Assembly: GCA_035627955.1 (NCBI GenBank) | Contig: DASPKU010000007.1 | Span: 248,001-312,000, forward strand | DNA: 64,000 nucleotides | Direction: 5' to 3' | Source: Phycisphaerales bacterium | Lineage (GTDB): Bacteria > Planctomycetota > Phycisphaerae > Phycisphaerales > UBA1924 | Part shown: positions 1 to 64,000 of the stretch, piece by piece | Layout of the letters: each line of letters opens with the position of its first letter | How positions within the stretch are numbered: position 1 is the first letter of the stretch | Made by a program: the position numbers and the translations under genes | The notes under the pieces: generated by a model | What the model was told of the DNA's origin: nothing | The model's database searches: none | Seen by the model: only the letters and a program-made list of their open reading frames with translations

Positions 1-1
1 C

Positions 2-445
2 GGCCTGTACCCGCACCTGAGGGCGCTCGTACATGCGGGCGTTGCGGTCGCGGCGCGGCGCGAGCCGGGCCCGGGCGAAGGGCGTGGCGAGGCGGTGTTC
101 GATGCCGCGGCCGATCACTTCAGCACCGAATGGGACGAGGAGACTGGTCGTGGCACGGCGGCGTTCATGGAGGTTTCGGATGCGGTGCTGCGGGCAGCGG
201 GGCTGGGGCTGCGGCGGGCGTTTGAGGCAAGGGCCGTGCGGCTGACGGGGGACAAGCCGAACCTCACGTGCATGCACGAGAGCGGGTGGGTGGACGAGGA
301 GACGCTGGCGAAGGTGATGGGGCACCTGCGCGAGGCCCGCCGCCTGCTCGTGGAGGGTCGCACGCAGCGACGCGGGCAGCTGGTGCAGATGACAACGGTG
401 CTGGTACCGACGGTGAGGAAGCGGGGAGCGGCAGAACGAGAATGA
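2..445 (+). CDS. Hypothetical protein, 5' end outside window
   Basis: The frame is open from base 2 to a TGA at 443-445, so this is the C-terminal part (about 147 residues) of a longer protein. An internal ATG at 95 exists, but the same composition continues upstream, so truncation by the window edge is more likely than a start there. The visible part is charged and helical, with no membrane segment and a basic C-terminus (VPTVRKRG). I do not recognise the family. A regulator-type helical domain is possible but unsupported. The gene is followed by an inverted-repeat region and then by the oppositely oriented glycosyltransferase. Confidence 0.5.
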   Translation, partial: GLYPHLRALVHAGVAVAARREPGPGEGRGEAVFDAAADHFSTEWDEETGRGTAAFMEVSDAVLRAAGLGLRRAFEARAVRLTGDKPNLTCMHESGWVDEETLAKVMGHLREARRLLVEGRTQRRGQLVQMTTVLVPTVRKRGAAERE

Positions 446-480
446 GAGCGCGAACGGCAAAGGCGGGCGCACATCTTGCA

Positions 481-629
481 CGTTCGTTACGAGCCCGGAA
501 CGTAGTGACGGGTTCTCGGGGAGACCTGCGACACCCGGCACGCCGGCACGCCCGTCAACGAGAGCAGCACCGCCCGCTCACTTCGTGGGCGGACGCCGCG
601 CGAAGACTCGTCGGGGCTCGTTACGAACG
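481..629. repeat. Inverted repeat, CGTTCGTTACGAGCCC family
   Basis: Arms at 481-496 and 614-629 are reverse complements with one mismatch. A related, longer pair lies at 13186-13283. The element fills the gap between the first two genes. Confidence 0.6.
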
Positions 630-644
630 TCGTCTGTTTTCGAT

Positions 645-1679
645 TCACTCCGGCCACTCGACCTGCATCGGCCGGTTCTCCGCCGCGGCGATGAGGCCAG
701 CGCGCCACATCCAACGCTTGAGCAGCAGGTGCTGCTGGTACAGCGCATCGCGGAGGGTCGCGCCTGCGGGGCCGTCGAGCAGCGAGGGCGGGAGCTGCGT
801 GAGGGCACGGAAGGTGGGCAGTGCCCGGGCCGCGCCGGTGCGCTCTCGGCGCACGAACTCGCGCGAGTAACTCAGCTCGGGGGCCTCGTTCACCGCCCGC
901 CCGAAAGTGGCGCGGGCGAACGCGGGCGAGGTCTGGGCGACGCCGAAGGCCGCGTAGCCGAGAGAGAACTCGCGGGTCAGGTACGCGTCGGGCTCCATGC
1001 GGTGGTCGTGCCACAGGCGGGCATCGGGGCGGTAGAGCACGGGCGCGCTGAAGCGTTCCTTGAGCTTGAAGGCAATCTCGTTGTCCTCGTAGCCGTACCA
1101 GGCGGGGAAGACAGTGAAGTTGCCGACCTCACGCACGGCCTGCGTGGGCATCGACATGTTCAGCCCCCACGCGTGGCGGAAGCCCCAGTCCTTGTCGGGT
1201 TGTGCGAGTGACTCGGGGGTGTCCATGCCGTTGTAGAAGAACACCATCGACGTCTCTCGCACGAGCCGGTCGAAGAGACGGTCGGGCTGGTGCACCACCC
1301 ACGGCGATGCCCCGCTGATGACGACCACGCGCCGTTCCGCCCGGGCCTGCTCGTGGGCCCTCAGGTGCGCCTCGAGGAACCCCGGCTCGGGGAGCACGTC
1401 GTCGTTGGTTGACAGCAGCACCCACCCGCGGACCGTCGCCATGAGGCGGTTGCGCACACCGGTAAGGCCGACGCGGTCGCCTTCGACCAGCCGCACACTG
1501 CCGCGGATCCGCTCGGGGCAGGCGCGACGCGCGGCCTCCGCGCCTTCGGGGTCGTAGCCGTCGAAACCGATGAGCACCTCGAAACGAGATGGGTCGAGCG
1601 TCTGCTCGCCGAACGCGCGGAGGCACGCGTGCAGCTTCTCCGGACGCCTGTAGGTCGGGATGATCACACTTATGTCCAC
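645..1679 (-). CDS. Glycosyltransferase family 2
   Basis: A 344-residue GT-A type glycosyltransferase that would transfer a sugar from a nucleotide-sugar donor to an unknown acceptor. The N-terminus MDISVIIPTYRRPEKL is the classic GT2 start. A DxD-like metal site appears as STNDDVLPEPG near residue 92. The segment FPAWYGYEDNEIAFKL carries the acidic ED pair of the catalytic base region. There is no membrane segment, so it is probably cytosolic or peripheral. The start is a GTG at 1679. No other surface-polysaccharide gene adjoins it; nadA follows in the opposite direction. The acceptor cannot be inferred. Confidence 0.88.
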   Translation of the reverse strand: MDISVIIPTYRRPEKLHACLRAFGEQTLDPSRFEVLIGFDGYDPEGAEAARRACPERIRGSVRLVEGDRVGLTGVRNRLMATVRGWVLLSTNDDVLPEPGFLEAHLRAHEQARAERRVVVISGASPWVVHQPDRLFDRLVRETSMVFFYNGMDTPESLAQPDKDWGFRHAWGLNMSMPTQAVREVGNFTVFPAWYGYEDNEIAFKLKERFSAPVLYRPDARLWHDHRMEPDAYLTREFSLGYAAFGVAQTSPAFARATFGRAVNEAPELSYSREFVRRERTGAARALPTFRALTQLPPSLLDGPAGATLRDALYQQHLLLKRWMWRAGLIAAAENRPMQVEWPE

Positions 1680-1720
1680 GTGAATGGGTTATCGGCCGGT
1701 CTCGGCGGGGCGGGTGAACG

Positions 1721-1754
1721 GAGCAGGCCCTCGCTCGCGCGTCGGGCTCGTTGG
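1721..1754 (-). repeat. Dispersed repeat C (CGAGCCCGACGCGC core)
   Basis: Read on the minus strand this is nearly the same as 55277-55312. Both lie between genes. The sequence resembles short intergenic repeats known from planctomycetes. Confidence 0.5.
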
Positions 1755-1820
1755 ACGAAGGCAAGCACCCGAGCGGGTGGATATGCACGTGGTTACCGCG
1801 CGAGAGGCGATCCTGCGAGC

Positions 1821-1845
1821 CGCTCCCTGACGGTCGCGGTTCTTA
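1821..1845 (-). repeat. Half copy of dispersed repeat A
   Basis: The bases CGCTCCCTGACGGTCGCGG and the following TTCTTA match the right arm of the longer repeat A copies at 9147-9260 and 20004-20118. It lies just upstream of the nadA promoter. Confidence 0.6.
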
Positions 1846-1852
1846 TCGCACC

Positions 1853-1858
1853 TACAAT
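1853..1858 (+). promoter_or_regulatory. -10-like TACAAT of nadA, leaderless type
   Basis: TACAAT ends five bases before the nadA ATG at 1864, and no Shine-Dalgarno site is present. Transcription would start at or next to the start codon. Confidence 0.5.
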
Positions 1859-1863
1859 CACCC

Positions 1864-3129
1864 ATGCTCTGGCAACCGCCCCTCCCAGAGTCCTACACGA
1901 AGATGACGCCGGAGAACCTCGCGGCCGCGATCTCGACGCGGCGGCGGGAGCTGGGCGACCAGCTGGTCATTCTGGGGCACCACTACCAGACCGACGAGGT
2001 CATCCAGCACGCCGATATCACCGGCGACTCGCTCAAACTCTCGCAGCAGGCAGCGCTTGTCGCCGCCAGCGGGAAGGTGAAGTACGTCGTGTTCTGCGGC
2101 GTGCACTTCATGGCCGAGACCGCCGACATGCTCACGCCCGAGGAGGTCGCGGTGATCCTGCCCGACCTGTCGGCCGGCTGCTCGATGGCCGACATGGCCC
2201 AGTACGACGACACCGTGCAGGCGTGGGAGGACATCCACGCGAGCCTCGCCGAGCAGGGGTGGAAGGGGACCATCGTCCCCATCACCTACGTGAACTCGTC
2301 CGCGGCCATCAAGGCCTTCGTGGGCGAGCACGGCGGCGCGTGCTGCACCAGCAGCAACGCGGGCGAGGTGTTCCGGTGGGCAATGAGTGGCGGGACCACC
2401 GGTCGGGAGACCGGTGCCACCCAGGACATCAAGGTCCTCTTCCTGCCCGACCAGCACCTGGGGCGCAACACCGCCTCCGCTTACGGCATTGATACGAAGG
2501 CCCACACCTGCCTCTACGACCCGCGCCTGACCCGGCGCGGCCACGCGCTTGGCGGGGCCACGCCCGAGCAGCTGCTGGCCTCGAAGGTCATCCTGTGGGC
2601 GGGCCACTGCTCGGTGCACAAGCTCTTCCGCCCCGAGCACTGCGACCAGATCCGCGCTGAAAACGCCGCCAACCCTGACGCGGAGCCCACCACGATCCTC
2701 GTGCACCCCGAGTGCGCGAAGGAGGTGGTGGACAAGGCCGACCTTGCGGGCTCGACTGAGTTCATCATCCGCACCATCCGCGAGGCCTCAGTCGGCTCGC
2801 GCTGGGCCATCGGCACCGAGGTGCACCTGGTGGCGCGCCTGGCGAAGGAGGCCGCGGCCAGGGGCGTGGCGGTGCGGATCCTCAGCGACTGCCAGTGCCT
2901 GTGCACGACGATGTACCGCATCGACCAGCCGCACCTGCTGTGGGTGCTGGACAACCTCGCGGGCGACTCGGCGGGGCGCGACCCCAAGATCAAGAAGCCG
3001 AAGGTCGTCAATCAGGTCAGCGTGCACCCCAAGGTGCGCGAGCTGGCGCTGCTGGCGATCGACCGCATGCTGGCGCACGCCGGCAGCGGGAGCGTCAAGG
3101 CAGGGCCCACAACGGGCGCGAGGGCATAG
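1864..3129 (+). CDS. nadA: Quinolinate synthase NadA
   Basis: A 421-residue [4Fe-4S] enzyme condensing iminoaspartate with dihydroxyacetone phosphate to quinolinate in NAD biosynthesis. Family motifs run in order: ILGHHYQTDEVIQHADITGD, VVFCGVHFMAETADML, LPDLSAGCSMADM, ILWAGHCSVH, HPECAKEVV and SDCQCLCTTMYRID. The cysteines in FCGVH, GHCSVH and QCLC are the expected cluster ligands. Length is slightly above the usual 310-380 because of an N-terminal extension and a C-terminal Gly/Ala tail. The ATG at 1864 is preceded by TACAAT at five bases and no Shine-Dalgarno site. No nadB or nadC lies nearby. Confidence 0.97.
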   Translation: MLWQPPLPESYTKMTPENLAAAISTRRRELGDQLVILGHHYQTDEVIQHADITGDSLKLSQQAALVAASGKVKYVVFCGVHFMAETADMLTPEEVAVILPDLSAGCSMADMAQYDDTVQAWEDIHASLAEQGWKGTIVPITYVNSSAAIKAFVGEHGGACCTSSNAGEVFRWAMSGGTTGRETGATQDIKVLFLPDQHLGRNTASAYGIDTKAHTCLYDPRLTRRGHALGGATPEQLLASKVILWAGHCSVHKLFRPEHCDQIRAENAANPDAEPTTILVHPECAKEVVDKADLAGSTEFIIRTIREASVGSRWAIGTEVHLVARLAKEAAARGVAVRILSDCQCLCTTMYRIDQPHLLWVLDNLAGDSAGRDPKIKKPKVVNQVSVHPKVRELALLAIDRMLAHAGSGSVKAGPTTGARA

Positions 3130-3168
3130 GTCCTATAGGTCTTATGAGTCCTATAGGTCCTATGAGTG
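3128..3168. repeat. Dispersed repeat D, TCCTATAGGTC units
   Basis: Short units of TCCTATAGGTC and TCCTATGAGT occur in tandem directly after nadA. Related arrays lie at 34397-34438, 53979-54011 and 55314-55349. Confidence 0.6.
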
Positions 3169-3187
3169 TTTGGGTTGTCCTGCGGTG

Positions 3188-3535
3188 TTAGACCCCGACC
3201 TTGGCGCCGCTCTTGACCTCAACGATGGGGGCGTGGCCGTTGCGGTGCACGTCGAGTTCGACGCTCTCGCGCATCAGGCGGCCGACCTTGAACTTGACGG
3301 CCCGCTTGGCCGGGACCTCGACCTTCTGCATGGTCTTGGGGTTCTGGGCGAGGCGCGCGGCCCGCTCCTTGACCTCGAACACGCCGAAGTCGCGGAACTC
3401 GAGCCGATTGCCCTTCTTCAGTTCCACGATCACCTGATCCAGGAACTCCTGGATCGCCTTCTTCGTGTCGGCGCGCTTGAGCTTGGTCCGCTCGGTGATG
3501 CGCTCGATGAGGTCCTTCTTCGTGATCGTGGCCAT
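3188..3535 (-). CDS. HU/IHF-family DNA-binding protein
   Basis: A 115-residue histone-like nucleoid protein. MATITKKDLIERITER begins the dimerisation helices. The segment EFRDFGVFEVKERAARLAQN corresponds to the beta-arm signature of HU/IHF, followed by VPAKRAVKFKVGR. The chosen ATG at 3535 follows an AAGGA Shine-Dalgarno at about eight bases; an upstream in-frame start at 3574 would add 13 residues unlike the family. The C-terminal extension of about 20 residues is unusual for HU. It is probably a chromosome-compacting homodimer; HU and IHF cannot be told apart here. Confidence 0.92.
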   Translation of the reverse strand: MATITKKDLIERITERTKLKRADTKKAIQEFLDQVIVELKKGNRLEFRDFGVFEVKERAARLAQNPKTMQKVEVPAKRAVKFKVGRLMRESVELDVHRNGHAPIVEVKSGAKVGV

Positions 3536-3881
3536 GCGTCGGGTCCTTGTTTCCGCGTTGCGTTCGCTTCCCACTCATCCGTCGGGCGTGGCGGTGGCCT
3601 GCCCACTCCCCGCTTATTCGCGGGGCGTCCCACACGTGACTTTTCACCATTGCACTCGCACCGGAAAAGACTCAGGAGTTGCTCGTCCGGTGTTCCCTCC
3701 GCCTGCTGTCATCCTCCCACGAATGACGGCTTTACGCGCCGACTCGGGTCCAAGTATGGCGCGCATCAGCCGGTCAGTCAATGGGCTGCGCCCAAGTGCA
3801 CCAGAATGAGGGCCCCCTTATCACAGGCCATCCTCACGCAATACACATCAGATTTGCTTGACACGCGGGCGGCTGCACCCA
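3536..3881. other. Gene-free stretch between HU gene and barrel protein gene
   Basis: About 346 bases with no convincing reading frame. It must contain the HU gene promoter on the minus strand; AAGGA lies directly upstream of the HU start. A small hairpin (CCCCGC, TTATT loop) lies near 3608. The rest shows nothing I can name. Confidence 0.5.
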
Positions 3882-4820
3882 TCAGAACCGGACCACCACG
3901 CCCGCATACAGCCCCTGCAGCGACCCGTCGAAGCTGAACTCCCCGTCCCCCTCGCCCCCGCCCAGGCCGAAGAACACGGCCCGGTAGCCGAGCTGCACGC
4001 CGATGTTGGTCCAGGGCCGCCACTGCGCCCCCACGATGATGTCCAAGGAGTATGAGTCATCGCCGGTGGGCAGGCCGCCGAAGGTCATCTGCGCATCCAG
4101 CGTGACCTCCTCGTAGAGGTCGGCCGCGAGCTTGAGGCCGATCAGCGGCTGCACGAACCAGTCGCTCTGCTTCTGGCTGGTGACGCCGGTTCCCCCGGAG
4201 AGGTTCTCGATCGTCCACTCCTCGGCGTAAATGTGGGCGCCGAACACCACGTCCAGGCGCGGATCAAAGGCGAACGTGCCGTCCGGCTGCCGTTCCTGCG
4301 GACGCCCCGCGAAGGTGTACGCCCCCTCAAGCTCCAGAATCGCGAGGTCCAGGCCCGTGCGGATCGTGTCGGAGCTGTCGAAGCTCACGTCGCCCAACTC
4401 GCCCGTGAGTCCCGTCGTATCGCGCTCGGCCCCGAAGTAGGAGCCGCGGAAGGTGGCCCGCCAGTCGCCGCGTCGGGCGTTCACTTCGAGCAGCGGCTCG
4501 AAGCGGGGGTTGTCCATGTTGAGGTCCACCAGCCGCTGCTTGGCGGGGGCGCCGGTGGTGGTCTCACGCGGCAGGACCACGCGCCCGCTCGCGCCCACGA
4601 ACCAGCCGGCGGGCTCAATGCTCACATCCCACTTGCTGGGGTCGCGCTCGAAGCCGGCCTGCGCGTTCAACGTCTTGTCGGTCGAGGTGGTGGTCTCGGT
4701 GGCGGTCGTGGTCTGCACGTCGCCTGTGGGCCGTGCCGAGTCCTGCGCCCAGGCGCGACCCGCGAGGCCTCCGGCCACCAGTCCGCAAAGTCCCGCCACT
4801 CCCAGCACCCTCTGCACCAT
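3882..4820 (-). CDS. Outer-membrane beta-barrel protein
   Basis: A 312-residue exported protein. The first 25 residues form a signal peptide ending in GRAWAQD. A Thr-rich linker follows, then alternating hydrophobic and polar strands (WRATFRGSYFGAERD, LDVVFGAHIYAEEWTIEN, NIGVQLGYRAVFFGLGGG). The last residues LYAGVVVRF end in an aromatic, as outer-membrane barrels do for recognition by the assembly machine. The family is not recognised beyond this and the function is unknown. It starts at ATG 4820 and diverges from tsaB by about 70 bases. Confidence 0.75.
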   Translation of the reverse strand: MVQRVLGVAGLCGLVAGGLAGRAWAQDSARPTGDVQTTTATETTTSTDKTLNAQAGFERDPSKWDVSIEPAGWFVGASGRVVLPRETTTGAPAKQRLVDLNMDNPRFEPLLEVNARRGDWRATFRGSYFGAERDTTGLTGELGDVSFDSSDTIRTGLDLAILELEGAYTFAGRPQERQPDGTFAFDPRLDVVFGAHIYAEEWTIENLSGGTGVTSQKQSDWFVQPLIGLKLAADLYEEVTLDAQMTFGGLPTGDDSYSLDIIVGAQWRPWTNIGVQLGYRAVFFGLGGGEGDGEFSFDGSLQGLYAGVVVRF

Positions 4821-4877
4821 TGCCGCGCACTCCTGTAAGGCCGCAAGCGTACTCCATGCGGCGCTCCGCTGCCGACC

Positions 4878-4883
4878 TAGCCT
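4878..4883 (+). promoter_or_regulatory. -10-like TAGCCT of tsaB, leaderless type
   Basis: TAGCCT ends six bases before the GTG start at 4890; no Shine-Dalgarno site is present. Confidence 0.4.
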
Positions 4884-4889
4884 TCAGCG

Positions 4890-5597
4890 GTGAAGCCCCC
4901 ACTGACGCTCGGTATTGAGACCAGCAACCCTTCCGCGGCCCCGCCGAGCGTGGCTCTCCTTCCCGGTCTGCCCACCGGGGCAACTGGTGCGCAAGAAGTG
5001 CTCTGGCGTGAGACGGTGGGCACGCAGCCCCACACCGACGACCTTATTACCGCGATCGACCGGTTGTTCCGGCGGGCAGGACGCCAGCCGCGGGACCTCA
5101 CAGCGGTCGCTGTGTCCGCGGGGCCCGGCGGGTACACCGCGGTCCGAATTGCTATCGCCACGGCCAAGATGATCTGCGAGGCCACCGGGGCGGCGTGTCA
5201 TGCGGTGCCCACGGCGCACGCTGTGGCCGCGCGGGTGGTGCACGGGGGCGTGTTCGGGGTGGGGCTAGGTTCGAAGGGGGAGTCGGTGTTCGTGACGCGA
5301 TTCGAGGCTCGCGCTGACGGCGGATCGGTGCGGGCGCTGGACCAGGGGCGGCTGATCACGGCCGCGGACCTTGCTGCACTAAGCGCCTCGCTGCTGGTGG
5401 TGGACCGGTTCGTGCCCCCAACCGTGGCTGCGCGGGCAGCGGAGCTGGGGATAGGGGTGCGTGCGCCGGAGTTTGATGCGGTGGCGGTGGCGGAGCTGGC
5501 AGCGGCGTTCGCGCCGGTGGACCCTGCCGCGCTCGCCCCGATCTACCCGCGCGAGCCGGAGGCGGTGACGAAGTGGCGGCAGTTGAAGGGTGGGTGA
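4890..5597 (+). CDS. tsaB: tRNA threonylcarbamoyladenosine biosynthesis protein TsaB
   Basis: A 235-residue ASKHA-fold protein that partners TsaD and TsaE in making t6A37 on ANN-decoding tRNAs. The N-terminus LTLGIETSNPS is the family phosphate-1-like loop. The core SAGPGGYTAVRIAIATAKMI is the TsaB signature (GPGSFTGLRIG in E. coli), followed by VPTAHAVAARV. The start is a GTG at 4890 preceded by TAGCCT at six bases. TsaD and TsaE are not in the window. It converges on the PIN toxin gene with an 18-base gap. Confidence 0.92.
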   Translation: MKPPLTLGIETSNPSAAPPSVALLPGLPTGATGAQEVLWRETVGTQPHTDDLITAIDRLFRRAGRQPRDLTAVAVSAGPGGYTAVRIAIATAKMICEATGAACHAVPTAHAVAARVVHGGVFGVGLGSKGESVFVTRFEARADGGSVRALDQGRLITAADLAALSASLLVVDRFVPPTVAARAAELGIGVRAPEFDAVAVAELAAAFAPVDPAALAPIYPREPEAVTKWRQLKGG

Positions 5598-5615
5598 GGA
5601 CGCCGCGGTCGAAGA

Positions 5616-6038
5616 TTAGCTGGCGAAGGGGTTGATGAGCGTGACGCCGTCGATCTCGGGCTGGCTCTGGGCGTCCTGTGTGTACAACAGTCGGACACCT
5701 GCGTCGGCGCAGGCCGCGAGCAACATCGCATCCCAGTAGCTCACCTGATACTTCAGGTGGATGTCCCAACCGCGGGCAAGCACCCCAGTGCCAGGGTACA
5801 CGAGCCTGAAACGCTCAACCAGAAGCTCGACTGCCTTACGAGGATCATCGACATGCCGGTGCTTTGCGCCCTGCTCGCGCTGAATTCGTTCCAACACAGC
5901 ACCGGTCTCGCACGCGACCTGCCAGAGCAGCACCGTGCCATCGTCTGGAAGCTTCTCCAGAAGTTCGAGCGCTGTCGCACGGTGCGGGTCACCGACCGTG
6001 AACGCCGCGACGCAGACGTTCGTATCAATGGCGTTCAT
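5616..6038 (-). CDS. PIN-domain toxin (VapC-like)
   Basis: A 140-residue PIN-fold ribonuclease candidate. The N-terminus MNAIDTNVCVAAF carries the first catalytic Asp. An acidic residue in ACETGAVLE, the Asp in SYWDAMLLAACADAG and the Asp in LLYTQDAQ complete the usual four-acid site. The ATG at 6038 is chosen because it puts the first Asp at residue 5; longer frames add unrelated sequence. It overlaps the upstream antitoxin gene by 14 bases, a translationally coupled arrangement. Base composition is less GC-rich than the neighbours, as for many mobile toxin-antitoxin modules. Confidence 0.85.
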   Translation of the reverse strand: MNAIDTNVCVAAFTVGDPHRATALELLEKLPDDGTVLLWQVACETGAVLERIQREQGAKHRHVDDPRKAVELLVERFRLVYPGTGVLARGWDIHLKYQVSYWDAMLLAACADAGVRLLYTQDAQSQPEIDGVTLINPFAS

Positions 6039-6255
6039 GCATCTCGTCGCGCGTGATCGTCCGACCGGGATACTTGAACGCTCCGCTGTCACCGAGCCGG
6101 CGAATCTCGGCCATGATCTCCGCCTTCGTTCGCTTGTGACCTTCCTCGACGTGCACGGTCGCACGCACCCGAGCGCCCTCAGGAAGGTTCAGCTTCTCGT
6201 CGGGCCTCAGCACCCCATTGGTGTACGTGAAGGAGATTTCGCCGCTGAACTCCAT
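6025..6255 (-). CDS. Antitoxin, DUF104 (AF2212-like) family
   Basis: A 76-residue small protein. The first half (MEFSGEISFTYTNGVLRPDE, then LNLPEGARVRATV) matches the DUF104/AF2212-like antitoxin pattern of a short beta-barrel with G-LRPxExL-LPEG. The C-terminal half is charged and probably wraps the toxin. It precedes and overlaps the PIN toxin gene, the standard antitoxin-first order. The ATG at 6255 has TATGAT six bases upstream and no Shine-Dalgarno site. Confidence 0.82.
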   Translation of the reverse strand: MEFSGEISFTYTNGVLRPDEKLNLPEGARVRATVHVEEGHKRTKAEIMAEIRRLGDSGAFKYPGRTITRDEMHERH

Positions 6256-6261
6256 GACCTG

Positions 6262-6267
6262 ATCATA
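6262..6267 (-). promoter_or_regulatory. -10-like TATGAT of the DUF104/PIN operon
   Basis: On the minus strand TATGAT is followed by CAGGTC and then ATG. No Shine-Dalgarno site is present. Confidence 0.45.
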
Positions 6268-6288
6268 CGCGGAGGGCCGGAAAGCCGC

Positions 6289-7254
<966 letters not shown>

Positions 7255-7259
7255 GGCCA

Positions 7260-7265
7260 ATGCTA
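7260..7265 (-). promoter_or_regulatory. -10-like TAGCAT of the cysteine synthase gene
   Basis: Minus-strand TAGCAT lies five bases before the ATG at 7254. The same hexamer and spacing precede polX and cysS. Confidence 0.5.
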
Positions 7266-7300
7266 AACCATCGCCGCCGACCGTGGGGCGCGTCCGCAGC

Positions 7301-8233
7301 ATGGGCTCGCTCGAGTTCACCAGCTGGCCAACACTTCCCCGCGTGCCCCTCCGACTCGCCATCTCCGGCAGCCGCGGCCTCATCGGCGCCGCGCTCATCG
7401 AGCAGCTCCAGGACTCTGAGGTCCTGCGGCTCGTGCGGCACAAGCCGACCTCGCCCGCCGAGGCTCCACTCCTGCCGCCCGATCCCGCCGCACTGGAGGG
7501 GCTCGACGCCGTAGTCCACCTCGCGGGCGAACCCGTGGCGACCGGTCGCTGGACGAAAGCCAAGCGGCAGGCGATCTACTCCAGCCGCGTCGACACCACG
7601 CGCGCCCTCGCCAAGGCCCTCGCGCAGCTCCGCGATCCGCCGCGCACCTTTATCGTCGCATCCGGAGCCCATTACTACGGCCACCAGGGCGACGCCGAGC
7701 TGACCGAGGACTCGGGCCTGGGCAGCGGGTTCTTCCCCGAGGTCGTGCGTGATTGGGAGGCCGCCGCAGACCCCGCGCGGGCCGCGGGCATCCGCACCGT
7801 ACACCTCCGCATCGGCATCGTGCTCTCTCCCCGTGCCGGGGCCCTCGCCGCCATGCTCCCGGCGTTCAGGCTCGGGTTCGGGGTCGTGATCGGTCGCGGG
7901 GATCAGTGGTGGCCGTGGATCGGTCTGCCCGACACCGTCGCCGCGATCCGGCACGTGCTGAATACGCCCGAACTCCGCGGGCCCGTGAACCTGACCTCAC
8001 CACAGCCCGTCACCAGCCGCGAGTTCGCCGCCACGCTCGCGCGCGTGCTCGACCGCGGCCTGTTCGCCCGAGCGCCGGGCTGGGCCCTCCGTGCCGCGAT
8101 GGGCGAAAAGGCCGACGGCGTGCTGATGAGCACGCGCGTGCTGCCCGCAAAGCTCCGCCGCTCCGGGTTTCAGTTCAGTGAGCCGGCGCTGGAGCAGGCG
8201 CTGCGGGCTTCGATGGATCGACCGGCACGTTGA
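7301..8233 (+). CDS. TIGR01777 family NAD(P)-binding epimerase
   Basis: About 310 residues, an SDR-fold protein of the TIGR01777/YfcH family (DUF1731 at the C-terminus); the substrate is unknown in the family. Motifs: LAISGSRGLIGAALIEQL (dinucleotide loop), VVHLAGEPVATGRWTKAKRQ, SGAHYYG, RIGIVLSPRAGALAAMLPAF, WWPWIGLPDTVAAI and VLPAKLRRSGFQF. The start is ambiguous: ATG at 7301 or GTG at 7343, the latter right before the Rossmann strand. The 3' end overlaps the convergent TerC gene by 59 bases. Confidence 0.88.
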   Translation: MGSLEFTSWPTLPRVPLRLAISGSRGLIGAALIEQLQDSEVLRLVRHKPTSPAEAPLLPPDPAALEGLDAVVHLAGEPVATGRWTKAKRQAIYSSRVDTTRALAKALAQLRDPPRTFIVASGAHYYGHQGDAELTEDSGLGSGFFPEVVRDWEAAADPARAAGIRTVHLRIGIVLSPRAGALAAMLPAFRLGFGVVIGRGDQWWPWIGLPDTVAAIRHVLNTPELRGPVNLTSPQPVTSREFAATLARVLDRGLFARAPGWALRAAMGEKADGVLMSTRVLPAKLRRSGFQFSEPALEQALRASMDRPAR

Positions 8234-9062
8234 CGTTGGGCGAGCCCTTATCGAGCCCGCGCTTCTTGCGGCTGCGGATGTTCAGCACCTCGACAATGAG
8301 CGAGAACGCCATGGCGAAGTAGAGATAGCCCTTGCTGATGTGCCCGCCGAAGGACTCGATGATCAGGATCAGGCCGATCATCAGCAGGAACGACAGCGCC
8401 AGCATCTTCATTGTCGGGTGCCGGTTGATGAACCGCGAGATCGCCCCGCTCGCCGCGAGCATCACGCCCACCGAGATCAGAACCGCGGCCATCATCACAT
8501 AGATGTTGCGGGCCATTCCCACCGCGGTGATCACCGAGTCGATCGAGAACACCAGGTCCACGACGAGAATCTGCCCGATCACGGCCCCGAACGTCGCCGC
8601 CTTCTTCGACTTGACCTCCTTCTCGGGGTCGCCCTCCACGTACGCGTGGATCTCGTGTGTCGCCTTCCAGATCAGGAACAGGCCGCCCACCGCGATGATG
8701 AGGTCCTTCCACGAGAAGTCGTGCTGGAGCTGCCGGCCCAGAACGTTGAAGTCGATGGCGAACAGCGTCTTGTTCGCGAGCTGCAGGATGACGGAGATGA
8801 GCGTCAGCAGCCCGATGCGCGTCACCACCGCCAGCATCAGGCCCATCTTGCGGGCTCTGTCCCGCTGCTCCTCGGGCAGCTTGCCTGCGATGATGGCGAT
8901 GAACACGATGTTGTCGATCCCCAGGACGACCTCGAGCAGCGTCAGTGTGAGCAGCGCGATCAGGTTCGGCCCGAGGTGCTCGGGCGCGATCAGCTGTGAA
9001 AAGTCCCACAACGAGGTGTTCGTCGCCGCCGCTGCCGTCTCCGCCGCCATGGTCAGGAACAT
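8175..9062 (-). CDS. TerC-family integral membrane protein
   Basis: A 295-residue multi-pass protein, related to TerC and the Mn2+ exporters of that family. Two copies of the acidic signature are present: EVVLGIDNIVFIAIIAGKLP in the N-half and VVDLVFSIDSVITAVGMAR in the C-half. Their Asp residues are thought to bind metal. About seven hydrophobic segments and a Pro/Ala-rich C-tail follow. The ATG at 9062 has GGAGG seven bases upstream. Manganese export is the likeliest role by family; tellurite resistance is not implied. Confidence 0.9.
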   Translation of the reverse strand: MFLTMAAETAAAATNTSLWDFSQLIAPEHLGPNLIALLTLTLLEVVLGIDNIVFIAIIAGKLPEEQRDRARKMGLMLAVVTRIGLLTLISVILQLANKTLFAIDFNVLGRQLQHDFSWKDLIIAVGGLFLIWKATHEIHAYVEGDPEKEVKSKKAATFGAVIGQILVVDLVFSIDSVITAVGMARNIYVMMAAVLISVGVMLAASGAISRFINRHPTMKMLALSFLLMIGLILIIESFGGHISKGYLYFAMAFSLIVEVLNIRSRKKRGLDKGSPNVNVPVDPSKPAAPAPAPAH

Positions 9063-9146
9063 ACAAGGCCCTCCGAGTAGGCGGGAAGGATATCGGAACT
9101 CCGACCCTCAGGACGGCCATCACCGCGCTTCGCGGCGCTCCGAGCA

Positions 9147-9260
9147 GGAACCCCGACCGTCAGGGAGGGACACAGCCGCGCTTCGCGGCTGTCCGTGGTA
9201 CTGGTTGAACCCGCAAGCGGCGAAGCGCCGCTTCCGCTCCCTTACGGTCGCGGTTCTTAC
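9147..9260. repeat. Dispersed repeat A, full palindromic copy
   Basis: The left arm begins GGAACCCCGACCGTCAGGGA. The middle holds two small hairpins (ACAGCCGCG/CGCGGCTGT and AAGCGGCG..CGCCGCTT). The right arm is TCCCTTACGGTCGCGGTTCT. The arms are imperfect inverted repeats. Nearly the same element is at 20004-20118. It separates the TerC gene from polX. Confidence 0.75.
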
Positions 9261-9271
9261 TCACACCCGCC

Positions 9272-9277
9272 TAGCAT
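9272..9277 (+). promoter_or_regulatory. -10-like TAGCAT of polX, leaderless type
   Basis: TAGCAT ends five bases before the ATG at 9283; no Shine-Dalgarno site is present. Confidence 0.5.
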
Positions 9278-9282
9278 GCAAA

Positions 9283-11094
9283 ATGCCCGCCGCGAACCAG
9301 GCTCTGGCGTCCCTGCTGCACGAGATGTCCCAGATGCTCGACCTGCTGGGTGAGGATTCCTTCAGGGCCAGCTCCCACGCCCGCGCAGCCCGCGCCATCG
9401 AAGACCTGCCCCACGACATCGCATCCATGGACCGCAAGCAGCTGCTCGAGGTCCAGGGCATCGGCCCCAAGATGGCCGACAAGATCCTCGAGTTCGCCGC
9501 CACCGGCGAGGTGAAGGAGCACAAGGAGCTCGCCTCGCGCGTGCCGCCGGGCCTGCTCATGCTCCTTCAAATCCCCGGCCTGGGCCCCAAGATCGTCCGC
9601 GCCATGTGGACGCAGTGCAGCATCTGCGACATCCCCAGCCTCAAGAAGTGCATCGACGACGGCACCATTCTCGGCGTGCCCCGCATGGGGCAGAAGCAGG
9701 TGAACAAGATCAAGGCCGCGATCGCGCTGGCCGAGCAGGGGCAGCAGCGGCTGTGGCTGGGGCGGGCCTACGCCCTGGCTGAGCGGTTCGCCAGCCGCCT
9801 GCGCGAGCTGCCCATGGTTGAGCGCGTGGAGCCCGCCGGCTCGCTGCGGCGCGGGCGCGACACCGTCGGCGACATCGACATCCTCGTCGCCATCAGGCCC
9901 GGGCACGACCACGAGGCCGCGCAGATTGGTGAGGCCTTCCGCACCACGCCCGGCGTCACGCAGGTGCTGGTCGCGGGCGACAACAAGTCCTCCGTCCGCG
10001 CCAGCCTCAACTTCGACGTGGGCCGCTGGAAGCGCACCGTCGATGAGGGCGAGCAGGGCCCCACGATCCAGGTCGACCTCCGCGTGCTGCCCCTCGCCTC
10101 CTGGGGCGCGGCCCTCATGTACTTCACCGGCAGCAAGGAGCACAACGTCCGCCTCCGCGAGCGCGCCCTCAAGATGGGCATGACCCTCAACGAGTGGGGC
10201 CTCTTCCCCGAGGACGACGAGAAGACCCCGCCCCAGGCCCGCGGCGTCAAGCCAGTCGCCGCCGCGACCGAAGAAGAGGTCTACGCCGCCCTCAAGCTCC
10301 CGTACATCCCGCCCGAGTGCCGCGAGGACCGCGGCGAGTGCGACTGCAACACGCCGATCCGCCTGGTCGAGGTCGCCGACATCAAGGCCGAGCTGCACGC
10401 CCACACCACCGCCTCCGACGGCCAGCTCTCGATCGAGGAGCTGGCCGAGGCCGCGAAGGCCCGTGGCTACCACACGATCGCCGTGACCGACCACTCGCGC
10501 TCATCGGCCGTCGCCGGCGGCCTCACGGTCGAGCGGCTGCTGACGCACATCAACGCGGTGCGCTCGGCGAAGGTCAAGGGCATCACCATCCTCGCGGGCA
10601 GCGAGGTTGACATCCTCGCCGACGGCACGCTCGACTACCCCGACGACATCCTCAAGCAGCTTGACATCGTCGTCGCCTCGCCGCACGCGGGGCTAACGCA
10701 GGACCCCCCCACCGCCACCGCGCGCATGCTCAAGGCGATCGGCAACCCCTATGTGCACATCGTCGGGCACCCCACCGGCCGCCTGATCAACCGGCGCGCC
10801 GGCCTCTCCCCCGACCTCGCGGCCATCATCAAGGCGGCGCAGGAGCACGACGTCGCACTCGAGATCAACAGCCACTGGATGCGCCTGGACCTGCGCGACT
10901 CGCACGTGCGCGAGGCTGTAAAGGCCGGGTGCAAGATCGCCATCGACTGCGACGTGCACGCCCGCGATGAGTTCGACAACATCCGCTTCGGCGTGGCCAC
11001 CGGCCGGCGCGGCTGGCTGACGCCGGAGCTGTGCATCAACACGTGGGACGCGGAGCGGCTGCATGGGTGGTTAAAGAGCAAGGGCGGGCGCTAA
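9283..11094 (+). CDS. polX: DNA polymerase/3'-5' exonuclease PolX
   Basis: A 603-residue family X repair polymerase with a C-terminal PHP exonuclease. The N-terminal 8-kDa helix-hairpin-helix region includes LLEVQGIGPKMADKI and LLQIPGLGPKIVRAM. The nucleotidyltransferase site is GSLRRGRDTVGDIDILVA with its two metal Asp residues near residue 205. The PHP domain starts at ELHAHTTASDGQLSIEEL (about residue 370), with AVTDHSRSS, GSEVDILADG and INSHWMRLDLRD. Length fits the bacterial PolX class (about 570-600). The role is gap-filling repair synthesis. Confidence 0.96.
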   Translation: MPAANQALASLLHEMSQMLDLLGEDSFRASSHARAARAIEDLPHDIASMDRKQLLEVQGIGPKMADKILEFAATGEVKEHKELASRVPPGLLMLLQIPGLGPKIVRAMWTQCSICDIPSLKKCIDDGTILGVPRMGQKQVNKIKAAIALAEQGQQRLWLGRAYALAERFASRLRELPMVERVEPAGSLRRGRDTVGDIDILVAIRPGHDHEAAQIGEAFRTTPGVTQVLVAGDNKSSVRASLNFDVGRWKRTVDEGEQGPTIQVDLRVLPLASWGAALMYFTGSKEHNVRLRERALKMGMTLNEWGLFPEDDEKTPPQARGVKPVAAATEEEVYAALKLPYIPPECREDRGECDCNTPIRLVEVADIKAELHAHTTASDGQLSIEELAEAAKARGYHTIAVTDHSRSSAVAGGLTVERLLTHINAVRSAKVKGITILAGSEVDILADGTLDYPDDILKQLDIVVASPHAGLTQDPPTATARMLKAIGNPYVHIVGHPTGRLINRRAGLSPDLAAIIKAAQEHDVALEINSHWMRLDLRDSHVREAVKAGCKIAIDCDVHARDEFDNIRFGVATGRRGWLTPELCINTWDAERLHGWLKSKGGR

Positions 11095-11594
11095 GGCCCT
11101 GATTGCCCACGCCGACGGCGCCGCCACACGACGAGGCCCACCCCAACCCCTGCCATCAGCAGCGCGATCGGCGTCCCCACGAAAGGCACTCCGAGCAGGG
11201 CGATCGCCCCCTGCGCATCCACGTGCAGCACGAACACGTCCAGGTAGAGCAGGAGGATGAGCGCCGTCACGACCACCGCTGCAGGCAATGACGCGAGCAA
11301 CGCTTCACGTCTGTTCTTCGGACGCGCACAGGTAGCGAGGACACCCCACGCGGCGGTCAGCGGCACGACGTTCAGCAACAGCACAATGAGGAATGCAGGA
11401 AGCGGGGTGTCGCGCGACATGATTCCCAGCCCGATCATCGTCGCAACGGCCGCCAACCCAAACACGAGCGGCATCGTGAATCGGTCACCCATGCGCGCGA
11501 GCGTCTCCCGCTGCTTCGGAGTGGCCCCGCATTCCGGGCAGTTGCCCCTGGGGTCGGTCGCGCTCAGGTCGTAGTGGCACTTGGGGCACTGCAC
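11091..11594 (-). CDS. Zinc-ribbon membrane protein, unknown function
   Basis: A 167-residue protein with a zinc-ribbon at the N-terminus (MQCPKCHYDLSAT and GNCPECGATP) followed by four hydrophobic segments and a basic C-terminus. Such short CPxC...CPxCG-TM proteins are common in planctomycetes and have no assigned role. The start ATG at 11594 puts the first zinc knuckle at residue 3. It overlaps the 3' end of polX by four bases, convergent. Confidence 0.75.
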   Translation of the reverse strand: MQCPKCHYDLSATDPRGNCPECGATPKQRETLARMGDRFTMPLVFGLAAVATMIGLGIMSRDTPLPAFLIVLLLNVVPLTAAWGVLATCARPKNRREALLASLPAAVVVTALILLLYLDVFVLHVDAQGAIALLGVPFVGTPIALLMAGVGVGLVVWRRRRRGQSGP

Positions 11595-11627
11595 GCCCGC
11601 AGTCTACCCCGTGCACCAAAAACGAAG

Positions 11628-11657
11628 CCACCGAGATGAGGACATCTCGGTGGCACG
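11628..11657 (-). repeat. Dispersed palindrome B
   Basis: Arms CCACCGAGATG and CATCTCGGTGG with a short TCC-type centre form a near-perfect hairpin. Other copies lie at 14729-14753, 58904-58929 and 59021-59046. Confidence 0.7.
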
Positions 11658-11679
11658 ATTGTCGTGTGATGACTGCCGA

Positions 11680-12924
11680 TCAGCGGCGCTTCGCCACCTT
11701 CTTCTTCGCACCCTTCGCCGCAGCCTTCTTGACCGCCTTCTTCACCACCTTCTTCTTGGCCACCGCCTTCGCCGCCTTCGCAGGCTTCGCCTTTCCGTTC
11801 GCCCGCGCGTTGTACCCCGCAGGAATGCCCTGCTGCCACGTGTCCATGTTCTTGGACTCGGGGTTGAAGCCGTCGCCTGGGATCGGGTGGCTCCCCTTGG
11901 TGAAGTTGGAAACCGCGCTCAGGTGCGCGGTCTTGGCGTCGTACTTGTCGCGGAACTGCTGCTCGATCCAGCGGTAGGTCTTCTCCATGCCGTCACGCAG
12001 GCGGGTGTCGGGCTCCCAATTGAGGTACTGCTGGATCTTGGTGTTGTCGCTGTTGCGCCCCGCCACGCCCCGCGGCGCGTCGAGCTTGTACTTGCGCTCC
12101 AGCTTGATGCCCGCGATCTCCTCCGCGATGTCCACCAGCTGGTTGATGCTCACCAGCTCGCTGCTGCCCAGGTTGATCGGCTCCAGGATGTTGCTGTGCG
12201 TGATCGTCTGGATGCCCTTCACGCAGTCGTCGATGTACATGAACGACCGCGTCTGCGTGCCGTCGCCCCAGATCTCGATCTCGTGCTTCCCGCTTACCGC
12301 CGCGGCGATCACTTTGCGGCAGATCGCGGCCGGCGCCTTCTCACGCCCGCCCTCCCACGTGCCGAACGGCCCGTACACGTTGTGGAACCGCGCGACCCGC
12401 GTGTGCAGGCCGAAGTCCTCGCGGAAGTGCCGGCACATGCGCTCGCTGAACAGCTTCTCCCAGCCGTAGCCGTCCTCGGGCAGCGCGGGGTACGCGTCCG
12501 CCTCCTTGAGAGCGGTGACGTTGGGGTCCTTCTGCTTGTCGGCGTTATAGACGCACGCGGAGCTGGCGTAGAAGAACTTCTCGACGCCCGCCTCCTGCGC
12601 CGCCAGGATCATGTGCGTGTTGCTCAGCACGCTGAGCATGCACAGGGCCTTGTTGTTCTCGATGAAGCCCATGCCGCCCATGTCGGCGGCGAGCTGGTAG
12701 ACCTCGCTCGCGCCCTTGCAGATGCGGCGGCAGTTCTGGAAGTCGCGCACGTCGCCCATGAGCGCACCCGCGGAGTTCTCCGCCTTGCGGTGCACCTGGT
12801 ACCACTCGTCGAGCGGCTTGATGTCGGCCGCGCGAACGCGGAAGCCCTGCCGCAGCAGGTCGGCCACGAGGTGACCACCGATGAACCCGCCCGCGCCCGC
12901 GACGACAACCACACCCTTGCTCAC
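11680..12924 (-). CDS. GDP-mannose 3,5-epimerase-like enzyme with Lys/Ala-rich tail
   Basis: A 414-residue extended SDR enzyme. VVVAGAGGFIGGHLVADLL is the NAD loop. AADMGGMGFIENNKALCM, FFYASSACVYNADKQ, YGWEKLFSERMCRHF and RFHNVYGPFGTWEGG closely follow plant GDP-mannose 3,5-epimerase; SSACVY and YGWEK give the Ser/Tyr/Lys site. It probably supplies GDP-L-galactose or a related sugar for surface glycans. The last 35-40 residues are a histone-H1-like tail (KKKVVKKAVKKAAAKG and similar), absent from ordinary epimerases. The start is a GTG at 12924 with GGAGAG upstream; the frame upstream lacks family similarity. Confidence 0.85.
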   Translation of the reverse strand: MSKGVVVVAGAGGFIGGHLVADLLRQGFRVRAADIKPLDEWYQVHRKAENSAGALMGDVRDFQNCRRICKGASEVYQLAADMGGMGFIENNKALCMLSVLSNTHMILAAQEAGVEKFFYASSACVYNADKQKDPNVTALKEADAYPALPEDGYGWEKLFSERMCRHFREDFGLHTRVARFHNVYGPFGTWEGGREKAPAAICRKVIAAAVSGKHEIEIWGDGTQTRSFMYIDDCVKGIQTITHSNILEPINLGSSELVSINQLVDIAEEIAGIKLERKYKLDAPRGVAGRNSDNTKIQQYLNWEPDTRLRDGMEKTYRWIEQQFRDKYDAKTAHLSAVSNFTKGSHPIPGDGFNPESKNMDTWQQGIPAGYNARANGKAKPAKAAKAVAKKKVVKKAVKKAAAKGAKKKVAKRR

Positions 12925-13255
12925 GCGAACTCTCCTGAAGGCGCCGCAGCGCCGTGATGAAGCCCTTGAGAAAACCCGGCCACCTTCTAGCCGCGCCCGG
13001 GCCGATGGGTTCGCCCGGGGACAGCGGGAAAGCGGGGAGAAAGTGTACCCGTGACGCCCGGGCACCCCTCCGTTCTGACGCTCCCAACGCCGATGTTCCC
13101 GGACCTTGGGGCGTTCAGCCTACCCGGGTTCATCGGCCGATCCGGGGGGTGACTGAACCTCAGGCAGCCTCGGAGCCGCAAACAACGTTCGCAACGAGCC
13201 CCGAACGAAGTGAGCGGGCCACGTCTTCTGCGGCGAAGGATCGCACCAAAACCCC
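12925..13255. other. Gene-free stretch with large inverted repeat
   Basis: About 331 bases between two same-strand epimerase genes. No credible gene. The distal part carries the inverted repeat listed at 13186-13283; the remainder shows only GC-rich sequence and the GGAGAG ribosome site of the downstream gene. Confidence 0.5.
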
Positions 13256-13283
13256 TCACTTCGTTCGGGGCTCGTTCCGAACG
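13186..13283. repeat. 29-bp inverted repeat pair (repeat F)
   Basis: Arms at 13186-13214 and 13255-13283 are reverse complements over 29 bases with one mismatch. The right arm includes the stop codon and last codons (FRTVRNEP region) of the adjacent epimerase gene. Related to 481-629. Confidence 0.75.
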
Positions 13284-14254
13284 GTTCTGAAGAACTCGAT
13301 CGTGCGGGCCAGCCCCTCATCAAGGGAGGTCTTCGCCTCCCACCCCAGCAGCTCGCGCGCCTTGCCCGTATCCAGCGCCCGCCGCATCACCCCGTCGCCC
13401 TTCGACGCGTCCCACAGGACCCGCCCCTGATAACCCGCGTGCTTCGCCGCCAGCTCGGCCAGCTCCCGGATCGACGGCTCCGCCCCCGACCCCAGGTTGA
13501 TCGCCTGCACGGGGGTGCTCGCCGTCTGCGTCAGCACCCACTCCGCCGCCCGCACCACACCCGCGGCCGCGTCCTCGATGTACAGGAAGTCCCGCGTCGG
13601 CCGGCCCGTGCCCCAGCACGTCACCTCGGGGAGGTTCTCGCGGGCCGCGTCCATGAACCGCGCCACCATCGCCCCGCACGCGTGCGTCCGCGCCGGGTCC
13701 AGCGTGTCGCCGGGCCCATAGAGGCTCGTCGGGATCAGGTACACCGAGCGAAGGCCGTGCTCGAGCCGGTACGCCTCCAGCATCTGCAGCAGCGCGAGCT
13801 TGGCAAGCCCGTACGAGGCGAACTCGGCGTCGGGCTTCCCCGCAAACAGCGACTCCTCGCGGTAGGGCTGCGGGGCGTCCTTCGGGTACGACGTCATGCA
13901 CCCGATCTGCACCACGCAGCAGTGACGCGCGAGGCCGGTGCGTCGCAGCCCCTCGATGAGGTTCACGCCCATCGCCAGGTTGTCGTAGAAAAACTTCGCC
14001 GGGTGCGCCCGGTTGGCCTGCAGCCCCGCGCTGTACGCGGCCACATGCACCAGCACCGTCGGCCCATTCCCGCCGAACGCGTTCGCGAGCAGCGCCTCCG
14101 CCTGCCGCGGGTCGGTCAGATCACCATCCGCCCGCGTCGCCGCGAACACATGCAGCGGCGGCACCCCCACCCGCTCCAGCGCACCAACCACATGCCGGCC
14201 CAGAAACCCCGCGGCGCCGGTGACCAGGATGCGTTCGCTCGCAAGCGTTGTCAT
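13256..14254 (-). CDS. GDP-L-fucose synthase-like NAD-dependent epimerase/reductase
   Basis: A 332-residue extended SDR protein. ILVTGAAGFLGRHVVGAL is the dinucleotide loop. The segments HVAAYSAGLQANRAHPAKFF, NLAMGVNLIEGLR, YGLAKLALLQMLEAYR and PTSLYGPGDTLDPARTH follow the GDP-L-fucose synthase (Fcl/WcaG) pattern. The catalytic Tyr and Lys are in YGLAK; the Ser-Cys motif usual before it is altered to GCMTSYPK. It ends in FFRTVRNEPRTK, encoded by repeat F. It shares pathway logic (GDP-mannose derivatives) with the downstream epimerase. A second homologue is at 43208. Confidence 0.8.
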   Translation of the reverse strand: MTTLASERILVTGAAGFLGRHVVGALERVGVPPLHVFAATRADGDLTDPRQAEALLANAFGGNGPTVLVHVAAYSAGLQANRAHPAKFFYDNLAMGVNLIEGLRRTGLARHCCVVQIGCMTSYPKDAPQPYREESLFAGKPDAEFASYGLAKLALLQMLEAYRLEHGLRSVYLIPTSLYGPGDTLDPARTHACGAMVARFMDAARENLPEVTCWGTGRPTRDFLYIEDAAAGVVRAAEWVLTQTASTPVQAINLGSGAEPSIRELAELAAKHAGYQGRVLWDASKGDGVMRRALDTGKARELLGWEAKTSLDEGLARTIEFFRTVRNEPRTK

Positions 14255-14355
14255 GTCCCCTCACGACGCCGGGACTGAGCCGCTCTGGGCGAAGTCCCGG
14301 GTGGAACGCGACGCACTTCGCGTCCTCTCCGCACAGCTGCGACGCGCCGCAACCC

Positions 14356-14697
14356 TCACACCGTAATCGTCCCCAGATCCAGCGTCTGGTTCGCCACCCC
14401 CGATACCCCCGTCTTGCGGTCGGGGTCGAAGTCATGGAACACGCGACTCTTCTTGAGCTCCTGCCCGCCGTGCAGCAGCGTGCAGTACACGTCCGGCTTG
14501 CCCTCGTGCGTGAACCCGCGCACATCGACGATCGCGCACACGGCCTCCGCCACCCCATTCCCGTCCAGCCCCGCCTGCCCCAGTGTCGAGCTGCTCATCA
14601 GGTCCTTGTCGTGGAACACCACGCGGTACTCAGGCCCCTGCAGCGGCTTCCCGGACTTGTCGACAAAGCGAACGCGGAGTTTGAAGAGGTCGGCCAT
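14356..14697 (-). CDS. Hypothetical protein, beta-rich
   Basis: A 113-residue protein starting MADLFKLRVRFVDKSGKPL. The pattern of a strand, KSGKPLQGPEYRV, and several later strands suggests a small immunoglobulin- or transthyretin-like sandwich. No catalytic motif or signal peptide. It reads well in codon usage and starts at ATG 14697. Family not recognised. Confidence 0.6.
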   Translation of the reverse strand: MADLFKLRVRFVDKSGKPLQGPEYRVVFHDKDLMSSSTLGQAGLDGNGVAEAVCAIVDVRGFTHEGKPDVYCTLLHGGQELKKSRVFHDFDPDRKTGVSGVANQTLDLGTITV

Positions 14698-14728
14698 AGC
14701 GGAATCCTAGTGCAACCACCAACCCGTG

Positions 14729-14753
14729 CCACCGAGATGTCTTCATCTCGGTG
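14729..14753 (+). repeat. Dispersed palindrome B copy
   Basis: CCACCGAGATG and CATCTCGGTG arms separated by TCTT. It lies between two small minus-strand genes. Confidence 0.65.
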
Positions 14754-14758
14754 TCTGC

Positions 14759-15046
14759 TCACCGACCGCCCGAAAGCTCAAAGAGCACATACGCCTGCCT
14801 GAGCGCGAGCAGCAAGTGCACACCAACGGCAACCACAAACAATGCAAGCAGCGGCCGATCCCTTCGCAGCGGACGGGAGACGACCGCGAGCACCAGACCC
14901 CCAACCAGCAGCAGGACAACCTCGACCGCACCCCCGCCGACCCTGCCTATCACCATCATCCAGGCGACGGTGCCCAGCAGCGTTGCAATCACGAGCCCGG
15001 TCGCCCGGAGCACCCTCGGGTTCCCAAGATCGAGGCTACACCCCAT
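14759..15046 (-). CDS. Small membrane protein, unknown function
   Basis: About 95 residues from the ATG at 15046 (MGCSLDLGNPRVLRATGL). Three hydrophobic stretches (GLVIATLLGTVAWMMVIG, VVLLLVGGLVLAVV, LLALFVVAVGVHLLLAL) indicate three membrane helices. A longer frame upstream is arginine-rich and looks non-coding. It sits 55 bases before the rpoN stop, on the same strand. Family not recognised. Confidence 0.5.
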   Translation of the reverse strand: MGCSLDLGNPRVLRATGLVIATLLGTVAWMMVIGRVGGGAVEVVLLLVGGLVLAVVSRPLRRDRPLLALFVVAVGVHLLLALRQAYVLFELSGGR

Positions 15047-15101
15047 CGCCCCCTCCGCGCAACTCCGCCCCCTCCGCGAAACTCCGCGGTAGAGCTCCCC
15101 C

Positions 15102-16742
15102 TCAGAACTGCTTCCGCAACCGCGCCGGCGCAATCCCCAGCTGATCCCTGTACTTCGCCACCGTCCGGCGCGCAATCTCGATCCCCCGCTTCTTGAGCTC
15201 ATCCACCAGCGCCTCGTCGCTCAAGGGCCGCGCCTTGTCCTCGCCGTCGATGACCTCCTTCAGCGCCACCTTGATCGCGTCCCACGCCACGTCCTCGCCG
15301 CCCTCGGTGTGCAGCCCGCCGCTGAAGAACTTCCGCAGCGGAACCACGCCCCGCGGCGTCGCCAGGTGCTTCTCCGCCACCGCGCGGCTCACCGTCGCGA
15401 CGTGAATCCCCAGCTGCTCCGCCACCAGCGTCATCGGCAGCGGCTTCAAGGCCTGCGGCCCGAAGTCGAAGAAGTCCCGCTGGGCCTCCACCACCGCGCG
15501 GATCACCCGCAGCAGCGTGTGCCGCCGCTGGCCCACCGCGTCCAGCAGCCACTGCGCGTTGCCCAGGTTGGTCTTCAGGAACTCGCGGTCCTTCTTCTCC
15601 ATCCCCTTGTCGCGCGACAGGCGGGCGTACTCCTGGTTGATCCGCACGTTCGGCAGGCGGGCATCATTCAGGTACGCGATGTAGCGGTCCTGGTCCGCGT
15701 CGTACTCCACGATCGCATCAGGGATGATCGCGCGGTTCGTGTCCTCCACCAGCCGGCGCGCCGGAGCCAGCGACAGCCGCCGCAGCAGCGTCAGCGCCTC
15801 TTTGATCTCGTCGAGCCTGAGGCCCGTCTTCTCTGCCACCCGCGGCAGCCGGTTCTGCGTCAGGTCCTCAAGGTGATCAGCCACCAGCACCCGCGCGTTG
15901 TGGAACGCCTGACGCGGCCAGCCCAGGTCCTCCGCCTCATCCTCCAGCGCATCCAGCTGCAGCAGCAGGCACTCGCTCGGCGTGCGCGCCGCCACGCCCG
16001 CAGGCTCCAGGAACAGCTGCACGGCCTTCAGCGCCCGCTCCAGCTGCGCCACCGTGGGCCGCTCCTTCAGCACCAGCGCCCCCGGCCCACCCTCGCCCGG
16101 CGCGGGCTTGCCCACCGGCGCCTTCTCCGCGATCGCCTCCAGCGGCGTGCGCAGGTACCCGTCGTCCTCCAGGAACGTGATGATCAGCTCGCCCAGCGGC
16201 CGCAGCGAGCCCTCCACATCCACCAGCGCCCACTGCCCCCGCAGCTGCTCGGTGAGCGAAGCCCCCCGCGCCGGTGCCGCGGCCATCGCGTCGATCTTCG
16301 CGTCCCGCTCCCCCGCCGATCGATTCACCGAGTACGTGCCCGGCTCCAGCGAAATGCCCGCGTCGCGGGCCTCCGCCATGAGCTCCGACCGGTCGTGATC
16401 GCCGTAATCCGACGCGGAGAACTCGTTGTCGGCCGCGTCAGGGTTGTTCTCGGCAAAGCTGTCGAGCCGCTCGAAGTCATCGCCCGCGGACCCCTCATCG
16501 ACCGACATCGGCCGGTCCGCCGCCGCCTCCTCGCGCCGCAGCTCCTCCAGCTCCATCCGCACGCCCGGGTCATCCGCGTCGCCGTCCGAAAGCTCGAGCG
16601 TCGGGTTGTTCTCCAGTTCCTGCTCGATCCGCTCCTCCAGCTCCGCGAGCGGCATCTGCAGGATCTCCATCGACTGGATCATCCTGGGCGCCAGCTTCAT
16701 CTGCTGGCCGAGCTTCATGTGCTGGGACGTCTCGAACCGCAT
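15102..16742 (-). CDS. rpoN: RNA polymerase sigma-54 factor
   Basis: A 546-residue sigma-54. Region I at the N-terminus is LGQQMKLAPRMIQSMEILQM, followed by LAELEERIEQELENNPTLEL and an acidic linker. The core-binding and helix-turn-helix regions follow (MTLVAEQLGIHVATVSRAVA). The C-terminal RpoN box is ARRTVAKYRDQLGIAPA, which reads the -24 element. It ends LRKQF, slightly shorter after the box than in E. coli. The factor needs AAA+ activators, none of which lie here. Start ATG at 16742; a TTG directly before would add one residue. Confidence 0.96.
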   Translation of the reverse strand: MRFETSQHMKLGQQMKLAPRMIQSMEILQMPLAELEERIEQELENNPTLELSDGDADDPGVRMELEELRREEAAADRPMSVDEGSAGDDFERLDSFAENNPDAADNEFSASDYGDHDRSELMAEARDAGISLEPGTYSVNRSAGERDAKIDAMAAAPARGASLTEQLRGQWALVDVEGSLRPLGELIITFLEDDGYLRTPLEAIAEKAPVGKPAPGEGGPGALVLKERPTVAQLERALKAVQLFLEPAGVAARTPSECLLLQLDALEDEAEDLGWPRQAFHNARVLVADHLEDLTQNRLPRVAEKTGLRLDEIKEALTLLRRLSLAPARRLVEDTNRAIIPDAIVEYDADQDRYIAYLNDARLPNVRINQEYARLSRDKGMEKKDREFLKTNLGNAQWLLDAVGQRRHTLLRVIRAVVEAQRDFFDFGPQALKPLPMTLVAEQLGIHVATVSRAVAEKHLATPRGVVPLRKFFSGGLHTEGGEDVAWDAIKVALKEVIDGEDKARPLSDEALVDELKKRGIEIARRTVAKYRDQLGIAPARLRKQF

Positions 16743-16778
16743 CAACCCTCAGATCAGCAGCTCCGCTGCAAAACTCTC

Positions 16779-16840
16779 CGCTCTCCGACTTCCGACTTCC
16801 GACTTCCGACTTCCGACTTCCGACTTCCGACTTCCGCCTC
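16779..16840. repeat. Tandem 7-bp microsatellite (CGACTTC)n
   Basis: Seven to eight units of CGACTTC lie between rpoN and recR. Looser versions of the same CTTCC-rich repeat occur at 24540-24600 and 56697-56753. Confidence 0.8.
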
Positions 16841-17516
16841 ACTCTACCTTCTGCCGCCCCTGGATCGCATCCGCCAGCACGGCCTTGTTCGCGTATTCCA
16901 GCTGCGAGCCCGTCGGCAGCCCACGCGCCAGGCGGCTCACCTTCACGCCCCTCTCGCGCAGCTGCTCCGACAGGTACAGGCCCGTGCCGTCCCCCTCTAT
17001 TGTCGGGTTGAGGCCCAGGATCACTTCGCTTATGGCGGTGCCGCCCGGGTTCGCCTCCGGGTGCGCCAGCCGCTCCATGAGCCGCGGGATGGTCAGCTCG
17101 TCGGGCCCGATCCCCTCAAGAGGGCTCAGCCGCCCCATCAGCACGTGGTACAGCCCGCGGTACATGCCCGTCTGCTCCAGCGCGATCAGGTCCTTGGGCT
17201 GCTCCACCACCAGCACCAGCGTGCGGTCGCGGTTCTCATCGCGGCAGATGTCGCACGTGCTCGCGTCGGACAGGTTGTAGCACGTCTCGCAATGCCGCAC
17301 CGTCTTCTTGACGTCGATGATCGCCTGCGACAGCCCCAGCGCCGTCGGCTCGTCGCTCTTGAGGATGTAGAACGCCAGCCGCTCCGCCGTGCGACGCCCG
17401 ATCCCCGGCAGGCGCGCGAACTCCGCGATCAGCCGATCCACGGCCTTGGGGTACGCCATCCCGCGCTTCAGCGGCGCGGGCTCGGCTCCATTCGTGCTGG
17501 AAGGGCGCTTGGCCAC
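16839..17516 (-). CDS. recR: Recombination mediator RecR
   Basis: A 225-residue RecR, which with RecO and RecF loads RecA on gapped DNA. The helix-hairpin-helix is FARLPGIGRRTAERLAFYIL. The zinc finger is CETCYNLSDASTCDIC, and the Toprim region is TLVLVVEQPKDLIALEQTGM with YHVLMGRLSPLEGIGPDEL. The C-terminal Walker-B-like LARGLPTGSQLEYANKAVLADAI is present. The N-terminus is about 20 residues longer than in E. coli. The start is a GTG at 17516. The recR gene usually follows dnaX; that neighbour is absent. Confidence 0.96.
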   Translation of the reverse strand: MAKRPSSTNGAEPAPLKRGMAYPKAVDRLIAEFARLPGIGRRTAERLAFYILKSDEPTALGLSQAIIDVKKTVRHCETCYNLSDASTCDICRDENRDRTLVLVVEQPKDLIALEQTGMYRGLYHVLMGRLSPLEGIGPDELTIPRLMERLAHPEANPGGTAISEVILGLNPTIEGDGTGLYLSEQLRERGVKVSRLARGLPTGSQLEYANKAVLADAIQGRQKVE

Positions 17517-17525
17517 AGGTACAAC

Positions 17526-17531
17526 AGTCTA
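17526..17531 (-). promoter_or_regulatory. -10-like TAGACT of recR
   Basis: Minus-strand TAGACT lies nine bases before the GTG at 17516, without a Shine-Dalgarno site. Confidence 0.35.
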
Positions 17532-17539
17532 CCCGCCCG

Positions 17540-17545
17540 TATCAT
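17540..17545 (+). promoter_or_regulatory. -10-like TATCAT of the GT39 gene
   Basis: TATCAT ends eight bases before the ATG at 17554 and is divergent from the recR element. Confidence 0.4.
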
Positions 17546-17553
17546 CCGCCCCG

Positions 17554-19110
17554 ATGCCCGAAATCAGTGTGGGAAAGCCGCCACTTTGGCAGAGAGCCTG
17601 GTTCCAGCTCACGCTCGTGCTGGTTGTGGCAGCCTGCATCTACTGGCCCATGCTGGGCTCCTCGGGCTTTGCCTTCAGCGAGGGCCAGCGCGTATTCCCC
17701 GGCTGGGCCTTCGCCCGCGAGGGCGACTGGTGGATGCCGCGCCTGCTCGACCAGCCCTACCTCCGCAAGCCGCCGGGCATGCCCTGGGCCGTGGGCGCGT
17801 TCGCGCTGCTCTTTGGCGAGAGCGAGTACTCCGCCCGCGCGGTCTCCGCCCTCGCGGTCACGCTCGGCGGCATACTCGCCTTCGCCTTCGCCCGCCGCTG
17901 GTTCGGCGGCGTGTGGGGGCTGATCGCCGGCCTCGCGTTCCTGCTTACGCCGCTGTACTGGTACCCCGGCCGCAGCGCCGAGATCGAGGCCCTGCACAAC
18001 CTCTTCGTGCAGCTGGCCATGCTCAGCGCCATCGACATCATCGTGAACCGGCCGCGCACGCGCGCCTCGCTCCTCTGGGCCATCCCCTTCGCGCTGGGCC
18101 TCGCGGGCATGGCCACCGTCAAAGGTCCCGCCGCGCTCCCTGCCCTCATCGGCGCCCTCACCGGCGCCTGCATCGCCGCCCGCTCCGCCCGCGGCCTCGT
18201 CACCGGCCACCTTATCACCGGCTTCCTGATCGCCCTCGCATTCCTCGCCTTCGTCGCCGGCCGCATCCTCGAGCGCAGCGCGGACCTCCCCGAAGCCCCA
18301 GTCCTCCAGGGCGCCGAGCAGTTCCTGTGGAAACCCGGCCGCCGCCTCGAGGTCCTCATCCTCCCCGCCTCGGCCCTGCTGGCCGCGCTCCCCTGGTCCG
18401 CCCCGCTGCTGCTCGCCCTCGCGCGCCCTCAGGACCGCGACACCCGTGAGCACACCCTCGGTCGCGCCGTCAGCTTCTCCGTGCTCGCCGCGCTCGCCAT
18501 CTACACCGTTATCGGCGTGTACAACAACCGCTACACCATGCCGATCACCACTCTCCTCCCCATCGTCACCGCCTACGCGGGCTGGCGCCTCTCGCGCCAC
18601 GATCTCCCCGCGTGGGGCCAGCGCGTGGCGCGCCACTCGCTCATGCACCGCCCGTGGGTGTGGGGCCTCGCCCTCCTCATGGCCGCGCTCACCAGCCTCG
18701 TCTACACCGAGCACCGGCGCGACGTCCGCACCAGCGGTCGCGACACCGGCGAGCGCCTGGGCGAGCTCCTGCCCGATGGCGCGCTCCTCACCGGCGACCT
18801 CCTCATGGACCACCGCCCCGAGGTTGCCTGGTACGCCCGCGAACGCGCGGCCAAGCTCCGCAAGTCCATCACCGTGCGCTGGACTCCCGCGCACAAGAAC
18901 GGTCAGGGCCAGTTCCCCCTCCCGCCCCCCGGCAGCTTCATCGCCCTGCTGGAGCTTCCCCTTGACCCTGACCAGCCCAGCGAACTGGAACAGTGGCACG
19001 CGGCCGGCATGCTCGCCGGCCTCCAGCAGGTCCACATCGACGCCGCCCACAAGTTCGTCTTCCGCGTCTACCGCGTCCTTCCCATGGAGCGGCTGGTCGC
19101 GAAACCCTGA
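17554..19110 (+). CDS. Glycosyltransferase family 39 (ArnT/PMT-like)
   Basis: A 518-residue polytopic transferase using a lipid-linked sugar. FSEGQRVFPGWAFAREGDW and PYLRKPPGMPW carry the acidic residue and the K-PP motif in the first periplasmic loop that define the ArnT/GT39 class. Around ten hydrophobic helices follow (for example GLIAGLAFLLTPLYWYPGRS, with the AEIEA motif). The C-terminal soluble region resembles periplasmic domains of the class. Acceptor unknown: lipid, protein and glycan acceptors are all possible. Confidence 0.85.
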   Translation: MPEISVGKPPLWQRAWFQLTLVLVVAACIYWPMLGSSGFAFSEGQRVFPGWAFAREGDWWMPRLLDQPYLRKPPGMPWAVGAFALLFGESEYSARAVSALAVTLGGILAFAFARRWFGGVWGLIAGLAFLLTPLYWYPGRSAEIEALHNLFVQLAMLSAIDIIVNRPRTRASLLWAIPFALGLAGMATVKGPAALPALIGALTGACIAARSARGLVTGHLITGFLIALAFLAFVAGRILERSADLPEAPVLQGAEQFLWKPGRRLEVLILPASALLAALPWSAPLLLALARPQDRDTREHTLGRAVSFSVLAALAIYTVIGVYNNRYTMPITTLLPIVTAYAGWRLSRHDLPAWGQRVARHSLMHRPWVWGLALLMAALTSLVYTEHRRDVRTSGRDTGERLGELLPDGALLTGDLLMDHRPEVAWYARERAAKLRKSITVRWTPAHKNGQGQFPLPPPGSFIALLELPLDPDQPSELEQWHAAGMLAGLQQVHIDAAHKFVFRVYRVLPMERLVAKP

Positions 19111-19304
19111 TCCCGCTCACCGTGTGGCAATCTGGGCAGTTTTCCGGGCATTTCCCGGGGGTCATAACGCTTTCTTTTCAGCAAAACGCGCGGGAAAGCC
19201 CTTGATCCACACGCCCGTTTTTGTACCTTGGTCCTGGCGATTCCGCCCGCGGCCAAGAACGACAACAGCACGGTTTGTTCATTCAGACCACCTGCTGGTC
19301 GAGC

Positions 19305-19346
19305 GACAGCAGTCCTTAGGAGAGAGGGACTGCTGTCATGCTTTTT
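19305..19346 (+). terminator. Intrinsic terminator-like hairpin
   Basis: An 11-bp perfect stem, GACAGCAGTCC (19305-19315) with GGACTGCTGTC (19327-19337), then ATGC and five T. It lies 195 bases after the GT39 stop. Confidence 0.7.
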
Positions 19347-19364
19347 GGACCGAATCGGTCCCCA

Positions 19365-19437
19365 AAAGAGCCGATCGCGCAAGCGATCGAGTTTTCGTCA
19401 CCATCCGCTACCCGATCCCTCGCGCGATCGGCTCTTT
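19365..19437. repeat. 15-bp perfect inverted repeat
   Basis: AAAGAGCCGATCGCG at 19365-19379 pairs with CGCGATCGGCTCTTT at 19423-19437 around a 43-base centre. Confidence 0.65.
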
Positions 19438-19443
19438 CAAACG

Positions 19444-19469
19444 AAAAAGCGCCGCGTCGCCGCGGCGCT
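19444..19469 (-). terminator. Intrinsic terminator of the RRM gene
   Basis: On the minus strand a 9-bp perfect stem AGCGCCGCG/CGCGGCGCT with a 4-base loop is followed by five T, about 40 bases after the RRM protein stop. Confidence 0.85.
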
Positions 19470-19507
19470 CGATCACTGATCAATCGATCACTCGCCCGAT
19501 CGGCTCG

Positions 19508-19858
19508 TTACCAGCCGCCTCCGCCCCCGCGACGCCCACCACCGCCGCCATAGCCCCCACCACCGCCGCCGCGGTAGCCACCGCCACCACCACCGAACCC
19601 GCCGCCGCGGGCCTCGCGGGGCTTGGCCTCATTGACGACGAGCTTGCGCCCGCCCATGTCGTAGCCGTTCATCGCGTTGATGGCCGCGTCGCCCTGGGCG
19701 TCATCGGGCATCTCGACGAACCCGAAGCCGCGGCTGCGCCCGGTTTCGCGGTCGATGACGACCGAGGCACGGGACACCTGCCCGTGCTGGCTGAACAGCT
19801 GCTCGAGCTCCGATTCCGTCGTCGAGTACGGGAGATTGCCAACGTAAATGTTCTTCAT
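19508..19858 (-). CDS. RRM-type RNA-binding protein with glycine-rich tail
   Basis: A 116-residue protein. MKNIYVGNLPYSTTESELEQ contains the RNP2 motif (IYVGNL) and RSRGFGFVEM the RNP1 motif of an RRM, spanning residues 1-78. The tail is Gly/Arg/Tyr-rich (GGGFGGGGGGYRGGGGG), as in cyanobacterial and planctomycete Rbp proteins that are often cold-induced. It would bind single-stranded RNA as a chaperone. The ATG at 19858 is chosen because it begins the RRM; longer frames are low-complexity. A strong terminator follows. Confidence 0.93.
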   Translation of the reverse strand: MKNIYVGNLPYSTTESELEQLFSQHGQVSRASVVIDRETGRSRGFGFVEMPDDAQGDAAINAMNGYDMGGRKLVVNEAKPREARGGGFGGGGGGYRGGGGGGYGGGGGRRGGGGGW

Positions 19859-20003
19859 CGATCGACCGAGCCTTTGCCCGAGCATTCCGTTCGCACCATG
19901 GACCACCCGCCGCCGCCCGGGCACGTCGCCGATGGTCCATACGCCCGCCCCATCCCGGGGAAAGCGGCGCGGAGTATACAGACAACCTGCCGCAAGTGGG
20001 CGG

Positions 20004-20118
20004 TAGGAACCCCGACCGTCAGGGAGGGGTACAGCCGCGCCCCGCGGCTGTGCGCTCAACGCCCGCTCCCGCAAGCGGCAAAGCGCCGCTTCCGCTCCCT
20101 TACGGTCGCGGTTCTTAC
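20004..20118. repeat. Dispersed repeat A, full copy next to a dockerin gene end
   Basis: Arms GGAACCCCGACCGTCAGGGA and TCCCTTACGGTCGCGGTTCT surround the two internal hairpins. The right end stops two bases before the stop codon of the minus-strand dockerin gene at 20120. Confidence 0.75.
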
Positions 20119-20119
20119 C

Positions 20120-22024
20120 TCAGCACGGGCTCCCGCCCAGCACCCTGAAGAACGCCTCGATGTCCTGATCCGTCCCGATATCGCCATCCCCGTTGAAGTC
20201 AGCCCCCGCGGGCCAGCACGCCGGGCAGCAGTTCCCGCCCAGGCACGCGAAGAACGCCTCGATGTCCTGGTCCGTGCCGCTGTCGCCGTCGCCGTTGAAG
20301 TCCTGCGGCCCGCAGGTCGCCCCCGCCTCCACCGTCACCACCACCGTGTCGCTGTGGGTCGCGCTGCTGTTGTCGGTGACCGTCAGCGTGATGGTGTGCA
20401 CCCCCACCCCCAGCGGCACGCTGGCCGTCGGCGAGGGCCCCTGCGCCAGCACCGTCGCGCCCTCGCTCCAGCGGTAGTCCGTGATCGTTCCGTCGGGGTC
20501 GTTGCTCGCCGAGCCGTCGAGCGTGACGGTCTCGCTGCCGCTGTTGTCGGTGTCAGTGACCGTCTGGTCCGCACCCGCGTTGGCAACTGGCGGCTGATTG
20601 GCCGCGATGACCGTGCCCGTCACGTTGACTACCACGCTCGGTACATCCGCGCCCGTCGCGTTGATGGTGATGGTGCCGTTCTTGGGCCCCACCGTCGCCG
20701 TATTCATCGAAACCGTGTGCGCGTTCAGCCCGCCGCCCGGCGCGTCGTTGAACGTCCCGCCCGGCGCGGTGAACCCGCCCGAGGCCGTCAGCGTGTACGA
20801 CAGGCTCGCGATCCCGTTCGCCGTCCACAGGGCCGTGTTCCCCCCATTTCCGATGCTCACGCTCTGCTGGGCCGTCGAGCCCTGCACCACCGTGCCGAAG
20901 TTCACGCTCACCGGCGTGCTCACCTTGGCCGGCACCCGCAGGTCCAGGAACACCGGCAGGTGCCCGCCGCTCGTTGTCGCCGCGTCGATCAGCGCCTGCG
21001 CGATCGTGGCCCCCACGTGCGCATTGCCCGTGGTCCGCAGCATCGCGTTGAACGTCGTGCCGTCGTTGCCCCAGCAGCGGTACGAATGATTCGGGTCCGC
21101 GAAGGTGTTGAGGTTCCACCGCTGCGTCGGGTTGCCGATGTAGTCCATCCCCACGCCGTCCACCAGGCTCCCGCCCAGCAGGATCTGGTCGTGCCGGTCG
21201 TCCATCCCCGCGCTCGTCGCCGGGTCCTGCGTGTGGATCATCTGGAACGCGGCGTTGTTGTTCCAGTTGCCCGCGTCCGTGCCGCTGCCCGGCGTGTAAT
21301 AAATCCCCGGCCGGCAGATCGGGTCATAGAACCGCCCCGCGTTGCCCCCCACCCCCGAGATCAGCTCCTGGTAGCTGCTCTGCCCCGCGTTCTGCATGTT
21401 CATGTCGCCCGCGAGGATGTAGTGGTACCCCGCCGGCAGCGCCGTGCCCGCCCCGTTGGTGTCCATCCCCGAGGCGTTGTCACGGATGTTCGTGCTCTCC
21501 ACCAGCCGGCGCGCGTTGTCGCTGCTGGTGTCCCCCGCCTTCATGTGCACGCTGTACACCGCGAACGTCGCGCTGGTCGTCGTGTACCCCTTTGCCCGCA
21601 GGTCGTACCGGTACGTGTTCCGCGGCTGGTTCGTGCTCGCCGTGCTCCCCAGCGCGATCACCTCGGTGTTCAGCAGGTCCACCTTGCTCGTGCGGTACAG
21701 CAGCACGCTCTCGCTGTCGGGCCCATCAATAAACGGCGCCGCGGCCCAGTCCCCGGGGCTCCCCGGCGCGCTGTTCAGCACGTTCACCAGCGTGCTGAGC
21801 GCCCCCGCCGTGCTCACCTCCTGCACCGAGAACACATCGGGCGCCATGCTCTTGCCGTTGAACACGCCGTACACCGCGGTCTGGATCGCCGCCGCCCGGT
21901 CCGTGCCGTCGTAGAACGAGATGTTCCAGTTCGCCACCCGCAGCTGCGCCTGCGCACCCCCGGCCAGCGCCGCCAACACGACAGCCGACGCCCCCAGCGT
22001 CACGGACGTCACCGCCCTCAGCAT
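20120..22024 (-). CDS. Secreted EEP-fold nuclease/phosphatase-like protein, PKD domain, dockerin tag
   Basis: A 634-residue exported protein. Residues 1-26 are a signal peptide (ALAGGAQAQ). The catalytic-like part has endonuclease/exonuclease/phosphatase motifs: LRVANWNISFYDG, VFSVQEVST, FAVYSVHMKAG, YHYILAGDMNMQ and SGGHLPVFLDL, in which the usual SDH is GGH. A middle region resembles a choice-of-anchor beta domain, then a PKD-like domain (PPVANAGADQTVTDTDN to VVVTV). The tag is DFNGDGDSGTDQDIEAFF plus DFNGDGDIGTDQDIEAFF with its cysteines. Start ATG 22024 with GAGAGG upstream. Extracellular DNA or phosphate scavenging is plausible. Confidence 0.85.
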   Translation of the reverse strand: MLRAVTSVTLGASAVVLAALAGGAQAQLRVANWNISFYDGTDRAAAIQTAVYGVFNGKSMAPDVFSVQEVSTAGALSTLVNVLNSAPGSPGDWAAAPFIDGPDSESVLLYRTSKVDLLNTEVIALGSTASTNQPRNTYRYDLRAKGYTTTSATFAVYSVHMKAGDTSSDNARRLVESTNIRDNASGMDTNGAGTALPAGYHYILAGDMNMQNAGQSSYQELISGVGGNAGRFYDPICRPGIYYTPGSGTDAGNWNNNAAFQMIHTQDPATSAGMDDRHDQILLGGSLVDGVGMDYIGNPTQRWNLNTFADPNHSYRCWGNDGTTFNAMLRTTGNAHVGATIAQALIDAATTSGGHLPVFLDLRVPAKVSTPVSVNFGTVVQGSTAQQSVSIGNGGNTALWTANGIASLSYTLTASGGFTAPGGTFNDAPGGGLNAHTVSMNTATVGPKNGTITINATGADVPSVVVNVTGTVIAANQPPVANAGADQTVTDTDNSGSETVTLDGSASNDPDGTITDYRWSEGATVLAQGPSPTASVPLGVGVHTITLTVTDNSSATHSDTVVVTVEAGATCGPQDFNGDGDSGTDQDIEAFFACLGGNCCPACWPAGADFNGDGDIGTDQDIEAFFRVLGGSPC

Positions 22025-22040
22025 GCACCTCTCCCGAGAG

Positions 22041-22075
22041 AAAACCGGCGTGGGGATTCCAGCCCCCACGCCGGT
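22041..22075 (-). terminator. Intrinsic terminator of the trypsin-like protease gene
   Basis: A 12-bp perfect stem ACCGGCGTGGGG/CCCCACGCCGGT with an 8-base loop, followed on the minus strand by TTTTCTCTC. It lies between two dockerin genes. Confidence 0.85.
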
Positions 22076-22163
22076 ACAAGTATACCGCACGCCTCCGCGC
22101 CAACACCCGCCGTTTCAGGTGTTTGCACGCGCCGCAAGGCCCGCTAACACGCGGGCGACGCCC

Positions 22164-24203
22164 CTAGCACGAGTGCCCGCCGAGCACGCGGAAGAAGGCC
22201 TCGATGTCCTGATCGGTGCCCACGTCTCCATCCCCGTCCATGTCCACCGACCCGCACGTGGGGCAGGGGTTCCCGCCCAGGGTCGCAAAGAACGCCTCGA
22301 TGTCCTGATCGGTCCCGGTGTCGCCGTCGTGGTTGAAGTCCGCCGTGCAGTTGCTCACCTGCACCTCGCGGGCCGCCATGCCGTACGCCGCGCCGAACAC
22401 GCCGTTGCTCGTGCCCACCACGCTCGCGGCCCCTGTATCGGGGTTGATCGACAGCAGCCGGCCCGTGGGAGCATCCACGGTGTACAGCCGCTGGTCGTTG
22501 GGGTTGAACGCCAGCCCGTTGCAGTCCGTGGCATTCACGCCCAGCGGGCCCACCACCGTCTGCGACCCGTCCACCACGCTGATCCGCACCAGGCGCGTCC
22601 CGCCCGAGGCATCATCCACGCCGAACAGCGCGTTGCGCGTAGGGTCAAAGTCGATCCCGCCCACGTTCCCGCCCCGCGCGGGGCCCAGGCCCTGCACCAG
22701 CCGCACCCGCAGGTGCACCTGGAACAGCTGCCCCGTCGCCTGCGCGATTCCGTAGCACGACTGCGCCCCGGCGTTGTACGCCAGGCCGCTGATCACCTGC
22801 GTTGTCCCCGCTAGCGTTCCGTTCAGCGTCACCTCGCCATCGGGCGTGATCGAGTACACGTTGCGGCTGCTGTCCACCGCGATGAACCGCTCCTGCGCCG
22901 GGTCATAGGCCATGCCCTGCATGTTGGGCATCGTCTGCGCCACCGCCGCGAACGCCCCGCCCGCGCTGAACGCGCCGAAGTTGTTGCTCGCGTCGCCCGC
23001 CGCGAAGATCGCGCCGTCGCCGGGCCCGCCGCCCGGGGGCGTGGTGCCGCTGGCGCACACGCCGCGCGGGTTGGCCAGGGCGAACCGCAGGTCGGGGTTG
23101 TCCAGGCTCGTGCCCTCGTTGTTCGTCCCCGGCCCCTCGCACCCGCCATTGGTGTGGATGCCGATGACCCGCCCGCTCACCACGTCGATAATCGGCGAGC
23201 CCGAGTTGCCGCCGGTGGTGTCCACCTCGTAGCCCAGCACGCTGCCCGTGCGGCTCACGTAGGCGCCCGTCCCGGTCTGCTGCGTCTGGTTGCGGCTCAG
23301 CGGGATCGGGTTGGTCACCAGACCGTAACCCGTCACCCGCACCTGCCCGCCCGCATTGGGCACCACCGCCGCCAGCGCCAGGTTCTCGCCCTGGGCCTGC
23401 ACCGGCGTCATGTGCGTATTGCTGTTGGGGAACACGCCGAAGTAGGCCCAGTCGCTGCCGATGGCCGTGTCGCGCGTCTGCACGCTCGCGGGGTCCACCG
23501 GGTACTGGTCCTGCGGCGCCGGCATCACCAGCGTCCCATCCGGATTGCTCGGCGGCACGTTGAACTGCACCACCGTCTGGCTGTTCACGTTGCAGTGCCC
23601 CGCCGACAGGAACATGCGGTTGGCGTCGTTGATCATGAACGCCGAGCAGCCCATCGGCATCAGCCGCGCCACCGACGCGTCGCTCGAGGGCTCGCGCTGG
23701 TCGCTCCCGCACAGCGTGCGGTCGGCGTAGGTCAGCCCCTCGCCCGCCGTGGCCGACTCGATTACCAGGCGGCTCTCGCCCGTGCCGGGGAACCCGATCA
23801 GCTCCACCGTCACCGTGTCGCCGTTGAAGTACGCGCTGGTGTTGCCCCACTGCTTCAGGCTCTCGCCGTTGAGGAACTGCACCCCCCCGTCCAGCTTGCT
23901 CGTGATGCGGATCGTCGCCCCGTTGGCCGCGGCGTCGCCCGCCAGCTTCACCTCGCCGAACTTCAGCCGCACCCACTTGGCCCCCGCCACCGTGACAGGG
24001 GTGGAGAACAGGATCGCGGTCTCGTTCTGGTCGCCCTTGGCCTTCACCGCCCCGGTGTCGATGCCGATCGTCGCCGTGCGGGACGGAATACTCGGCAGCC
24101 CGTCGGCCGCGGCCGTGCCGGCCAGACCGGAAAGCGTGGACAGAGTGATAGCGACACCCAGCAGCATCCCAGCTGCCGGGCCCTTGTTGGCCCGTCGGTT
24201 CAT
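22164..24203 (-). CDS. Secreted trypsin-like serine protease with dockerin tag
   Basis: A 679-residue exported S1-type protease. The signal peptide ends near GTAAADG (residue 35). The catalytic triad is visible: H203 in MFLSAGHC, D251 in SDWAYFGVFP and S334 in TTGGNSGSPII. An N-terminal 150-residue beta domain precedes the protease. After it come repeats of the AYNAGAQSCYGIAQATG and LAFNPNDQRLYTVDAPTG kind, a beta-propeller-like region. The tag is DFNHDGDTGTDQDIEAFFAT and DMDGDGDVGTDQDIEAFF. Start ATG 24203 with AAGGGAG. An extracellular endopeptidase. Confidence 0.88.
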   Translation of the reverse strand: MNRRANKGPAAGMLLGVAITLSTLSGLAGTAAADGLPSIPSRTATIGIDTGAVKAKGDQNETAILFSTPVTVAGAKWVRLKFGEVKLAGDAAANGATIRITSKLDGGVQFLNGESLKQWGNTSAYFNGDTVTVELIGFPGTGESRLVIESATAGEGLTYADRTLCGSDQREPSSDASVARLMPMGCSAFMINDANRMFLSAGHCNVNSQTVVQFNVPPSNPDGTLVMPAPQDQYPVDPASVQTRDTAIGSDWAYFGVFPNSNTHMTPVQAQGENLALAAVVPNAGGQVRVTGYGLVTNPIPLSRNQTQQTGTGAYVSRTGSVLGYEVDTTGGNSGSPIIDVVSGRVIGIHTNGGCEGPGTNNEGTSLDNPDLRFALANPRGVCASGTTPPGGGPGDGAIFAAGDASNNFGAFSAGGAFAAVAQTMPNMQGMAYDPAQERFIAVDSSRNVYSITPDGEVTLNGTLAGTTQVISGLAYNAGAQSCYGIAQATGQLFQVHLRVRLVQGLGPARGGNVGGIDFDPTRNALFGVDDASGGTRLVRISVVDGSQTVVGPLGVNATDCNGLAFNPNDQRLYTVDAPTGRLLSINPDTGAASVVGTSNGVFGAAYGMAAREVQVSNCTADFNHDGDTGTDQDIEAFFATLGGNPCPTCGSVDMDGDGDVGTDQDIEAFFRVLGGHSC

Positions 24204-24681
24204 GCTGTGAACTCCCTTTCAGTCCCGGCGTCGCTCAGCCGGCGGAGCCCGCATCGGCAGAGCCGGTGGAGGCAAGCCTGCTGTTCGCAGCCGGTGAGCC
24301 GAAGATAGCGGAGTTCTTATCGGAACCTATCGGGGCCCTTAACCCACCCGGACGCGTCACCCGGGAATGCGGGCTCCAGAGCGCGTTAGCACGCGCTACG
24401 TAGGGAAATCACCCCACGCCCAAGCCGGTGAGCTGGACGAGTTTCTCACCAGCTGTCCACGTGGCCTAAGCAGGTGAGAGCGGGTTTAGATCAGCTCGCT
24501 AGCACCTGGCCATGAGACGGTGAAACGAGTCCCCTCCCCTTCGACCTTCCGACTTCCACCTTCCGACTTCCACCTTCCGACTTTCCACTTCCCGCTTCCC
24601 ACCCCGTCACTCCGTCACTTCCCAAAAGAAAAGGCCCGGCGTTCCCGCCGGGCCCTTCGTCAACTCAGTTCACTCACCAGC
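24204..24681. other. Gene-free stretch between two dockerin genes
   Basis: About 478 bases. It contains the upstream region of the protease gene (AAGGGAG site directly before 24203), a loose CTTCC-rich repeat at 24540-24600 and the terminator at 24624-24654. I see no reading frame with coding character. Confidence 0.5.
24624..24654 (-). terminator. Intrinsic terminator of the lamin-tail protein gene
   Basis: A 9-bp perfect stem GGCCCGGCG/CGCCGGGCC with loop TTCC; on the minus strand it is followed by TTTTCTTTT. It lies 27 bases after the stop at 24682. Confidence 0.9.
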
Positions 24682-26808
24682 TCAGCAGGGGTTGCCACCG
24701 AGCACGCGGAAGAACGCCTCGATGTCCTGGTCGGTGCCGAAGTCACCGTCCCCGTTGAAGTCGCTGCCCTGGCAGAAGCAGGTCTCGCAGCACGTACCAC
24801 CCAGGCAGGCGAAGAACGCCTCGATGTCCTGGTCGGTGCCGCTGTCACCATCGCCGTTGTAGTCCTGCGGGCCGCACTCGTTGCCGGGGCAACCGCCGCC
24901 GCAGGGGGCGGGGGTCGTCGCGGTGTTGCGCGGCGCGGGCGTGTACACCACGAAGTCCATGCCGTTGTTGTTGGTGTCCCAGCACCCGCCGTTGCGACGG
25001 ATGAGGCCCGTCGTCGCGTTCAGCGTGGGGGCGTGGAAGTCACCCTCGCGGCAGTAGCCGCGCCCTGCCTGCGGGGCCGGGTTGGCGGTGTAGTCCGAGT
25101 ACCCGTAGCCCACCATGTCCAGGATCGACGTGCTGCCGCAGCTGTTGGTCCCCAGCGCCGCCGTGCCGTTGACCAGCGCGATCGTGCCGCGGTCGGCCGA
25201 CATCGTGATGCCGCCCTCGGTGTCCACCGTCACCGGGCCGGTGCCGCCCGCCATCTTCACCAGGTAGTACTGGCCCGGGGCAAGGGTCACTCCGCTGGGC
25301 AGGACGTACATGCGGGTCGCCCCGCTGACGCCCAGGCCGTTGGTGTCGGTCTCGCCGCTGGCGTACTGGATGCTGAGCCCGTCCAGGCTCTGGTCAGAGT
25401 TGCTGCGGTTGAAGATCTCAACGTAGTCGTGCGCGAAGTTGGAGCCCGCGTTGCCGCCGGCGCCATAGATCGCGCTGATCACGAGGGTCGAGTCCGCCGG
25501 CGTGCACGCGCCCACGAACACCGTGGAGTTGCGGTTCACGTTGCGGGCCTGCGCGTCCTGGGCCGTCGCCGCGATGGCGAACGCCCCGGGGGTCGTGCCC
25601 ACGCCGGTGGCGAGGTACGAGAAGGTGTTGTCGCCCGCAGTGACGTCACCGTTGGTGCCGTCGTCGAACAGCTGCTGCGAGGCGCTGCCCCCGATGCTAG
25701 AAAGGTCGGCTGTCGCCGTGATTCCCGTGCTGGTGGGGCCCTGCGCGGGGTTCACCACGAAGGTCACCAGCGTGCTGCCGCCGGTGCACACCGGCTCGGC
25801 CGAGAAGAAGCCGCTCATGCCGCAGAACGCCACGTTCACCGTCGCGTTCGCGATGCCCTGGCGGTTCAGCTGGTCCGTGATCGTCATCGGGATAGAGCGG
25901 GCGCCGGTCTGGCTGCTGAACACGGTCACCGTCGCCGACCACGTGTTGTCATTGGCGGTCACGTCGCCGTTGGTTCCGTCGTTGTACATCAGCTCGCCGG
26001 GGCCGCCGCCAATGCTGGTGGTGTCCATCGTCACGCCCGTGATCGGCGAAGCAGGGTTGGCACCCTGCGTCACCGCCACGCTGACCACCGTCGATGCACC
26101 CGCGCACAGCTCGGGGCTGCTGCTGCCGATGCCGCTCGGGGGCGTGCTGCTCGGGCAGTTGAAGGTGGGGCTCTGCGTGCTGCGCGGCGCCGGCGCCGCG
26201 GCGAAGAAGTCCGCGTTGTTATTGCCCGTGTCCGTGCAGCCCTCGGCCGCGCGGAATAGCGCCGTGCTGTTGGACCCGGCCGGAGCCGCGCCCGTGCCCT
26301 CGAAGCAGGACGCGGTGCCGTAGCCCACCAAGTCGATGATCGCCACGTTCTGGCAGTTGCTGGTCGAGTTCAGGAGGGTCGTGCCGTTCACGAACGCCAC
26401 CTTGCCGTTGGTGCCCGAGAAGTTCGGGTTGGTCGACACGCCGCCGGTGGTGACGGTGCCGTCAACGTCGAAGGCCGGCAGCGCAGCCCCCGGAGGGTTG
26501 GTCGTGGTGTTCGGCGCCGCTCGGACCAGGAAGTACCCGCGCGGGGCGATCGTGCCGGTCAGGTTGATGCGACCGCTGAAGTTCGAGGTGCTGCCGCTGG
26601 ATGCGTACTGGATCGAGGTACCGGTCAGGTCCACCGCCACATCGCCCTTGTTGTACAGCTCGACATAGTCGTGCGTATAGGTCGAGGTGGCGTTCACGCC
26701 ACCGCCGCCGTACACCTGGCTGATCTTGATGTTCGTCACCTGCCCGTTCGCCGCACCCGCGAGGGCCATCAGGCCCATCGCACACACCGCCGCCATCACC
26801 TTCTTCAT
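24682..26808 (-). CDS. Secreted protein with two lamin-tail domains and dockerin tag
   Basis: A 708-residue exported protein. Signal peptide MKKVMAAVCAMGLMALAGAANGQ. Lamin-tail-type domains lie at about residues 24-190 (ISQVYGGGG, YTHDYVELYNKGDV) and 445-610 (VISAIYGAGGN, FAHDYVEIFNRSNS). Between them are two repeats with YNDGTNGDVTANDNTWSATV and FDDGTNGDVTAGDNTFSYL, resembling choice-of-anchor X modules. The tag repeats are DYNGDGDSGTDQDIEAFF and DFNGDGDFGTDQDIEAFF. The ATG at 26808 follows AGGGAC; longer frames lack a signal peptide. No enzyme motif; probably structural or adhesive. Confidence 0.85.
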   Translation of the reverse strand: MKKVMAAVCAMGLMALAGAANGQVTNIKISQVYGGGGVNATSTYTHDYVELYNKGDVAVDLTGTSIQYASSGSTSNFSGRINLTGTIAPRGYFLVRAAPNTTTNPPGAALPAFDVDGTVTTGGVSTNPNFSGTNGKVAFVNGTTLLNSTSNCQNVAIIDLVGYGTASCFEGTGAAPAGSNSTALFRAAEGCTDTGNNNADFFAAAPAPRSTQSPTFNCPSSTPPSGIGSSSPELCAGASTVVSVAVTQGANPASPITGVTMDTTSIGGGPGELMYNDGTNGDVTANDNTWSATVTVFSSQTGARSIPMTITDQLNRQGIANATVNVAFCGMSGFFSAEPVCTGGSTLVTFVVNPAQGPTSTGITATADLSSIGGSASQQLFDDGTNGDVTAGDNTFSYLATGVGTTPGAFAIAATAQDAQARNVNRNSTVFVGACTPADSTLVISAIYGAGGNAGSNFAHDYVEIFNRSNSDQSLDGLSIQYASGETDTNGLGVSGATRMYVLPSGVTLAPGQYYLVKMAGGTGPVTVDTEGGITMSADRGTIALVNGTAALGTNSCGSTSILDMVGYGYSDYTANPAPQAGRGYCREGDFHAPTLNATTGLIRRNGGCWDTNNNGMDFVVYTPAPRNTATTPAPCGGGCPGNECGPQDYNGDGDSGTDQDIEAFFACLGGTCCETCFCQGSDFNGDGDFGTDQDIEAFFRVLGGNPC

Positions 26809-27126
26809 CTGCGTCCCTTTCTGTAAGTCCGTCTCGCTGCCTCGTCTGCTGCTGGCTGCTACATCACCCCAGCGCACCCGCGCTGGCGTGGTCGATATCC
26901 CGCGGCCCTCGTGGCCTGCCCTTTGGAACCTCTCTCGCAGGTCCGGCGCTGCCCCCTCCACGGGGCTGACGCCTGATGAACTCGCTCTCACTATCAGGGT
27001 ACCGACGCCCGCACCCCCGTCAACGCCCCGCGCAGGTTTCGCGCATTCCTGACACGCAGGTACGGCACCTGTACTCCCCTGCCGCCCGTTTTCTGGGGCG
27101 TGCCCCGCCGCCCTCCCTCACCGACC
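26809..27126. other. Gene-free stretch upstream of the lamin-tail gene
   Basis: About 318 bases between the stop of the metzincin gene and the start of the lamin-tail gene, both on the minus strand. No clear terminator, -10 hexamer or open frame was found. Confidence 0.45.
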
Positions 27127-30100
27127 TCAGCACCCACCGCCCAGCACGCGGAAGAAGTACTCGATGTCCTGGTCCGTCCCGATGTCCCCGTCGCCGTTGA
27201 AGTCGCTGCCCCCGCACGTGGGGCAGCACGACCCACCCAGGCAGGCGAAGAACGCCTCGATGTCCCCGTCGGTCCCGAAGTCCCCGTCGCCATTGAAGTC
27301 GGAGCTGACCACCGTCACCCCCGCCTCCCCGCTCACCGCCGTGCCGCACGTGTTGCTCACGACCGCCCGCACCACGTCGCTGCCGACCGGGAAGCTCGGC
27401 GACAGCGACAGCGTGCCCGCCGTCGCGCCGCTCACCGTGTACCGCGGGCTGCCCACGGGGAACTCGCCGTCCGCGAGATTGACCCACCCGCCCTGGCCGT
27501 CGGCGATCTGCCACTGGTACCCCACCGGCGTGCCGGCCGCGCCCACGGTCACCACCGCCGGCCCGTTGCACGCCCGCGCCGCCTGCGGCTGAGCCGTGAC
27601 GCTCGGCGCCACCGGGCTCACCAGCCGCCACAGCTCGCCGCTCATCGTCGTGCTCCCCGCCCCGCCGACGACGCCGCCGAAGAGGTACGTCGTGCCGTTC
27701 GAGGGGTCGTGAGCGATCGCCGCGCCCGAGCGCGGCGTTGGCCCCCCGCCCCCGCCCCCGAGCCGCTGCGACCACGCCGTGCCGTTCCACTCCCACGTGT
27801 CGTTCACGCGGTGCGGCATCGCGCTCGTTCCGTCATCGCCGCCAAAGAGCAGCACCCGCTGGCGTGCCGCGTCCCACACCACCGCGTGCGAGTGGCGCGC
27901 CGTCGGCTGCGCCCCCGCGGGCGTCACACCCGTCCACGCGTGCGTGGTGTTGTTCCAGAGCCAGGTGTCGGTCGCGGTGCCGCTCGCGGTGAGCCCGCCA
28001 ATGAGCACCGCCCGCGCGTTGACCGGGTCGTACACGAACCCCGGCCGGATGCGGGCCGCGGGGGAGGCCGGCGGCTGGGGCGTGAGCCTGTTGGTCCACG
28101 TGGCCCCGTCCCAGTCCCAGCTCTCGCGCTGGTAGCCCGCCGGCGAGATCCGCCCGCCGAACATCAGCACCTGCCCGCGCACACTGTCGAAGGTCATCGC
28201 GTGGTCGTACCGCGCAAAGGGCCGCACGCTCGCCCTGTGGTTCCACGTGCTGCCGTTCCACTCCCATGTCTGGTCGCTGGCGTTCCCGCCCGCGTCGATG
28301 CCGCCGTACAGCACGCACACGCCACGCCCGCTGTCAAAGGTCATCGCCGCGCCGGTGCGCGCCGAAGGACCCCCGGTGCTCGCCAGCGTCCACGCGCCAC
28401 TCACCGGGCTGAACTCCCACGTCTCGCCGCTGACACCCCCCGCGGTCGAGCCCCCCACCATGACCAGCCGCCCGCGCACGGTGTCGAACGCCATCGCCGC
28501 GTCCGTCCGCGCCGAGGGCCCCGAGGCCGCCACCAGCTCCCAAGCCCCCGCGCACGCCGCGGGCGTGAACGCGCACGCCAGCCCCGCGAGCCGCACCTCA
28601 TCCACCGCGGCCTCCACCGTCGAGTCCGCCCCCCCATCCGCGGCCGTGAACCGCACCCTCACCCCCCCACCCTGCGACGAGAGCACGATCGGCAGCTGCG
28701 ACAGCGTGAACTCCCGCTGCACCCACCCCGTGCTATGCGTCGTGAGCGTCTCGAGCGTCGCCCACGTCTGCCCGTTGTCGCCGCTGATCTGGGCGACGAA
28801 ACTGTCGGCCGCGTCCGTCGCCGAGTACCACCGCCAGTAGGTCAGCCTCCCATCGGCGAAGCCCGACAGGTCCACCGCCGGGCTGGTGAGCGTGGTCGCA
28901 CCGCCATCAACGTCCGCCGCGTTCACGCCCCCGCCGACCGCACCCTGCCCCGTGAACCAGCAGCGCGTGCCGGCCGCGCTCACATCGTTCTCCGGCTGCG
29001 CATTGGTGCCGTTGGGATCATTCCGCACCCACGCCCCGCCGCTCAGCCCCGCCCCGTTGCTCACGGCCCAGCCCTGGTCCGTCTCGAAGTCGTCCGTCAG
29101 CCCGCCCGTCAGCGCCCCCACGCCTGCGCTGTAGAACGCCGTGGGCGCCGTCGCCGGCGAAGAACCCGCCAGCCCCGTGCTGCTCACCGCCCTCACATAG
29201 AACTGCGGCGTCTGCCCGCACGCGAACGCCGGCAGAGTCGCTGTCCACGCGCTCCCCGACACGAAGCTCAGCGGCGCACTCGCCCACGCCCCCGACGCCG
29301 ACGCCCGGTACAACAGCTCCGCGCTCGCCACCGTCCCGCTCGTGGTCGTCACCGTCACCGGGAAGCTGACCCCGCTCCCCGCGCTCACCAGCGACGGCGT
29401 GCCGCTGGGCGCCGTCACCGTCACCGCCTCGGTGCCCGCCCCGACTGTCAGCAGGTACATCTGCGTGTCCTCGATGTCGGTGGTCAGCGTCGGCGGGTAG
29501 ACCCGCGCGTAGTACACCCCCGGCGTGTTCAGCGGCAGCGTCAGCGTTTCCACGCCCCCCGCCGGCGCGCCCGCCGCTGTGCCCAGCACCGCAGCCCCGT
29601 CCGGTCCGATCAGCTGAACATTGAGGTTCTGCAGCACGCTGCTGTCGATCACGTTGCCCGAGCAGCAGCTCCCCGACCCGCCGCACGCCTGCTCCGAGCT
29701 GTCGTAGCTCGCCCCCACCGGCGTCAGCGTCACCGTCACCATCCGCGGCGAGTCCACCGCGAACTTGTACCAGTCCTGGTCTCCCCACGCCGACAGGCTC
29801 ACCGTCGACGTATCCGGGATCGCCGGGGCCGGCGGCGTGCCCACGGTGATCGTCGCACCCGACGCCAGCGCCCCGAGGTCCGTCGCGTCCTCCGCGCTGT
29901 TGTTCCGCTCGTGGATGTCCCCGTAGTACGCCTGCGCCAGCCGCACATCGTCATGCCGCGGCCCGTCGTACCCCGTCGACACGAACGGCTCCATCAGCTT
30001 GGTCTGGTTGATCGGGCACACGTGCTGCTGCCCCATTCCATGCCCGTGCTCGTGCGCCACCACGTTCCGCAGCCGCCTCGAGTTGTTCGTCGTCGTGTTG

Positions 30101-30789
30101 AAGAACGTGTCGTTGGTGTCCAGCACCATGTCCCCGCCGTTGGCCGGGAAGTGGTTGAACGCGAGCACGTTGCCGTTGCCGTCGATCGAGTTGCCGCCGA
30201 TCCGCACGTCGCCCCGCACGTTGATCACGCCCACCGAGCCCTGCCCCACCGCGATCCCGTCGTCATTGGCCTCGTGGATGTACGTGATCCCGCACAGCTG
30301 CCCCCACCGCGTGAACACGCTGTGGAAGTGCGCCTGCCACGCCGCGTCTGTCCCGTAGATCTGCCGCATCCGCGCGAACAGGTTGCTCGTCCCGGCCGGG
30401 TCGCTCGCCGACAGCGAGGGCAGGCTCGTCCCATCGGGCACGAAGCTGTAGGTGATGACCGTCGGCGACCCCGCGCCCCCCGCGGGCGAGTACGCCGTGG
30501 CCCCCCACCGGCCACCGGCGTTGAACCCCACCGGCTGGCCCTCCGCCATCGCCCCGTTGAACGCCGCGATCACCTCGTTGTCGGTCCCGGGCGCAAAGCA
30601 CAGGGCCGGGTTCGATCCCGCCCCAGCGTTGGCGCGCAGCTGCGCGATCATCCGCTGGTGCAGCGGGCTCAGCGCCCCCTGCGGTGCAGCCCCATCAAGT
30701 CCGGTGCGCAGGCACCCGAGCCCCGCCGCGCCCAGCACCAGCCCGACCATCACCGCGCGCGACACACAACGCCGGAGTTCCAACGCCAT
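27127..30789 (-). CDS. Secreted metzincin metallopeptidase with kelch repeats and dockerin tag
   Basis: A 1220-residue exported protein. The zinc site HEHGHGMGQQH at residues 246-256 is the extended HExxHxxGxxH of metzincins, with a matrixin-like distance to MEPF (the Met-turn region). A PPC-like beta domain (DQDWYKFAV) and a MAM/jelly-roll-type domain (DDFETDQGWAVSNGAG to DEVRLAG) follow. Five to six kelch-type repeats then appear (AMAFDTVRGRLVMVGGST, AMTFDSVRGQVLMFGGR, AVVWDAARQRVLLFGGDD). The tag is slightly variant: GTDGDIEAFF and GTDQDIEYFF. Start ATG 30789 after AAGGGG. Confidence 0.87.
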   Translation of the reverse strand: MALELRRCVSRAVMVGLVLGAAGLGCLRTGLDGAAPQGALSPLHQRMIAQLRANAGAGSNPALCFAPGTDNEVIAAFNGAMAEGQPVGFNAGGRWGATAYSPAGGAGSPTVITYSFVPDGTSLPSLSASDPAGTSNLFARMRQIYGTDAAWQAHFHSVFTRWGQLCGITYIHEANDDGIAVGQGSVGVINVRGDVRIGGNSIDGNGNVLAFNHFPANGGDMVLDTNDTFFNTTTNNSRRLRNVVAHEHGHGMGQQHVCPINQTKLMEPFVSTGYDGPRHDDVRLAQAYYGDIHERNNSAEDATDLGALASGATITVGTPPAPAIPDTSTVSLSAWGDQDWYKFAVDSPRMVTVTLTPVGASYDSSEQACGGSGSCCSGNVIDSSVLQNLNVQLIGPDGAAVLGTAAGAPAGGVETLTLPLNTPGVYYARVYPPTLTTDIEDTQMYLLTVGAGTEAVTVTAPSGTPSLVSAGSGVSFPVTVTTTSGTVASAELLYRASASGAWASAPLSFVSGSAWTATLPAFACGQTPQFYVRAVSSTGLAGSSPATAPTAFYSAGVGALTGGLTDDFETDQGWAVSNGAGLSGGAWVRNDPNGTNAQPENDVSAAGTRCWFTGQGAVGGGVNAADVDGGATTLTSPAVDLSGFADGRLTYWRWYSATDAADSFVAQISGDNGQTWATLETLTTHSTGWVQREFTLSQLPIVLSSQGGGVRVRFTAADGGADSTVEAAVDEVRLAGLACAFTPAACAGAWELVAASGPSARTDAAMAFDTVRGRLVMVGGSTAGGVSGETWEFSPVSGAWTLASTGGPSARTGAAMTFDSGRGVCVLYGGIDAGGNASDQTWEWNGSTWNHRASVRPFARYDHAMTFDSVRGQVLMFGGRISPAGYQRESWDWDGATWTNRLTPQPPASPAARIRPGFVYDPVNARAVLIGGLTASGTATDTWLWNNTTHAWTGVTPAGAQPTARHSHAVVWDAARQRVLLFGGDDGTSAMPHRVNDTWEWNGTAWSQRLGGGGGGPTPRSGAAIAHDPSNGTTYLFGGVVGGAGSTTMSGELWRLVSPVAPSVTAQPQAARACNGPAVVTVGAAGTPVGYQWQIADGQGGWVNLADGEFPVGSPRYTVSGATAGTLSLSPSFPVGSDVVRAVVSNTCGTAVSGEAGVTVVSSDFNGDGDFGTDGDIEAFFACLGGSCCPTCGGSDFNGDGDIGTDQDIEYFFRVLGGGC

Positions 30790-30830
30790 GAAATACCCCT
30801 TGTAGCGGCCCCGGAACCGGGACCTCTCAG

Positions 30831-30868
30831 AAAGAAAACAGCGGGCGCCGGCTATCGCCCGCGCCCGC
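30831..30868 (-). terminator. Intrinsic terminator of the sugar dehydrogenase gene
   Basis: Stem GCGGGCGC (30841-30848) with GCGCCCGC (30861-30868); on the minus strand TGTTTTCTTT follows. It lies 17 bases after the stop at 30885. Confidence 0.75.
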
Positions 30869-30884
30869 GTGAGTCACTGTGCTC

Positions 30885-32441
30885 TCAGCACGTCCCCCCG
30901 CCCAGCACGCGGAAGTACGCCTCGATGTCCTGGTCGGTCCCGGTGTCCCCGTCGCCGTTGAAGTCCGCCCCGCCCGGCCAGCACGTCGGGCAGCAGTTCC
31001 CGCCCAGGCACGCGAAGAACGCCTCGATGTCCTGGTCCGTGCCGCTGTCCCCGTCGCCGTTGAAGTCCTGCGGCCCGCACCCCAGCACCGTGCAGTTCTG
31101 CGTGGGGCTGCCCGGCACGATCTTGAACACCTCGCCGCCGGTAGCATCGACAATGTACACCTCGCCCCGCGCATCCTCGCCGAAGGACACCACGTTGTTG
31201 ATGGCCGCGCTGCCCGGCGGGTCCAGCTCCGCGGTGCGGTTCACCGGGTTGGCGATCCCCCCGCCCGGCGAGTACGTGAGGCTGATGATGGTCGAGCTCA
31301 GGTAGTCCGTGAACATGTAGTGGCCGCGGAACCACGGGATGTCGCACCCGCGGTACACGTACCCGCCCGTCACCGCCACGCCCGTGATCGTCAGCCCCGG
31401 CTGGTTGAACGGCGGGATCGCCGCGTTGGGCTGGTTGGCGTAATCAAAGATCGGGTACGTCACGCCGCTCGGCACGGTGGGGCACGTCGGGCAGTTGACC
31501 AGCCCCGTGCAGCGGAAGCCCTCGACGCACTTCCACCCGTAGTTGCGCCCCGCGGGGTTGCCGATGGCGACGTTCACTTCCTCGCGGGCATCCTGCCCCA
31601 CGTCCGCGATCCACAGGTCGCCGGTCTGCCGGTCAAACGAGTTCCGCCACGGGTTCCGCAGGCCGTACGCCCAGATCTCCCGCCGCTGCCCCGCGCCCGT
31701 GAACGGATTGCCCGCGGGGATCCGGTAGTTGGTCCCCGCCGCAGTGTCAGCGTCGTCCGCGTTGCCGGGGATGTTGTCCGCCCCGTCCACGTCGATCCGC
31801 AGGATCTTGCCCAGCAGGCTGGTCAGGTCCTGGGCGTTGCCGATGGCCGAGTGCCCGGTGCCCGAGTCGTTGCCGTTGCCGCCATCGCCCAGCGCGATGT
31901 ACAGGTGGCCATCAGGCCCGAAGTCGATCCAGCCCCCGTTGTGGTTCGTCTGCGGGTGCGGGATCGTCATCACCACCTGCAAACTCGCCGGGTCGGCCGT
32001 GGTCGACGTCGCGTACGGCGCGTTGGCCCGGAACCGCTCGATCAGCACCGCGTTGTCCGCCCGCGTGCGGTGGATGTAGAAGTACCCGTTGCTGAGGAAG
32101 TTGGGGTGGAACGCCATCCCCAGCACCCCCTGCTCGCTCACGTTGGCCATGTTCACCGTCGACGCCACCCCCGTGAACGACAGGTACGGCGTCGCCGACG
32201 AGCTCACCGTGTTCGTCGCCAGGTTGATCCACCGGATGCGGGCCGTGTACGGATCGCCCGCCACCGCCGGGTTGAACCGCTGCTCGATCACGAACAGCCG
32301 GTTATTGTCCCCCGCCGGCGAGCCCACCCACACCGGGCGCGTCAGACCGCTGGCGATGGTCTGCGTCGCCAGGGTCTGCCCCTGCGCCGCCCCCGCCGCC
32401 ATCAACACACCCGCCGCCGCGATCAGTCCCAGAGTCTTCAT
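30885..32441 (-). CDS. PQQ-type sugar dehydrogenase with dockerin tag
   Basis: A 518-residue exported six-bladed propeller of the soluble glucose/sorbosone dehydrogenase family. The signal peptide ends AGAAQGQ. Motifs: GLTRPVWVGSPAGDNNRLFV, EQGVLGMAFHPNF, THNGGWIDFGPDGHLYIALG with a following DGG, LGKILRIDVDG, RNPWRNSFDRQTGDLWIADV and GYVYRG. The His in NHNGG fits the catalytic base. The tag closes the protein. It oxidises a sugar or polyol outside the cell; the cofactor is assumed from the family. It is a possible electron donor to the neighbouring cytochrome. Start ATG 32441 after AAGGACC. Confidence 0.88.
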   Translation of the reverse strand: MKTLGLIAAAGVLMAAGAAQGQTLATQTIASGLTRPVWVGSPAGDNNRLFVIEQRFNPAVAGDPYTARIRWINLATNTVSSSATPYLSFTGVASTVNMANVSEQGVLGMAFHPNFLSNGYFYIHRTRADNAVLIERFRANAPYATSTTADPASLQVVMTIPHPQTNHNGGWIDFGPDGHLYIALGDGGNGNDSGTGHSAIGNAQDLTSLLGKILRIDVDGADNIPGNADDADTAAGTNYRIPAGNPFTGAGQRREIWAYGLRNPWRNSFDRQTGDLWIADVGQDAREEVNVAIGNPAGRNYGWKCVEGFRCTGLVNCPTCPTVPSGVTYPIFDYANQPNAAIPPFNQPGLTITGVAVTGGYVYRGCDIPWFRGHYMFTDYLSSTIISLTYSPGGGIANPVNRTAELDPPGSAAINNVVSFGEDARGEVYIVDATGGEVFKIVPGSPTQNCTVLGCGPQDFNGDGDSGTDQDIEAFFACLGGNCCPTCWPGGADFNGDGDTGTDQDIEAYFRVLGGGTC

Positions 32442-32455
32442 GAACGGTCCTTTGA

Positions 32456-32481
32456 GTGCGGGCGCAAAACGCCGCCCGCAC
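32456..32481. other. Hairpin between the dehydrogenase and cytochrome genes
   Basis: A 9-bp perfect stem GTGCGGGCG/CGCCCGCAC with loop CAAAACGC. No T-run follows on either strand, so it may be a weak terminator or an mRNA 5' structure of the dehydrogenase gene. Confidence 0.5.
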
Positions 32482-32542
32482 GAATGTATGTCACCGGTCA
32501 AGCCACCCGTGCAAACCCACGGCCGCACGCGCGACCGGAGCC

Positions 32543-34387
32543 TCAGCACGCCCCGCCGCCCAGAACACGGAAGAACGCCTCAATATCCTGGTCGGTGCCG
32601 GTGTCGCCGTCGCCGTTGTAGTCCGCCGAGGCGCACGTCTCGCAGCAGGTCCCCCCCAGGCAGGCGAAGAACGCCTCGATGTCCTGGTCGGTGCCGCTGT
32701 CCCCGTCCGCGTTGTAGTCCTGCACGCACGAAGCCACGTTCGAAATCACGAAGTCCATCAGGGCCGGCTCGCTCTTGCCGTGCAGCACCCACTGCTCGTA
32801 CGCGATCTGCCCCTTGTCATTCGTCGTGTTTGCGTCCCGCAGGAACTCGATGTACTCCTTCGTCGTCGTCTGGTGGTACACCCTCACCTCGGCCCTCACC
32901 GCCCCCTCCGGCACCGTGTACACCGTGTCGTCCCAGTACTGCCCGTCCGGGTACGTGTAGTTGATCGGCTCCGCCTGCACGCTGGCGAACTCGACGTTGT
33001 TGAACCCCCGCGGCGGGATCCGGTTGTCCAGGAACCGCACGTTGTTCAGCGCGAAGTGGAAGCCCGGCCCCGCCGGACGCCCCGCCGCCGCCGCCACGTC
33101 GGGGCTCATCCCCAGCACCATCTCGTACACCTTGGTGTCGCCGGTGATCAGCTCCGCCGTCATCGGGTTGTAAGCCCCCCGCTCCGCCACCAGGTTCCCG
33201 CCCGCGTCCAGGAACTTCACGTTCACCCACATCCGCCGCCCCTCGGGGTACCCCGTCGGCAGCTTGTGCCCCGTCTGGTTGATCACCGTCACCGTCAGCT
33301 GGTTGCCCGCGGCTCGCAGCTCCACGTCCGACGCCGCCTGCAACATCGCCTCCGCCCGCGCGATCGATGCCTCCACCGCCTCCGCCGTCGTCCCCGTGAT
33401 CGAGTCGTCGTACAGCGTCCGTATCGCCCGCAGCACCCACGTGTTCGCCCCGTTGAACTGGTGCTTGGGAAGGTCGGTCCGCACCGGCGTCTCGAAGATG
33501 GGATCACACCCGGTGCCCGTCCCCTTGGGCATGTGGCAGTCCTGGCACGTAGAGACCAGCGGGTTGTTCCCGCCAAACCGCCCGCCCATGTCGATCGGCC
33601 CCTCCGCGAAGTCGCTCTTGAGCCACTCGCTGTAGGTCCGCTCCACCGGGAACTGCTCGTACTTGTTGCCGCTGTCGTGGGGCGCATCCAGCGAGTTGAG
33701 CGCGTACGTCCCGTCCGGCTGCCTCGTGAACGCTGGATTGCTCACCTCGTGGCAGCTCGCGCACAGCGCCGAATCCCGATGGAATGGGCTCTGCAGCCAC
33801 TGGTGCGGGTTCATCGTCAGGCGGAACGGCCCGCGCCGCCGGTCATTGGGATCAATCACCAGCTGCCCATTGCCGTCATTCACCGGCAGCTGCGCCACCC
33901 CAGCCAGCACGCCAACATCCTCCGGCGGGCTCACGCCGTCCTCGTACACCGGGTCCGTCATGCGGTGGCACACCGAGCACGACACACCCTGGGCCTCGAC
34001 ACCCAGGTCCGGGATGTCCCCGCCTGTCGGGTCGTTGTACCCGTTCAGGTGGGCCGCCGGGTTGTGGCACCGCAGGCAGAAGTTCCCCGCGAACGCCGCG
34101 TCCTGGTTCGCAATCGTCAGGCACGCGTGGAAGATCGGGTCCCGCCCCGCCTGCGCCATCATGCTCGCGGACCACGCGGTGTACGGCTCGTGCTCCGTGT
34201 CATACCCGCCGTGGCAGTTGGCGCACTGCGTCGCCGTGATCAGCGGCTGCACCATCTGCCCCGCCTGCGTGCCCGCCGCGTAGAAGTCGTTCCGCGTGGT
34301 GTTAATCCCCGCGAGCGCGATCGCCACTCCCACGGCCCCGCACGCCAAGACCCCCACCCAGGCGCTCTCCACGAACCTGCGACCCAT
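32543..34387 (-). CDS. Secreted pentaheme cytochrome c with dockerin tag
   Basis: A 614-residue exported multiheme cytochrome. A hydrophobic N-terminal signal or anchor (VGVLACGAVGVAIALAG) is followed by five CxxCH heme sites: CANCH near 55, CLRCH near 104, CSVCH near 137, CASCH near 193 and CQDCH near 265. The second half is a beta domain (LTVTVINQTGHKLPTGYPEG), as in multiheme proteins related to the MtrC/cytochrome c554-like class. The tag has DYNADGDSGTDQDIEAFF and DYNGDGDTGTDQDIEAFF. Start chosen at ATG 34387 with GGAGAG five bases upstream; a GTG at 34393 would add two residues. Confidence 0.88.
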   Translation of the reverse strand: MGRRFVESAWVGVLACGAVGVAIALAGINTTRNDFYAAGTQAGQMVQPLITATQCANCHGGYDTEHEPYTAWSASMMAQAGRDPIFHACLTIANQDAAFAGNFCLRCHNPAAHLNGYNDPTGGDIPDLGVEAQGVSCSVCHRMTDPVYEDGVSPPEDVGVLAGVAQLPVNDGNGQLVIDPNDRRRGPFRLTMNPHQWLQSPFHRDSALCASCHEVSNPAFTRQPDGTYALNSLDAPHDSGNKYEQFPVERTYSEWLKSDFAEGPIDMGGRFGGNNPLVSTCQDCHMPKGTGTGCDPIFETPVRTDLPKHQFNGANTWVLRAIRTLYDDSITGTTAEAVEASIARAEAMLQAASDVELRAAGNQLTVTVINQTGHKLPTGYPEGRRMWVNVKFLDAGGNLVAERGAYNPMTAELITGDTKVYEMVLGMSPDVAAAAGRPAGPGFHFALNNVRFLDNRIPPRGFNNVEFASVQAEPINYTYPDGQYWDDTVYTVPEGAVRAEVRVYHQTTTKEYIEFLRDANTTNDKGQIAYEQWVLHGKSEPALMDFVISNVASCVQDYNADGDSGTDQDIEAFFACLGGTCCETCASADYNGDGDTGTDQDIEAFFRVLGGGAC

Positions 34388-34396
34388 GCCCACTCT

Positions 34397-34438
34397 CCTA
34401 TAGGTCCTATAGGACCTCTTGGACCTATAGGGCCTACC
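34397..34438. repeat. Dispersed repeat D copy
   Basis: TCCTATAGGTCCTATAGGAC followed by CTCTTGGACCTATAGGGCCT. Self-complementary units of about 10 bases, directly upstream of the cytochrome start. Confidence 0.6.
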
Positions 34439-34670
34439 GAAATGCCAATGCGCAACCTCCCCGCGAATGCGGAGCGGCCTCCAATACGAGCATCGGCCGA
34501 TGCCGGATTGCAGACAAGCCGGCCATTGCAGGAAAAACCAAAATCACCCGGATTCCCGGACCCGCTCGCCCTCTCGCCCTTCCCCCAACCTCCCCCCCAG
34601 CACTCAGTCATGTGAAGACAGGGAACTTGCGCGCCGCCCAAAGCGGATCGTCCCACGCCGCGGGATTCCC

Positions 34671-34699
34671 TTTTGAGGGGTTCACCCGCGTGGTATGGT
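34671..34699 (+). promoter_or_regulatory. Sigma-70-like promoter of the Cys-rich dockerin protein
   Basis: TTTTGA (34671-34676), a 17-base spacer and TATGGT (34694-34699). It precedes the GGGAGGT ribosome site and the ATG at 34752, giving a leader of about 45 bases. Confidence 0.45.
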
Positions 34700-34751
34700 G
34701 GGCAGGAGCACCAGGTTGGGGTCTGATTCTGACTGGCCGGGAGGTCCCTCG

Positions 34752-36641
34752 ATGAGCCACTGGACGCGTCGTTTGTCATTCGTACTGCTGTCCGCGCTCG
34801 GCGTGACCGCCCTCGCCCCCGTCGCGCACGCCCAGCTCGCCCGTGCCGAGCACCAGTACACCATCACTCTCGACCGAGTCGAGCAGATGCACGTCACCTC
34901 GCTCGGCCGCATCCTCGCCGGCGCCACGCCCCCCGCCACCCCCGCACCCGGCGGCTACCAGCCCCGCCTCTGCGACCAGATCGCCACGCACACCGGCGCC
35001 AGCTTCACCGGCGGCACCTACACGCTCCAGGGCGGCATGGGCGAAGGTGAGATGTTCGCCCAGACCTACACCGTCCCCGCCAATGAGTGGCCTATCAAGA
35101 TTGTCCGCACCGAGTGCATCTTCGGCACGCAGAACGCCAGCGTCGCCACCGTCACCGAGTGGAGCGTGCTGTTCTACCAAGGCGTGCCCAGCGCGACCAA
35201 CCCCCCGGTGGCCACCTTCTCCTCCGACGACGTCATCCTCCCCCACATCCGCATGAACCCGGGGACCAACGGCGTCAACGTGCAGTTCTCCATCGATCCC
35301 ACCGACCCCGAGCAGCTCTTCATCCAGAACAACGGCACTAACCAGTTCACCGTTGCCTACCGCATCGACAACCACAACAACCAGACCGCCAACCCCTGCT
35401 CCACCCCGCCCCCTTCCAACTCCAACGCCTTCATCGCCACCGACAACACCCAGAGCCCCGCCCCCTGCAACCAGTACCCCGAGCTCCAGCAGCCCACGCT
35501 CAACTGGCTCTTCGGTCTCAACTGCGGCGGCAGCGGCTGCCCCAGCAACGGCGGCTGGGCCCGCTTCTCCGCCCTCCAGGGCGACTTCCAGTTCGGCAGC
35601 TCCTGCTTCCCAGGCTGCCGGCCCCACGGCGACGTCGTCATGCGGGCCGTCTGGTCCGGCGTCAACTGCCAGCCTGGCGTCGGCGCCTGCTGCATGCCCG
35701 ACGGCCAGTGCGCCCAGATGACCGTCTCCGACTGCGGCACAGCCGGCGGCTCGTACGCCGGTGACGGCATCAGCTGCGCCAGCGCCAACTGCCCGCAGCC
35801 CCAAGGCGCCTGCTGCTTCAACACCGGCTTCTGCTCCGTCATCGGCCAGCAGGACTGCGTCGGCGCGGGCGGCACATTCGCCGGCGTCGGCACCCAGTGC
35901 GCCGGCCCCAACCAGAACCAGTGCCCCCTGGGCGCCTGCTGCCTCCAGGACGGCGCCTGCGCCACCGGCTTCACCCAGCAGACCTGCTCCGCACAGGGCG
36001 GCACCTTCCGCGGCACTGGCTCCAACTGTGACCAGCCCTGCCCCGCCCCCACCGGCGCCTGCTGCATGCCCAACGGCTTCTGCTTCCAGACGCAGCAGTC
36101 CAGCTGTTCGGGCGCGGGCGGCACCTTCTACGGCGCCGGCGTGCAGTGCCACAACGGCAATGCCTGCCCAACCGGCGCCTGCTGCCTCCCCGACGGCCAG
36201 TGCGTGAACGGCGTCTCCGCCGCCTCCTGTGCCAACCAGGGCGGCAACTACCAGGGCAATGGCACCAGCTGCGGCACCACCAACTGCCCCCAGCCCAACG
36301 GCGCCTGCTGCGCCCCCAATGGCTTCTGCTTCGTCACCTCCAACGCCACCTGCGCCGGCGCGGGCGGCTCCTGGAGCGGCCCCAACACCACCTGCGTAGA
36401 CAACAACGGCAACTCGCAGCCCGACGCCTGCGAGCAGACCTCCAACTGCGGCCCGCAGGACTTCAACGGCGACGGCGACTCGGGCACCGACCAGGACATC
36501 GAGGCCTTCTTCGCCTGCCTGGGCGGAACCTGCTGCGATACCTGCTACGCGGGCGGCGCCGACTTCAACGGCGACGGCGACACCGGCACCGACCAGGATA
36601 TCGAAGCCTTCTTCCGCGTCCTGGGCGGCAACCCCTGCTAG
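34752..36641 (+). CDS. Secreted Cys-rich repeat protein with dockerin tag
   Basis: A 629-residue exported protein of unknown function. The signal peptide ends APVAHAQ. Residues 30-310 form a non-repetitive beta-rich domain. Residues 310-570 hold six copies of a roughly 40-residue unit GACCxxxGxCxxxxxxxCxxxGGxY/FxGxGxxC. Each unit has about six cysteines, so it is probably a disulfide-stabilised mini-domain. The tag repeats are DFNGDGDSGTDQDIEAFF and DFNGDGDTGTDQDIEAFF. The ATG at 34752 has an excellent GGGAGGT site. Binding or adhesion is the natural guess; no enzyme motif is seen. Confidence 0.82.
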   Translation: MSHWTRRLSFVLLSALGVTALAPVAHAQLARAEHQYTITLDRVEQMHVTSLGRILAGATPPATPAPGGYQPRLCDQIATHTGASFTGGTYTLQGGMGEGEMFAQTYTVPANEWPIKIVRTECIFGTQNASVATVTEWSVLFYQGVPSATNPPVATFSSDDVILPHIRMNPGTNGVNVQFSIDPTDPEQLFIQNNGTNQFTVAYRIDNHNNQTANPCSTPPPSNSNAFIATDNTQSPAPCNQYPELQQPTLNWLFGLNCGGSGCPSNGGWARFSALQGDFQFGSSCFPGCRPHGDVVMRAVWSGVNCQPGVGACCMPDGQCAQMTVSDCGTAGGSYAGDGISCASANCPQPQGACCFNTGFCSVIGQQDCVGAGGTFAGVGTQCAGPNQNQCPLGACCLQDGACATGFTQQTCSAQGGTFRGTGSNCDQPCPAPTGACCMPNGFCFQTQQSSCSGAGGTFYGAGVQCHNGNACPTGACCLPDGQCVNGVSAASCANQGGNYQGNGTSCGTTNCPQPNGACCAPNGFCFVTSNATCAGAGGSWSGPNTTCVDNNGNSQPDACEQTSNCGPQDFNGDGDSGTDQDIEAFFACLGGTCCDTCYAGGADFNGDGDTGTDQDIEAFFRVLGGNPC

Positions 36642-36650
36642 ACCGCCGCA

Positions 36651-36704
36651 AGCAGGAACCGCGACCGTCAGGGAGCGATACGGCCGCGCTCGGCGGCCGT
36701 GCTC
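36651..36704 (+). repeat. Dispersed repeat A, left-half copy
   Basis: Begins AGGAACCGCGACCGTCAGGG nine bases after the dockerin gene stop, followed by the ACGGCCGCG/CGGCCGT hairpin. Confidence 0.65.
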
Positions 36705-36834
36705 GGCGAAGGGCCCCGGAACCACCCGCTCCCAGGGGCGTACAGGCGTTCTTCCCGGGGAACTCTCCCCTGATGTGGTACGTTGTTCAGCACGTCCGTT
36801 CACGTTCCCGTCCTGCAAGCAAGGGGTATTGAGA

Positions 36835-39800
36835 ATGGGGTTCGATTCCGTCCGCCGTGCCTTCACGCGCCCGCTGTGGTCCCCCGTCGTGGCCCTCGCC
36901 ATCGCCGGCCTGCCGCTGGCCCTGCCCACGCAGGAAGCCGCCGCCCAGGTCGCCCCCACCCCCGAGCAGGCCGGCCTGCCCTTCTTTGACTACCGCCTCG
37001 ACGCCGACGAGCTCCCCACCGCCCGCGTCCTCGAATCCCTCAAGCAGGCCCGCGGCAACAACCTCGCCGCCGACGCCCGCGCCGCCGAGGTCCTCCGCCT
37101 CGAGGGCTTCATCCCCCTCCTCACCATCGACAACGACACCGTCTACGGCACCCCCAAGTACATCCGCTCCACCGCCACCTTCCTCACCGGCGAGTCAAAG
37201 CTCTCCGGCCCAGAGGTCGCCGCCAAGTTCGTCGCCGACCACCCCGCGCTCTTTGAGATCTCGCGCGACGAACTCGCCAAGGCCCGCGTCTCCCGCGACT
37301 ACCGCACCCAGCACAACGGCGTCCGCCACCTCACCTTCACTCAGCAGATCAACGGCGTCGACCTCTTCCAGGCCGAGCTCCGCGCCAACGTCATGCCCGA
37401 CGGCCGCCTGATCAACATCGGCTCCACCATGCTCCCGCGCCCCGCCGCGGACTTCGCGGTGAAGGCCCCCACCCTCACCGACGCCCAGGCCATCGACGCC
37501 GCCGCCCGCCACGCCGGCGTCCCCCTCACCACACCCTGCACGCCGCGCACCGACGCCCAGGGGCCCAACCAGAAGCGCCTCTGGAACAACTCCCCCGACC
37601 TACGCCCCGACGAGCCCGTCACCACCGAGCTGCTCTACTTCGCCGCCACGCGTGACGACATCCGCACGGCGTGGAAGGTGGTGATCCCGGTCAAGGGCAT
37701 CGGCCACACCTACGACGTCATTGTCGATGCCAACACCGGCGAGCTGCTGTGGCGGCACGACTGGCTCTGCTTCGCGACCACCCAGCCCATCACCTTCCGC
37801 ATCTACACCAGCGACTCGCCCGCCCCCGGCTCACCCGGCACGCCCACGCCCGACGGCTTCCAGTTCCCCTTCGTGGAGAGCCAGCTCGTCACCGTCACCC
37901 CCGCGATGATGCAGACCTACTCCCCCAACGGCTGGATCAACGACGGGGGGATGGAGACCATCGGCAACAACGCCGCCGCGCACCTGGACCGCGACGGCTC
38001 GCCCAACGTCGCCGACTCGCCCCGTCCCAACGGCGGCCCCGGCCGCGTCTTTGACTTCACCTACGACGTCAACCTGGAGCCCACCTCCAGTGTCACGCAG
38101 CAGCACGCGGCCGTGACGCAGCTCTTCTACTGGGCCAACTGGTACCACGACCAGCTCTACGCCCTGGGCTTTGACGAGGCTGCGGGCAACTTCCAGACCA
38201 TCAACTTCAGCGGGATGGGCGTGGGCAACGACGCCGTCATCTGCGACGCCCAGGACGGCAGCGGCACCAACAACGCCAACTTCAGCAACACCCCCACCGA
38301 CGGCGGCACCGGCCGCTGCCAGATGTACATCTTCACCGGCCCCACCCCCGACCGCGACGGCGACCTCGACGGCGACATCGTCTTCCACGAGCTCACCCAC
38401 GGCACGTCCATCCGCCTGCACGGCGGCCTCACCGGCACCCAGCCGCAGAGCATGGGCGAGGGCTGGGGCGACTTCCTGGGCCTCTCCCTCAACTCCCACC
38501 CCACCGACGACGTCGACGCCGTCTACGCCATGGGCGCGTACGCCACCCGCCAGTTCTTCAGCGCCAGCTACGAGACCAACTACTACTACGGCATCCGCCG
38601 CTACCCCTACAGCACCAGCTTTCAGAAGAACCCGCTCACCTACATCCACATCAACAGCGTGGCCACGCTCCCCTCCGACGTCCCTCGCAACACAGGCATT
38701 CCCAACACGCCCAACCAGGTCCACAACGCCGGCGAGGTGTGGTGCAACGCCCTCGTCGAAGGCCGCGCCGCGATGATCCGCCACCACGGCTTCGCCGGCA
38801 ATCAGCGCATGCTCCTCAACGTCGTTGACGGCATGAAGAACGGCGCCGCCAACCCCAACTTCCTCCAGGCACGCGACGCCGTTATCCAGTCCAACATGGT
38901 CAACCATGGCGGGGCCGACCGCTCCCGCCTGTGGCAGGCCTTCGCCCGCCGCGGCATGGGCGTCTCCGCTCAGTCGCCCAACGGCGCTTCCACCACCGGC
39001 ATCGTTCAGGCGTTCGACACCCCCCAGTTCGTCACCTTCAGCTTCCCCGCCGGTGACCCGCCCACGCAGCTGCAGCCGGGCATCCCCACCACCGTCCGCA
39101 TCGACATGGCGCCCACCGACCTCGAGCTCACCCCCAACACCCAGGTCATGCGCATCTCTGTCAACGCGGCCCCCTACCAGGCCCTGCCCATGACCCTCGT
39201 CTCCGGCAACACCTTCGAGGGCGTCATCCCCGGGCAGCCTTGCGGCGCCAACGTCGCCTTCTACTTCGAGACCGGCACCAGCGCCGGCGACCGCACCTAC
39301 CCCACCAACGCCCCCGCCACCCGCTTCAACGCCGCGGTCTTCAGCCAGGAGAACACGCTGCTCTCCGAGGGCTTCGAGGCCGGCACCGCCGGCTGGACCA
39401 GCACCATGGTCCGCACCCCCGGCACCACCCAGCCCCTCACCGGCCAGTGGGAGCGCACCACCGCCCCGATTGCCACCGCCGCCGCGCCCGGAGCGGCCCA
39501 CGCCGGAACCGCCCTGTGGGTCACGCAGAACGGGCTCGCGGGCGGGGCGGTCGGCGCCGCCGACGTCGACGCGGGCACCACCACGCTCACCAGCCCCGTG
39601 ATGGACTTCTCCACCGCCGCCGACGCCATCGTCTCGTACTGGCGCTGGTTCAGCAACAACCAGGGCGTCGTCGATGACGCCATGACCGTCGAAGTCTCCA
39701 ACAACGGCGGCACGAACTGGGTCGTGGCCGAGACCCTCAGCGGCAACCGCGCCGCCGGCTGGAACCAGGCCTCCTGGACGCTCGGCTCCGTCGGCCTCGC

Positions 39801-40113
39801 GCCCACCTCTCAGGTCCGCCTCCGCTTCATCGTCCCCGACACGGGCTCCGCGTCGGTTGTCGAGGCCGCGCTCGACGACATCCTCATCACCTCCCGCACC
39901 TGCAACAGCACCGGCGGCTGCGGCCCGCAGGACTTCAACGGCGACGGCGACAGCGGCACCGACCAGGACATCGAGGCCTTCTTCGCCTGCCTGGGCGGCT
40001 CCTGCTGCCCCGCCTGCTGGCCCGGCGGCGCCGACTTCAACGGCGACGGCGACACCGGTACCGACCAGGACATCGAAGCCTTCTTCCGCGTCCTGGGCGG
40101 CAACCCCTGCTGA
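36835..40113 (+). CDS. Secreted M36 (fungalysin) metallopeptidase with dockerin tag
   Basis: A 1092-residue exported zinc protease. The signal peptide ends EAAAQVAP. An FTP/PepSY-type propeptide follows (about residues 30-320, with FTQQINGVDLFQAELRANV). The catalytic domain has HELTH at residues 518-522 and the third ligand Glu in GEGWGDFLGLSL (about 542), matching fungalysins. A MAM/jelly-roll-type domain (EGFEAGTAGWTSTMV to LDDILIT) precedes the dockerin tag and resembles the one in the metzincin. Start ATG 36835 after AAGGGGT. Probably secreted as a zymogen and self-processed. Confidence 0.93.
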   Translation: MGFDSVRRAFTRPLWSPVVALAIAGLPLALPTQEAAAQVAPTPEQAGLPFFDYRLDADELPTARVLESLKQARGNNLAADARAAEVLRLEGFIPLLTIDNDTVYGTPKYIRSTATFLTGESKLSGPEVAAKFVADHPALFEISRDELAKARVSRDYRTQHNGVRHLTFTQQINGVDLFQAELRANVMPDGRLINIGSTMLPRPAADFAVKAPTLTDAQAIDAAARHAGVPLTTPCTPRTDAQGPNQKRLWNNSPDLRPDEPVTTELLYFAATRDDIRTAWKVVIPVKGIGHTYDVIVDANTGELLWRHDWLCFATTQPITFRIYTSDSPAPGSPGTPTPDGFQFPFVESQLVTVTPAMMQTYSPNGWINDGGMETIGNNAAAHLDRDGSPNVADSPRPNGGPGRVFDFTYDVNLEPTSSVTQQHAAVTQLFYWANWYHDQLYALGFDEAAGNFQTINFSGMGVGNDAVICDAQDGSGTNNANFSNTPTDGGTGRCQMYIFTGPTPDRDGDLDGDIVFHELTHGTSIRLHGGLTGTQPQSMGEGWGDFLGLSLNSHPTDDVDAVYAMGAYATRQFFSASYETNYYYGIRRYPYSTSFQKNPLTYIHINSVATLPSDVPRNTGIPNTPNQVHNAGEVWCNALVEGRAAMIRHHGFAGNQRMLLNVVDGMKNGAANPNFLQARDAVIQSNMVNHGGADRSRLWQAFARRGMGVSAQSPNGASTTGIVQAFDTPQFVTFSFPAGDPPTQLQPGIPTTVRIDMAPTDLELTPNTQVMRISVNAAPYQALPMTLVSGNTFEGVIPGQPCGANVAFYFETGTSAGDRTYPTNAPATRFNAAVFSQENTLLSEGFEAGTAGWTSTMVRTPGTTQPLTGQWERTTAPIATAAAPGAAHAGTALWVTQNGLAGGAVGAADVDAGTTTLTSPVMDFSTAADAIVSYWRWFSNNQGVVDDAMTVEVSNNGGTNWVVAETLSGNRAAGWNQASWTLGSVGLAPTSQVRLRFIVPDTGSASVVEAALDDILITSRTCNSTGGCGPQDFNGDGDSGTDQDIEAFFACLGGSCCPACWPGGADFNGDGDTGTDQDIEAFFRVLGGNPC

Positions 40114-40120
40114 CTCTCGG

Positions 40121-40172
40121 GTGGAGCACTCGCTCCGCGAGTGCTGACGGCCGCGCCTCGCGGCCCTACCCA
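40121..40172 (+). repeat. Repeat A-like fragment after the fungalysin gene
   Basis: A hairpin AGCACTCGC/GCGAGTGCT, then ACGGCCGCGCCTCGCGGCC, the core seen in repeat A copies at 36685 and 58869. Confidence 0.5.
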
Positions 40173-40188
40173 AATCCCTAGCCCCACC

Positions 40189-40215
40189 AAAGACCCGCCC
40201 CACGGCGGGTCTTTT
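40189..40215. terminator. Bidirectional intrinsic terminator
   Basis: An 11-bp perfect stem AAAGACCCGCC/GGCGGGTCTTT with loop CCAC, flanked by T on the plus side and A on the other. It serves the fungalysin gene and the convergent OGT-like gene, whose stop abuts it. Confidence 0.9.
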
Positions 40216-41972
40216 CACTCCCCCACCATCTCCACCACCGCACGCTCGAACCGGCGCGCGAACCCGGGCCCATCCATCAGCGGCGAACGCTCCACCATAC
40301 CCCGCAGCCCGCCCCGGAGCGTCCGCAGCCGCGCGCCATCCCCCGCCAGCCCCGCCGCGATGTCGACGAACTCCGCCTCGCTCCGCGCCACCAGCTCTGG
40401 CAACCCCACGTTCGTCAGCAGCGACACGCCCACCCGCGAGGCGTGCCGGTCACCCGCGAGCGTCACCACCGGCACCCCCATCCACAGCGCTTCGCACGTG
40501 GTCGTCGTGCCGTGGTAGGGGTATGTGTCGAGCGCGATGTCCACCTGCCCGTACACCGCCAGGTGCCCGGCCGTCTCCTGCACCGGGCCCAGGAACTCCA
40601 CCCGCGCGCCCTCCACACCCTGCGCCTCGAACCGTCCGCGCACGTGCTCGCGCATGGCCGGCTCGTCGAACCCGTGGCTCTTGAGCAGCAGCCTCGCCCC
40701 CGGCACCCGCTTGAGCACGCCGCTCCACAGCCGCACCGTCGAGTCGCTGATCTTCTTCACCGTGTTGAACGACCCGAACGTCACCGTTCCCCTCGAGACG
40801 CACGCCCCCTCGCCCACCGCGGGCGAACCCGTCGGCGGGCTGAAGCACAGGAAGCAGGGGTCCAGCCGCACCAGTTTCTCGGTCGCCATCCACTCGCTGC
40901 CCACCGGATCGGTGAGCGAGTCCACCAGCCGGAACTGCATCCCGGCGATGCCCGTTGTGTTCGGGTACCCCAGGTACGACGCGTGCTTCACCGCGACCCG
41001 CCGGTGCACCACCGGCAGGATGCCGCCCTTGGTGTGCCCCGCCAGTTCGATCAGCAGGTCCAGCCCATCAGCACGGATGGCGGCGACCACCCCGTCCAGC
41101 GAGCTCGCCGGCACGTCGCGCCAGTGCTCGGGCAAGCCCCGCAGCACGCCGGTCATCGCGTCCCCGCTCTTCTGCGTGCTGTACGCGAACAGCTCGATCT
41201 TGGACCGGTCCACGTGCTCCAGCAGCGCCCGCGCGAAGAACGCCACGGAGTGCTCCCGCAGGTCCGGCGAAAGCACCCCCACCCGCACCCGCCGCCCGCC
41301 CCTCGCTCCCGCCGCCGGCCCGCCCGCCACTCCGCCGCTTGGCGCCGGGTAGTGCCGCGTCAGCACCTTCCCGTACCGCCGGTGCGCCTCCAGAACCTGC
41401 TCGGCGCTCAGCGTGTCCACATAGTTGGACAGGAACGCCGCCGTCCCCAGCAGCCGCAGGTCCGTGGGGAGGCGCATGATCGCGCCCTCCAGCAGCCCCA
41501 CCGCCTCCGCGTTCTGCCCGGTGGCGTGCAGGGCCAGCGCAAGGTTGTACAGCAGCTCCACGTTCCCCGGGAACTTCGCCAGCGCCTCCCGCCCCCGCCG
41601 CACCGCCTCCATGAAGCGCCCGAAGTGCGTCGCGATCTCCCCCTCCAATGAGCACAGCTCGGCCCACTGCGGCGCGAGCCCCTTCGCCCCGTCCACCACC
41701 GCCAGCGCCTCCTCCACCGTCCCCTTGTACATCAGCGTGCGCGCCAGGTTCGCCCGCATGGGCGCCGAGTCCGGCCGCAGCGACACCGCCCGCCGCGCCT
41801 CCGCCACCGCCTGCTCGAACGCACCCTCTCCCAGCAGCAGGTACGCGTGCAGGCTCGCCACGTCCGCATCCTGCGCATGCCCCTGCGCCAACGCCGCGCA
41901 CGCCCGCAGCGCACCCGCTCGATCCCCCGCTTGCAGCAGCGCCCTCACCGGCCCGGTCAGCACATCACTCAC
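40215..41972 (-). CDS. TPR-containing O-GlcNAc-transferase-like protein (GT41)
   Basis: A 585-residue protein. Residues 1-200 are TPR-like helices (AEARRAVSLRPDSAPMRANL, NVELLYNLALALHATGQNAE). The C-terminal two-thirds is SPINDLY/OGT catalytic sequence: VGVLSPDLREHSVAFFARAL, LLIELAGHTKGGILPVV, ASYLGYPNTTGIAGM, TFGSFNTVKKISDSTVRLW, DIALDTYPYHGTTTTCEALW and VVTLAGDRHASRVGVSLL. UDP-sugar binding by the GT-B fold is expected. Bacterial homologues glycosylate proteins or glycans. It overlaps the upstream membrane gene by four bases (ATGA), so they form one transcript. Confidence 0.93.
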   Translation of the reverse strand: MSDVLTGPVRALLQAGDRAGALRACAALAQGHAQDADVASLHAYLLLGEGAFEQAVAEARRAVSLRPDSAPMRANLARTLMYKGTVEEALAVVDGAKGLAPQWAELCSLEGEIATHFGRFMEAVRRGREALAKFPGNVELLYNLALALHATGQNAEAVGLLEGAIMRLPTDLRLLGTAAFLSNYVDTLSAEQVLEAHRRYGKVLTRHYPAPSGGVAGGPAAGARGGRRVRVGVLSPDLREHSVAFFARALLEHVDRSKIELFAYSTQKSGDAMTGVLRGLPEHWRDVPASSLDGVVAAIRADGLDLLIELAGHTKGGILPVVHRRVAVKHASYLGYPNTTGIAGMQFRLVDSLTDPVGSEWMATEKLVRLDPCFLCFSPPTGSPAVGEGACVSRGTVTFGSFNTVKKISDSTVRLWSGVLKRVPGARLLLKSHGFDEPAMREHVRGRFEAQGVEGARVEFLGPVQETAGHLAVYGQVDIALDTYPYHGTTTTCEALWMGVPVVTLAGDRHASRVGVSLLTNVGLPELVARSEAEFVDIAAGLAGDGARLRTLRGGLRGMVERSPLMDGPGFARRFERAVVEMVGE

Positions 41973-43090
41973 GGCTCTCTCTCCGCCACATCGAACACCA
42001 CCGCCCGGTGCTGCCCCTCTTGAAGGTCAAGCACGTCATACTTCCGCGCCCGCAGATCCGGCCCTACGAACGCCTGGTCGATCGCCACCACCGGCCACTC
42101 CCGCGGGTACGTCGCCGAGATCCCCCGCCCCGCCTGATCAAACGCGTTCGCCATGCTCCCCACGATCTCACTGAGCGACGCCGAGCCCCGCGGCGTATTG
42201 AAGTCCCCCACGATCACGTCCGGCGAAGGGAACCCGTGCTCCAGCGACACCGGCCGGTCCATCCCGTCCCCCGCCCGCTCGAACGCCGGCCCCTCGAACT
42301 CCGCCAGCCGCTTGGCGCCCTGCCGCATCACTACCCACCGCGACAGGTTGAAGTCGCTCGGCAGGTCCAGCGCCCACACCACCGTCGTCCGCCCCAGCGC
42401 CCCGCGCGTGTCCAGCTCCACGAACACCGCCTGCCCCTCGTCCTGCACCACGTACCCCCCGCCCCGCCAGATGAACGCCCGCGCCTTCGCCCCCTGGATC
42501 CCCAGCCCCGTTCCCGCCCACCGCAACACCGGGTACCGCGACACCACCGTGAACCGCTCATACCGCACGGCGTACGTCGCCCCGCCCTCCACGCTCATCG
42601 CGCCCCGCACCGCTCCCCAGTTCACCGTCCCCGGCGCGTTCGCCACCACCAGCACCGCCGGCCCCACCGCGCCGACGTGGTCCGCCAGGTACTCCGTCTG
42701 CGAGGGGTTCCAGTACATGAACCGCACCGCCGCACCGCCCGGATTCGTTCCGACGCGCGGCAGGTACCGCTGCACGTGGTACTCCGCCACGCACACCCAC
42801 GCGAGGACGCCCACCCACAACCCCCACGCCAGCCTCCGCGCCCGCGCCGCCGGTGGGCGCGACCCCAGCGAGTCCGCTCCTGCCAAGCCCCGCGCCTTCC
42901 GCGCCAGCCCCGAAGACACCAGCAGCAGCACCGCCGCACCCATCAGCACCGCCGGCGACGGCACCCAGAACAGGTACTGCGACCACTCCAGCTCATCGCT
43001 CCACCACCGCCCAAAGCACCACGCCCCCAGCACCAGCAAGGCGCCAAGAGTCATCATCCACGACAGCGTCCGCACGATCGGGTGGCCCAC
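41969..43090 (-). CDS. Membrane-anchored endonuclease/exonuclease/phosphatase family protein
   Basis: A 373-residue protein. Three N-terminal hydrophobic helices (about residues 10-100) anchor an EEP domain. EEP motifs: VRFMYWNPSQTEYL, VVWALDLPSDFNLSRW, DVIVGDFNTPRGSASL and the final VVAIDQAFVG where SDH usually stands. The Glu and final His are not conserved, so activity is uncertain. It starts at ATG 43090 and is translationally coupled to the OGT-like gene by a four-base overlap. Confidence 0.82.
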   Translation of the reverse strand: MGHPIVRTLSWMMTLGALLVLGAWCFGRWWSDELEWSQYLFWVPSPAVLMGAAVLLLVSSGLARKARGLAGADSLGSRPPAARARRLAWGLWVGVLAWVCVAEYHVQRYLPRVGTNPGGAAVRFMYWNPSQTEYLADHVGAVGPAVLVVANAPGTVNWGAVRGAMSVEGGATYAVRYERFTVVSRYPVLRWAGTGLGIQGAKARAFIWRGGGYVVQDEGQAVFVELDTRGALGRTTVVWALDLPSDFNLSRWVVMRQGAKRLAEFEGPAFERAGDGMDRPVSLEHGFPSPDVIVGDFNTPRGSASLSEIVGSMANAFDQAGRGISATYPREWPVVAIDQAFVGPDLRARKYDVLDLQEGQHRAVVFDVAEREP

Positions 43091-43207
43091 GCCCCGAGTT
43101 TATGGGGCTCCCCGGTGGCCCCGGTCTCCCGACCGGGGTTCTTTCTCATCACGCACCGATCCTCAAAGGTTGATCCGCCCCCACTCTGAGCGAACATTCA
43201 CCACAGC

Positions 43208-44197
43208 ATGACCACGCCCCCTCCATCACCCCTCGCCGCCAGCCGCATCCTCGTCACCGGCGGCGCCGGTTTCATGGGCCGATTCGTCAAGCAGGCCCTC
43301 CTCGCCCGCGGCGTGCCCGAGTCCCACATCTTCATCCCACGCCGCAAGGACTTTGACCTCACCGAGAAGATGGACGTCGCCCGCCTCTTCCGCGCCGCCT
43401 TCGCCCCCCACAAGGTCGACGTCGTCCTCCACCTCGCCGCGGAGGTCGGCGGCATCGGCGCCAACCGCGCCAACCCCGGGCGCTACTTCTACGCCAACAT
43501 GGCCATGGCCCTGCACCTCATCGAGCAGGCCCGCATCGACGGCCTCGCTGACCGCGCCGGCAAGTTCGTGCAGGTCGGCACCATCTGCTCCTACCCCAAG
43601 TTCACGCCCGTTCCCTTCAACGAAGCAGAACTCTGGAACGGCTACCCCGAGGAGACCAACGCCCCCTACGGCGTCGCCAAGAAGGCCGCGTGGCAGATGC
43701 TCGACGCCTACCGCATGCAGTACGGCCTCCGCTCCGCCTACGTCCTCCCCGTCAACCTCTACGGCCCCCACGACAACTTCGACCTCGAGTCTTCCCACGT
43801 CATCCCCGCCCTCGTCCGCAAGTGCGTCGAGGCCCAGCGCCGCGGCGACAAGCAAATCGTCTGCTGGGGCACCGGCTCCGCCAGCCGCGAGTTCCTCTAT
43901 GTGCAGGACGCGGCCGAGGGTGTTGTCCGCGCCGCCGAGGTCATGAACGACCCCACGCCCATCAACCTCGGCGCCAGCTTCGAGATCACCATCAAGGACC
44001 TCGTCGAGCTCATCGTGAAGCTCACGGGTTTCAAGGGCGACATCGTCTGGGACTCCACCAAGCCCGACGGCCAGCCCCGCCGCTGCCTCGACACTACCCG
44101 CGCCCAGCAGCTCCTCAACTGGAAGGCCCGCACCCCTTTCGACGACGGCCTCCGCGCCACCATCGAGTGGTACCGCTCCCACAGCGCGGGTGCCTGA
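43208..44197 (+). CDS. GDP-L-fucose synthase-like enzyme
   Basis: A 329-residue extended SDR enzyme closely matching Fcl/WcaG, which converts GDP-4-keto-6-deoxymannose to GDP-L-fucose. Motifs: [52 protein letters not shown] (catalytic Ser/Cys region), [18 protein letters not shown] (Tyr-Lys) and [20 protein letters not shown]. The [20 protein letters not shown] segment is almost diagnostic of the family. The partner GDP-mannose 4,6-dehydratase is not in the window. It probably supplies a deoxyhexose for surface glycans. Start ATG 43208; no clear Shine-Dalgarno site. Confidence 0.9.
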
Positions 44198-44277
44198 CCG
44201 CCACGAAGACCGCCCGCCCCGGGGTCCGGAAACAGCGCCGCGTCAGCAAAAGCCATGGGCAAATCCGGACCCGTCGG

Positions 44278-44283
44278 TACACT
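44278..44283 (+). promoter_or_regulatory. -10-like TACACT of the methyltransferase gene
   Basis: TACACT ends seven bases before the ATG at 44291; this favours that start over the upstream ATG at 44255. Confidence 0.4.
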
Positions 44284-44290
44284 GCCGCCC

Positions 44291-44944
44291 ATGCTGCTGC
44301 CCCGCCGACACTGGACGCCGCGTTACGTCGCCAACCGCTTCAACTGGGAGCTGTGGCAGCGCCGCAACCCAACGCTGCCCTGGCTCGTGCCGGGAGCCGT
44401 CGAGTTCCTGCACCAGTACCTCCGCGACTCCGACCTCATGGTCGAGTTCGGCTCCGGCCGCAGCACCGCCTGGTTCGCCCGCCACTGTGGGCACGTCATC
44501 AGCATCGAACACCACGCCGGCTGGCACGCCACCGTCTTGCAGCGCCTCAAGGACGCCGGTCACACCAACGTCGACTACCTCCTCATCGACGAGCCCGAGG
44601 ACCACAGCGGCGACATCCGCATCGGCGCCCTCCGCAACAACGAGCGCTACGTCCGCGCCGCCGAGCCGGTGCTCAAGGGCCGCAAGCTCGACGTCGTGCT
44701 CATCGACGGGATGATCCGCGACCAGTGCGCCCACTGGGCCCTCGATCACCTCAAGCCCGGCGGCCTCTTCATCCTCGACAACGCCAACGTCTACCTGCCC
44801 AGCAAGTCCCGCACCCCCGGCTCCGTCGGCGCCCAGCCCCTCACGCCACTCTGGCAGCAGTGGCTCGACCGCACCGCCCACTGGCGGCGCGTCTGGTACT
44901 CCTCGGGCGTCACAGAGACCATGCTCGCCTTCGCAGCCGCCTGA
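44291..44944 (+). CDS. Class I SAM-dependent methyltransferase-like protein
   Basis: About 217 residues from ATG 44291 (MLLPRRHWTPRYVANRF). LMVEFGSGRSTAWFARHCGH is the SAM-binding loop, followed by VISIEHHAGWHATVLQRL (acidic residue for the ribose). VVLIDGMIRDQCAHWALDHL and GGLFILDNANVYLP complete the Rossmann core. Similar proteins sit in glycan clusters and methylate sugars; the substrate is unknown. It ends one base from the convergent prepilin-like gene. Confidence 0.8.
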   Translation: MLLPRRHWTPRYVANRFNWELWQRRNPTLPWLVPGAVEFLHQYLRDSDLMVEFGSGRSTAWFARHCGHVISIEHHAGWHATVLQRLKDAGHTNVDYLLIDEPEDHSGDIRIGALRNNERYVRAAEPVLKGRKLDVVLIDGMIRDQCAHWALDHLKPGGLFILDNANVYLPSKSRTPGSVGAQPLTPLWQQWLDRTAHWRRVWYSSGVTETMLAFAAA

Positions 44945-44945
44945 T

Positions 44946-45470
44946 TCAATCCACCCACCGGCGCGCCGACCCGTTCCAGTACACCACGTTCCGCTGCTCC
45001 TCGTGCACCTCCCCCTGGTCCCAGTACAGCGGCAGGCCGGGGTTCATCTCGTACCGCCGCAGCCCCACCGCGGGCTTGAGCTTCGCCAGGTCCAGCCCCG
45101 TGGGCGGCGGGTCCATGTAGTACACCGCCAGGTACGTGTACGCCGAGAATGGCTCGTGCTCGGGCACGCTCGCGCCCGTTTTGTCCGCCGGGCACCGCCA
45201 CGCCCGTCCCGGAAGCTCGAACTCCCGCACCGGCTTCTCCGGCATCACTACCGGCAGCCGGCGGTAGCCATCCGCGTACACCCGCGCGCTCAGCTGGATC
45301 TCCCGCAGCTGCGCCAGGCACCGCAGCGACCGCGCCGTCACCCGCGACCGCCCGATCGAGGCGAGCATCAGCCCCACCAGCACGCTGATGATCAGCAGCA
45401 CCACCAGCAGCTCGACAAGCGTGAAGCCCGCCCGCGATCGGCCGCCTACCCATCCCGACGTACTCGACAC
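44946..45470 (-). CDS. Prepilin-like (type II secretion pseudopilin-type) protein, copy 1
   Basis: About 174 residues from a GTG at 45470; the start is uncertain because the frame stays open to 45581. The prepilin cleavage motif is RAGFTLVELLVVLLIISVLV, with the Glu at +5 of the mature protein. The soluble part shares WRCPADK, YTYLAVYYMDPP, LPLYWDQG and RNVVYWNGSARR with two paralogues at 45666 and 46436. Processing by a prepilin peptidase is expected. Function unknown. Confidence 0.75.
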   Translation of the reverse strand: MSSTSGWVGGRSRAGFTLVELLVVLLIISVLVGLMLASIGRSRVTARSLRCLAQLREIQLSARVYADGYRRLPVVMPEKPVREFELPGRAWRCPADKTGASVPEHEPFSAYTYLAVYYMDPPPTGLDLAKLKPAVGLRRYEMNPGLPLYWDQGEVHEEQRNVVYWNGSARRWVD

Positions 45471-45665
45471 AACAACGGCCCCGCAGGGCCCAACGTGGCG
45501 TGGGTCACACATCCGCCAGCTCCAGTTGACCCACATGCCCGCGCTTCCGCGCGGCCGCCGCTCACCAGAACAATGACCCATCCGCCCCGCTGTCTTGCAG
45601 CAAACGTTCGCTCGCTGCCCCCAAGGGTTCCCTCATTCGATGCGCGACATCACTCCCGGTTCCGC

Positions 45666-46211
45666 TCACTCCCAGCCCCGCCGCTCCGCCCCGCCATGCC
45701 AATACACGACATTCCGGTCCTTCTCGTGGTTCTCGTCCCGGTCCCAGAACAGCGGCAGCTTGGGGTTGTTCTCGTACTTCCGCAGCCCGTTCCTGGGCTT
45801 CAGCAGGTGCAGCACCATCCCGCTCGCCGGCGGGTCCATGTACAGCGGCGCCAGGTACGTGAAGGACGAGTACGACACGGTGCTCATCGGTGTGTTCGCA
45901 GCCTGCCTGTCCTCCGGGCACCGCCAGCTCGTCGCTTTCAGGTCGTACACCGGGATCGACAGGTGCATCACGTTCACCGGCAGCGTGCGGTGCTCGTCCG
46001 CGTAGATCCGCGTCGTCAGCTGCAAGTTCCGCAGCTTGGCCAGGCAGCTCACCGACCGCGCCGCCAGCCGCGACTTGGCCAGCCCCGGCGAGATCAGCGA
46101 GACCAGCACGCCGATCACTGCCACGCTCACCAGCAGCTCGATCAACGTAAACCCGCGCAACGCGCGCACCGCCACCACCCTGCCCCGCCCGGGGCGCTTG
46201 AGCTCATCCAT
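45666..46211 (-). CDS. Prepilin-like protein, copy 2
   Basis: 181 residues from ATG 46211. Cleavage motif RGFTLIELLVSVAVIGVLVS after a 19-residue basic leader. Shared features: WRCPEDR, SSFTYLAPLYMDPP, NPKLPLFWDRDE and NVVYWHGGAERR. The middle copy of three tandem paralogues on the minus strand, spaced about 200 bases apart and so probably separate units. Confidence 0.85.
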   Translation of the reverse strand: MDELKRPGRGRVVAVRALRGFTLIELLVSVAVIGVLVSLISPGLAKSRLAARSVSCLAKLRNLQLTTRIYADEHRTLPVNVMHLSIPVYDLKATSWRCPEDRQAANTPMSTVSYSSFTYLAPLYMDPPASGMVLHLLKPRNGLRKYENNPKLPLFWDRDENHEKDRNVVYWHGGAERRGWE

Positions 46212-46435
46212 GGCTATGTGTCTCCGGGGGGGCCGTGTTCCAGCCCCGCTTCGCCGCCGCCCCCCGCGTCCGCATCTGAACGCTCAAGGGGCCTGTCGAT
46301 CGGCGGCTCCCACTCTCCATGCGTCGTCGCGCCTCAAGGCTCCCAGAATCCCGGATTAGCGCTCTCGCGCCCGTCCTCGCACCTCCCCCGTCCACCCGGG
46401 CCCCACCACACTCGGGGCGCGGGGCCGTCCCCGCC

Positions 46436-46972
46436 TCACCAGTCCTTCCGCCTCGCGCTCCCGTTCCAGTACACCACGTTCCGCGCCTGGTCGTGCCAGC
46501 CCTCAAAGTTCCAGAACAGCGGCAGGTTGGGGTTGTTCTCGTACTTCCGCAGCGCCACGTGCGGCTTGAGCTGCACCAGCGCATACGGATAGCCCGGCGG
46601 GTCCATGTAGATCGGCGCCAGGTACGTGTACGACGAGTACGGCACATTCCCCGGAGCCGCGGCCTTGCGTACCCGGTCCGCCGGGCAGTGCCACACATTC
46701 TCCGGCATCTCCAGGTCCTTCAGCACATCGTCCTGGTCCGCGACCGGGAACGTGCGGTACTCATCCGCGTACACCCGCATCGCCACGTGCAGGTTGTGCA
46801 GCCGCGACAGGCACACGCTCGCCCGCGCCGCCTCCCGTGACCTGCTCAGCCCCGGCAGCAGGATCGCGATCAGCATCGCGATCACCGCGACCACCACCAG
46901 GATCTCGATCAGCGTAAAGCCCGGGAACGCCCTCCTGACGCCCGCCGGGCACCGGCCACGGTTCGTCTCCAT
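46436..46972 (-). CDS. Prepilin-like protein, copy 3
   Basis: 178 residues from ATG 46972. Cleavage motif FPGFTLIEILVVVAVIAMLI. Shared features: WHCPADRV, SSYTYLAPIYMDPPG, NPNLPLFWNFEG and RNVVYWNGSARRKDW. The first of the tandem set in transcription order. The three differ mainly in the middle, so they have diverged since duplication. Confidence 0.85.
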   Translation of the reverse strand: METNRGRCPAGVRRAFPGFTLIEILVVVAVIAMLIAILLPGLSRSREAARASVCLSRLHNLHVAMRVYADEYRTFPVADQDDVLKDLEMPENVWHCPADRVRKAAAPGNVPYSSYTYLAPIYMDPPGYPYALVQLKPHVALRKYENNPNLPLFWNFEGWHDQARNVVYWNGSARRKDW

Positions 46973-47169
46973 GGGTGCCTCGGTGCCAGGTTGTTTGGTG
47001 CAGTTTCCGTCGCACACCCCTGGCGATGCACACAAGGCAGCCCACCCCTGAACGGCTGCTGGTGGAAGCCCTGAACTTGATCCAACCGGCTTCTCTCATG
47101 AGGTCGGGTCGACCCCGCCTGACGCCCTCAGGAGCCGGTTTCCTCCCCGAACATCCGCTCAGAATCCCC

Positions 47170-47198
47170 TTGACAGCCGGTCCATTTTGTGGTTGATT
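47170..47198 (+). promoter_or_regulatory. Sigma-70 promoter of the TetR gene
   Basis: Consensus -35 TTGACA at 47170-47175, a 17-base spacer and TTGATT at 47193-47198. The start codon follows at 47212. Confidence 0.65.
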
Positions 47199-47210
47199 GA
47201 TCGTTCAACC
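47191..47210 (+). promoter_or_regulatory. TetR operator candidate
   Basis: GGTTGA and TCAACC form a 6-bp inverted repeat with an 8-base centre, overlapping the -10 region of the TetR gene. This position suits autorepression. Confidence 0.55.
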
Positions 47211-47211
47211 A

Positions 47212-47883
47212 ATGGCCCAAACCCCCCAGCCATCCACCGCCAGCACGACCCCACCCACCCACGGCGAGCCCCTCCCCACCCGCACCCGCATCCTCGAGGC
47301 CGCCCGAAGGCTCTTCCACGAGCAGGGTTACGCCGCCACCGGCATCGCCACCATCCTCCGCGAGGCCGACGTCAACTCCGGCTCCCTCTACCACTACTTC
47401 CCCTCCAAGGAAGCCCTCCTCGCCGGCGTGCTCGAGCACTACGTCGAGCTCCTCCGCCCCGTCGTCATCGGCCCCGCCGAAGAGCGCGAGCAGGACGCCA
47501 TCGAACGCGTCTTCAACCTCCTCGCCTGGTACCGCCACGGCCTCGAGCTCACCCGCTGCACCATGGGCTGCCCCGTCGGCAACCTCGCCCTTGAGGTCGC
47601 CGACTCCCACCCCGAGGTCCGCCCCCTCATCGACCTCAACTTCCGCAACTGGGTCTCCGCCGTGGAGTCCTGGCTCGCGGCCGCGGGCGACCGCCTTCCC
47701 GCTGCCTGCAACCGCCGCCAGCTCGCGCAGCTCGTCCTCACCGTCATGGAGGGCGGCATCATGCAGTCCCGCGCCGCCTCCACCCTCGAGCCTTACGACG
47801 CCTCGGTCGCCCAGCTCCGCACTTATTTCGACCTGCTGCAGGAAGAAGCCCGCAAGGCCGCGCCCCAAACCCACCCGCACTGA
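47212..47883 (+). CDS. TetR/AcrR-family transcriptional regulator
   Basis: A 223-residue regulator. The N-terminal helix-turn-helix is ILEAARRLFHEQGYAATGIA with SGSLYHYFPSKEALL, at residues 22-70. The ligand domain has the TetR_C segment CTMGCPVGNLALEVADSHPE, typical of the LfrR/AcuR-like group. Start ATG 47212, after a canonical TTGACA promoter with an overlapping inverted repeat. The next gene, 22 bases downstream, is the exported SRPBCC protein, so the pair is probably co-transcribed and self-regulated. Confidence 0.92.
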   Translation: MAQTPQPSTASTTPPTHGEPLPTRTRILEAARRLFHEQGYAATGIATILREADVNSGSLYHYFPSKEALLAGVLEHYVELLRPVVIGPAEEREQDAIERVFNLLAWYRHGLELTRCTMGCPVGNLALEVADSHPEVRPLIDLNFRNWVSAVESWLAAAGDRLPAACNRRQLAQLVLTVMEGGIMQSRAASTLEPYDASVAQLRTYFDLLQEEARKAAPQTHPH

Positions 47884-47905
47884 CCCTCACCACAAGGAGA
47901 GCACC

Positions 47906-49006
47906 ATGCCCCGCACCGCCCTCATCGTCCTCGCCGCCGCGCTCACCGCCTCTGCCGCCTTCGCACAGGAGAATGCCGCCCGTCCTGACCCCTCGAAGGC
48001 CGCGGCATCGATCACCGTCAACACCGCGCCCATCGTGCACGAGATCGAGCTCAACGCCCCCATCGAGAAGGTGTGGGAAGTCTTCACCACCCCCGAGGGC
48101 TGGAAGCTCTGGGGCGTCGCCAAGGCCGAGATCGACCTCCGCGTCGGCGGCCTCATCCGCACGCACTACAGCCCCAAGGGCGAGCTCGTCGACGACGGCG
48201 CCATCCACAATCAGATCATCGCGTACGAGCCCGGGCGCGTCTTCGCCTGGCGCATCGCCAAGCCGCCCAAGAACCTGCCCTACCAGAACGCGGTGAAGGA
48301 CGTCTGGTCCGTCGCCACCCTCACCGACCTGGGCGATGGCCGCACGCGCCTGCGCCTGGCCATGTGCGGCTACACCGCCGACAACGAGTCGCAGAAGATG
48401 CGCGCCTTCTTCGACCAGGGCAACGCGTGGTCGCTCAAGAAGATGAAGGACAACCTCGAGAAGTCGCTTGCCACCACGCCCGCCGCGAACGCCGCCGTGC
48501 CAGCAGCGACACCAGCAAAGCAGGCCACCCCCGCCAACCCCCTCGACCCCATCATTCTCGAAACCACCGTCAAGGCCACGCCCCGCGAAGTCTGGGAGTG
48601 CTGGACAACCAGCAAGGGCATGGAGTCCTTCCTCACCAGGGCCAACATCGACCTCCGCATTGGCGGCCCCTTCGAGATCTACTTCGGCGGCGACGACGTC
48701 CCAGCCGGCCAGCGCGGCAGCGAAGGCTGCACCATCCTCAGCTACGAGCCCGAGAAAATGCTCAGCTTCACCTGGAACGCCCCGCCCAAGTTCGGCGACC
48801 TCCGCGCCCGGCACACCTGGGTCGTCCTCATCATCGAGCCCCACGGCCCGCACGGCTCCAAAGTCACCCTCAAGCACTACGGCTTCGCCGAGCAGAACGC
48901 CGCCACCTCCGGGCACGACGCCGACTGGAAGTCCCTCCGCGAGTACTTCGCCAACGCCTGGCCCACCGTCCTCACCGCCCTGCGCCAGAAGTACGAGCCA
49001 AAGTGA
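47906..49006 (+). CDS. Exported double SRPBCC (AHSA1-like) protein
   Basis: A 366-residue protein with a signal peptide (IVLAAALTASAAFAQ) and two AHSA1/SRPBCC ligand-binding domains. Domain 1 (about 40-190) has IVHEIELNAPIEKVWEVFTT and MCGYTADNESQKMR. Domain 2 (about 215-365) has ETTVKATPREVWECWTTSKG and LRARHTWVVLIIEPHG. An Ala/Pro linker joins them. Most AHSA1 proteins are cytosolic, so export is unusual. It would bind a small hydrophobic ligand. Start ATG 47906 with AAGGAGA. It lies in the TetR operon. Confidence 0.85.
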   Translation: MPRTALIVLAAALTASAAFAQENAARPDPSKAAASITVNTAPIVHEIELNAPIEKVWEVFTTPEGWKLWGVAKAEIDLRVGGLIRTHYSPKGELVDDGAIHNQIIAYEPGRVFAWRIAKPPKNLPYQNAVKDVWSVATLTDLGDGRTRLRLAMCGYTADNESQKMRAFFDQGNAWSLKKMKDNLEKSLATTPAANAAVPAATPAKQATPANPLDPIILETTVKATPREVWECWTTSKGMESFLTRANIDLRIGGPFEIYFGGDDVPAGQRGSEGCTILSYEPEKMLSFTWNAPPKFGDLRARHTWVVLIIEPHGPHGSKVTLKHYGFAEQNAATSGHDADWKSLREYFANAWPTVLTALRQKYEPK

Positions 49007-49109
49007 TTCTCCCCGGGTACCCCGCCGCTCCGCGGCGGCGCCTTCATCTCACCGCACGTTAGATTCCGGCAGCCGCGCGTCGCTCGAGCCCCCGGCCCGG
49101 CACCCCGTG

Positions 49110-49781
49110 CTAACCACACTGCGGTAGCACCGATCTCCACGCCTCGGGTGACCGCTGATCGAGCACCGCGACCTCGATCCGCTGGTCACTCGGTACATCG
49201 CACGGTGGCACTGAGTTATCAACTTCCAGAAGTTCCCCTGTTGCGCTCATGTCCAGTATCTGCCCGACGGGCCCTGTCGAGACAATCGTCCAGAATCTCG
49301 GATACCGGGCCGGAGCGCCCTCAGATTCGCGGGGGAGCTCTACTTCGAATAAGGAGTGCGAGTTGAGGTAAACCCCGCCCCCGTGCCCATCATGAAGGAT
49401 GATGGCATCGGCATCGCAGTCGATGGATTGAGCGGGTGTGATCCGGACCGCCTCGATCTCTATAACGAGGTGCTTCGACGCCGAGGCCTCCTGCGCTACG
49501 TTTTCCTCGAGCTGCTCCTTCTGCATCGCCCGGTCGACCACCCATCCGAACGCGAAGACGAGAAGCACCGCGCCAACAAGTACGCTGGCGCACGAGCCCA
49601 CAGCTGAGACCGTGGTGTCGCGCCGGATGAGGTTGAATGCGACCACAACGAGCACGAAACCGACGATCGCGCACGCCAGCGTTCGCCAGATCGGCGGGGC
49701 AGTACTCCGGAACACCGCCTGCCGCGCGTCATGGGTCCATGCGCGGTCTTGCGCTGACGACCCGTACTCATCAATGCGCAT
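49110..49781 (-). CDS. Hypothetical membrane protein
   Basis: About 223 residues from ATG 49781 (MRIDEYGSSAQDRAW). Two hydrophobic helices near residues 30-55 (TLACAIVGFVLVVVAFNLI) and 60-85 (VGSCASVLVGAVLLVFAFGW) are followed by a soluble beta-rich domain (LHDGHGGGVYLNSHSLFEVE). Third-position GC is visibly lower than in neighbours. Family not recognised. A longer upstream frame reads through the antisense of the hydrolase gene and was not used. Confidence 0.6.
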   Translation of the reverse strand: MRIDEYGSSAQDRAWTHDARQAVFRSTAPPIWRTLACAIVGFVLVVVAFNLIRRDTTVSAVGSCASVLVGAVLLVFAFGWVVDRAMQKEQLEENVAQEASASKHLVIEIEAVRITPAQSIDCDADAIILHDGHGGGVYLNSHSLFEVELPRESEGAPARYPRFWTIVSTGPVGQILDMSATGELLEVDNSVPPCDVPSDQRIEVAVLDQRSPEAWRSVLPQCG

Positions 49782-49831
49782 GGGGGCATGCCGCTCAAGC
49801 GTATCACAACGACCGACTGAGGCCCTCGCCT

Positions 49832-50524
49832 CTACCGCGACGCCGCCCGCTCCATCACCTCCGCAAGAAACGCGTTCACCTCCGCCGCGTGCGTCACATT
49901 GACCAGGTGCCCGCCCCCCTCCACCACTCGGTCCGGCGTCACCCGCCCAACCGGGATCACGCGGTCGCGCGAGCCGTGCACCTCCCACACCGGCACCCCC
50001 AGCCGCTCCACATTGATCCCGGGCCACCGCGCCATCGCGCCGTAGCTCCACAGCGCAAAGCGGGCATCGACGCGCCGCGCCAGCTCCGCCACCACCCGCT
50101 TTCCCTCGGCGTTCAGCGGCCCCAGCAGCCACCGCCCGCTCTGGATCAGCGGCACCCGGATCGGCTGCAGCACCCGCGCTGGCGCGTACGGCGCCAGCCA
50201 CGCCAGCCCCCGCAGCACCGGCCGGACCCCCCGCGCCGTGCGCGAGGCCGCGATCAGCACAACGCCGCGCACCTCCATCCGCGCCCGCAGGTGCTGCACC
50301 ATCTCCAGAGCCACGTGCCCGCCAAAAGAGATGCCGCCGATCACCACCGGCCCTGCGCCGCCCACCGTCGCGGCCATGCGCCCCGCGTACTCCGCCAGCG
50401 TCTCGCCCCGCACGTGCGGAATCCACTCAACGACCTCAAGCTCCGGAAACGCCCCCCGCTGCGGCGCGTACATGAACCCACGCGCACCCAGCCCCGGCAG
50501 CATCACCAGCCGCACCTGATCCAT
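49832..50524 (-). CDS. Alpha/beta hydrolase
   Basis: A 230-residue alpha/beta-hydrolase fold protein. The nucleophile elbow is IGGISFGGHVAL (Ser near 84). VPVWEVHGSRDRVIPV carries the acid and EGGGHLVNVTHAAEVNAFL the catalytic His near residue 208. The strand LVMLPGLGARGFMYAPQ gives the oxyanion region. Substrate unknown. The ATG at 50524 has TACTTT four bases upstream on the minus strand. Confidence 0.85.
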   Translation of the reverse strand: MDQVRLVMLPGLGARGFMYAPQRGAFPELEVVEWIPHVRGETLAEYAGRMAATVGGAGPVVIGGISFGGHVALEMVQHLRARMEVRGVVLIAASRTARGVRPVLRGLAWLAPYAPARVLQPIRVPLIQSGRWLLGPLNAEGKRVVAELARRVDARFALWSYGAMARWPGINVERLGVPVWEVHGSRDRVIPVGRVTPDRVVEGGGHLVNVTHAAEVNAFLAEVMERAASR

Positions 50525-50528
50525 CCCG

Positions 50529-50534
50529 AAAGTA
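50529..50534 (-). promoter_or_regulatory. -10-like TACTTT of the alpha/beta hydrolase gene
   Basis: Minus-strand TACTTT, then CGGG, then ATG. No Shine-Dalgarno site. Confidence 0.35.
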
Positions 50535-50646
50535 GACCCTACCGACGCGAACTCACGCTCATGCAGAATGGCTTGCGGCCAAACCCACGATGCTGGTACC
50601 CTCCCCCCCGCCGGCGGGGTGGCGCAAGGCGCTAGGGAGTTCTCCG

Positions 50647-52149
50647 ATGAGTCCTTTGCGGCCGCTCTGGATCGCTGTCGTCGCGCTCGTGTTCTGCCTG
50701 CTGTCGGCCCCCGCCCTCGCGCAGCCCAAGTACACCGACACCCGCGACATCCCCAACACACCCGCGTACGCCCGCGCCCAGGAGTTCGCCCTCATCGCGA
50801 CCGCCGGGGACGAGGCCAGGTTCAAGGCCTTCGTCGAGAAGCAGTTCGCGCCCGACTTCCGCGAGGCCTTCCCCATGGACCGGCACCTCGCGTTCTTCCG
50901 CGCCATCATGGAGCAGACCAGCGGCGCCCTCGAGGTCTACGGCGCCCGCAGCTACGAGCCCGCCCGCCCCAGCACCGCCGCGGTGCTCATCGTCCGCAAC
51001 GCCCTCGCCGAGTCCTGGCACGCCGTGGCCCTCGAGGTCGAGGACGAGGCCCCCCACCGCATCACCACCCTCAACTTCCAGCGGGCCCGCCCGCCCTCGG
51101 ACCTCCCCAAGCTCGAGCAGCTCAGCCCCTCGCAGCTGGGCGAGAAGCTCGGCGCCTACGCCGACAAGCTCGCCGCCCGTGATGCCTTCAGCGGCACCGT
51201 CCTGCTCGCAAAGGACGGCAAGGTGCTCGTGGAGCGCGCCGTGGGCGTCGCCAACCGCGACTTCAACGCCCCCGTCACCATCGACACCAAGTTCAATCTC
51301 GGCTCCATGAACAAGATGTTCACCGCCGTCAGCGTGATGCAGCTGGTGGAGAAGGGCAAGCTCTCCCTCGACGACACCCTCGCCAAGCACCTCGACGACA
51401 CCTGGTGCTCGCAGGAGGTGCTCGACAAGGTCCAGATCAAGCACCTGCTCACCCACACCTCGGGCCTGGGCAGCTACTTCAACGAAACCTTCGACAAGTC
51501 CTCCCGCGCCCGCTTCCGCAAGGTGGCCGACTTCAAGCCGCTCACCCGCGACGAGACCCTCCAGTTCGAGCCCGGCACGCAGTGGAAGTACAGCAACACC
51601 GGCATGCTCCTCGCCGGCGCCGTGATCGAGAAGGTGAGCGGCATGGACTACTTCGAGTACGTCCGCAAGAACATCACCGGCCCCGCCGGCATGACCGCCA
51701 CTGAGTGCTACGACCTGGACAAGTCCAACCACAACCTCGCCGTGGGCTACGTGCGCACCCGCACCCCCGAGGGCAAGGTCGAGTACATCAACAACCTCTA
51801 CACCCACGTCATCCGCGGCGGCCCCGCCGGCGGCGGCTACTCCACCGCCCCCGACCTGCTCCGCTTCGACCAGGCCATGCGCTCCGGCAAGCTCGTCTCC
51901 GAGGCCTCCCTCAAGCAGCTCTGGACCGCCCACCCCGAGATCGCGTCCAAGAACTACGGCTATGGCTTCTTCGTCGAGAACTCGCCCGCGGGCCGCGTCG
52001 TCGGCCACTCCGGCGGCTTCACCGGCGTCTCCGCCGACCTCACCATGTACCTCGACGAGGGCTACACCGTCATCGTCATGGCCAACCTCGGCTCCTCCGC
52101 CGAGATGATCAAGCAGCGCGCCAGAGAACTCATCGCCCAGGGCCGGTGA
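50647..52149 (+). CDS. Exported class-C beta-lactamase-like serine hydrolase
   Basis: A 500-residue exported protein. The signal peptide ends SAPALAQ. Residues 30-160 form an extra NTF2-like domain. The hydrolase domain has the S-x-x-K pair S220/K223 in GSMNKMFTAV, the YSN motif near Y315 (WKYSNTGML) and HSGGFTG near H454, the class C/DD-peptidase triad. HLLTHTSGLGSYF is also typical. It could be a peptidase or esterase; true lactamase activity is not implied. Start ATG 50647 with AGGGAG. A strong terminator follows. Confidence 0.9.
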   Translation: MSPLRPLWIAVVALVFCLLSAPALAQPKYTDTRDIPNTPAYARAQEFALIATAGDEARFKAFVEKQFAPDFREAFPMDRHLAFFRAIMEQTSGALEVYGARSYEPARPSTAAVLIVRNALAESWHAVALEVEDEAPHRITTLNFQRARPPSDLPKLEQLSPSQLGEKLGAYADKLAARDAFSGTVLLAKDGKVLVERAVGVANRDFNAPVTIDTKFNLGSMNKMFTAVSVMQLVEKGKLSLDDTLAKHLDDTWCSQEVLDKVQIKHLLTHTSGLGSYFNETFDKSSRARFRKVADFKPLTRDETLQFEPGTQWKYSNTGMLLAGAVIEKVSGMDYFEYVRKNITGPAGMTATECYDLDKSNHNLAVGYVRTRTPEGKVEYINNLYTHVIRGGPAGGGYSTAPDLLRFDQAMRSGKLVSEASLKQLWTAHPEIASKNYGYGFFVENSPAGRVVGHSGGFTGVSADLTMYLDEGYTVIVMANLGSSAEMIKQRARELIAQGR

Positions 52150-52181
52150 GGCGAGCGTTCTCTAATTAACTCAAGTGCACG

Positions 52182-52216
52182 AAGGCACGACCGCCACCGC
52201 GGCCGTGCCTTTTTTA
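52182..52216 (+). terminator. Intrinsic terminator of the serine hydrolase gene
   Basis: Stem AAGGCACG (52182-52189) with CGTGCCTT (52204-52211) and a run of six T. It overlaps the 3' end of the convergent glyS gene. Confidence 0.8.
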
Positions 52217-53929
52217 CATCCCCAGCTTCTCGGACAGGAACGCCGCCACCTGCCCGATCCCGATCCGCTGCTGCGAGCCCGTGTCGCGGTCGCGCACCGT
52301 CACTGTCTGGTCCTTCAGCGTGTCGCCGTCGATGGTGAAGCAGAACGGGCACCCCGCCTCGTCCATGCGGGCGTACCGCTTGCCGATCGACTGCTTCGCG
52401 TCCGTCTCGATGAACCCATTCCGCCCGAACTTCGCGTACAGCTCGTCGCTCAGCTTCTCCGCCACCTCCGGCATCCCGTCCTTATCTACCAGCGGGAACA
52501 CCGCCGCCTTGATCGGCGCGATCCGCGGGTGGAACTTCATGATCTCAGGGCTCGGCCGGCTCTCGTCCTTCGTGTACGCCTCGCACAGCAGCGCGAGCAC
52601 GCCGCGGTCCAGCCCCGCCGCGGGCTCGATGCAGTGCGGGATGTACTTCTCGCCCTTCTTGCCCCCGTTGGGCAGCGTCTCGCCGCGGGTGGTGTCGAAG
52701 TACTCGAGCTTCTGCCCGCTGTGCTTCTGGTGCTGCGTCAGGTCGTAGTCCCCCCGGTGCGCGATCCCCTCCAGCTCCCCGAACCCCGGCGCCGTGAACG
52801 GGAACCGGTACTCCACGTCGCTCGTCCCCACCGAGTAGTGCGACAGCTCATCCTTCTCGTGCTCGCGCAGGATCAGGTTGTCGCCCTTCAGCCCGATCGA
52901 CTGCCACCACTCCATGCGGAAGTCCCGCCAGAACTTGTACCACTCGCTCGATTCGCTCGGGTGGCAGAAAAACTCCAGCTCCGCCTGCTCAAACTCGCGC
53001 GAGCGGAACGTGAAGTTCCTCGGGGTGATTTCGTTGCGAAAGCTCGTGCCGGTGTTGCCGATGCCGAATGGCACCTTGACACGAGTAGTGTCAACGACGT
53101 TCTTGAATTGGACGAAGATGCCCTGCGCGGTCTCGGGACGCAGGTAAACCTTGTTCTCCTCATCGAAGATCGCACCAGTGTACGAGATGAACATCAGATT
53201 GAACTGGCGAGGCTCTGTGAGGACGCCTTTTTTAGCGGAGTACGGGGATGGGATCTCCGCCGCTCGCGCCTTGAGCATCTCCATGGAGACTGCCCGAACT
53301 TCGAACGCTTCTTCTCCACGCCCCACATCTGCGAGCACCAGTGCAGACTGGGCACCCGCCATCATCCCTGCCACCCGGATCGATTTGATGCGGTTGTTTC
53401 GTTGCAGCCTCTTGTCAGTAAGGAGTTGCTCCAGCGCTTCTCCTTCGGTTGATGCGATGACGGTGCAGACGGGCGGCAGCCAACCTGCGAGGTCGCTGGC
53501 CACCTCTTGGAAGGCAGGCTTATGCATATGCCCTTCGATTGAGACACCCCCAAACAGCCCCTTCAAGTGATCCGCCCGGAACCGCTGCTTCGTCTCCTTG
53601 TCATCCACCATCGGATCGTTGAAACCGCCGACGTGCCCGCTCGCCTCCCACACCCTGGGATGCTGCACGATCCGCGTCTCCACCGGCACGCACCGCACCT
53701 TCTCCCCGCTGGGCCCCTTCCGCCCCCAGCACGGGTTCATGATCATGTCCTGCCACCACGCCTCGCGCAGGTTCTTCTTCATCTGCGCGCCCAGCGGCCC
53801 GTAATCCCAGAACCCGTTGATCCCCCCGTAGATCTCGCTCGCCTGGTAAATGAACCCGCGACGCTTGCAAAGCGCCATGATCGCGTCCATCGACTTGGGT
53901 GCACTCTGCTGCGTCGCGCCGTCCGACAT
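52214..53929 (-). CDS. glyS: Glycyl-tRNA synthetase (alpha2 type)
   Basis: A 571-residue class II synthetase of the single-chain dimeric type. Motifs: KRRGFIYQASEIYGGINGFW and DYGPLGAQMKKNLREAWW at the N-terminus, YLRPETAQGIFVQFKNV, GTSFRNEITPRNFTFRSREF (motif 2), EFFCHP and HCIEPAAGLDRGVLALL (motif 3). The C-terminal anticodon domain ends ERL-type sequence VAAFLSEKLGM. Start ATG 53929 with GAGG upstream. The part between about 53030 and 53570 has much lower third-position GC than the flanks, which suggests a recombinant segment. Confidence 0.96.
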   Translation of the reverse strand: MSDGATQQSAPKSMDAIMALCKRRGFIYQASEIYGGINGFWDYGPLGAQMKKNLREAWWQDMIMNPCWGRKGPSGEKVRCVPVETRIVQHPRVWEASGHVGGFNDPMVDDKETKQRFRADHLKGLFGGVSIEGHMHKPAFQEVASDLAGWLPPVCTVIASTEGEALEQLLTDKRLQRNNRIKSIRVAGMMAGAQSALVLADVGRGEEAFEVRAVSMEMLKARAAEIPSPYSAKKGVLTEPRQFNLMFISYTGAIFDEENKVYLRPETAQGIFVQFKNVVDTTRVKVPFGIGNTGTSFRNEITPRNFTFRSREFEQAELEFFCHPSESSEWYKFWRDFRMEWWQSIGLKGDNLILREHEKDELSHYSVGTSDVEYRFPFTAPGFGELEGIAHRGDYDLTQHQKHSGQKLEYFDTTRGETLPNGGKKGEKYIPHCIEPAAGLDRGVLALLCEAYTKDESRPSPEIMKFHPRIAPIKAAVFPLVDKDGMPEVAEKLSDELYAKFGRNGFIETDAKQSIGKRYARMDEAGCPFCFTIDGDTLKDQTVTVRDRDTGSQQRIGIGQVAAFLSEKLGM

Positions 53930-53978
53930 CGGGGAACCTCCTAAGGCCCCGATGATAGGGACCACCTGCTCCCATCAG

Positions 53979-54011
53979 ACCTAGAGGTCCTCGTCGACCT
54001 CGACGACCTAC
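53979..54011. repeat. Dispersed repeat D-like array
   Basis: ACCTAGAGGTCCTCGTCGAC followed by CTCGACGACCTACC, related in form to the TCCTATAGGTCC units at 3128 and 34397. It separates glyS from the monooxygenase gene. Confidence 0.4.
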
Positions 54012-54076
54012 CTGTCCCACCCCCGCATCACCACGCGCTCACCGCCACCTCACCCCCACCCCCCAATCTCCACCTG

Positions 54077-55273
54077 ATGCACACCCGCAAAGCCCTCATC
54101 GTTGGCGGCGGGTTCGCCGGCCTCGCCGCCGCACTCGCCCTCGAGAAAGCCGGCCTCGAGCCCCACGTCTTCGAGAAGAACCCAGAGCCCACCGAGCTCG
54201 CCGCCGGCGTCTCCCTCTGGGGCAACGCCATCCGCGCCCTCACCAAGCTCGGCCTCGCCCGCAAGGCCATCGACGCCGGCGACATCATCACCACCGCCAC
54301 CCTGATGAACTCCCGCGGCCGCATCATCTCCACCTGCAACATCGGCGAGGCCGACCGCGCCCTCGGCTACCCCAGCATCGTCATCCACCGCCAGGACCTC
54401 CTCCGCATCCTCTGCGACGCCCTCGACCCCGCCCGCCTCACCTGCAACGCCGCCGCAACCCACGTCCGCCAGGTCCAGGGCCAATCCAGCAACACCCAGC
54501 TCGGCGGGCGCGTCATCCTCCACACCAGCGACGGCCACCACCACACCGCCCCCGTCCTCATCGGCGCCGACGGCAACCGCTCCCTCGTCCGCACCCAAAC
54601 CCTCGGCGAGGAACAACTCCGCTACTCCGGCTACACCTCCTGGCGCGGCGTGCTCGAGTTCCCCACCTCCCGCTGGCCCAGCGGCCACGCCGCCGAAGTC
54701 TGGGGCCGCGGCCAGCGCTTCGGCATCACCCGCCTCGACAAGCACCGCATGTACTGGTGGGCCACCCGCAACGCCCCCGCCACCGACCCCACACACAAGC
54801 ACGACGCCACCGCCCACGCGGCGCTTCTCACGTTCTTCAAGGCATGGGTCGACCCTATCCCCGACCTCATCCGCCTCACCGACCCCGCCACGATCATCCG
54901 CACCGACATTTACGACCGCAAACCCAGCAAGCGCTGGGGCGCCGGCCGCGTCACCACCATCGGCGACGCCGCGCACGCCCCCACGCCCAACCTCGGCCAG
55001 GGCGCGTGCATGGTGATCGAGGACGCCGTGGTGCTCGCCAAATGGCTGGGCGAAGCCGCCGCGGGCCGCCTCGAAGTCCCCGCCGCGCTCCGCGCCTACG
55101 AGAACGAGCGCTACGCCCGCACCACGATGGTCACCAAAGTCTCCTGGCGCCTCGGCGCGGTCGGCCAATGGACCAACCCCGTCGTCTGCGCGGTGCGCGA
55201 CTTCGTCACCAGCCTCACGCCCCAGTTCATGTTCCTCCAGAACCACAAGAGCGTCGTGGGCTTCGAAGCCTGA
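54077..55273 (+). CDS. FAD-dependent monooxygenase
   Basis: A 398-residue group A flavoprotein hydroxylase. ALIVGGGFAGLAAALALEKA is the FAD GxGxxG fold with the acid in VFEKNPEP. VLIGADGNRSLVRTQ is the DG motif. TIGDAAHAPTPNLGQGACMV with IEDAVVLAKWL is the GD motif that binds the FAD ribose and pyrophosphate. It resembles zeaxanthin epoxidase/salicylate hydroxylase-type enzymes; substrate not determinable. The cofactor would be NAD(P)H. Start ATG 54077. Confidence 0.9.
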   Translation: MHTRKALIVGGGFAGLAAALALEKAGLEPHVFEKNPEPTELAAGVSLWGNAIRALTKLGLARKAIDAGDIITTATLMNSRGRIISTCNIGEADRALGYPSIVIHRQDLLRILCDALDPARLTCNAAATHVRQVQGQSSNTQLGGRVILHTSDGHHHTAPVLIGADGNRSLVRTQTLGEEQLRYSGYTSWRGVLEFPTSRWPSGHAAEVWGRGQRFGITRLDKHRMYWWATRNAPATDPTHKHDATAHAALLTFFKAWVDPIPDLIRLTDPATIIRTDIYDRKPSKRWGAGRVTTIGDAAHAPTPNLGQGACMVIEDAVVLAKWLGEAAAGRLEVPAALRAYENERYARTTMVTKVSWRLGAVGQWTNPVVCAVRDFVTSLTPQFMFLQNHKSVVGFEA

Positions 55274-55276
55274 CCG

Positions 55277-55312
55277 CCAACGAGCCCGACGCGCAAGCGA
55301 GGGTCTTCTCCG
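55277..55312 (+). repeat. Dispersed repeat C copy
   Basis: CCAACGAGCCCGACGCGCAA followed by GCGAGGGTCTTCTCCG; matches 1721-1754 on the other strand. Confidence 0.5.
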
Positions 55313-55313
55313 C

Positions 55314-55349
55314 GCCCCTATATGTCCTCGCGGACCTAGCCGACCTACT
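55314..55349. repeat. Dispersed repeat D-like array
   Basis: CCCCTATATGTCCTCGCGG then ACCTAGCCGACCTAC, next to the repeat C copy and just before the TauE promoter. Confidence 0.35.
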
Positions 55350-55355
55350 CCCCGC

Positions 55356-55361
55356 TATCCT
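55356..55361 (+). promoter_or_regulatory. -10-like TATCCT of the TauE/SafE operon
   Basis: TATCCT ends eight bases before the TTG start at 55370. No Shine-Dalgarno site. Confidence 0.4.
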
Positions 55362-55369
55362 GCCCCCCG

Positions 55370-56206
55370 TTGGACACCTCCACCTTCACCCTCCTCATCT
55401 TCCTCGCCTCCGCCGCCGCCGGCCTCCTCGGCTCACTCACCGGCCTGGGCGGCGGCGCCATCATCGTCCCCCTCCTCGTCGTCGTCTTTGACGTTGACCT
55501 CCGCTACGCCATCGGCGCCTCCCTCATCGCCGTCATCGCCACCAGCTCCGGCGCCGCGGCCGCCTTCGTCAAAGAAGGCTTCACCAACGTCCGCCTCGCC
55601 ATGCTCCTCGAGGTCGCCACCACCATCGGCGCCCTCATCGGCGCCTTCCTCGCCGCCCGCACCGCCCCCGCCACGCTCTCGATGATGCTCGGCGCGATCC
55701 TCCTCTGGACCGCGTGGAACTCCCTCCGCCCGCCCAAGCCCCACCCCATCGACACCAACCCCGACTCACTCGGCAACCGCCTCAAACTCGCCGGCACCTT
55801 CCCCACCAAGGACGGCCCGCAGCCCTACTCCGTGCACCACGTGCCCCTTGGCTTCACCCTCATGCTCGGCGCTGGCACCCTCTCCGCCATGCTCGGCATC
55901 GGCAGCGGCGTCCTCAAAGTCCTCGCCATGGACCGCCTCATGCGCGTTCCCTTCAAGGTCTCTACCACCACCAGCAACTTCATGATCGGCGTCACCGCCG
56001 CCGCGTCCTCCGGCGTCTACCTCTCCCGCGGCCAGATCGAGCCCGGCCTCGCCGGCCCCGTCGCCCTGGGCGCCCTCGCCGGCTCATTCGCCGGCGCACG
56101 CCTGCTCCACAAGCTCCAAACCAAGTGGCTGCGCATCATCTTCGCCTCCATGGTCATCCTCGCCGGCGCACAGATGATCTACAAGGGAGCCACCGGCAAC
56201 CTGTGA
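55370..56206 (+). CDS. TauE/SafE-family membrane permease
   Basis: A 278-residue polytopic protein of the sulfite/sulfoacetate exporter family. The N-terminal repeat begins GLLGSLTGLGGGAIIVPLLV; the second repeat has LSAMLGIGSGVLKVLAMDRL, both with the family glycine-rich loop and Pro. About eight membrane helices. The start is TTG at 55370, since no ATG or GTG lies before the first helix. It overlaps the DUF1634 gene by four bases (GTGA). Sulfur-compound or other organic anion transport is inferred from the family only. Confidence 0.9.
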   Translation: MDTSTFTLLIFLASAAAGLLGSLTGLGGGAIIVPLLVVVFDVDLRYAIGASLIAVIATSSGAAAAFVKEGFTNVRLAMLLEVATTIGALIGAFLAARTAPATLSMMLGAILLWTAWNSLRPPKPHPIDTNPDSLGNRLKLAGTFPTKDGPQPYSVHHVPLGFTLMLGAGTLSAMLGIGSGVLKVLAMDRLMRVPFKVSTTTSNFMIGVTAAASSGVYLSRGQIEPGLAGPVALGALAGSFAGARLLHKLQTKWLRIIFASMVILAGAQMIYKGATGNL

Positions 56207-56595
56207 ACAACACCACGCCAACAACCCCGCCTACACCACGACGCGATCTCGAGGCCGGACTCTCGCGCCTGCTCTCCATCTGCGTCCTGCTCGCCGCCAC
56301 CGTCGGCCTTATCGGCATCGCCCTCTACCTGCCCGCCCACAGGGGCACGCGCGCCGACCTCTCCACATTCACCCCCCAGCCCGACCACCTCCGCCAGCCC
56401 ACGCAAATCCTCGAGCACGCCGCCACCCTCGACCCCACCGCCATCCTCCAGCTCGCCGTCGTCCTCCTCATCCTCACCCCCATCCTCCGCGTCATCTTCT
56501 CCCTCGCCATGTTCGCCACCAAACGCGACTGGCTCTACGTCACCATCACACTCGTCGTCCTCTGCGCGCTCGCGGCAGGCCTGTTCGTGAAGTAA
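56203..56595 (+). CDS. DUF1634-family membrane protein
   Basis: 130 residues from a GTG at 56203 that overlaps the TauE stop. Three hydrophobic segments (LLSICVLLAATVGLIGIALY, ILQLAVVLLILTPILRVIFS, VTITLVVLCALAAGLF) and the LTPILRVIFSLAMF pattern are the DUF1634 signature. This family is commonly encoded next to TauE/SafE permeases, so it is likely an accessory subunit. Confidence 0.85.
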   Translation: MNNTTPTTPPTPRRDLEAGLSRLLSICVLLAATVGLIGIALYLPAHRGTRADLSTFTPQPDHLRQPTQILEHAATLDPTAILQLAVVLLILTPILRVIFSLAMFATKRDWLYVTITLVVLCALAAGLFVK

Positions 56596-56602
56596 TCCGA
56601 CC

Positions 56603-56623
56603 CCCTCCCCCGTGGGGGGAGGG
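56603..56623. repeat. Short C/G-tract hairpin after the DUF1634 gene
   Basis: CCCTCCCC/GGGGAGGG stem with a 5-base loop. A GGGGAGGGG tract follows at 56627. No T-run, so it is not a clear intrinsic terminator. Confidence 0.5.
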
Positions 56624-56696
56624 CTGGGGAGGGGTTGGCGAACGACTTATGGTGCGCGCAGAACACCTCTCGCCGAAATCCCACATCCCACATCCC

Positions 56697-56753
56697 ACAT
56701 CCGCCTTCCGCCTTCCCACTTCCCACTTCCCACTTCCGACTTCCGACTTCCAA
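56697..56753. repeat. CTTCC-rich tandem repeat
   Basis: Units of CCGACTTC and CCCACTTC repeat between the DUF1634 gene and surE, related to 16779-16840. Confidence 0.6.
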
Positions 56754-56755
56754 CC

Positions 56756-57613
56756 TCACCCGCCCCCCACCACCCCCGCCCAATACCCCACCCGCTCCCG
56801 CCGCGTCAGATCAAACGTCAGCGGCGTCACTGTGATCGCCCCCCGCATCAACTCATCCACATCCGACCCCGCGTCCGTCCCGCGGAAGTCCAGCCCCCCA
56901 CCCGCCGCCCAGTAGTACACATCCCCGCTCGGGCTTACCCGCCGCTCGTACTTGTCCACCAGCCCGTGCACGTTCATCGGGCACACCTTCACCGCCGGCA
57001 TCGGCCCCGCCGCCGCTGACTCCCCGCGCGAGTACGACGCCGTGTCGTACTTGGACTTCTTCTTCCCCCCGGGCCACTCCTCCTCACACAGCGGCAGGTT
57101 GATGCTCAAACACTCGTGCGCCCCCGGCAGCCCCTGCCGCAGCAGCAAGTCGATCGTCCGCCGCGCCCACGCCGCGGCCACGTCCCACTTCGGCCGCCCG
57201 CTCCCCAGCCGCAGGCTCACCGCGATCGACGGCACCCCCAGAAACGCCGCCTCCAGCGCCGCGGCCACCGTCCCCGAGTAAATCACATTGATCCCGCAGT
57301 TCGCCCCCGCGTTCATCCCGCTGATCAACAGGTCCGGCCTCGACCCCTCCCCGAACTGCTCCGGCCAGATGTTCGCCACCGCCACCTTCACACAGTCCGC
57401 CGGCCGCGCATCCACCGCGACGCCATGCATGTGGTCCGCCACCTGCACCTCGCTCCGCATCAGCGGCTGATGGAACGTCACCCCGTGCCCCGTCGCCGAC
57501 TGCACCGTCAGCGGCGCCACCGGGTACACCGTCCCGATCCCCGCCAGCGCGTCGTACATCGCCACAATCCCCGGCGCCCGGATCCCGTCGTCATTCGTCA
57601 GCAGCACTCGCAT
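56756..57613 (-). CDS. surE: 5'/3'-nucleotidase SurE
   Basis: A 285-residue SurE-family phosphatase acting on nucleoside monophosphates. MRVLLTNDDGIRAPGIVAMY carries the metal Asp pair at residues 8-9. VAPLTVQSATGHGVTFHQPL has the conserved Ser, and PDLLISGMNAGANCGINVIY the SGxNxGxN motif. YSGTVAAALEAAFLG is the YSGTVxAAxEG region. Length is typical (about 250-270) with a small C-terminal extension. The ATG at 57613 has TACGGT six bases upstream. Confidence 0.96.
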   Translation of the reverse strand: MRVLLTNDDGIRAPGIVAMYDALAGIGTVYPVAPLTVQSATGHGVTFHQPLMRSEVQVADHMHGVAVDARPADCVKVAVANIWPEQFGEGSRPDLLISGMNAGANCGINVIYSGTVAAALEAAFLGVPSIAVSLRLGSGRPKWDVAAAWARRTIDLLLRQGLPGAHECLSINLPLCEEEWPGGKKKSKYDTASYSRGESAAAGPMPAVKVCPMNVHGLVDKYERRVSPSGDVYYWAAGGGLDFRGTDAGSDVDELMRGAITVTPLTFDLTRRERVGYWAGVVGGG

Positions 57614-57619
57614 ACGCCC

Positions 57620-57625
57620 ACCGTA
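57620..57625 (-). promoter_or_regulatory. -10-like TACGGT of surE
   Basis: Minus-strand TACGGT, six bases, then ATG; a weak hexamer. No Shine-Dalgarno site. Confidence 0.3.
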
Positions 57626-57800
57626 GGGCAACCGTGCCTCGCTCGATGCCCCGTCTCCGCACGCATGCCTGGATGCCCCTGCCTCGATGCCTTCTTCCCA
57701 CCCGCGCTACCGGCCGCCCATCACGCCATGAGCTGTCGGACAATGTTCGACGCGCACGGTCGTCCTCGCTGCTTTTCATACCGCCGCCCCTACCCCGTAT

Positions 57801-57806
57801 TACCTT
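57801..57806 (+). promoter_or_regulatory. -10-like TACCTT of the dockerin gene at 57813
   Basis: TACCTT ends six bases before the ATG. TATTAC at 57799 is an alternative. Confidence 0.3.
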
Positions 57807-57812
57807 GGTCAC

Positions 57813-58838
57813 ATGCGGACCACACTCGCCCTGACCCTCGCCGCCCTTGGCGCACCAGCCCTTGCCCAGACCACGGCGACATGGATCAACCCCGCGGGCG
57901 GCTCGTTCGGGAACCCCGCCAACTGGAGCACCAACGCCGTGCCCGGCCCCCAGGACACCGCACGCGTCGACCTCCCCGGCACCTACACCATCACGCTCGA
58001 CGCCGACCGCGCGATCGACACCCTCATCATCGCAGCCGGCCAGCCCACCCTCGACCTCGACACCCGCACCCTCACCACCCGAATCCGCCAGGACGCCGGC
58101 CTCGCGCGAATCACCAACGGCACCACGCGCGGCCGCCTGGATATGAACGGCGGGAACCTGGTCATCGAACCGAGCGCCGCCTGCCGCTCGGCGCTGCTCA
58201 CCCAGACCGGCGCGGGCATCTACCTGACGGGGACTTCCCAGCTCACCGTGCGCGGCCTGCTGAGCCACACCTTCCCGGGCGATTACGGCCACCTCACGGT
58301 CGACCCCGCCGCCTCCATCCGCATCGAGAACAACGCCACCGTCAACGCCTACTACGTCAACGTCTACGGCGTGATGCAGCTCCTCGGCGGCAACCTGTAC
58401 TACGACACGCTCGACACCTATGGCTTCATTGTCGCCGAGGGCGGCACCATCGGCGGCACCCTCCAGGTCTCCCTCCGCCACGGCACCCGCCTGACCGTCG
58501 GCGAGCGCATCCCGCTGATCACCCGCGGCAACAGCCCCATCAGCGGCGCCTTCGACGAAGTAATCATCCCGTCAGGCAACGACATCCCCGGCTATGTCCT
58601 CCAGCTCTCCATCACCCCCGACGAGGTCGCCCTTGACGTTCTCGGCGCCCCCTGCGTGATCGACTTCAACCACGACGGCGACCACGCCACCGACCAGGAC
58701 ATCGAGGACTTCTTCGCCTGCCTCGGCGGCCGCTGCTGCCCCACCTGTTCATCCGCCGACTTCAACGGCGACGGCGACACCGGCACCGACCAGGACATCG
58801 AAGCCTTCTTCCGCGTCCTCGGCGGCGGCAACTGCTGA
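57813..58838 (+). CDS. Secreted beta-helix-like protein with dockerin tag
   Basis: A 341-residue exported protein. The signal peptide is LALTLAALGAPALAQ. The body begins WINPAGGSFGNPANWSTNAV, a G-NWS motif frequent in autotransporter- and PEP-CTERM-type right-handed beta-helix proteins. Repeated Thr/Leu strands follow (IDTLIIAAGQPTLDLDTRTL, GRLDMNGGNLVIEP). The tag is DFNHDGDHATDQDIEDFF, slightly altered, and DFNGDGDTGTDQDIEAFF. No enzyme motif. It is followed by a tandem 117-bp repeat array that includes its own 3' end. Confidence 0.82.
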   Translation: MRTTLALTLAALGAPALAQTTATWINPAGGSFGNPANWSTNAVPGPQDTARVDLPGTYTITLDADRAIDTLIIAAGQPTLDLDTRTLTTRIRQDAGLARITNGTTRGRLDMNGGNLVIEPSAACRSALLTQTGAGIYLTGTSQLTVRGLLSHTFPGDYGHLTVDPAASIRIENNATVNAYYVNVYGVMQLLGGNLYYDTLDTYGFIVAEGGTIGGTLQVSLRHGTRLTVGERIPLITRGNSPISGAFDEVIIPSGNDIPGYVLQLSITPDEVALDVLGAPCVIDFNHDGDHATDQDIEDFFACLGGRCCPTCSSADFNGDGDTGTDQDIEAFFRVLGGGNC

Positions 58839-58903
58839 ATAGGAACCGCGACCGTAAGGGAGCGATACGGCCGCACCTCGCGGCCGTGCGCCTCTCGCCC
58901 GTG

Positions 58904-58929
58904 CCACCGAGATGTCCTCATCTCGGTGG
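58904..58929 (+). repeat. Palindrome B, array copy 1
   Basis: CCACCGAGATG and CATCTCGGTGG around TCCT. Part of the 117-bp array. Confidence 0.7.
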
Positions 58930-59020
58930 TCCTCCTCGGTGGCGTCAACTGCTGAATAGGAACCGCGACCGTAAGGGAGCGCTACGGCCGCGCCTCGCGG
59001 CCGTGCGCCTCTCGCACGTG

Positions 59021-59046
59021 CCACCGAGATGTCCTCATCTCGGTGG
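59021..59046 (+). repeat. Palindrome B, array copy 2
   Basis: Identical to the copy 117 bases upstream. Confidence 0.7.
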
Positions 59047-59142
59047 TCCTCCTCGGTGGCGTCAACTGCTGAAATAAGAACCGCGACCGTAAGGGAGCGA
59101 TACGGCCGCGCCTCGCGGCCGTGCTCCGTGCTCCTCACCGCA

Positions 59143-60858
59143 CTAACACCCCTCCCCCACCACCGCCCGCAAAAACCCCTCCACATCCCCCCGCGTCCCC
59201 TCCACCCCATCGCCATCCGCGTCCGTGCTGCACGCATCGCAGCACCGCCCCGCAAGGCACGCGAAGAACGCCTCCACGTCCGCCTCGTCACCGTCAACGC
59301 CGTCGCGGTTCACATCGCTCTCGCACCGGCGCGCCGCCCGCTCGATCTCACCCCACATCAGCCCCGCCAGCGCATCCGCCCCCGCCCGCGACAGGTGCAG
59401 GTCGAACGCCACCGACAGCACCCGCGCCCCCTTCTTCCACGCCCCCGGCACGCCCTCCAGCCCCGCCGCGGTCACCGCGGTCGGCCGCGCCAGGAACCAC
59501 CGCGGGCCCTCCGACACCCACACCTCTCCGTCGAGCCCCCCGGTGCTGCTCAGCTGCATCACGCCGCCGCTGCCCGCCTTCGTCACCGCCGCCTCCGCCT
59601 GCCGGAAGTACCACGCGCTGCTGAACGCCCCGCCGCGGCTGCCCCCCAGCGCCGCCAGGTTCACCACCCCACACCGCGCATCACTCTGACAAATCTCCCA
59701 GAGCCGCGCCGCCCGCGTGAGCGCGAACCGGTCCGGCGGCGGCAGCGAGCACGAGTACATTCCCACCAGCAGGAACCACGGCTCGCCCGCGCCGATGTCC
59801 GCCAGTGCCGCGCGGTACCGCGCGATGATCGCCCGCACGTTCTCGCGGTACACCGCCGTCGTCGCGCCATCCTCCGCCTCTCCGGGCGCAACGTTCACCC
59901 CCAGCGCAATCACCACCACCGGCGTAACCCCAGCATCCGCGAACCCGAACACGCGCAGGTGCTCGCGCAGCCCCTCGTCGCTGTACCCCCGCCCCTCGCC
60001 TTCCACGCGCAGGTGGTCCGCCGTGGTCCACCCTCCCTGCGCGATCGAGTGCACCTGCAACCCGCGCACGCCGGGGTCATAGAAGATCACCCCCGGCGTG
60101 ATCAGCGCCGACCTTTCGCCGCCTTCGGCCCTCAGGCCGACATTCACCGCATCCCGCGCACGATCAAACGGCGCCCGCAGCAGCGATCCCACCTCGAAGT
60201 CCATCCACGTCCACCCCGCACGCTGCTTGTCCACCTCGCTCAACGCCCCCTCCACGCTGAACCCGCGCCCCGAGCTCACGCGCACACCCACGCGCTCCAC
60301 CGCATCGGGCCCCGCGTACACCACCGCCCGGGCCCGCAGCCGCTGGCTCGCCAGCAGCTGCTGCGACGCCCGCGTCCCGCCCGCGTGCGCCAGCGGGAAC
60401 AGCCGGAAGTCGGCCCGTGCCGCGCCCGCGTCCGCACCCGCGTGCAGCCGCCACTCCACCGCGTTCTCGGTCGCGAACCCCTTCACACCACCCGGCCACT
60501 CCTCTTCCAGCGCCATGTGCAGCACCCGCTCCTCCGAGTCCGCATGGTCGTAAGCCGAGCTGCCAACCCCCCGCGTCAGCTCCAGCCCGCCAGGAACGAA
60601 CCCAGGCGCCGGGCAGTACACCCCGCGCCACGCCCGCGGCCTCCACACCCGCTGCATCCCCGCCGCCAGCGGCGTATGCCCCAACCCCCCCACATCACCC
60701 ATCGTGTTCACCGACAGGCTGTCGCCCACCACCACCACCCGCGTGTCGCCCTCGGTAAGCGCCCGCGCCAACCCGCGCGGCACAAACGCCGCGGGCGCAA
60801 CAGGCTGGGCCATCGCAGCGCCGGTCACCAGCAACGACACCACCGCGAGTGGTCTCAT
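59143..60858 (-). CDS. Secreted SGNH/GDSL hydrolase-like protein with degenerate dockerin tag
   Basis: A 571-residue exported protein. Signal peptide MRPLAVVSLLVTGAAMAQ. TRVVVVGDSLSVNTMGD is block I of the SGNH fold with Ser 47. VVVIALGVNVAPGEA is the block III Gly-x-Asn region. DLHLSRAGADALAGLMW supplies block V His. Long beta-rich inserts separate the blocks. The C-terminus DVNRDGVDGDEADVEAFFAC and DADGDGVEGTRGDVEGFL keeps the two-repeat plan with CC..C but has lost the GTDQD signature. An esterase on glycans is likely by family. Confidence 0.82.
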   Translation of the reverse strand: MRPLAVVSLLVTGAAMAQPVAPAAFVPRGLARALTEGDTRVVVVGDSLSVNTMGDVGGLGHTPLAAGMQRVWRPRAWRGVYCPAPGFVPGGLELTRGVGSSAYDHADSEERVLHMALEEEWPGGVKGFATENAVEWRLHAGADAGAARADFRLFPLAHAGGTRASQQLLASQRLRARAVVYAGPDAVERVGVRVSSGRGFSVEGALSEVDKQRAGWTWMDFEVGSLLRAPFDRARDAVNVGLRAEGGERSALITPGVIFYDPGVRGLQVHSIAQGGWTTADHLRVEGEGRGYSDEGLREHLRVFGFADAGVTPVVVIALGVNVAPGEAEDGATTAVYRENVRAIIARYRAALADIGAGEPWFLLVGMYSCSLPPPDRFALTRAARLWEICQSDARCGVVNLAALGGSRGGAFSSAWYFRQAEAAVTKAGSGGVMQLSSTGGLDGEVWVSEGPRWFLARPTAVTAAGLEGVPGAWKKGARVLSVAFDLHLSRAGADALAGLMWGEIERAARRCESDVNRDGVDGDEADVEAFFACLAGRCCDACSTDADGDGVEGTRGDVEGFLRAVVGEGC

Positions 60859-60950
60859 GGTTGCGGCTCCAGCCCAGAACGGGTGCACCGATCATGGCCC
60901 GCGCGCACAACCCCGCATGAGGCCCGCCGAAACCCCTCGCTCACCGGGTG

Positions 60951-60956
60951 TAGCAT
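60951..60956 (+). promoter_or_regulatory. -10-like TAGCAT of cysS, leaderless type
   Basis: TAGCAT ends five bases before the ATG at 60962, as at polX and the cysteine synthase gene. Confidence 0.5.
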
Positions 60957-60961
60957 TGCCC

Positions 60962-62602
60962 ATGCCGCTGCGCCTGTACAACACGCTCACCCGGAAGCTC
61001 GAGCCCTTCACGCCCAGTGACCCCGCGCACGTCACCTTCTACTCCTGCGGCCCCACCGTCTACGACGACGCGCACATCGGCAACTTCCGCTCCTTCCTCG
61101 CCGCGGACGTGCTCCGCCGCTTCGTCGAGTCGCCGCTGTGCGAGGTGACCACGCGTGACGGCCAGACGCACAAGGGCCCGCGCCGCGTCACCCACGTCAT
61201 GAACATCACCGACGTCGGCCACATGACCGACGACGCCGAGGGCGGCGAGCAGGGCGAGGACCGCATGGCCGTCGCCGGCCGCCGCATCGAAGAAGCCAAG
61301 AAGTCCGGCAAGCTCCCCGCCGGCGTAAGCATCGACCCGCGCGACCCCTACCAGATCGCCCGCTTCTACGAGGACCGCTTCAAGGAGGACGCCCGCAAGC
61401 TCGGCCTCAAGGTGGCGCTCGAAGCCCAGCGCGACGAGTCGCTCATGCCCCGCGCCACCGCCAACGTGCAGGGCATGATCGCGGTCGTCCAGCGCCTGAT
61501 CACCCGCGGCTTCGCGTACGCCGTCGGCGCACCCGGCCAGCGCGTCGTCTACTTCGACGTGCAGAAGTTCAGCACCTACGGCCGCCTCTCGGGTAACACC
61601 CTCGACCAGCTCCGCGCCGGCGCGGGCGGACGCGTCTCCGACACCAACCAGGCCCAGAAACGCCACCCCGCCGACTTCCTCCTCTGGAAAGAAGACGCCA
61701 GCCACATCATGAGGTGGGACTCGCCCTGGGGCGCCGGCTACCCCGGCTGGCACATCGAGTGCACGGCCATGAGCATCGGCCGCCTCTGGGGTACCCCGCC
61801 GCTCCGCGGCGGCTCTTCTGTTGACCTCATCAACTCGCTCCAGGTCGACAATGGCCTCCCGCTCATCGACCTGCACAGCGGCGGTGAGGACAACATCTTC
61901 CCCCACCACGAGTGCGAAATCGCCCAGTCCTGCGGCGCCTTCAACCAGGACCCCGCGGCCGGCACGTTCTCCTCGCTCTGGTTCCACCCGCGCTTCCTGC
62001 TCGTCGAGGGCACCAAGATGAGCAAGAGCAAGGGCAACTTCTACACCCAGCGCGACCTCTTCGCCAAGGGCATCGAGCCCGCCGCCCTGCGCTTCGAGCT
62101 CATCAAAACGCACTACCGCAGCAACGCCAACTTCACCTTCCAGGGCCTACAGGACTCGCAGCGCACGATGGAACGCTGGCGCCGCTTCCGCACTGAGGCG
62201 GCGAAGGGCCAGGACGCGCCCTCGCCCGAGGCCGAGCGCGCATCGCAGGAGATCGGCGCGGCGCTGCACGAGGACCTCAACGTCGCCGCCGCGATCGCGG
62301 CGGTGAACACGTGGATGTCAAAGAGCGGTCCCAACCAGAGCGACCTCAACGCCCTGAACGTGATCGACGCGGTGCTGGGCGTGCTCGAGCTGGAAGCCCC
62401 CGCGGCGGTGACCAGCGACATCGGGCTGTTCGCCCCGGGTGTCGAGCCCGACCCGGCGGTGATCGCCAAGCTGGAGGAGCGCCGCGCCGCCCGCGCGGCC
62501 AAGGACTTCAAGCGCTCCGACCAGATCCGCGACGAGCTCGCGGCCATGGGCTACGCCATCAAGGACGTCGCGGGCGGCAAGGTGGAAGTGCGAAGGGCCT
62601 AG
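60962..62602 (+). CDS. cysS: Cysteinyl-tRNA synthetase
   Basis: A 546-residue class I synthetase. LYNTLTRKLEPF, FYSCGPTVYDDAHIGNFRSF (zinc Cys plus HIGH variant AHIG), THVMNITDVGHMTDD, PGWHIECTAMS (second zinc Cys), DLHSGGEDNIFPHHECEIAQ and LLVEGTKMSKSKGNFYTQRD (KMSKS) are all present. DNIFPHHECE is the usual zinc His/Glu part. It is about 60-80 residues longer than E. coli CysRS because of an insertion around residues 85-130 (MTDDAEGGEQGEDRMAV and following). The C-terminal DALR-like end is DQIRDELAAMGYAIKD. Confidence 0.97.
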   Translation: MPLRLYNTLTRKLEPFTPSDPAHVTFYSCGPTVYDDAHIGNFRSFLAADVLRRFVESPLCEVTTRDGQTHKGPRRVTHVMNITDVGHMTDDAEGGEQGEDRMAVAGRRIEEAKKSGKLPAGVSIDPRDPYQIARFYEDRFKEDARKLGLKVALEAQRDESLMPRATANVQGMIAVVQRLITRGFAYAVGAPGQRVVYFDVQKFSTYGRLSGNTLDQLRAGAGGRVSDTNQAQKRHPADFLLWKEDASHIMRWDSPWGAGYPGWHIECTAMSIGRLWGTPPLRGGSSVDLINSLQVDNGLPLIDLHSGGEDNIFPHHECEIAQSCGAFNQDPAAGTFSSLWFHPRFLLVEGTKMSKSKGNFYTQRDLFAKGIEPAALRFELIKTHYRSNANFTFQGLQDSQRTMERWRRFRTEAAKGQDAPSPEAERASQEIGAALHEDLNVAAAIAAVNTWMSKSGPNQSDLNALNVIDAVLGVLELEAPAAVTSDIGLFAPGVEPDPAVIAKLEERRAARAAKDFKRSDQIRDELAAMGYAIKDVAGGKVEVRRA

Positions 62603-62607
62603 TGGCC

Positions 62608-62641
62608 ATACACCCATATTGATGGTACAATACACCCATAT
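62608..62641 (+). promoter_or_regulatory. VapBC operator: 12-bp direct repeat
   Basis: ATACACCCATAT occurs twice, at 62608-62619 and 62630-62641, 22 bases apart (two helical turns). The repeats flank a TACAAT -10 hexamer at 62626-62631 and reach the antitoxin start codon. Confidence 0.65.
62626..62631 (+). promoter_or_regulatory. -10-like TACAAT of the VapBC operon
   Basis: TACAAT ends eight bases before the antitoxin ATG at 62640, inside the direct-repeat operator. Confidence 0.5.
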
Positions 62642-62888
62642 GAAGACCACGGTCGAGATCTCCGATGCGCTGTTCGAGCAGCTCCGCAAGCGCGCGCAGA
62701 AGGAGGGCGCCACGATGCGTGAGCTCATCGAGGCAGCTCTCCGGGCATTCCTCACACCGCCGCCGCGTGAGCGCAAGCCCTTCCGCCTGAAAGACGGGTC
62801 CGTTGGCGGCCGTGGACTTCAGCCGGGGGTTGATCTGAGCAACTGGAGCCACATCCGCGATCTCGCCTACCAGGGCCGCGGCGGGTGA
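62640..62888 (+). CDS. VapB-type antitoxin (ribbon-helix-helix)
   Basis: An 82-residue antitoxin. MKTTVEISDALFEQLRKRAQ, followed by GATMRELIEAALRAFL, is a ribbon-helix-helix DNA-binding domain of the VapB type. The C-terminal DLSNWSHIRDLAYQGRGG is the toxin-binding tail. The start at 62640 begins the ribbon strand directly; it overlaps the second operator repeat. The toxin gene overlaps by four bases. Confidence 0.85.
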   Translation: MKTTVEISDALFEQLRKRAQKEGATMRELIEAALRAFLTPPPRERKPFRLKDGSVGGRGLQPGVDLSNWSHIRDLAYQGRGG

Positions 62889-63319
62889 TTGCGGTTGATA
62901 CCAACATCTTGGTGTATGCACACCGGAAGGACTCCGCCTTCCACACGCCGGCGATGAACGTCGTCCGTTCGCTCGCGGAAGGCGTCGAGCAATGGGCGAT
63001 TCCCTGGCCATGTGTACACGAGTTCCTTGCGATCGTCACCCATCCAAAGGTGTTCTCGCCGCCGTCTACGACGGACGAAGCGCTGACGCAGGTCGACCTG
63101 TGGTTCCAATCACCGACCCTCACTGTCGTTGGAGAGTCGGAGAAGCACTGGGCGACGTTGCGAGACTTGGCCTTGAAAGCTCGTCTGCAAGGGCCGATCT
63201 TCCATGACGCGCGCATCGCTGCGATCTGCAAGGACCATGGGATTCGTGAGCTGTGGTCGGCCGATCGCGACCTCTCCAGGTTCACGACACTCAACACGCG
63301 CAACCCGCTACTGCCTTAG
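62885..63319 (+). CDS. VapC-type PIN-domain toxin
   Basis: A 144-residue PIN ribonuclease. MIAVDTNILVYAHRKDSAFH gives the first Asp (residue 5). WPCVHEFLAIVTHPKVF has the Glu, GPIFHDARIAAICKDHGI the second Asp and ELWSADRDLSRF the third. This TatD-like variant with HPKVF is common in VapC. GTG start at 62885 (GTGA overlap with the antitoxin). GC is lower than in the flanking genes. Its stop overlaps the convergent PAP2 gene by four bases. Confidence 0.9.
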   Translation: MIAVDTNILVYAHRKDSAFHTPAMNVVRSLAEGVEQWAIPWPCVHEFLAIVTHPKVFSPPSTTDEALTQVDLWFQSPTLTVVGESEKHWATLRDLALKARLQGPIFHDARIAAICKDHGIRELWSADRDLSRFTTLNTRNPLLP

Positions 63320-64000
63320 GGGGCCGCCCACTCGGCCTTGCGCACCGCCTCAAGCTCCTGCTTGAACTTCTCGTTCTTGAGCAGCGCATCAGCAATCGCG
63401 TCGCCCAGGGCCATGCCGGCGCAGACGTCCGTCGGGTAGTGGACGCCGGCGATGACGCGGTCGAGCGCGACCAGGCGGGCGCGGTCCCGGAGCGCGTCCT
63501 TGCTGCCCGGCGCGAGCTCCCCGAGCACGCGGGACCAGACCATGCCGAGCGTGGCGTGCCCGCTCGGGTAGCCGTTGCTGTCGCTGTGCTTGAGCAGCGG
63601 CTTGACGCGCGGGTCCTGCAGCGGCGGGCGCAGGCGGTTGTAGGTCTCCTTGGCGGGAGAGATGGCGACGTGGTACGCGTCGTTGTCGATTCGCTTGAAG
63701 AGGGCCGCGGTCCTGGGGTACTTCGCGGGTGTGAAGCCCTCGCCGCGTTCGCCCATCGCCTCGCCGAAGGTAAAGGGCGTCATCTTCTCCTCGGCCTCCA
63801 TCCGCTTCTTCGCGGCCTCGGTCGCCTCGGCGCGGATGGCCAGGAGCAGGTCGGCCTCCGCCTTGGTCATGGGCGAGGCGCGGTCGAAGGGGCGGGGCAG
63901 CACAGCGCTCACGTCGACGTCGCCCATCTTGAGGAAGAAGGTCTGGGGAGCGGGGGCAGCGACTGGGCCGGCGGGTTGGGTGGCGGGCTGCGTTGCAGAC
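63316..64000 (-). CDS. PAP2 / class A acid phosphatase-like protein, N-terminus outside window
   Basis: The frame is open to the window end, so the start is missing; about 227 residues are visible. PAP2 motifs occur in order: KETYNRLRP (KxxxxxxRP), SNGYPSGHATLGM (PSGH) and ALDRVIAGVHYPTDVCAG (R-x5-HxxxD with catalytic His and Asp). The soluble, Pro-rich upstream part (QPAGPVAAPAPQ) suggests a signal or linker before it. The pattern is that of nonspecific class A acid phosphatases; likely periplasmic. An ATG at 63927 is internal to the domain and is not the start. Confidence 0.88.
   Translation of the reverse strand, partial: SATQPATQPAGPVAAPAPQTFFLKMGDVDVSAVLPRPFDRASPMTKAEADLLLAIRAEATEAAKKRMEAEEKMTPFTFGEAMGERGEGFTPAKYPRTAALFKRIDNDAYHVAISPAKETYNRLRPPLQDPRVKPLLKHSDSNGYPSGHATLGMVWSRVLGELAPGSKDALRDRARLVALDRVIAGVHYPTDVCAGMALGDAIADALLKNEKFKQELEAVRKAEWAAP

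Follow-up and report, generated by a model that had tools for sequence, protein, structure and literature searches.

The window analysed here, a stretch of 64,000 nucleotides from contig DASPKU010000007.1 of a Phycisphaerales bacterium, carries a tandem array between two convergent genes (Table 1). TRF delimits the array at 58816-59124, with a period of 117 bp, 2.6 copies and 95% matches, and its score (567) is the highest of the 24 TRF rows in the window. The first bases of the array still belong to the final codons of the gene at 57813-58838. The product of this gene, P0001, is presumably dockerin-like, a label that we take from its motif alone: neither Pfam nor NCBIfam gave a family match at E≤0.01, its C-terminal 65 aa have no dockerin match in Pfam at E≤10, and it falls outside the dockerin type I profile. 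Neither flanking gene matched a dockerin profile when both were compared with Pfam and the first gene alone with NCBIfam. The DNA pattern for DQDIExFF has 300 matches in the same genome, and the 100 that were listed are mostly paired about 100 bp apart; we estimate that some 150 genes of this genome end in the two-repeat tag TDQDIExFFRVLGG..C-stop. A contig search for relatives of P0001 gave no confirmed match. The matches to the host gene listed outside its own genome cover N- or C-terminal parts only (27-54% identity), which made an empty-site comparison impossible, and none of the genomes returned belongs to the same genus, so that insertion and amplification were not directly seen.

Table 1. 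Features of the array and its flanking genes (positions in the window), and the arrays at locus L329 of genome G400.
Feature	Position	Strand	Remark
341-aa protein with two C-terminal dockerin-like repeats (TDQDIExFF..LGG..C-stop)	57813..58838	+	origin of the duplicated 3' end
Unit 1 of the 117-bp array	58816..58932	+	its initial 23 bp belong to the gene itself
REP-like A copy 1, foot TAGG and hairpin 1 (CCGC GA CC GTAA GG GA GCG)	58840..58864	+	C7:306844
A copy 1, hairpin 2 (GC-rich palindrome)	58867..58887	+	
REP-like B copy 1, GTG foot and 11-bp hairpin, loop TCCT	58901..58929	+	
Unit 2 of the array	58933..59049	+	5/117 differences from unit 1
Copied gene 3' end, 24 bp	58933..58956	+	92% to 58816-58839, non-coding
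REP-like A copy 2, foot and hairpin 1	58957..58981	+	
A copy 2, hairpin 2	58984..59004	+	
REP-like B copy 2	59018..59046	+	
Unit 3, partial (gene-end copy and A, without B)	59050..59124	+	
Second copied gene 3' end	59050..59073	+	
REP-like A copy 3, foot TAAG and hairpin 1	59075..59099	+	
A copy 3, hairpin 2	59102..59122	+	
Convergent neighbour, sub-threshold GDSL-hydrolase match	59143..60888	-	dockerin-like C-terminus (motif only)
L329 (G400) arrays	594-1426 and 1962-2329		55 bp, 15.1 and 6.7 copies

The first-pass annotation had described two exact periods and part of a third behind the gene, each with a repeat A, a palindrome B and a copy of the last codons. The array is real, as detected by TRF, but its periods are not exact, since 5 of the 117 positions are not the same in units 1 and 2. 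Gene end, A and B are all present in both of these units, which bears out the claim that the three were copied jointly, but the partial unit 3 stops after A and lacks palindrome B. Compared with unit 2, unit 3 has one inserted base and three substitutions across ~77 bases. All three A copies and both B copies lie on one strand, in the same orientation. The gene-end copy has 2 mismatches in 24 bp and reads ...GGVNC-stop where the gene reads ...GGGNC-stop; no reading frame of the gene enters it because it comes after B.

An origin of the array by chance is excluded. We also regard it as extremely improbable that the array is an artefact of the assembly, even if the latter comprises 23 contigs and a 117-bp repeat is near the length of short reads. 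A simple assembly duplication is unlikely because the copies differ from one another, units 1 and 2 at 5 of 117 positions and unit 3 by its inserted base and its different end, and similar tandem runs are present at other loci and in other genomes. A tRNA scan of the window found none. The window also contains tandem repeats of two heptamers, at 16784-16836 (TCCGACT, 7.6 copies) and 56679-56751 (TCCCACT, 10.4 copies).

Dispersal and structure of repeats A and B

The core of repeat A has 60 matches in the genome at ≤3 mismatches, against one for the reversed pattern, and the consensus of its hairpin 1 is CCSC GA CC GTNA GG GA GSG. In this genome, the hairpin is usually followed by a GC-rich palindrome. 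The stem shows paired changes: among the 60 core matches, 25 have the exact core and 14 have both halves of the stem swapped from G-C to C-G, and the three single-mismatch matches, collected in this genome with no pairing filter, include no half-swap. The stem also occurs once with A-T and twice with a broken A-C, and unmatched stems were found in other genomes as well (e.g. G320 and G412). In a set of 37 hairpins (26 distinct), hand-picked from 84 that had all been gathered with a pairing filter, which by itself builds in the 92.3% of paired cells, the covariation score was 0.461 vs 0.120 in shuffles (0/500 as high) and at most 0.213 in slid controls. Four of the six pairs changed on both sides, a number also attained in 133 of the 500 shuffles; in 10 of the 26 rows, the outermost bases do not pair. 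A search of the contig collection with the long A pattern gave 0 matches.

The foot of A is TARG followed by AAC, and GTAG is found in some copies only. A coding stop on the same strand was detected near 31 of the 60 A sites and none was detected for 29. In total, 27 of the 60 sites lie 1-30 nt past a detected coding stop, and the TAA or TAG of A itself is the stop codon in 10 of the 60; among the 31 sites with a same-strand stop, two have this stop inside the hairpin and two are the later copies of the array. Stops on the opposite strand, detected for 28 of the 60 sites, are all at least 27 nt away. Convergent pairs of A, ~33-135 bp apart, occur in this and in other genomes, and elsewhere in this genome A also forms a tandem of three 58-bp copies, the first of which supplies a stop codon. 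A further repeat family was found at locus L148 (C21:114200-115640), right behind the stop codon of a dockerin-like gene, where three tandem units of ~36 bp with the palindrome GCACTCACTC-GTGAGTGC are followed by a lone palindrome that resembles hairpin 2 of A. The latter suggests that hairpins 1 and 2 of A can become uncoupled.

Repeat B consists of CCACCGAGATG-TCCT-CATCTCGGTGG. It has 109 matches in the genome at ≤3 mismatches and 0 for the reversed-pattern control, a count in which a few sites with odd loops are perhaps included on both strands, B being nearly its own reverse complement. Its foot is one-sided, because GTG directly precedes B in 74 of 81 sites (fetched loci, ≤2 substitutions, any loop) and the commonest triplet after it, TCC, follows in just 15 of the 81. 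B is also found in tandem elsewhere in the genome (45 bp, three copies). Both A and B adjoin many unrelated gene ends, and both have the dispersal expected of REPs, together with the proximity to gene ends where a gene was detected.

Transposases associated with the two families

The genome has nine Y1_Tnp matches. The A-type protein (C17:22034) belongs to a group present in 78 of 391 planctomycete genomes, and the B-type protein (C3:77465) to a clade present in 196 of the 391. Among the fetched transposase loci, the hairpin of each repeat was found at those of its own type only. The A hairpin, searched with a strict hairpin-1 rule that was fixed before the flanks were viewed (G081 excepted), is present at 11 of 30 A-type loci (27 matches, on both strands in 7 of the 11), with 0/30 in reversed controls and 0/30 at B-type loci. 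The B hairpin is present at 11 of 30 B-type loci, including that of this genome (54 matches across the 11 loci), a locus count that is partly post hoc since the GTGCCAC rule was set after viewing the flanks; it is absent from all 30 A-type loci and from reversed sequence. The strict motif was absent from 19 of the 30 loci of either type. At the level of genomes, the A hairpin occurs in 25 of the 391, of which 19 have an A-type gene, compared with 59 of the 366 others (Fisher 4.7e-10, or 1.8e-9 without this genome, both uncorrected for relatedness); no A-type transposase was detected in the other 6.

The two groups also differ in their signatures. A single frame contains the motifs H-u-H, W..HG and Y----Q at 14 of the 30 A-type loci and at none of the 30 B-type ones, the former being a lower bound obtained with a pattern that was set after the loci were viewed and is thus partly post hoc. 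The A-type protein at L179 in this genome has NHVH, WS and YVLNQQ. A-type proteins score under the NCBIfam cut-offs and over the Pfam Y1_Tnp cut-off. The B-type protein of this genome reaches 104 bits, above the cut-off of 80 of the NCBIfam REP-associated tyrosine transposase (RAYT), and its gene is flanked by GTGCCAC hairpins. Across the phylum, transposase genes flanked by the hairpin were found for both A and B, and in this genome A flanks them just as variants: among its three A-type transposases, L179 and L181 have variants of A, L180 has another repeat, and none has the exact A. In summary, A and B both behave like REPs, and each is linked to a separate clade of Y1 (HUH) transposases. 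These two clades are the likely movers of A and B.

Published excerpts place class 3 TnpA-Y1 in Planctomycetes, Acidobacteria and Proteobacteria, with flanking atypical structures and a CnGA foot (PMC6006769). The A-type enzyme resembles this planctomycete 'class 3' TnpA-Y1: as in the excerpted description (PMC6006769), it has H-u-H, W[TA] and Y----Q, and the flanking atypical hairpins may reach a high copy number. It differs from the same excerpts (PMC6006769) in that the foot in its own genome is ARGA instead of CnGA, that W[TA] is WS in L179, and that an exact copy of A was not seen beside an A-type transposase of its own genome. The CnGA foot is matched only in part, with CAGA at L267, CCGA at L266 and CTGA at L287, ACGA, GCGA, GTGA or AGGA at other loci, and ARGA in the window. 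The hairpin consensus for the repeats of class-3-like planctomycete transposases is a testable by-product of this analysis. At L180 (C2:106700-111000), a Y1 transposase gene lies amid several copies of its own hairpin repeat, CGAGCCCCGAACGAAGTGAGCGGG. The 9.1-Mb planctomycete genome G081, from a distant family, has 306 matches to the A hairpin and one match to the A-type transposase.

These associations bear on whether A is instead a selected RNA element, either a terminator or a stop-proximal hairpin, which would have been spread by gene conversion and not mobilised by a transposase. We find this improbable. It would account for the stop codons supplied by A or lying just before it, for the greater distance of those on the opposite strand, and for the paired changes in the hairpin. 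It is also consistent with the RNA folding of the array block, which is far stronger than that of shuffled sequence (z -6.66), and with the six hairpin-bearing genomes in which no A-type transposase was detected; listed under the same reading is the Rfam search of 58500-59500, which gave no family at E≤1. However, the same hairpin flanks and tracks class-3-like transposases in distant genomes, and the supply of stop codons is itself a published trait of REPs, as excerpted from PMC3733652. We thus favour the reading of A as a REP-like element served by a transposase.

Gene ends adjoining the repeats

The first-pass annotation saw in the array a trace of how tags may move along with repeats. This does not follow from the joint copying, given that the copied fragment is 24 bp long, non-coding and lies beside its source. 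The adjacent gene is the closest to this fragment among 79 sampled dockerin-like ends, by a narrow margin (18 of 20 bases, against 17 of 20 for the next ones). The search for other junctions between dockerin-like ends and A, which the annotation had proposed, gave a mixed outcome: a second one exists at C19:188264-188372, with a dockerin-like end, A and B in the same order as in the window, but A and B also adjoin unrelated ends. We saw A behind nine dockerin-like genes, in six of them at 5-6 nt past the stop. A is nevertheless not specific to dockerin-like genes, a possibility that we rejected because they precede only 8 of the 60 A sites (with the array counted once) and many sites follow other genes.

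If tags and A had been copied together between genes, the dockerin-like ends that bear A might resemble each other. Some loci in the sample of 79 ends used in this comparison had been selected for their A repeat, the A match of one of the eight A-bearing ends is weak, and the gene at C19, whose A is a variant, was left out of the A-bearing group. Over 99 nt, the similarity among A-bearing ends was 0.748, compared with 0.717 for random ones, and 27% of 2,000 draws were as high; over the last 15 nt, 6.9% of random draws were as high, which is not significant either. Co-copying of A and the tag between genes is thus unsupported in these 79 ends. There is a hint of association in the final residues, since 6 of the 8 A-bearing ends finish in PC, compared with 19 of the 71 others. 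B lies within 140 nt of 10 of the 71 sampled dockerin-like ends without A.

Could the gene end, A and B form a mobile cassette that moves gene tags, with the array caught in transit? The second junction at C19, the spacing of 5-6 nt behind six of the nine dockerin-like genes and the PC endings are in line with this idea. Yet we deem it very improbable, because the similarity among A-bearing ends does not significantly exceed that among random ones, A and B lie behind many other genes, the copied piece amounts to ~8 codons that no frame enters, and A and B have separate transposase partners. A related scenario is likewise very improbable: two REP-type families from two different transposase clades and a gene 3' tag would have fused into a composite unit, which would be amplified and rarely re-inserted whole, such that C-terminal tags of the dockerin-like family would travel along with a stop codon and terminator hairpins of their own. 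Our conclusion is that the array reflects a duplication on the spot and not tags on the move, and we caution that copies of gene ends beside repeats are not evidence of mobile protein tags.

Relation to REP clusters and origin of the array

REPs offer close parallels to the array. In the available excerpts of the literature, clusters of REPs repeat in tandem with their flanking DNA and REP feet supply stop codons (PMC3733652), and in four cases the 3' end of a rayt gene, with the spacer from stop to REP, became part of a BIME (PMC2817692). As far as these excerpts go (PMC3733652, PMC2817692), A and B are like REP clusters and BIMEs in being short dispersed palindromes with a one-sided foot, found as singles, pairs or tandem clusters with flanks, and in lying near gene 3' ends, with a foot that provides stop codons and a gene 3' end within the unit. 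The likeness to a BIME with a captured gene 3' end, as excerpted from PMC2817692, extends to the copies at 58933-58956 and 59050-59073, which are in the unit along with the spacer to A; the caught gene is here dockerin-like, whereas in the captures excerpted from that paper (PMC2817692) it is a transposase.

There are also clear differences. Contrary to GTAG REPs, A has the foot TARGA and a hairpin 1 with facing GA steps and a GTNA loop. Both families are outside the GTAG and CGTC superfamilies of REPs, with feet TARG plus AAC for A and GTG for B, and we call them REP-like and not members of these superfamilies because GTAG (or GTGG) or CGTC is not their general foot. BIMEs are defined by regularly spaced REPs in alternating orientation, whereas every copy in the array faces in one direction and two families lie within one unit; the array is therefore a REP cluster and not a BIME. 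Convergent pairs of A recall REP doublets, and their likeness to REPINs, as these are presented in excerpts of PMC3116915, is one of arrangement only. The exact A hairpin may already be in figures or supplements of REP papers.

The array in the window is a local duplication of a REP cluster that caught 24 bp of a dockerin-like gene. Very probably, it arose as a REP-type cluster of two families served by transposases, in which the gene end, A and B were duplicated in tandem. A, with its two hairpins, would have inserted right after the stop of the dockerin-like gene, and B behind A; each family presumably depends on a Y1/HUH transposase clade (RAYT-like) of its own. A tandem duplication would then have copied everything from the gene's final codons up to and including B. 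The most likely route is a slip during replication, or a misaligned recombination event, in which the gene end, CTCGGCGG, would have been mistaken for the right arm of B, CTCGGTGG, which it resembles. At the junction in the array, an extra TCCTC separates the arm of B from the copied gene end, which shows that this was not one clean slippage. Alternatively, the duplication might result from the single-strand process, of whichever kind, by which REP clusters form. The array would later have diverged through point changes, with a last unit that lacks B. Its strong DNA and RNA hairpins between convergent gene ends may also act as a terminator or shield the 3' end of mRNAs.

With this reading, an odd-looking array becomes a clear case of REP-type biology in Planctomycetes and one more example of a gene 3' end trapped in a REP array. 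Tandem duplication with capture of a gene end is a known type of event for REPs that is little described in this bacterial group. Tandem arrays of a REP with its flank, beside transposase genes, were found in three other genomes, with periods of 87 bp (3.4 copies), 55 bp (15.1 and 6.7 copies) and 96 bp (5.0 copies). The 55-bp arrays flank, on both sides, the transposase of locus L329, which is of the B clade and has one in-frame TAG.
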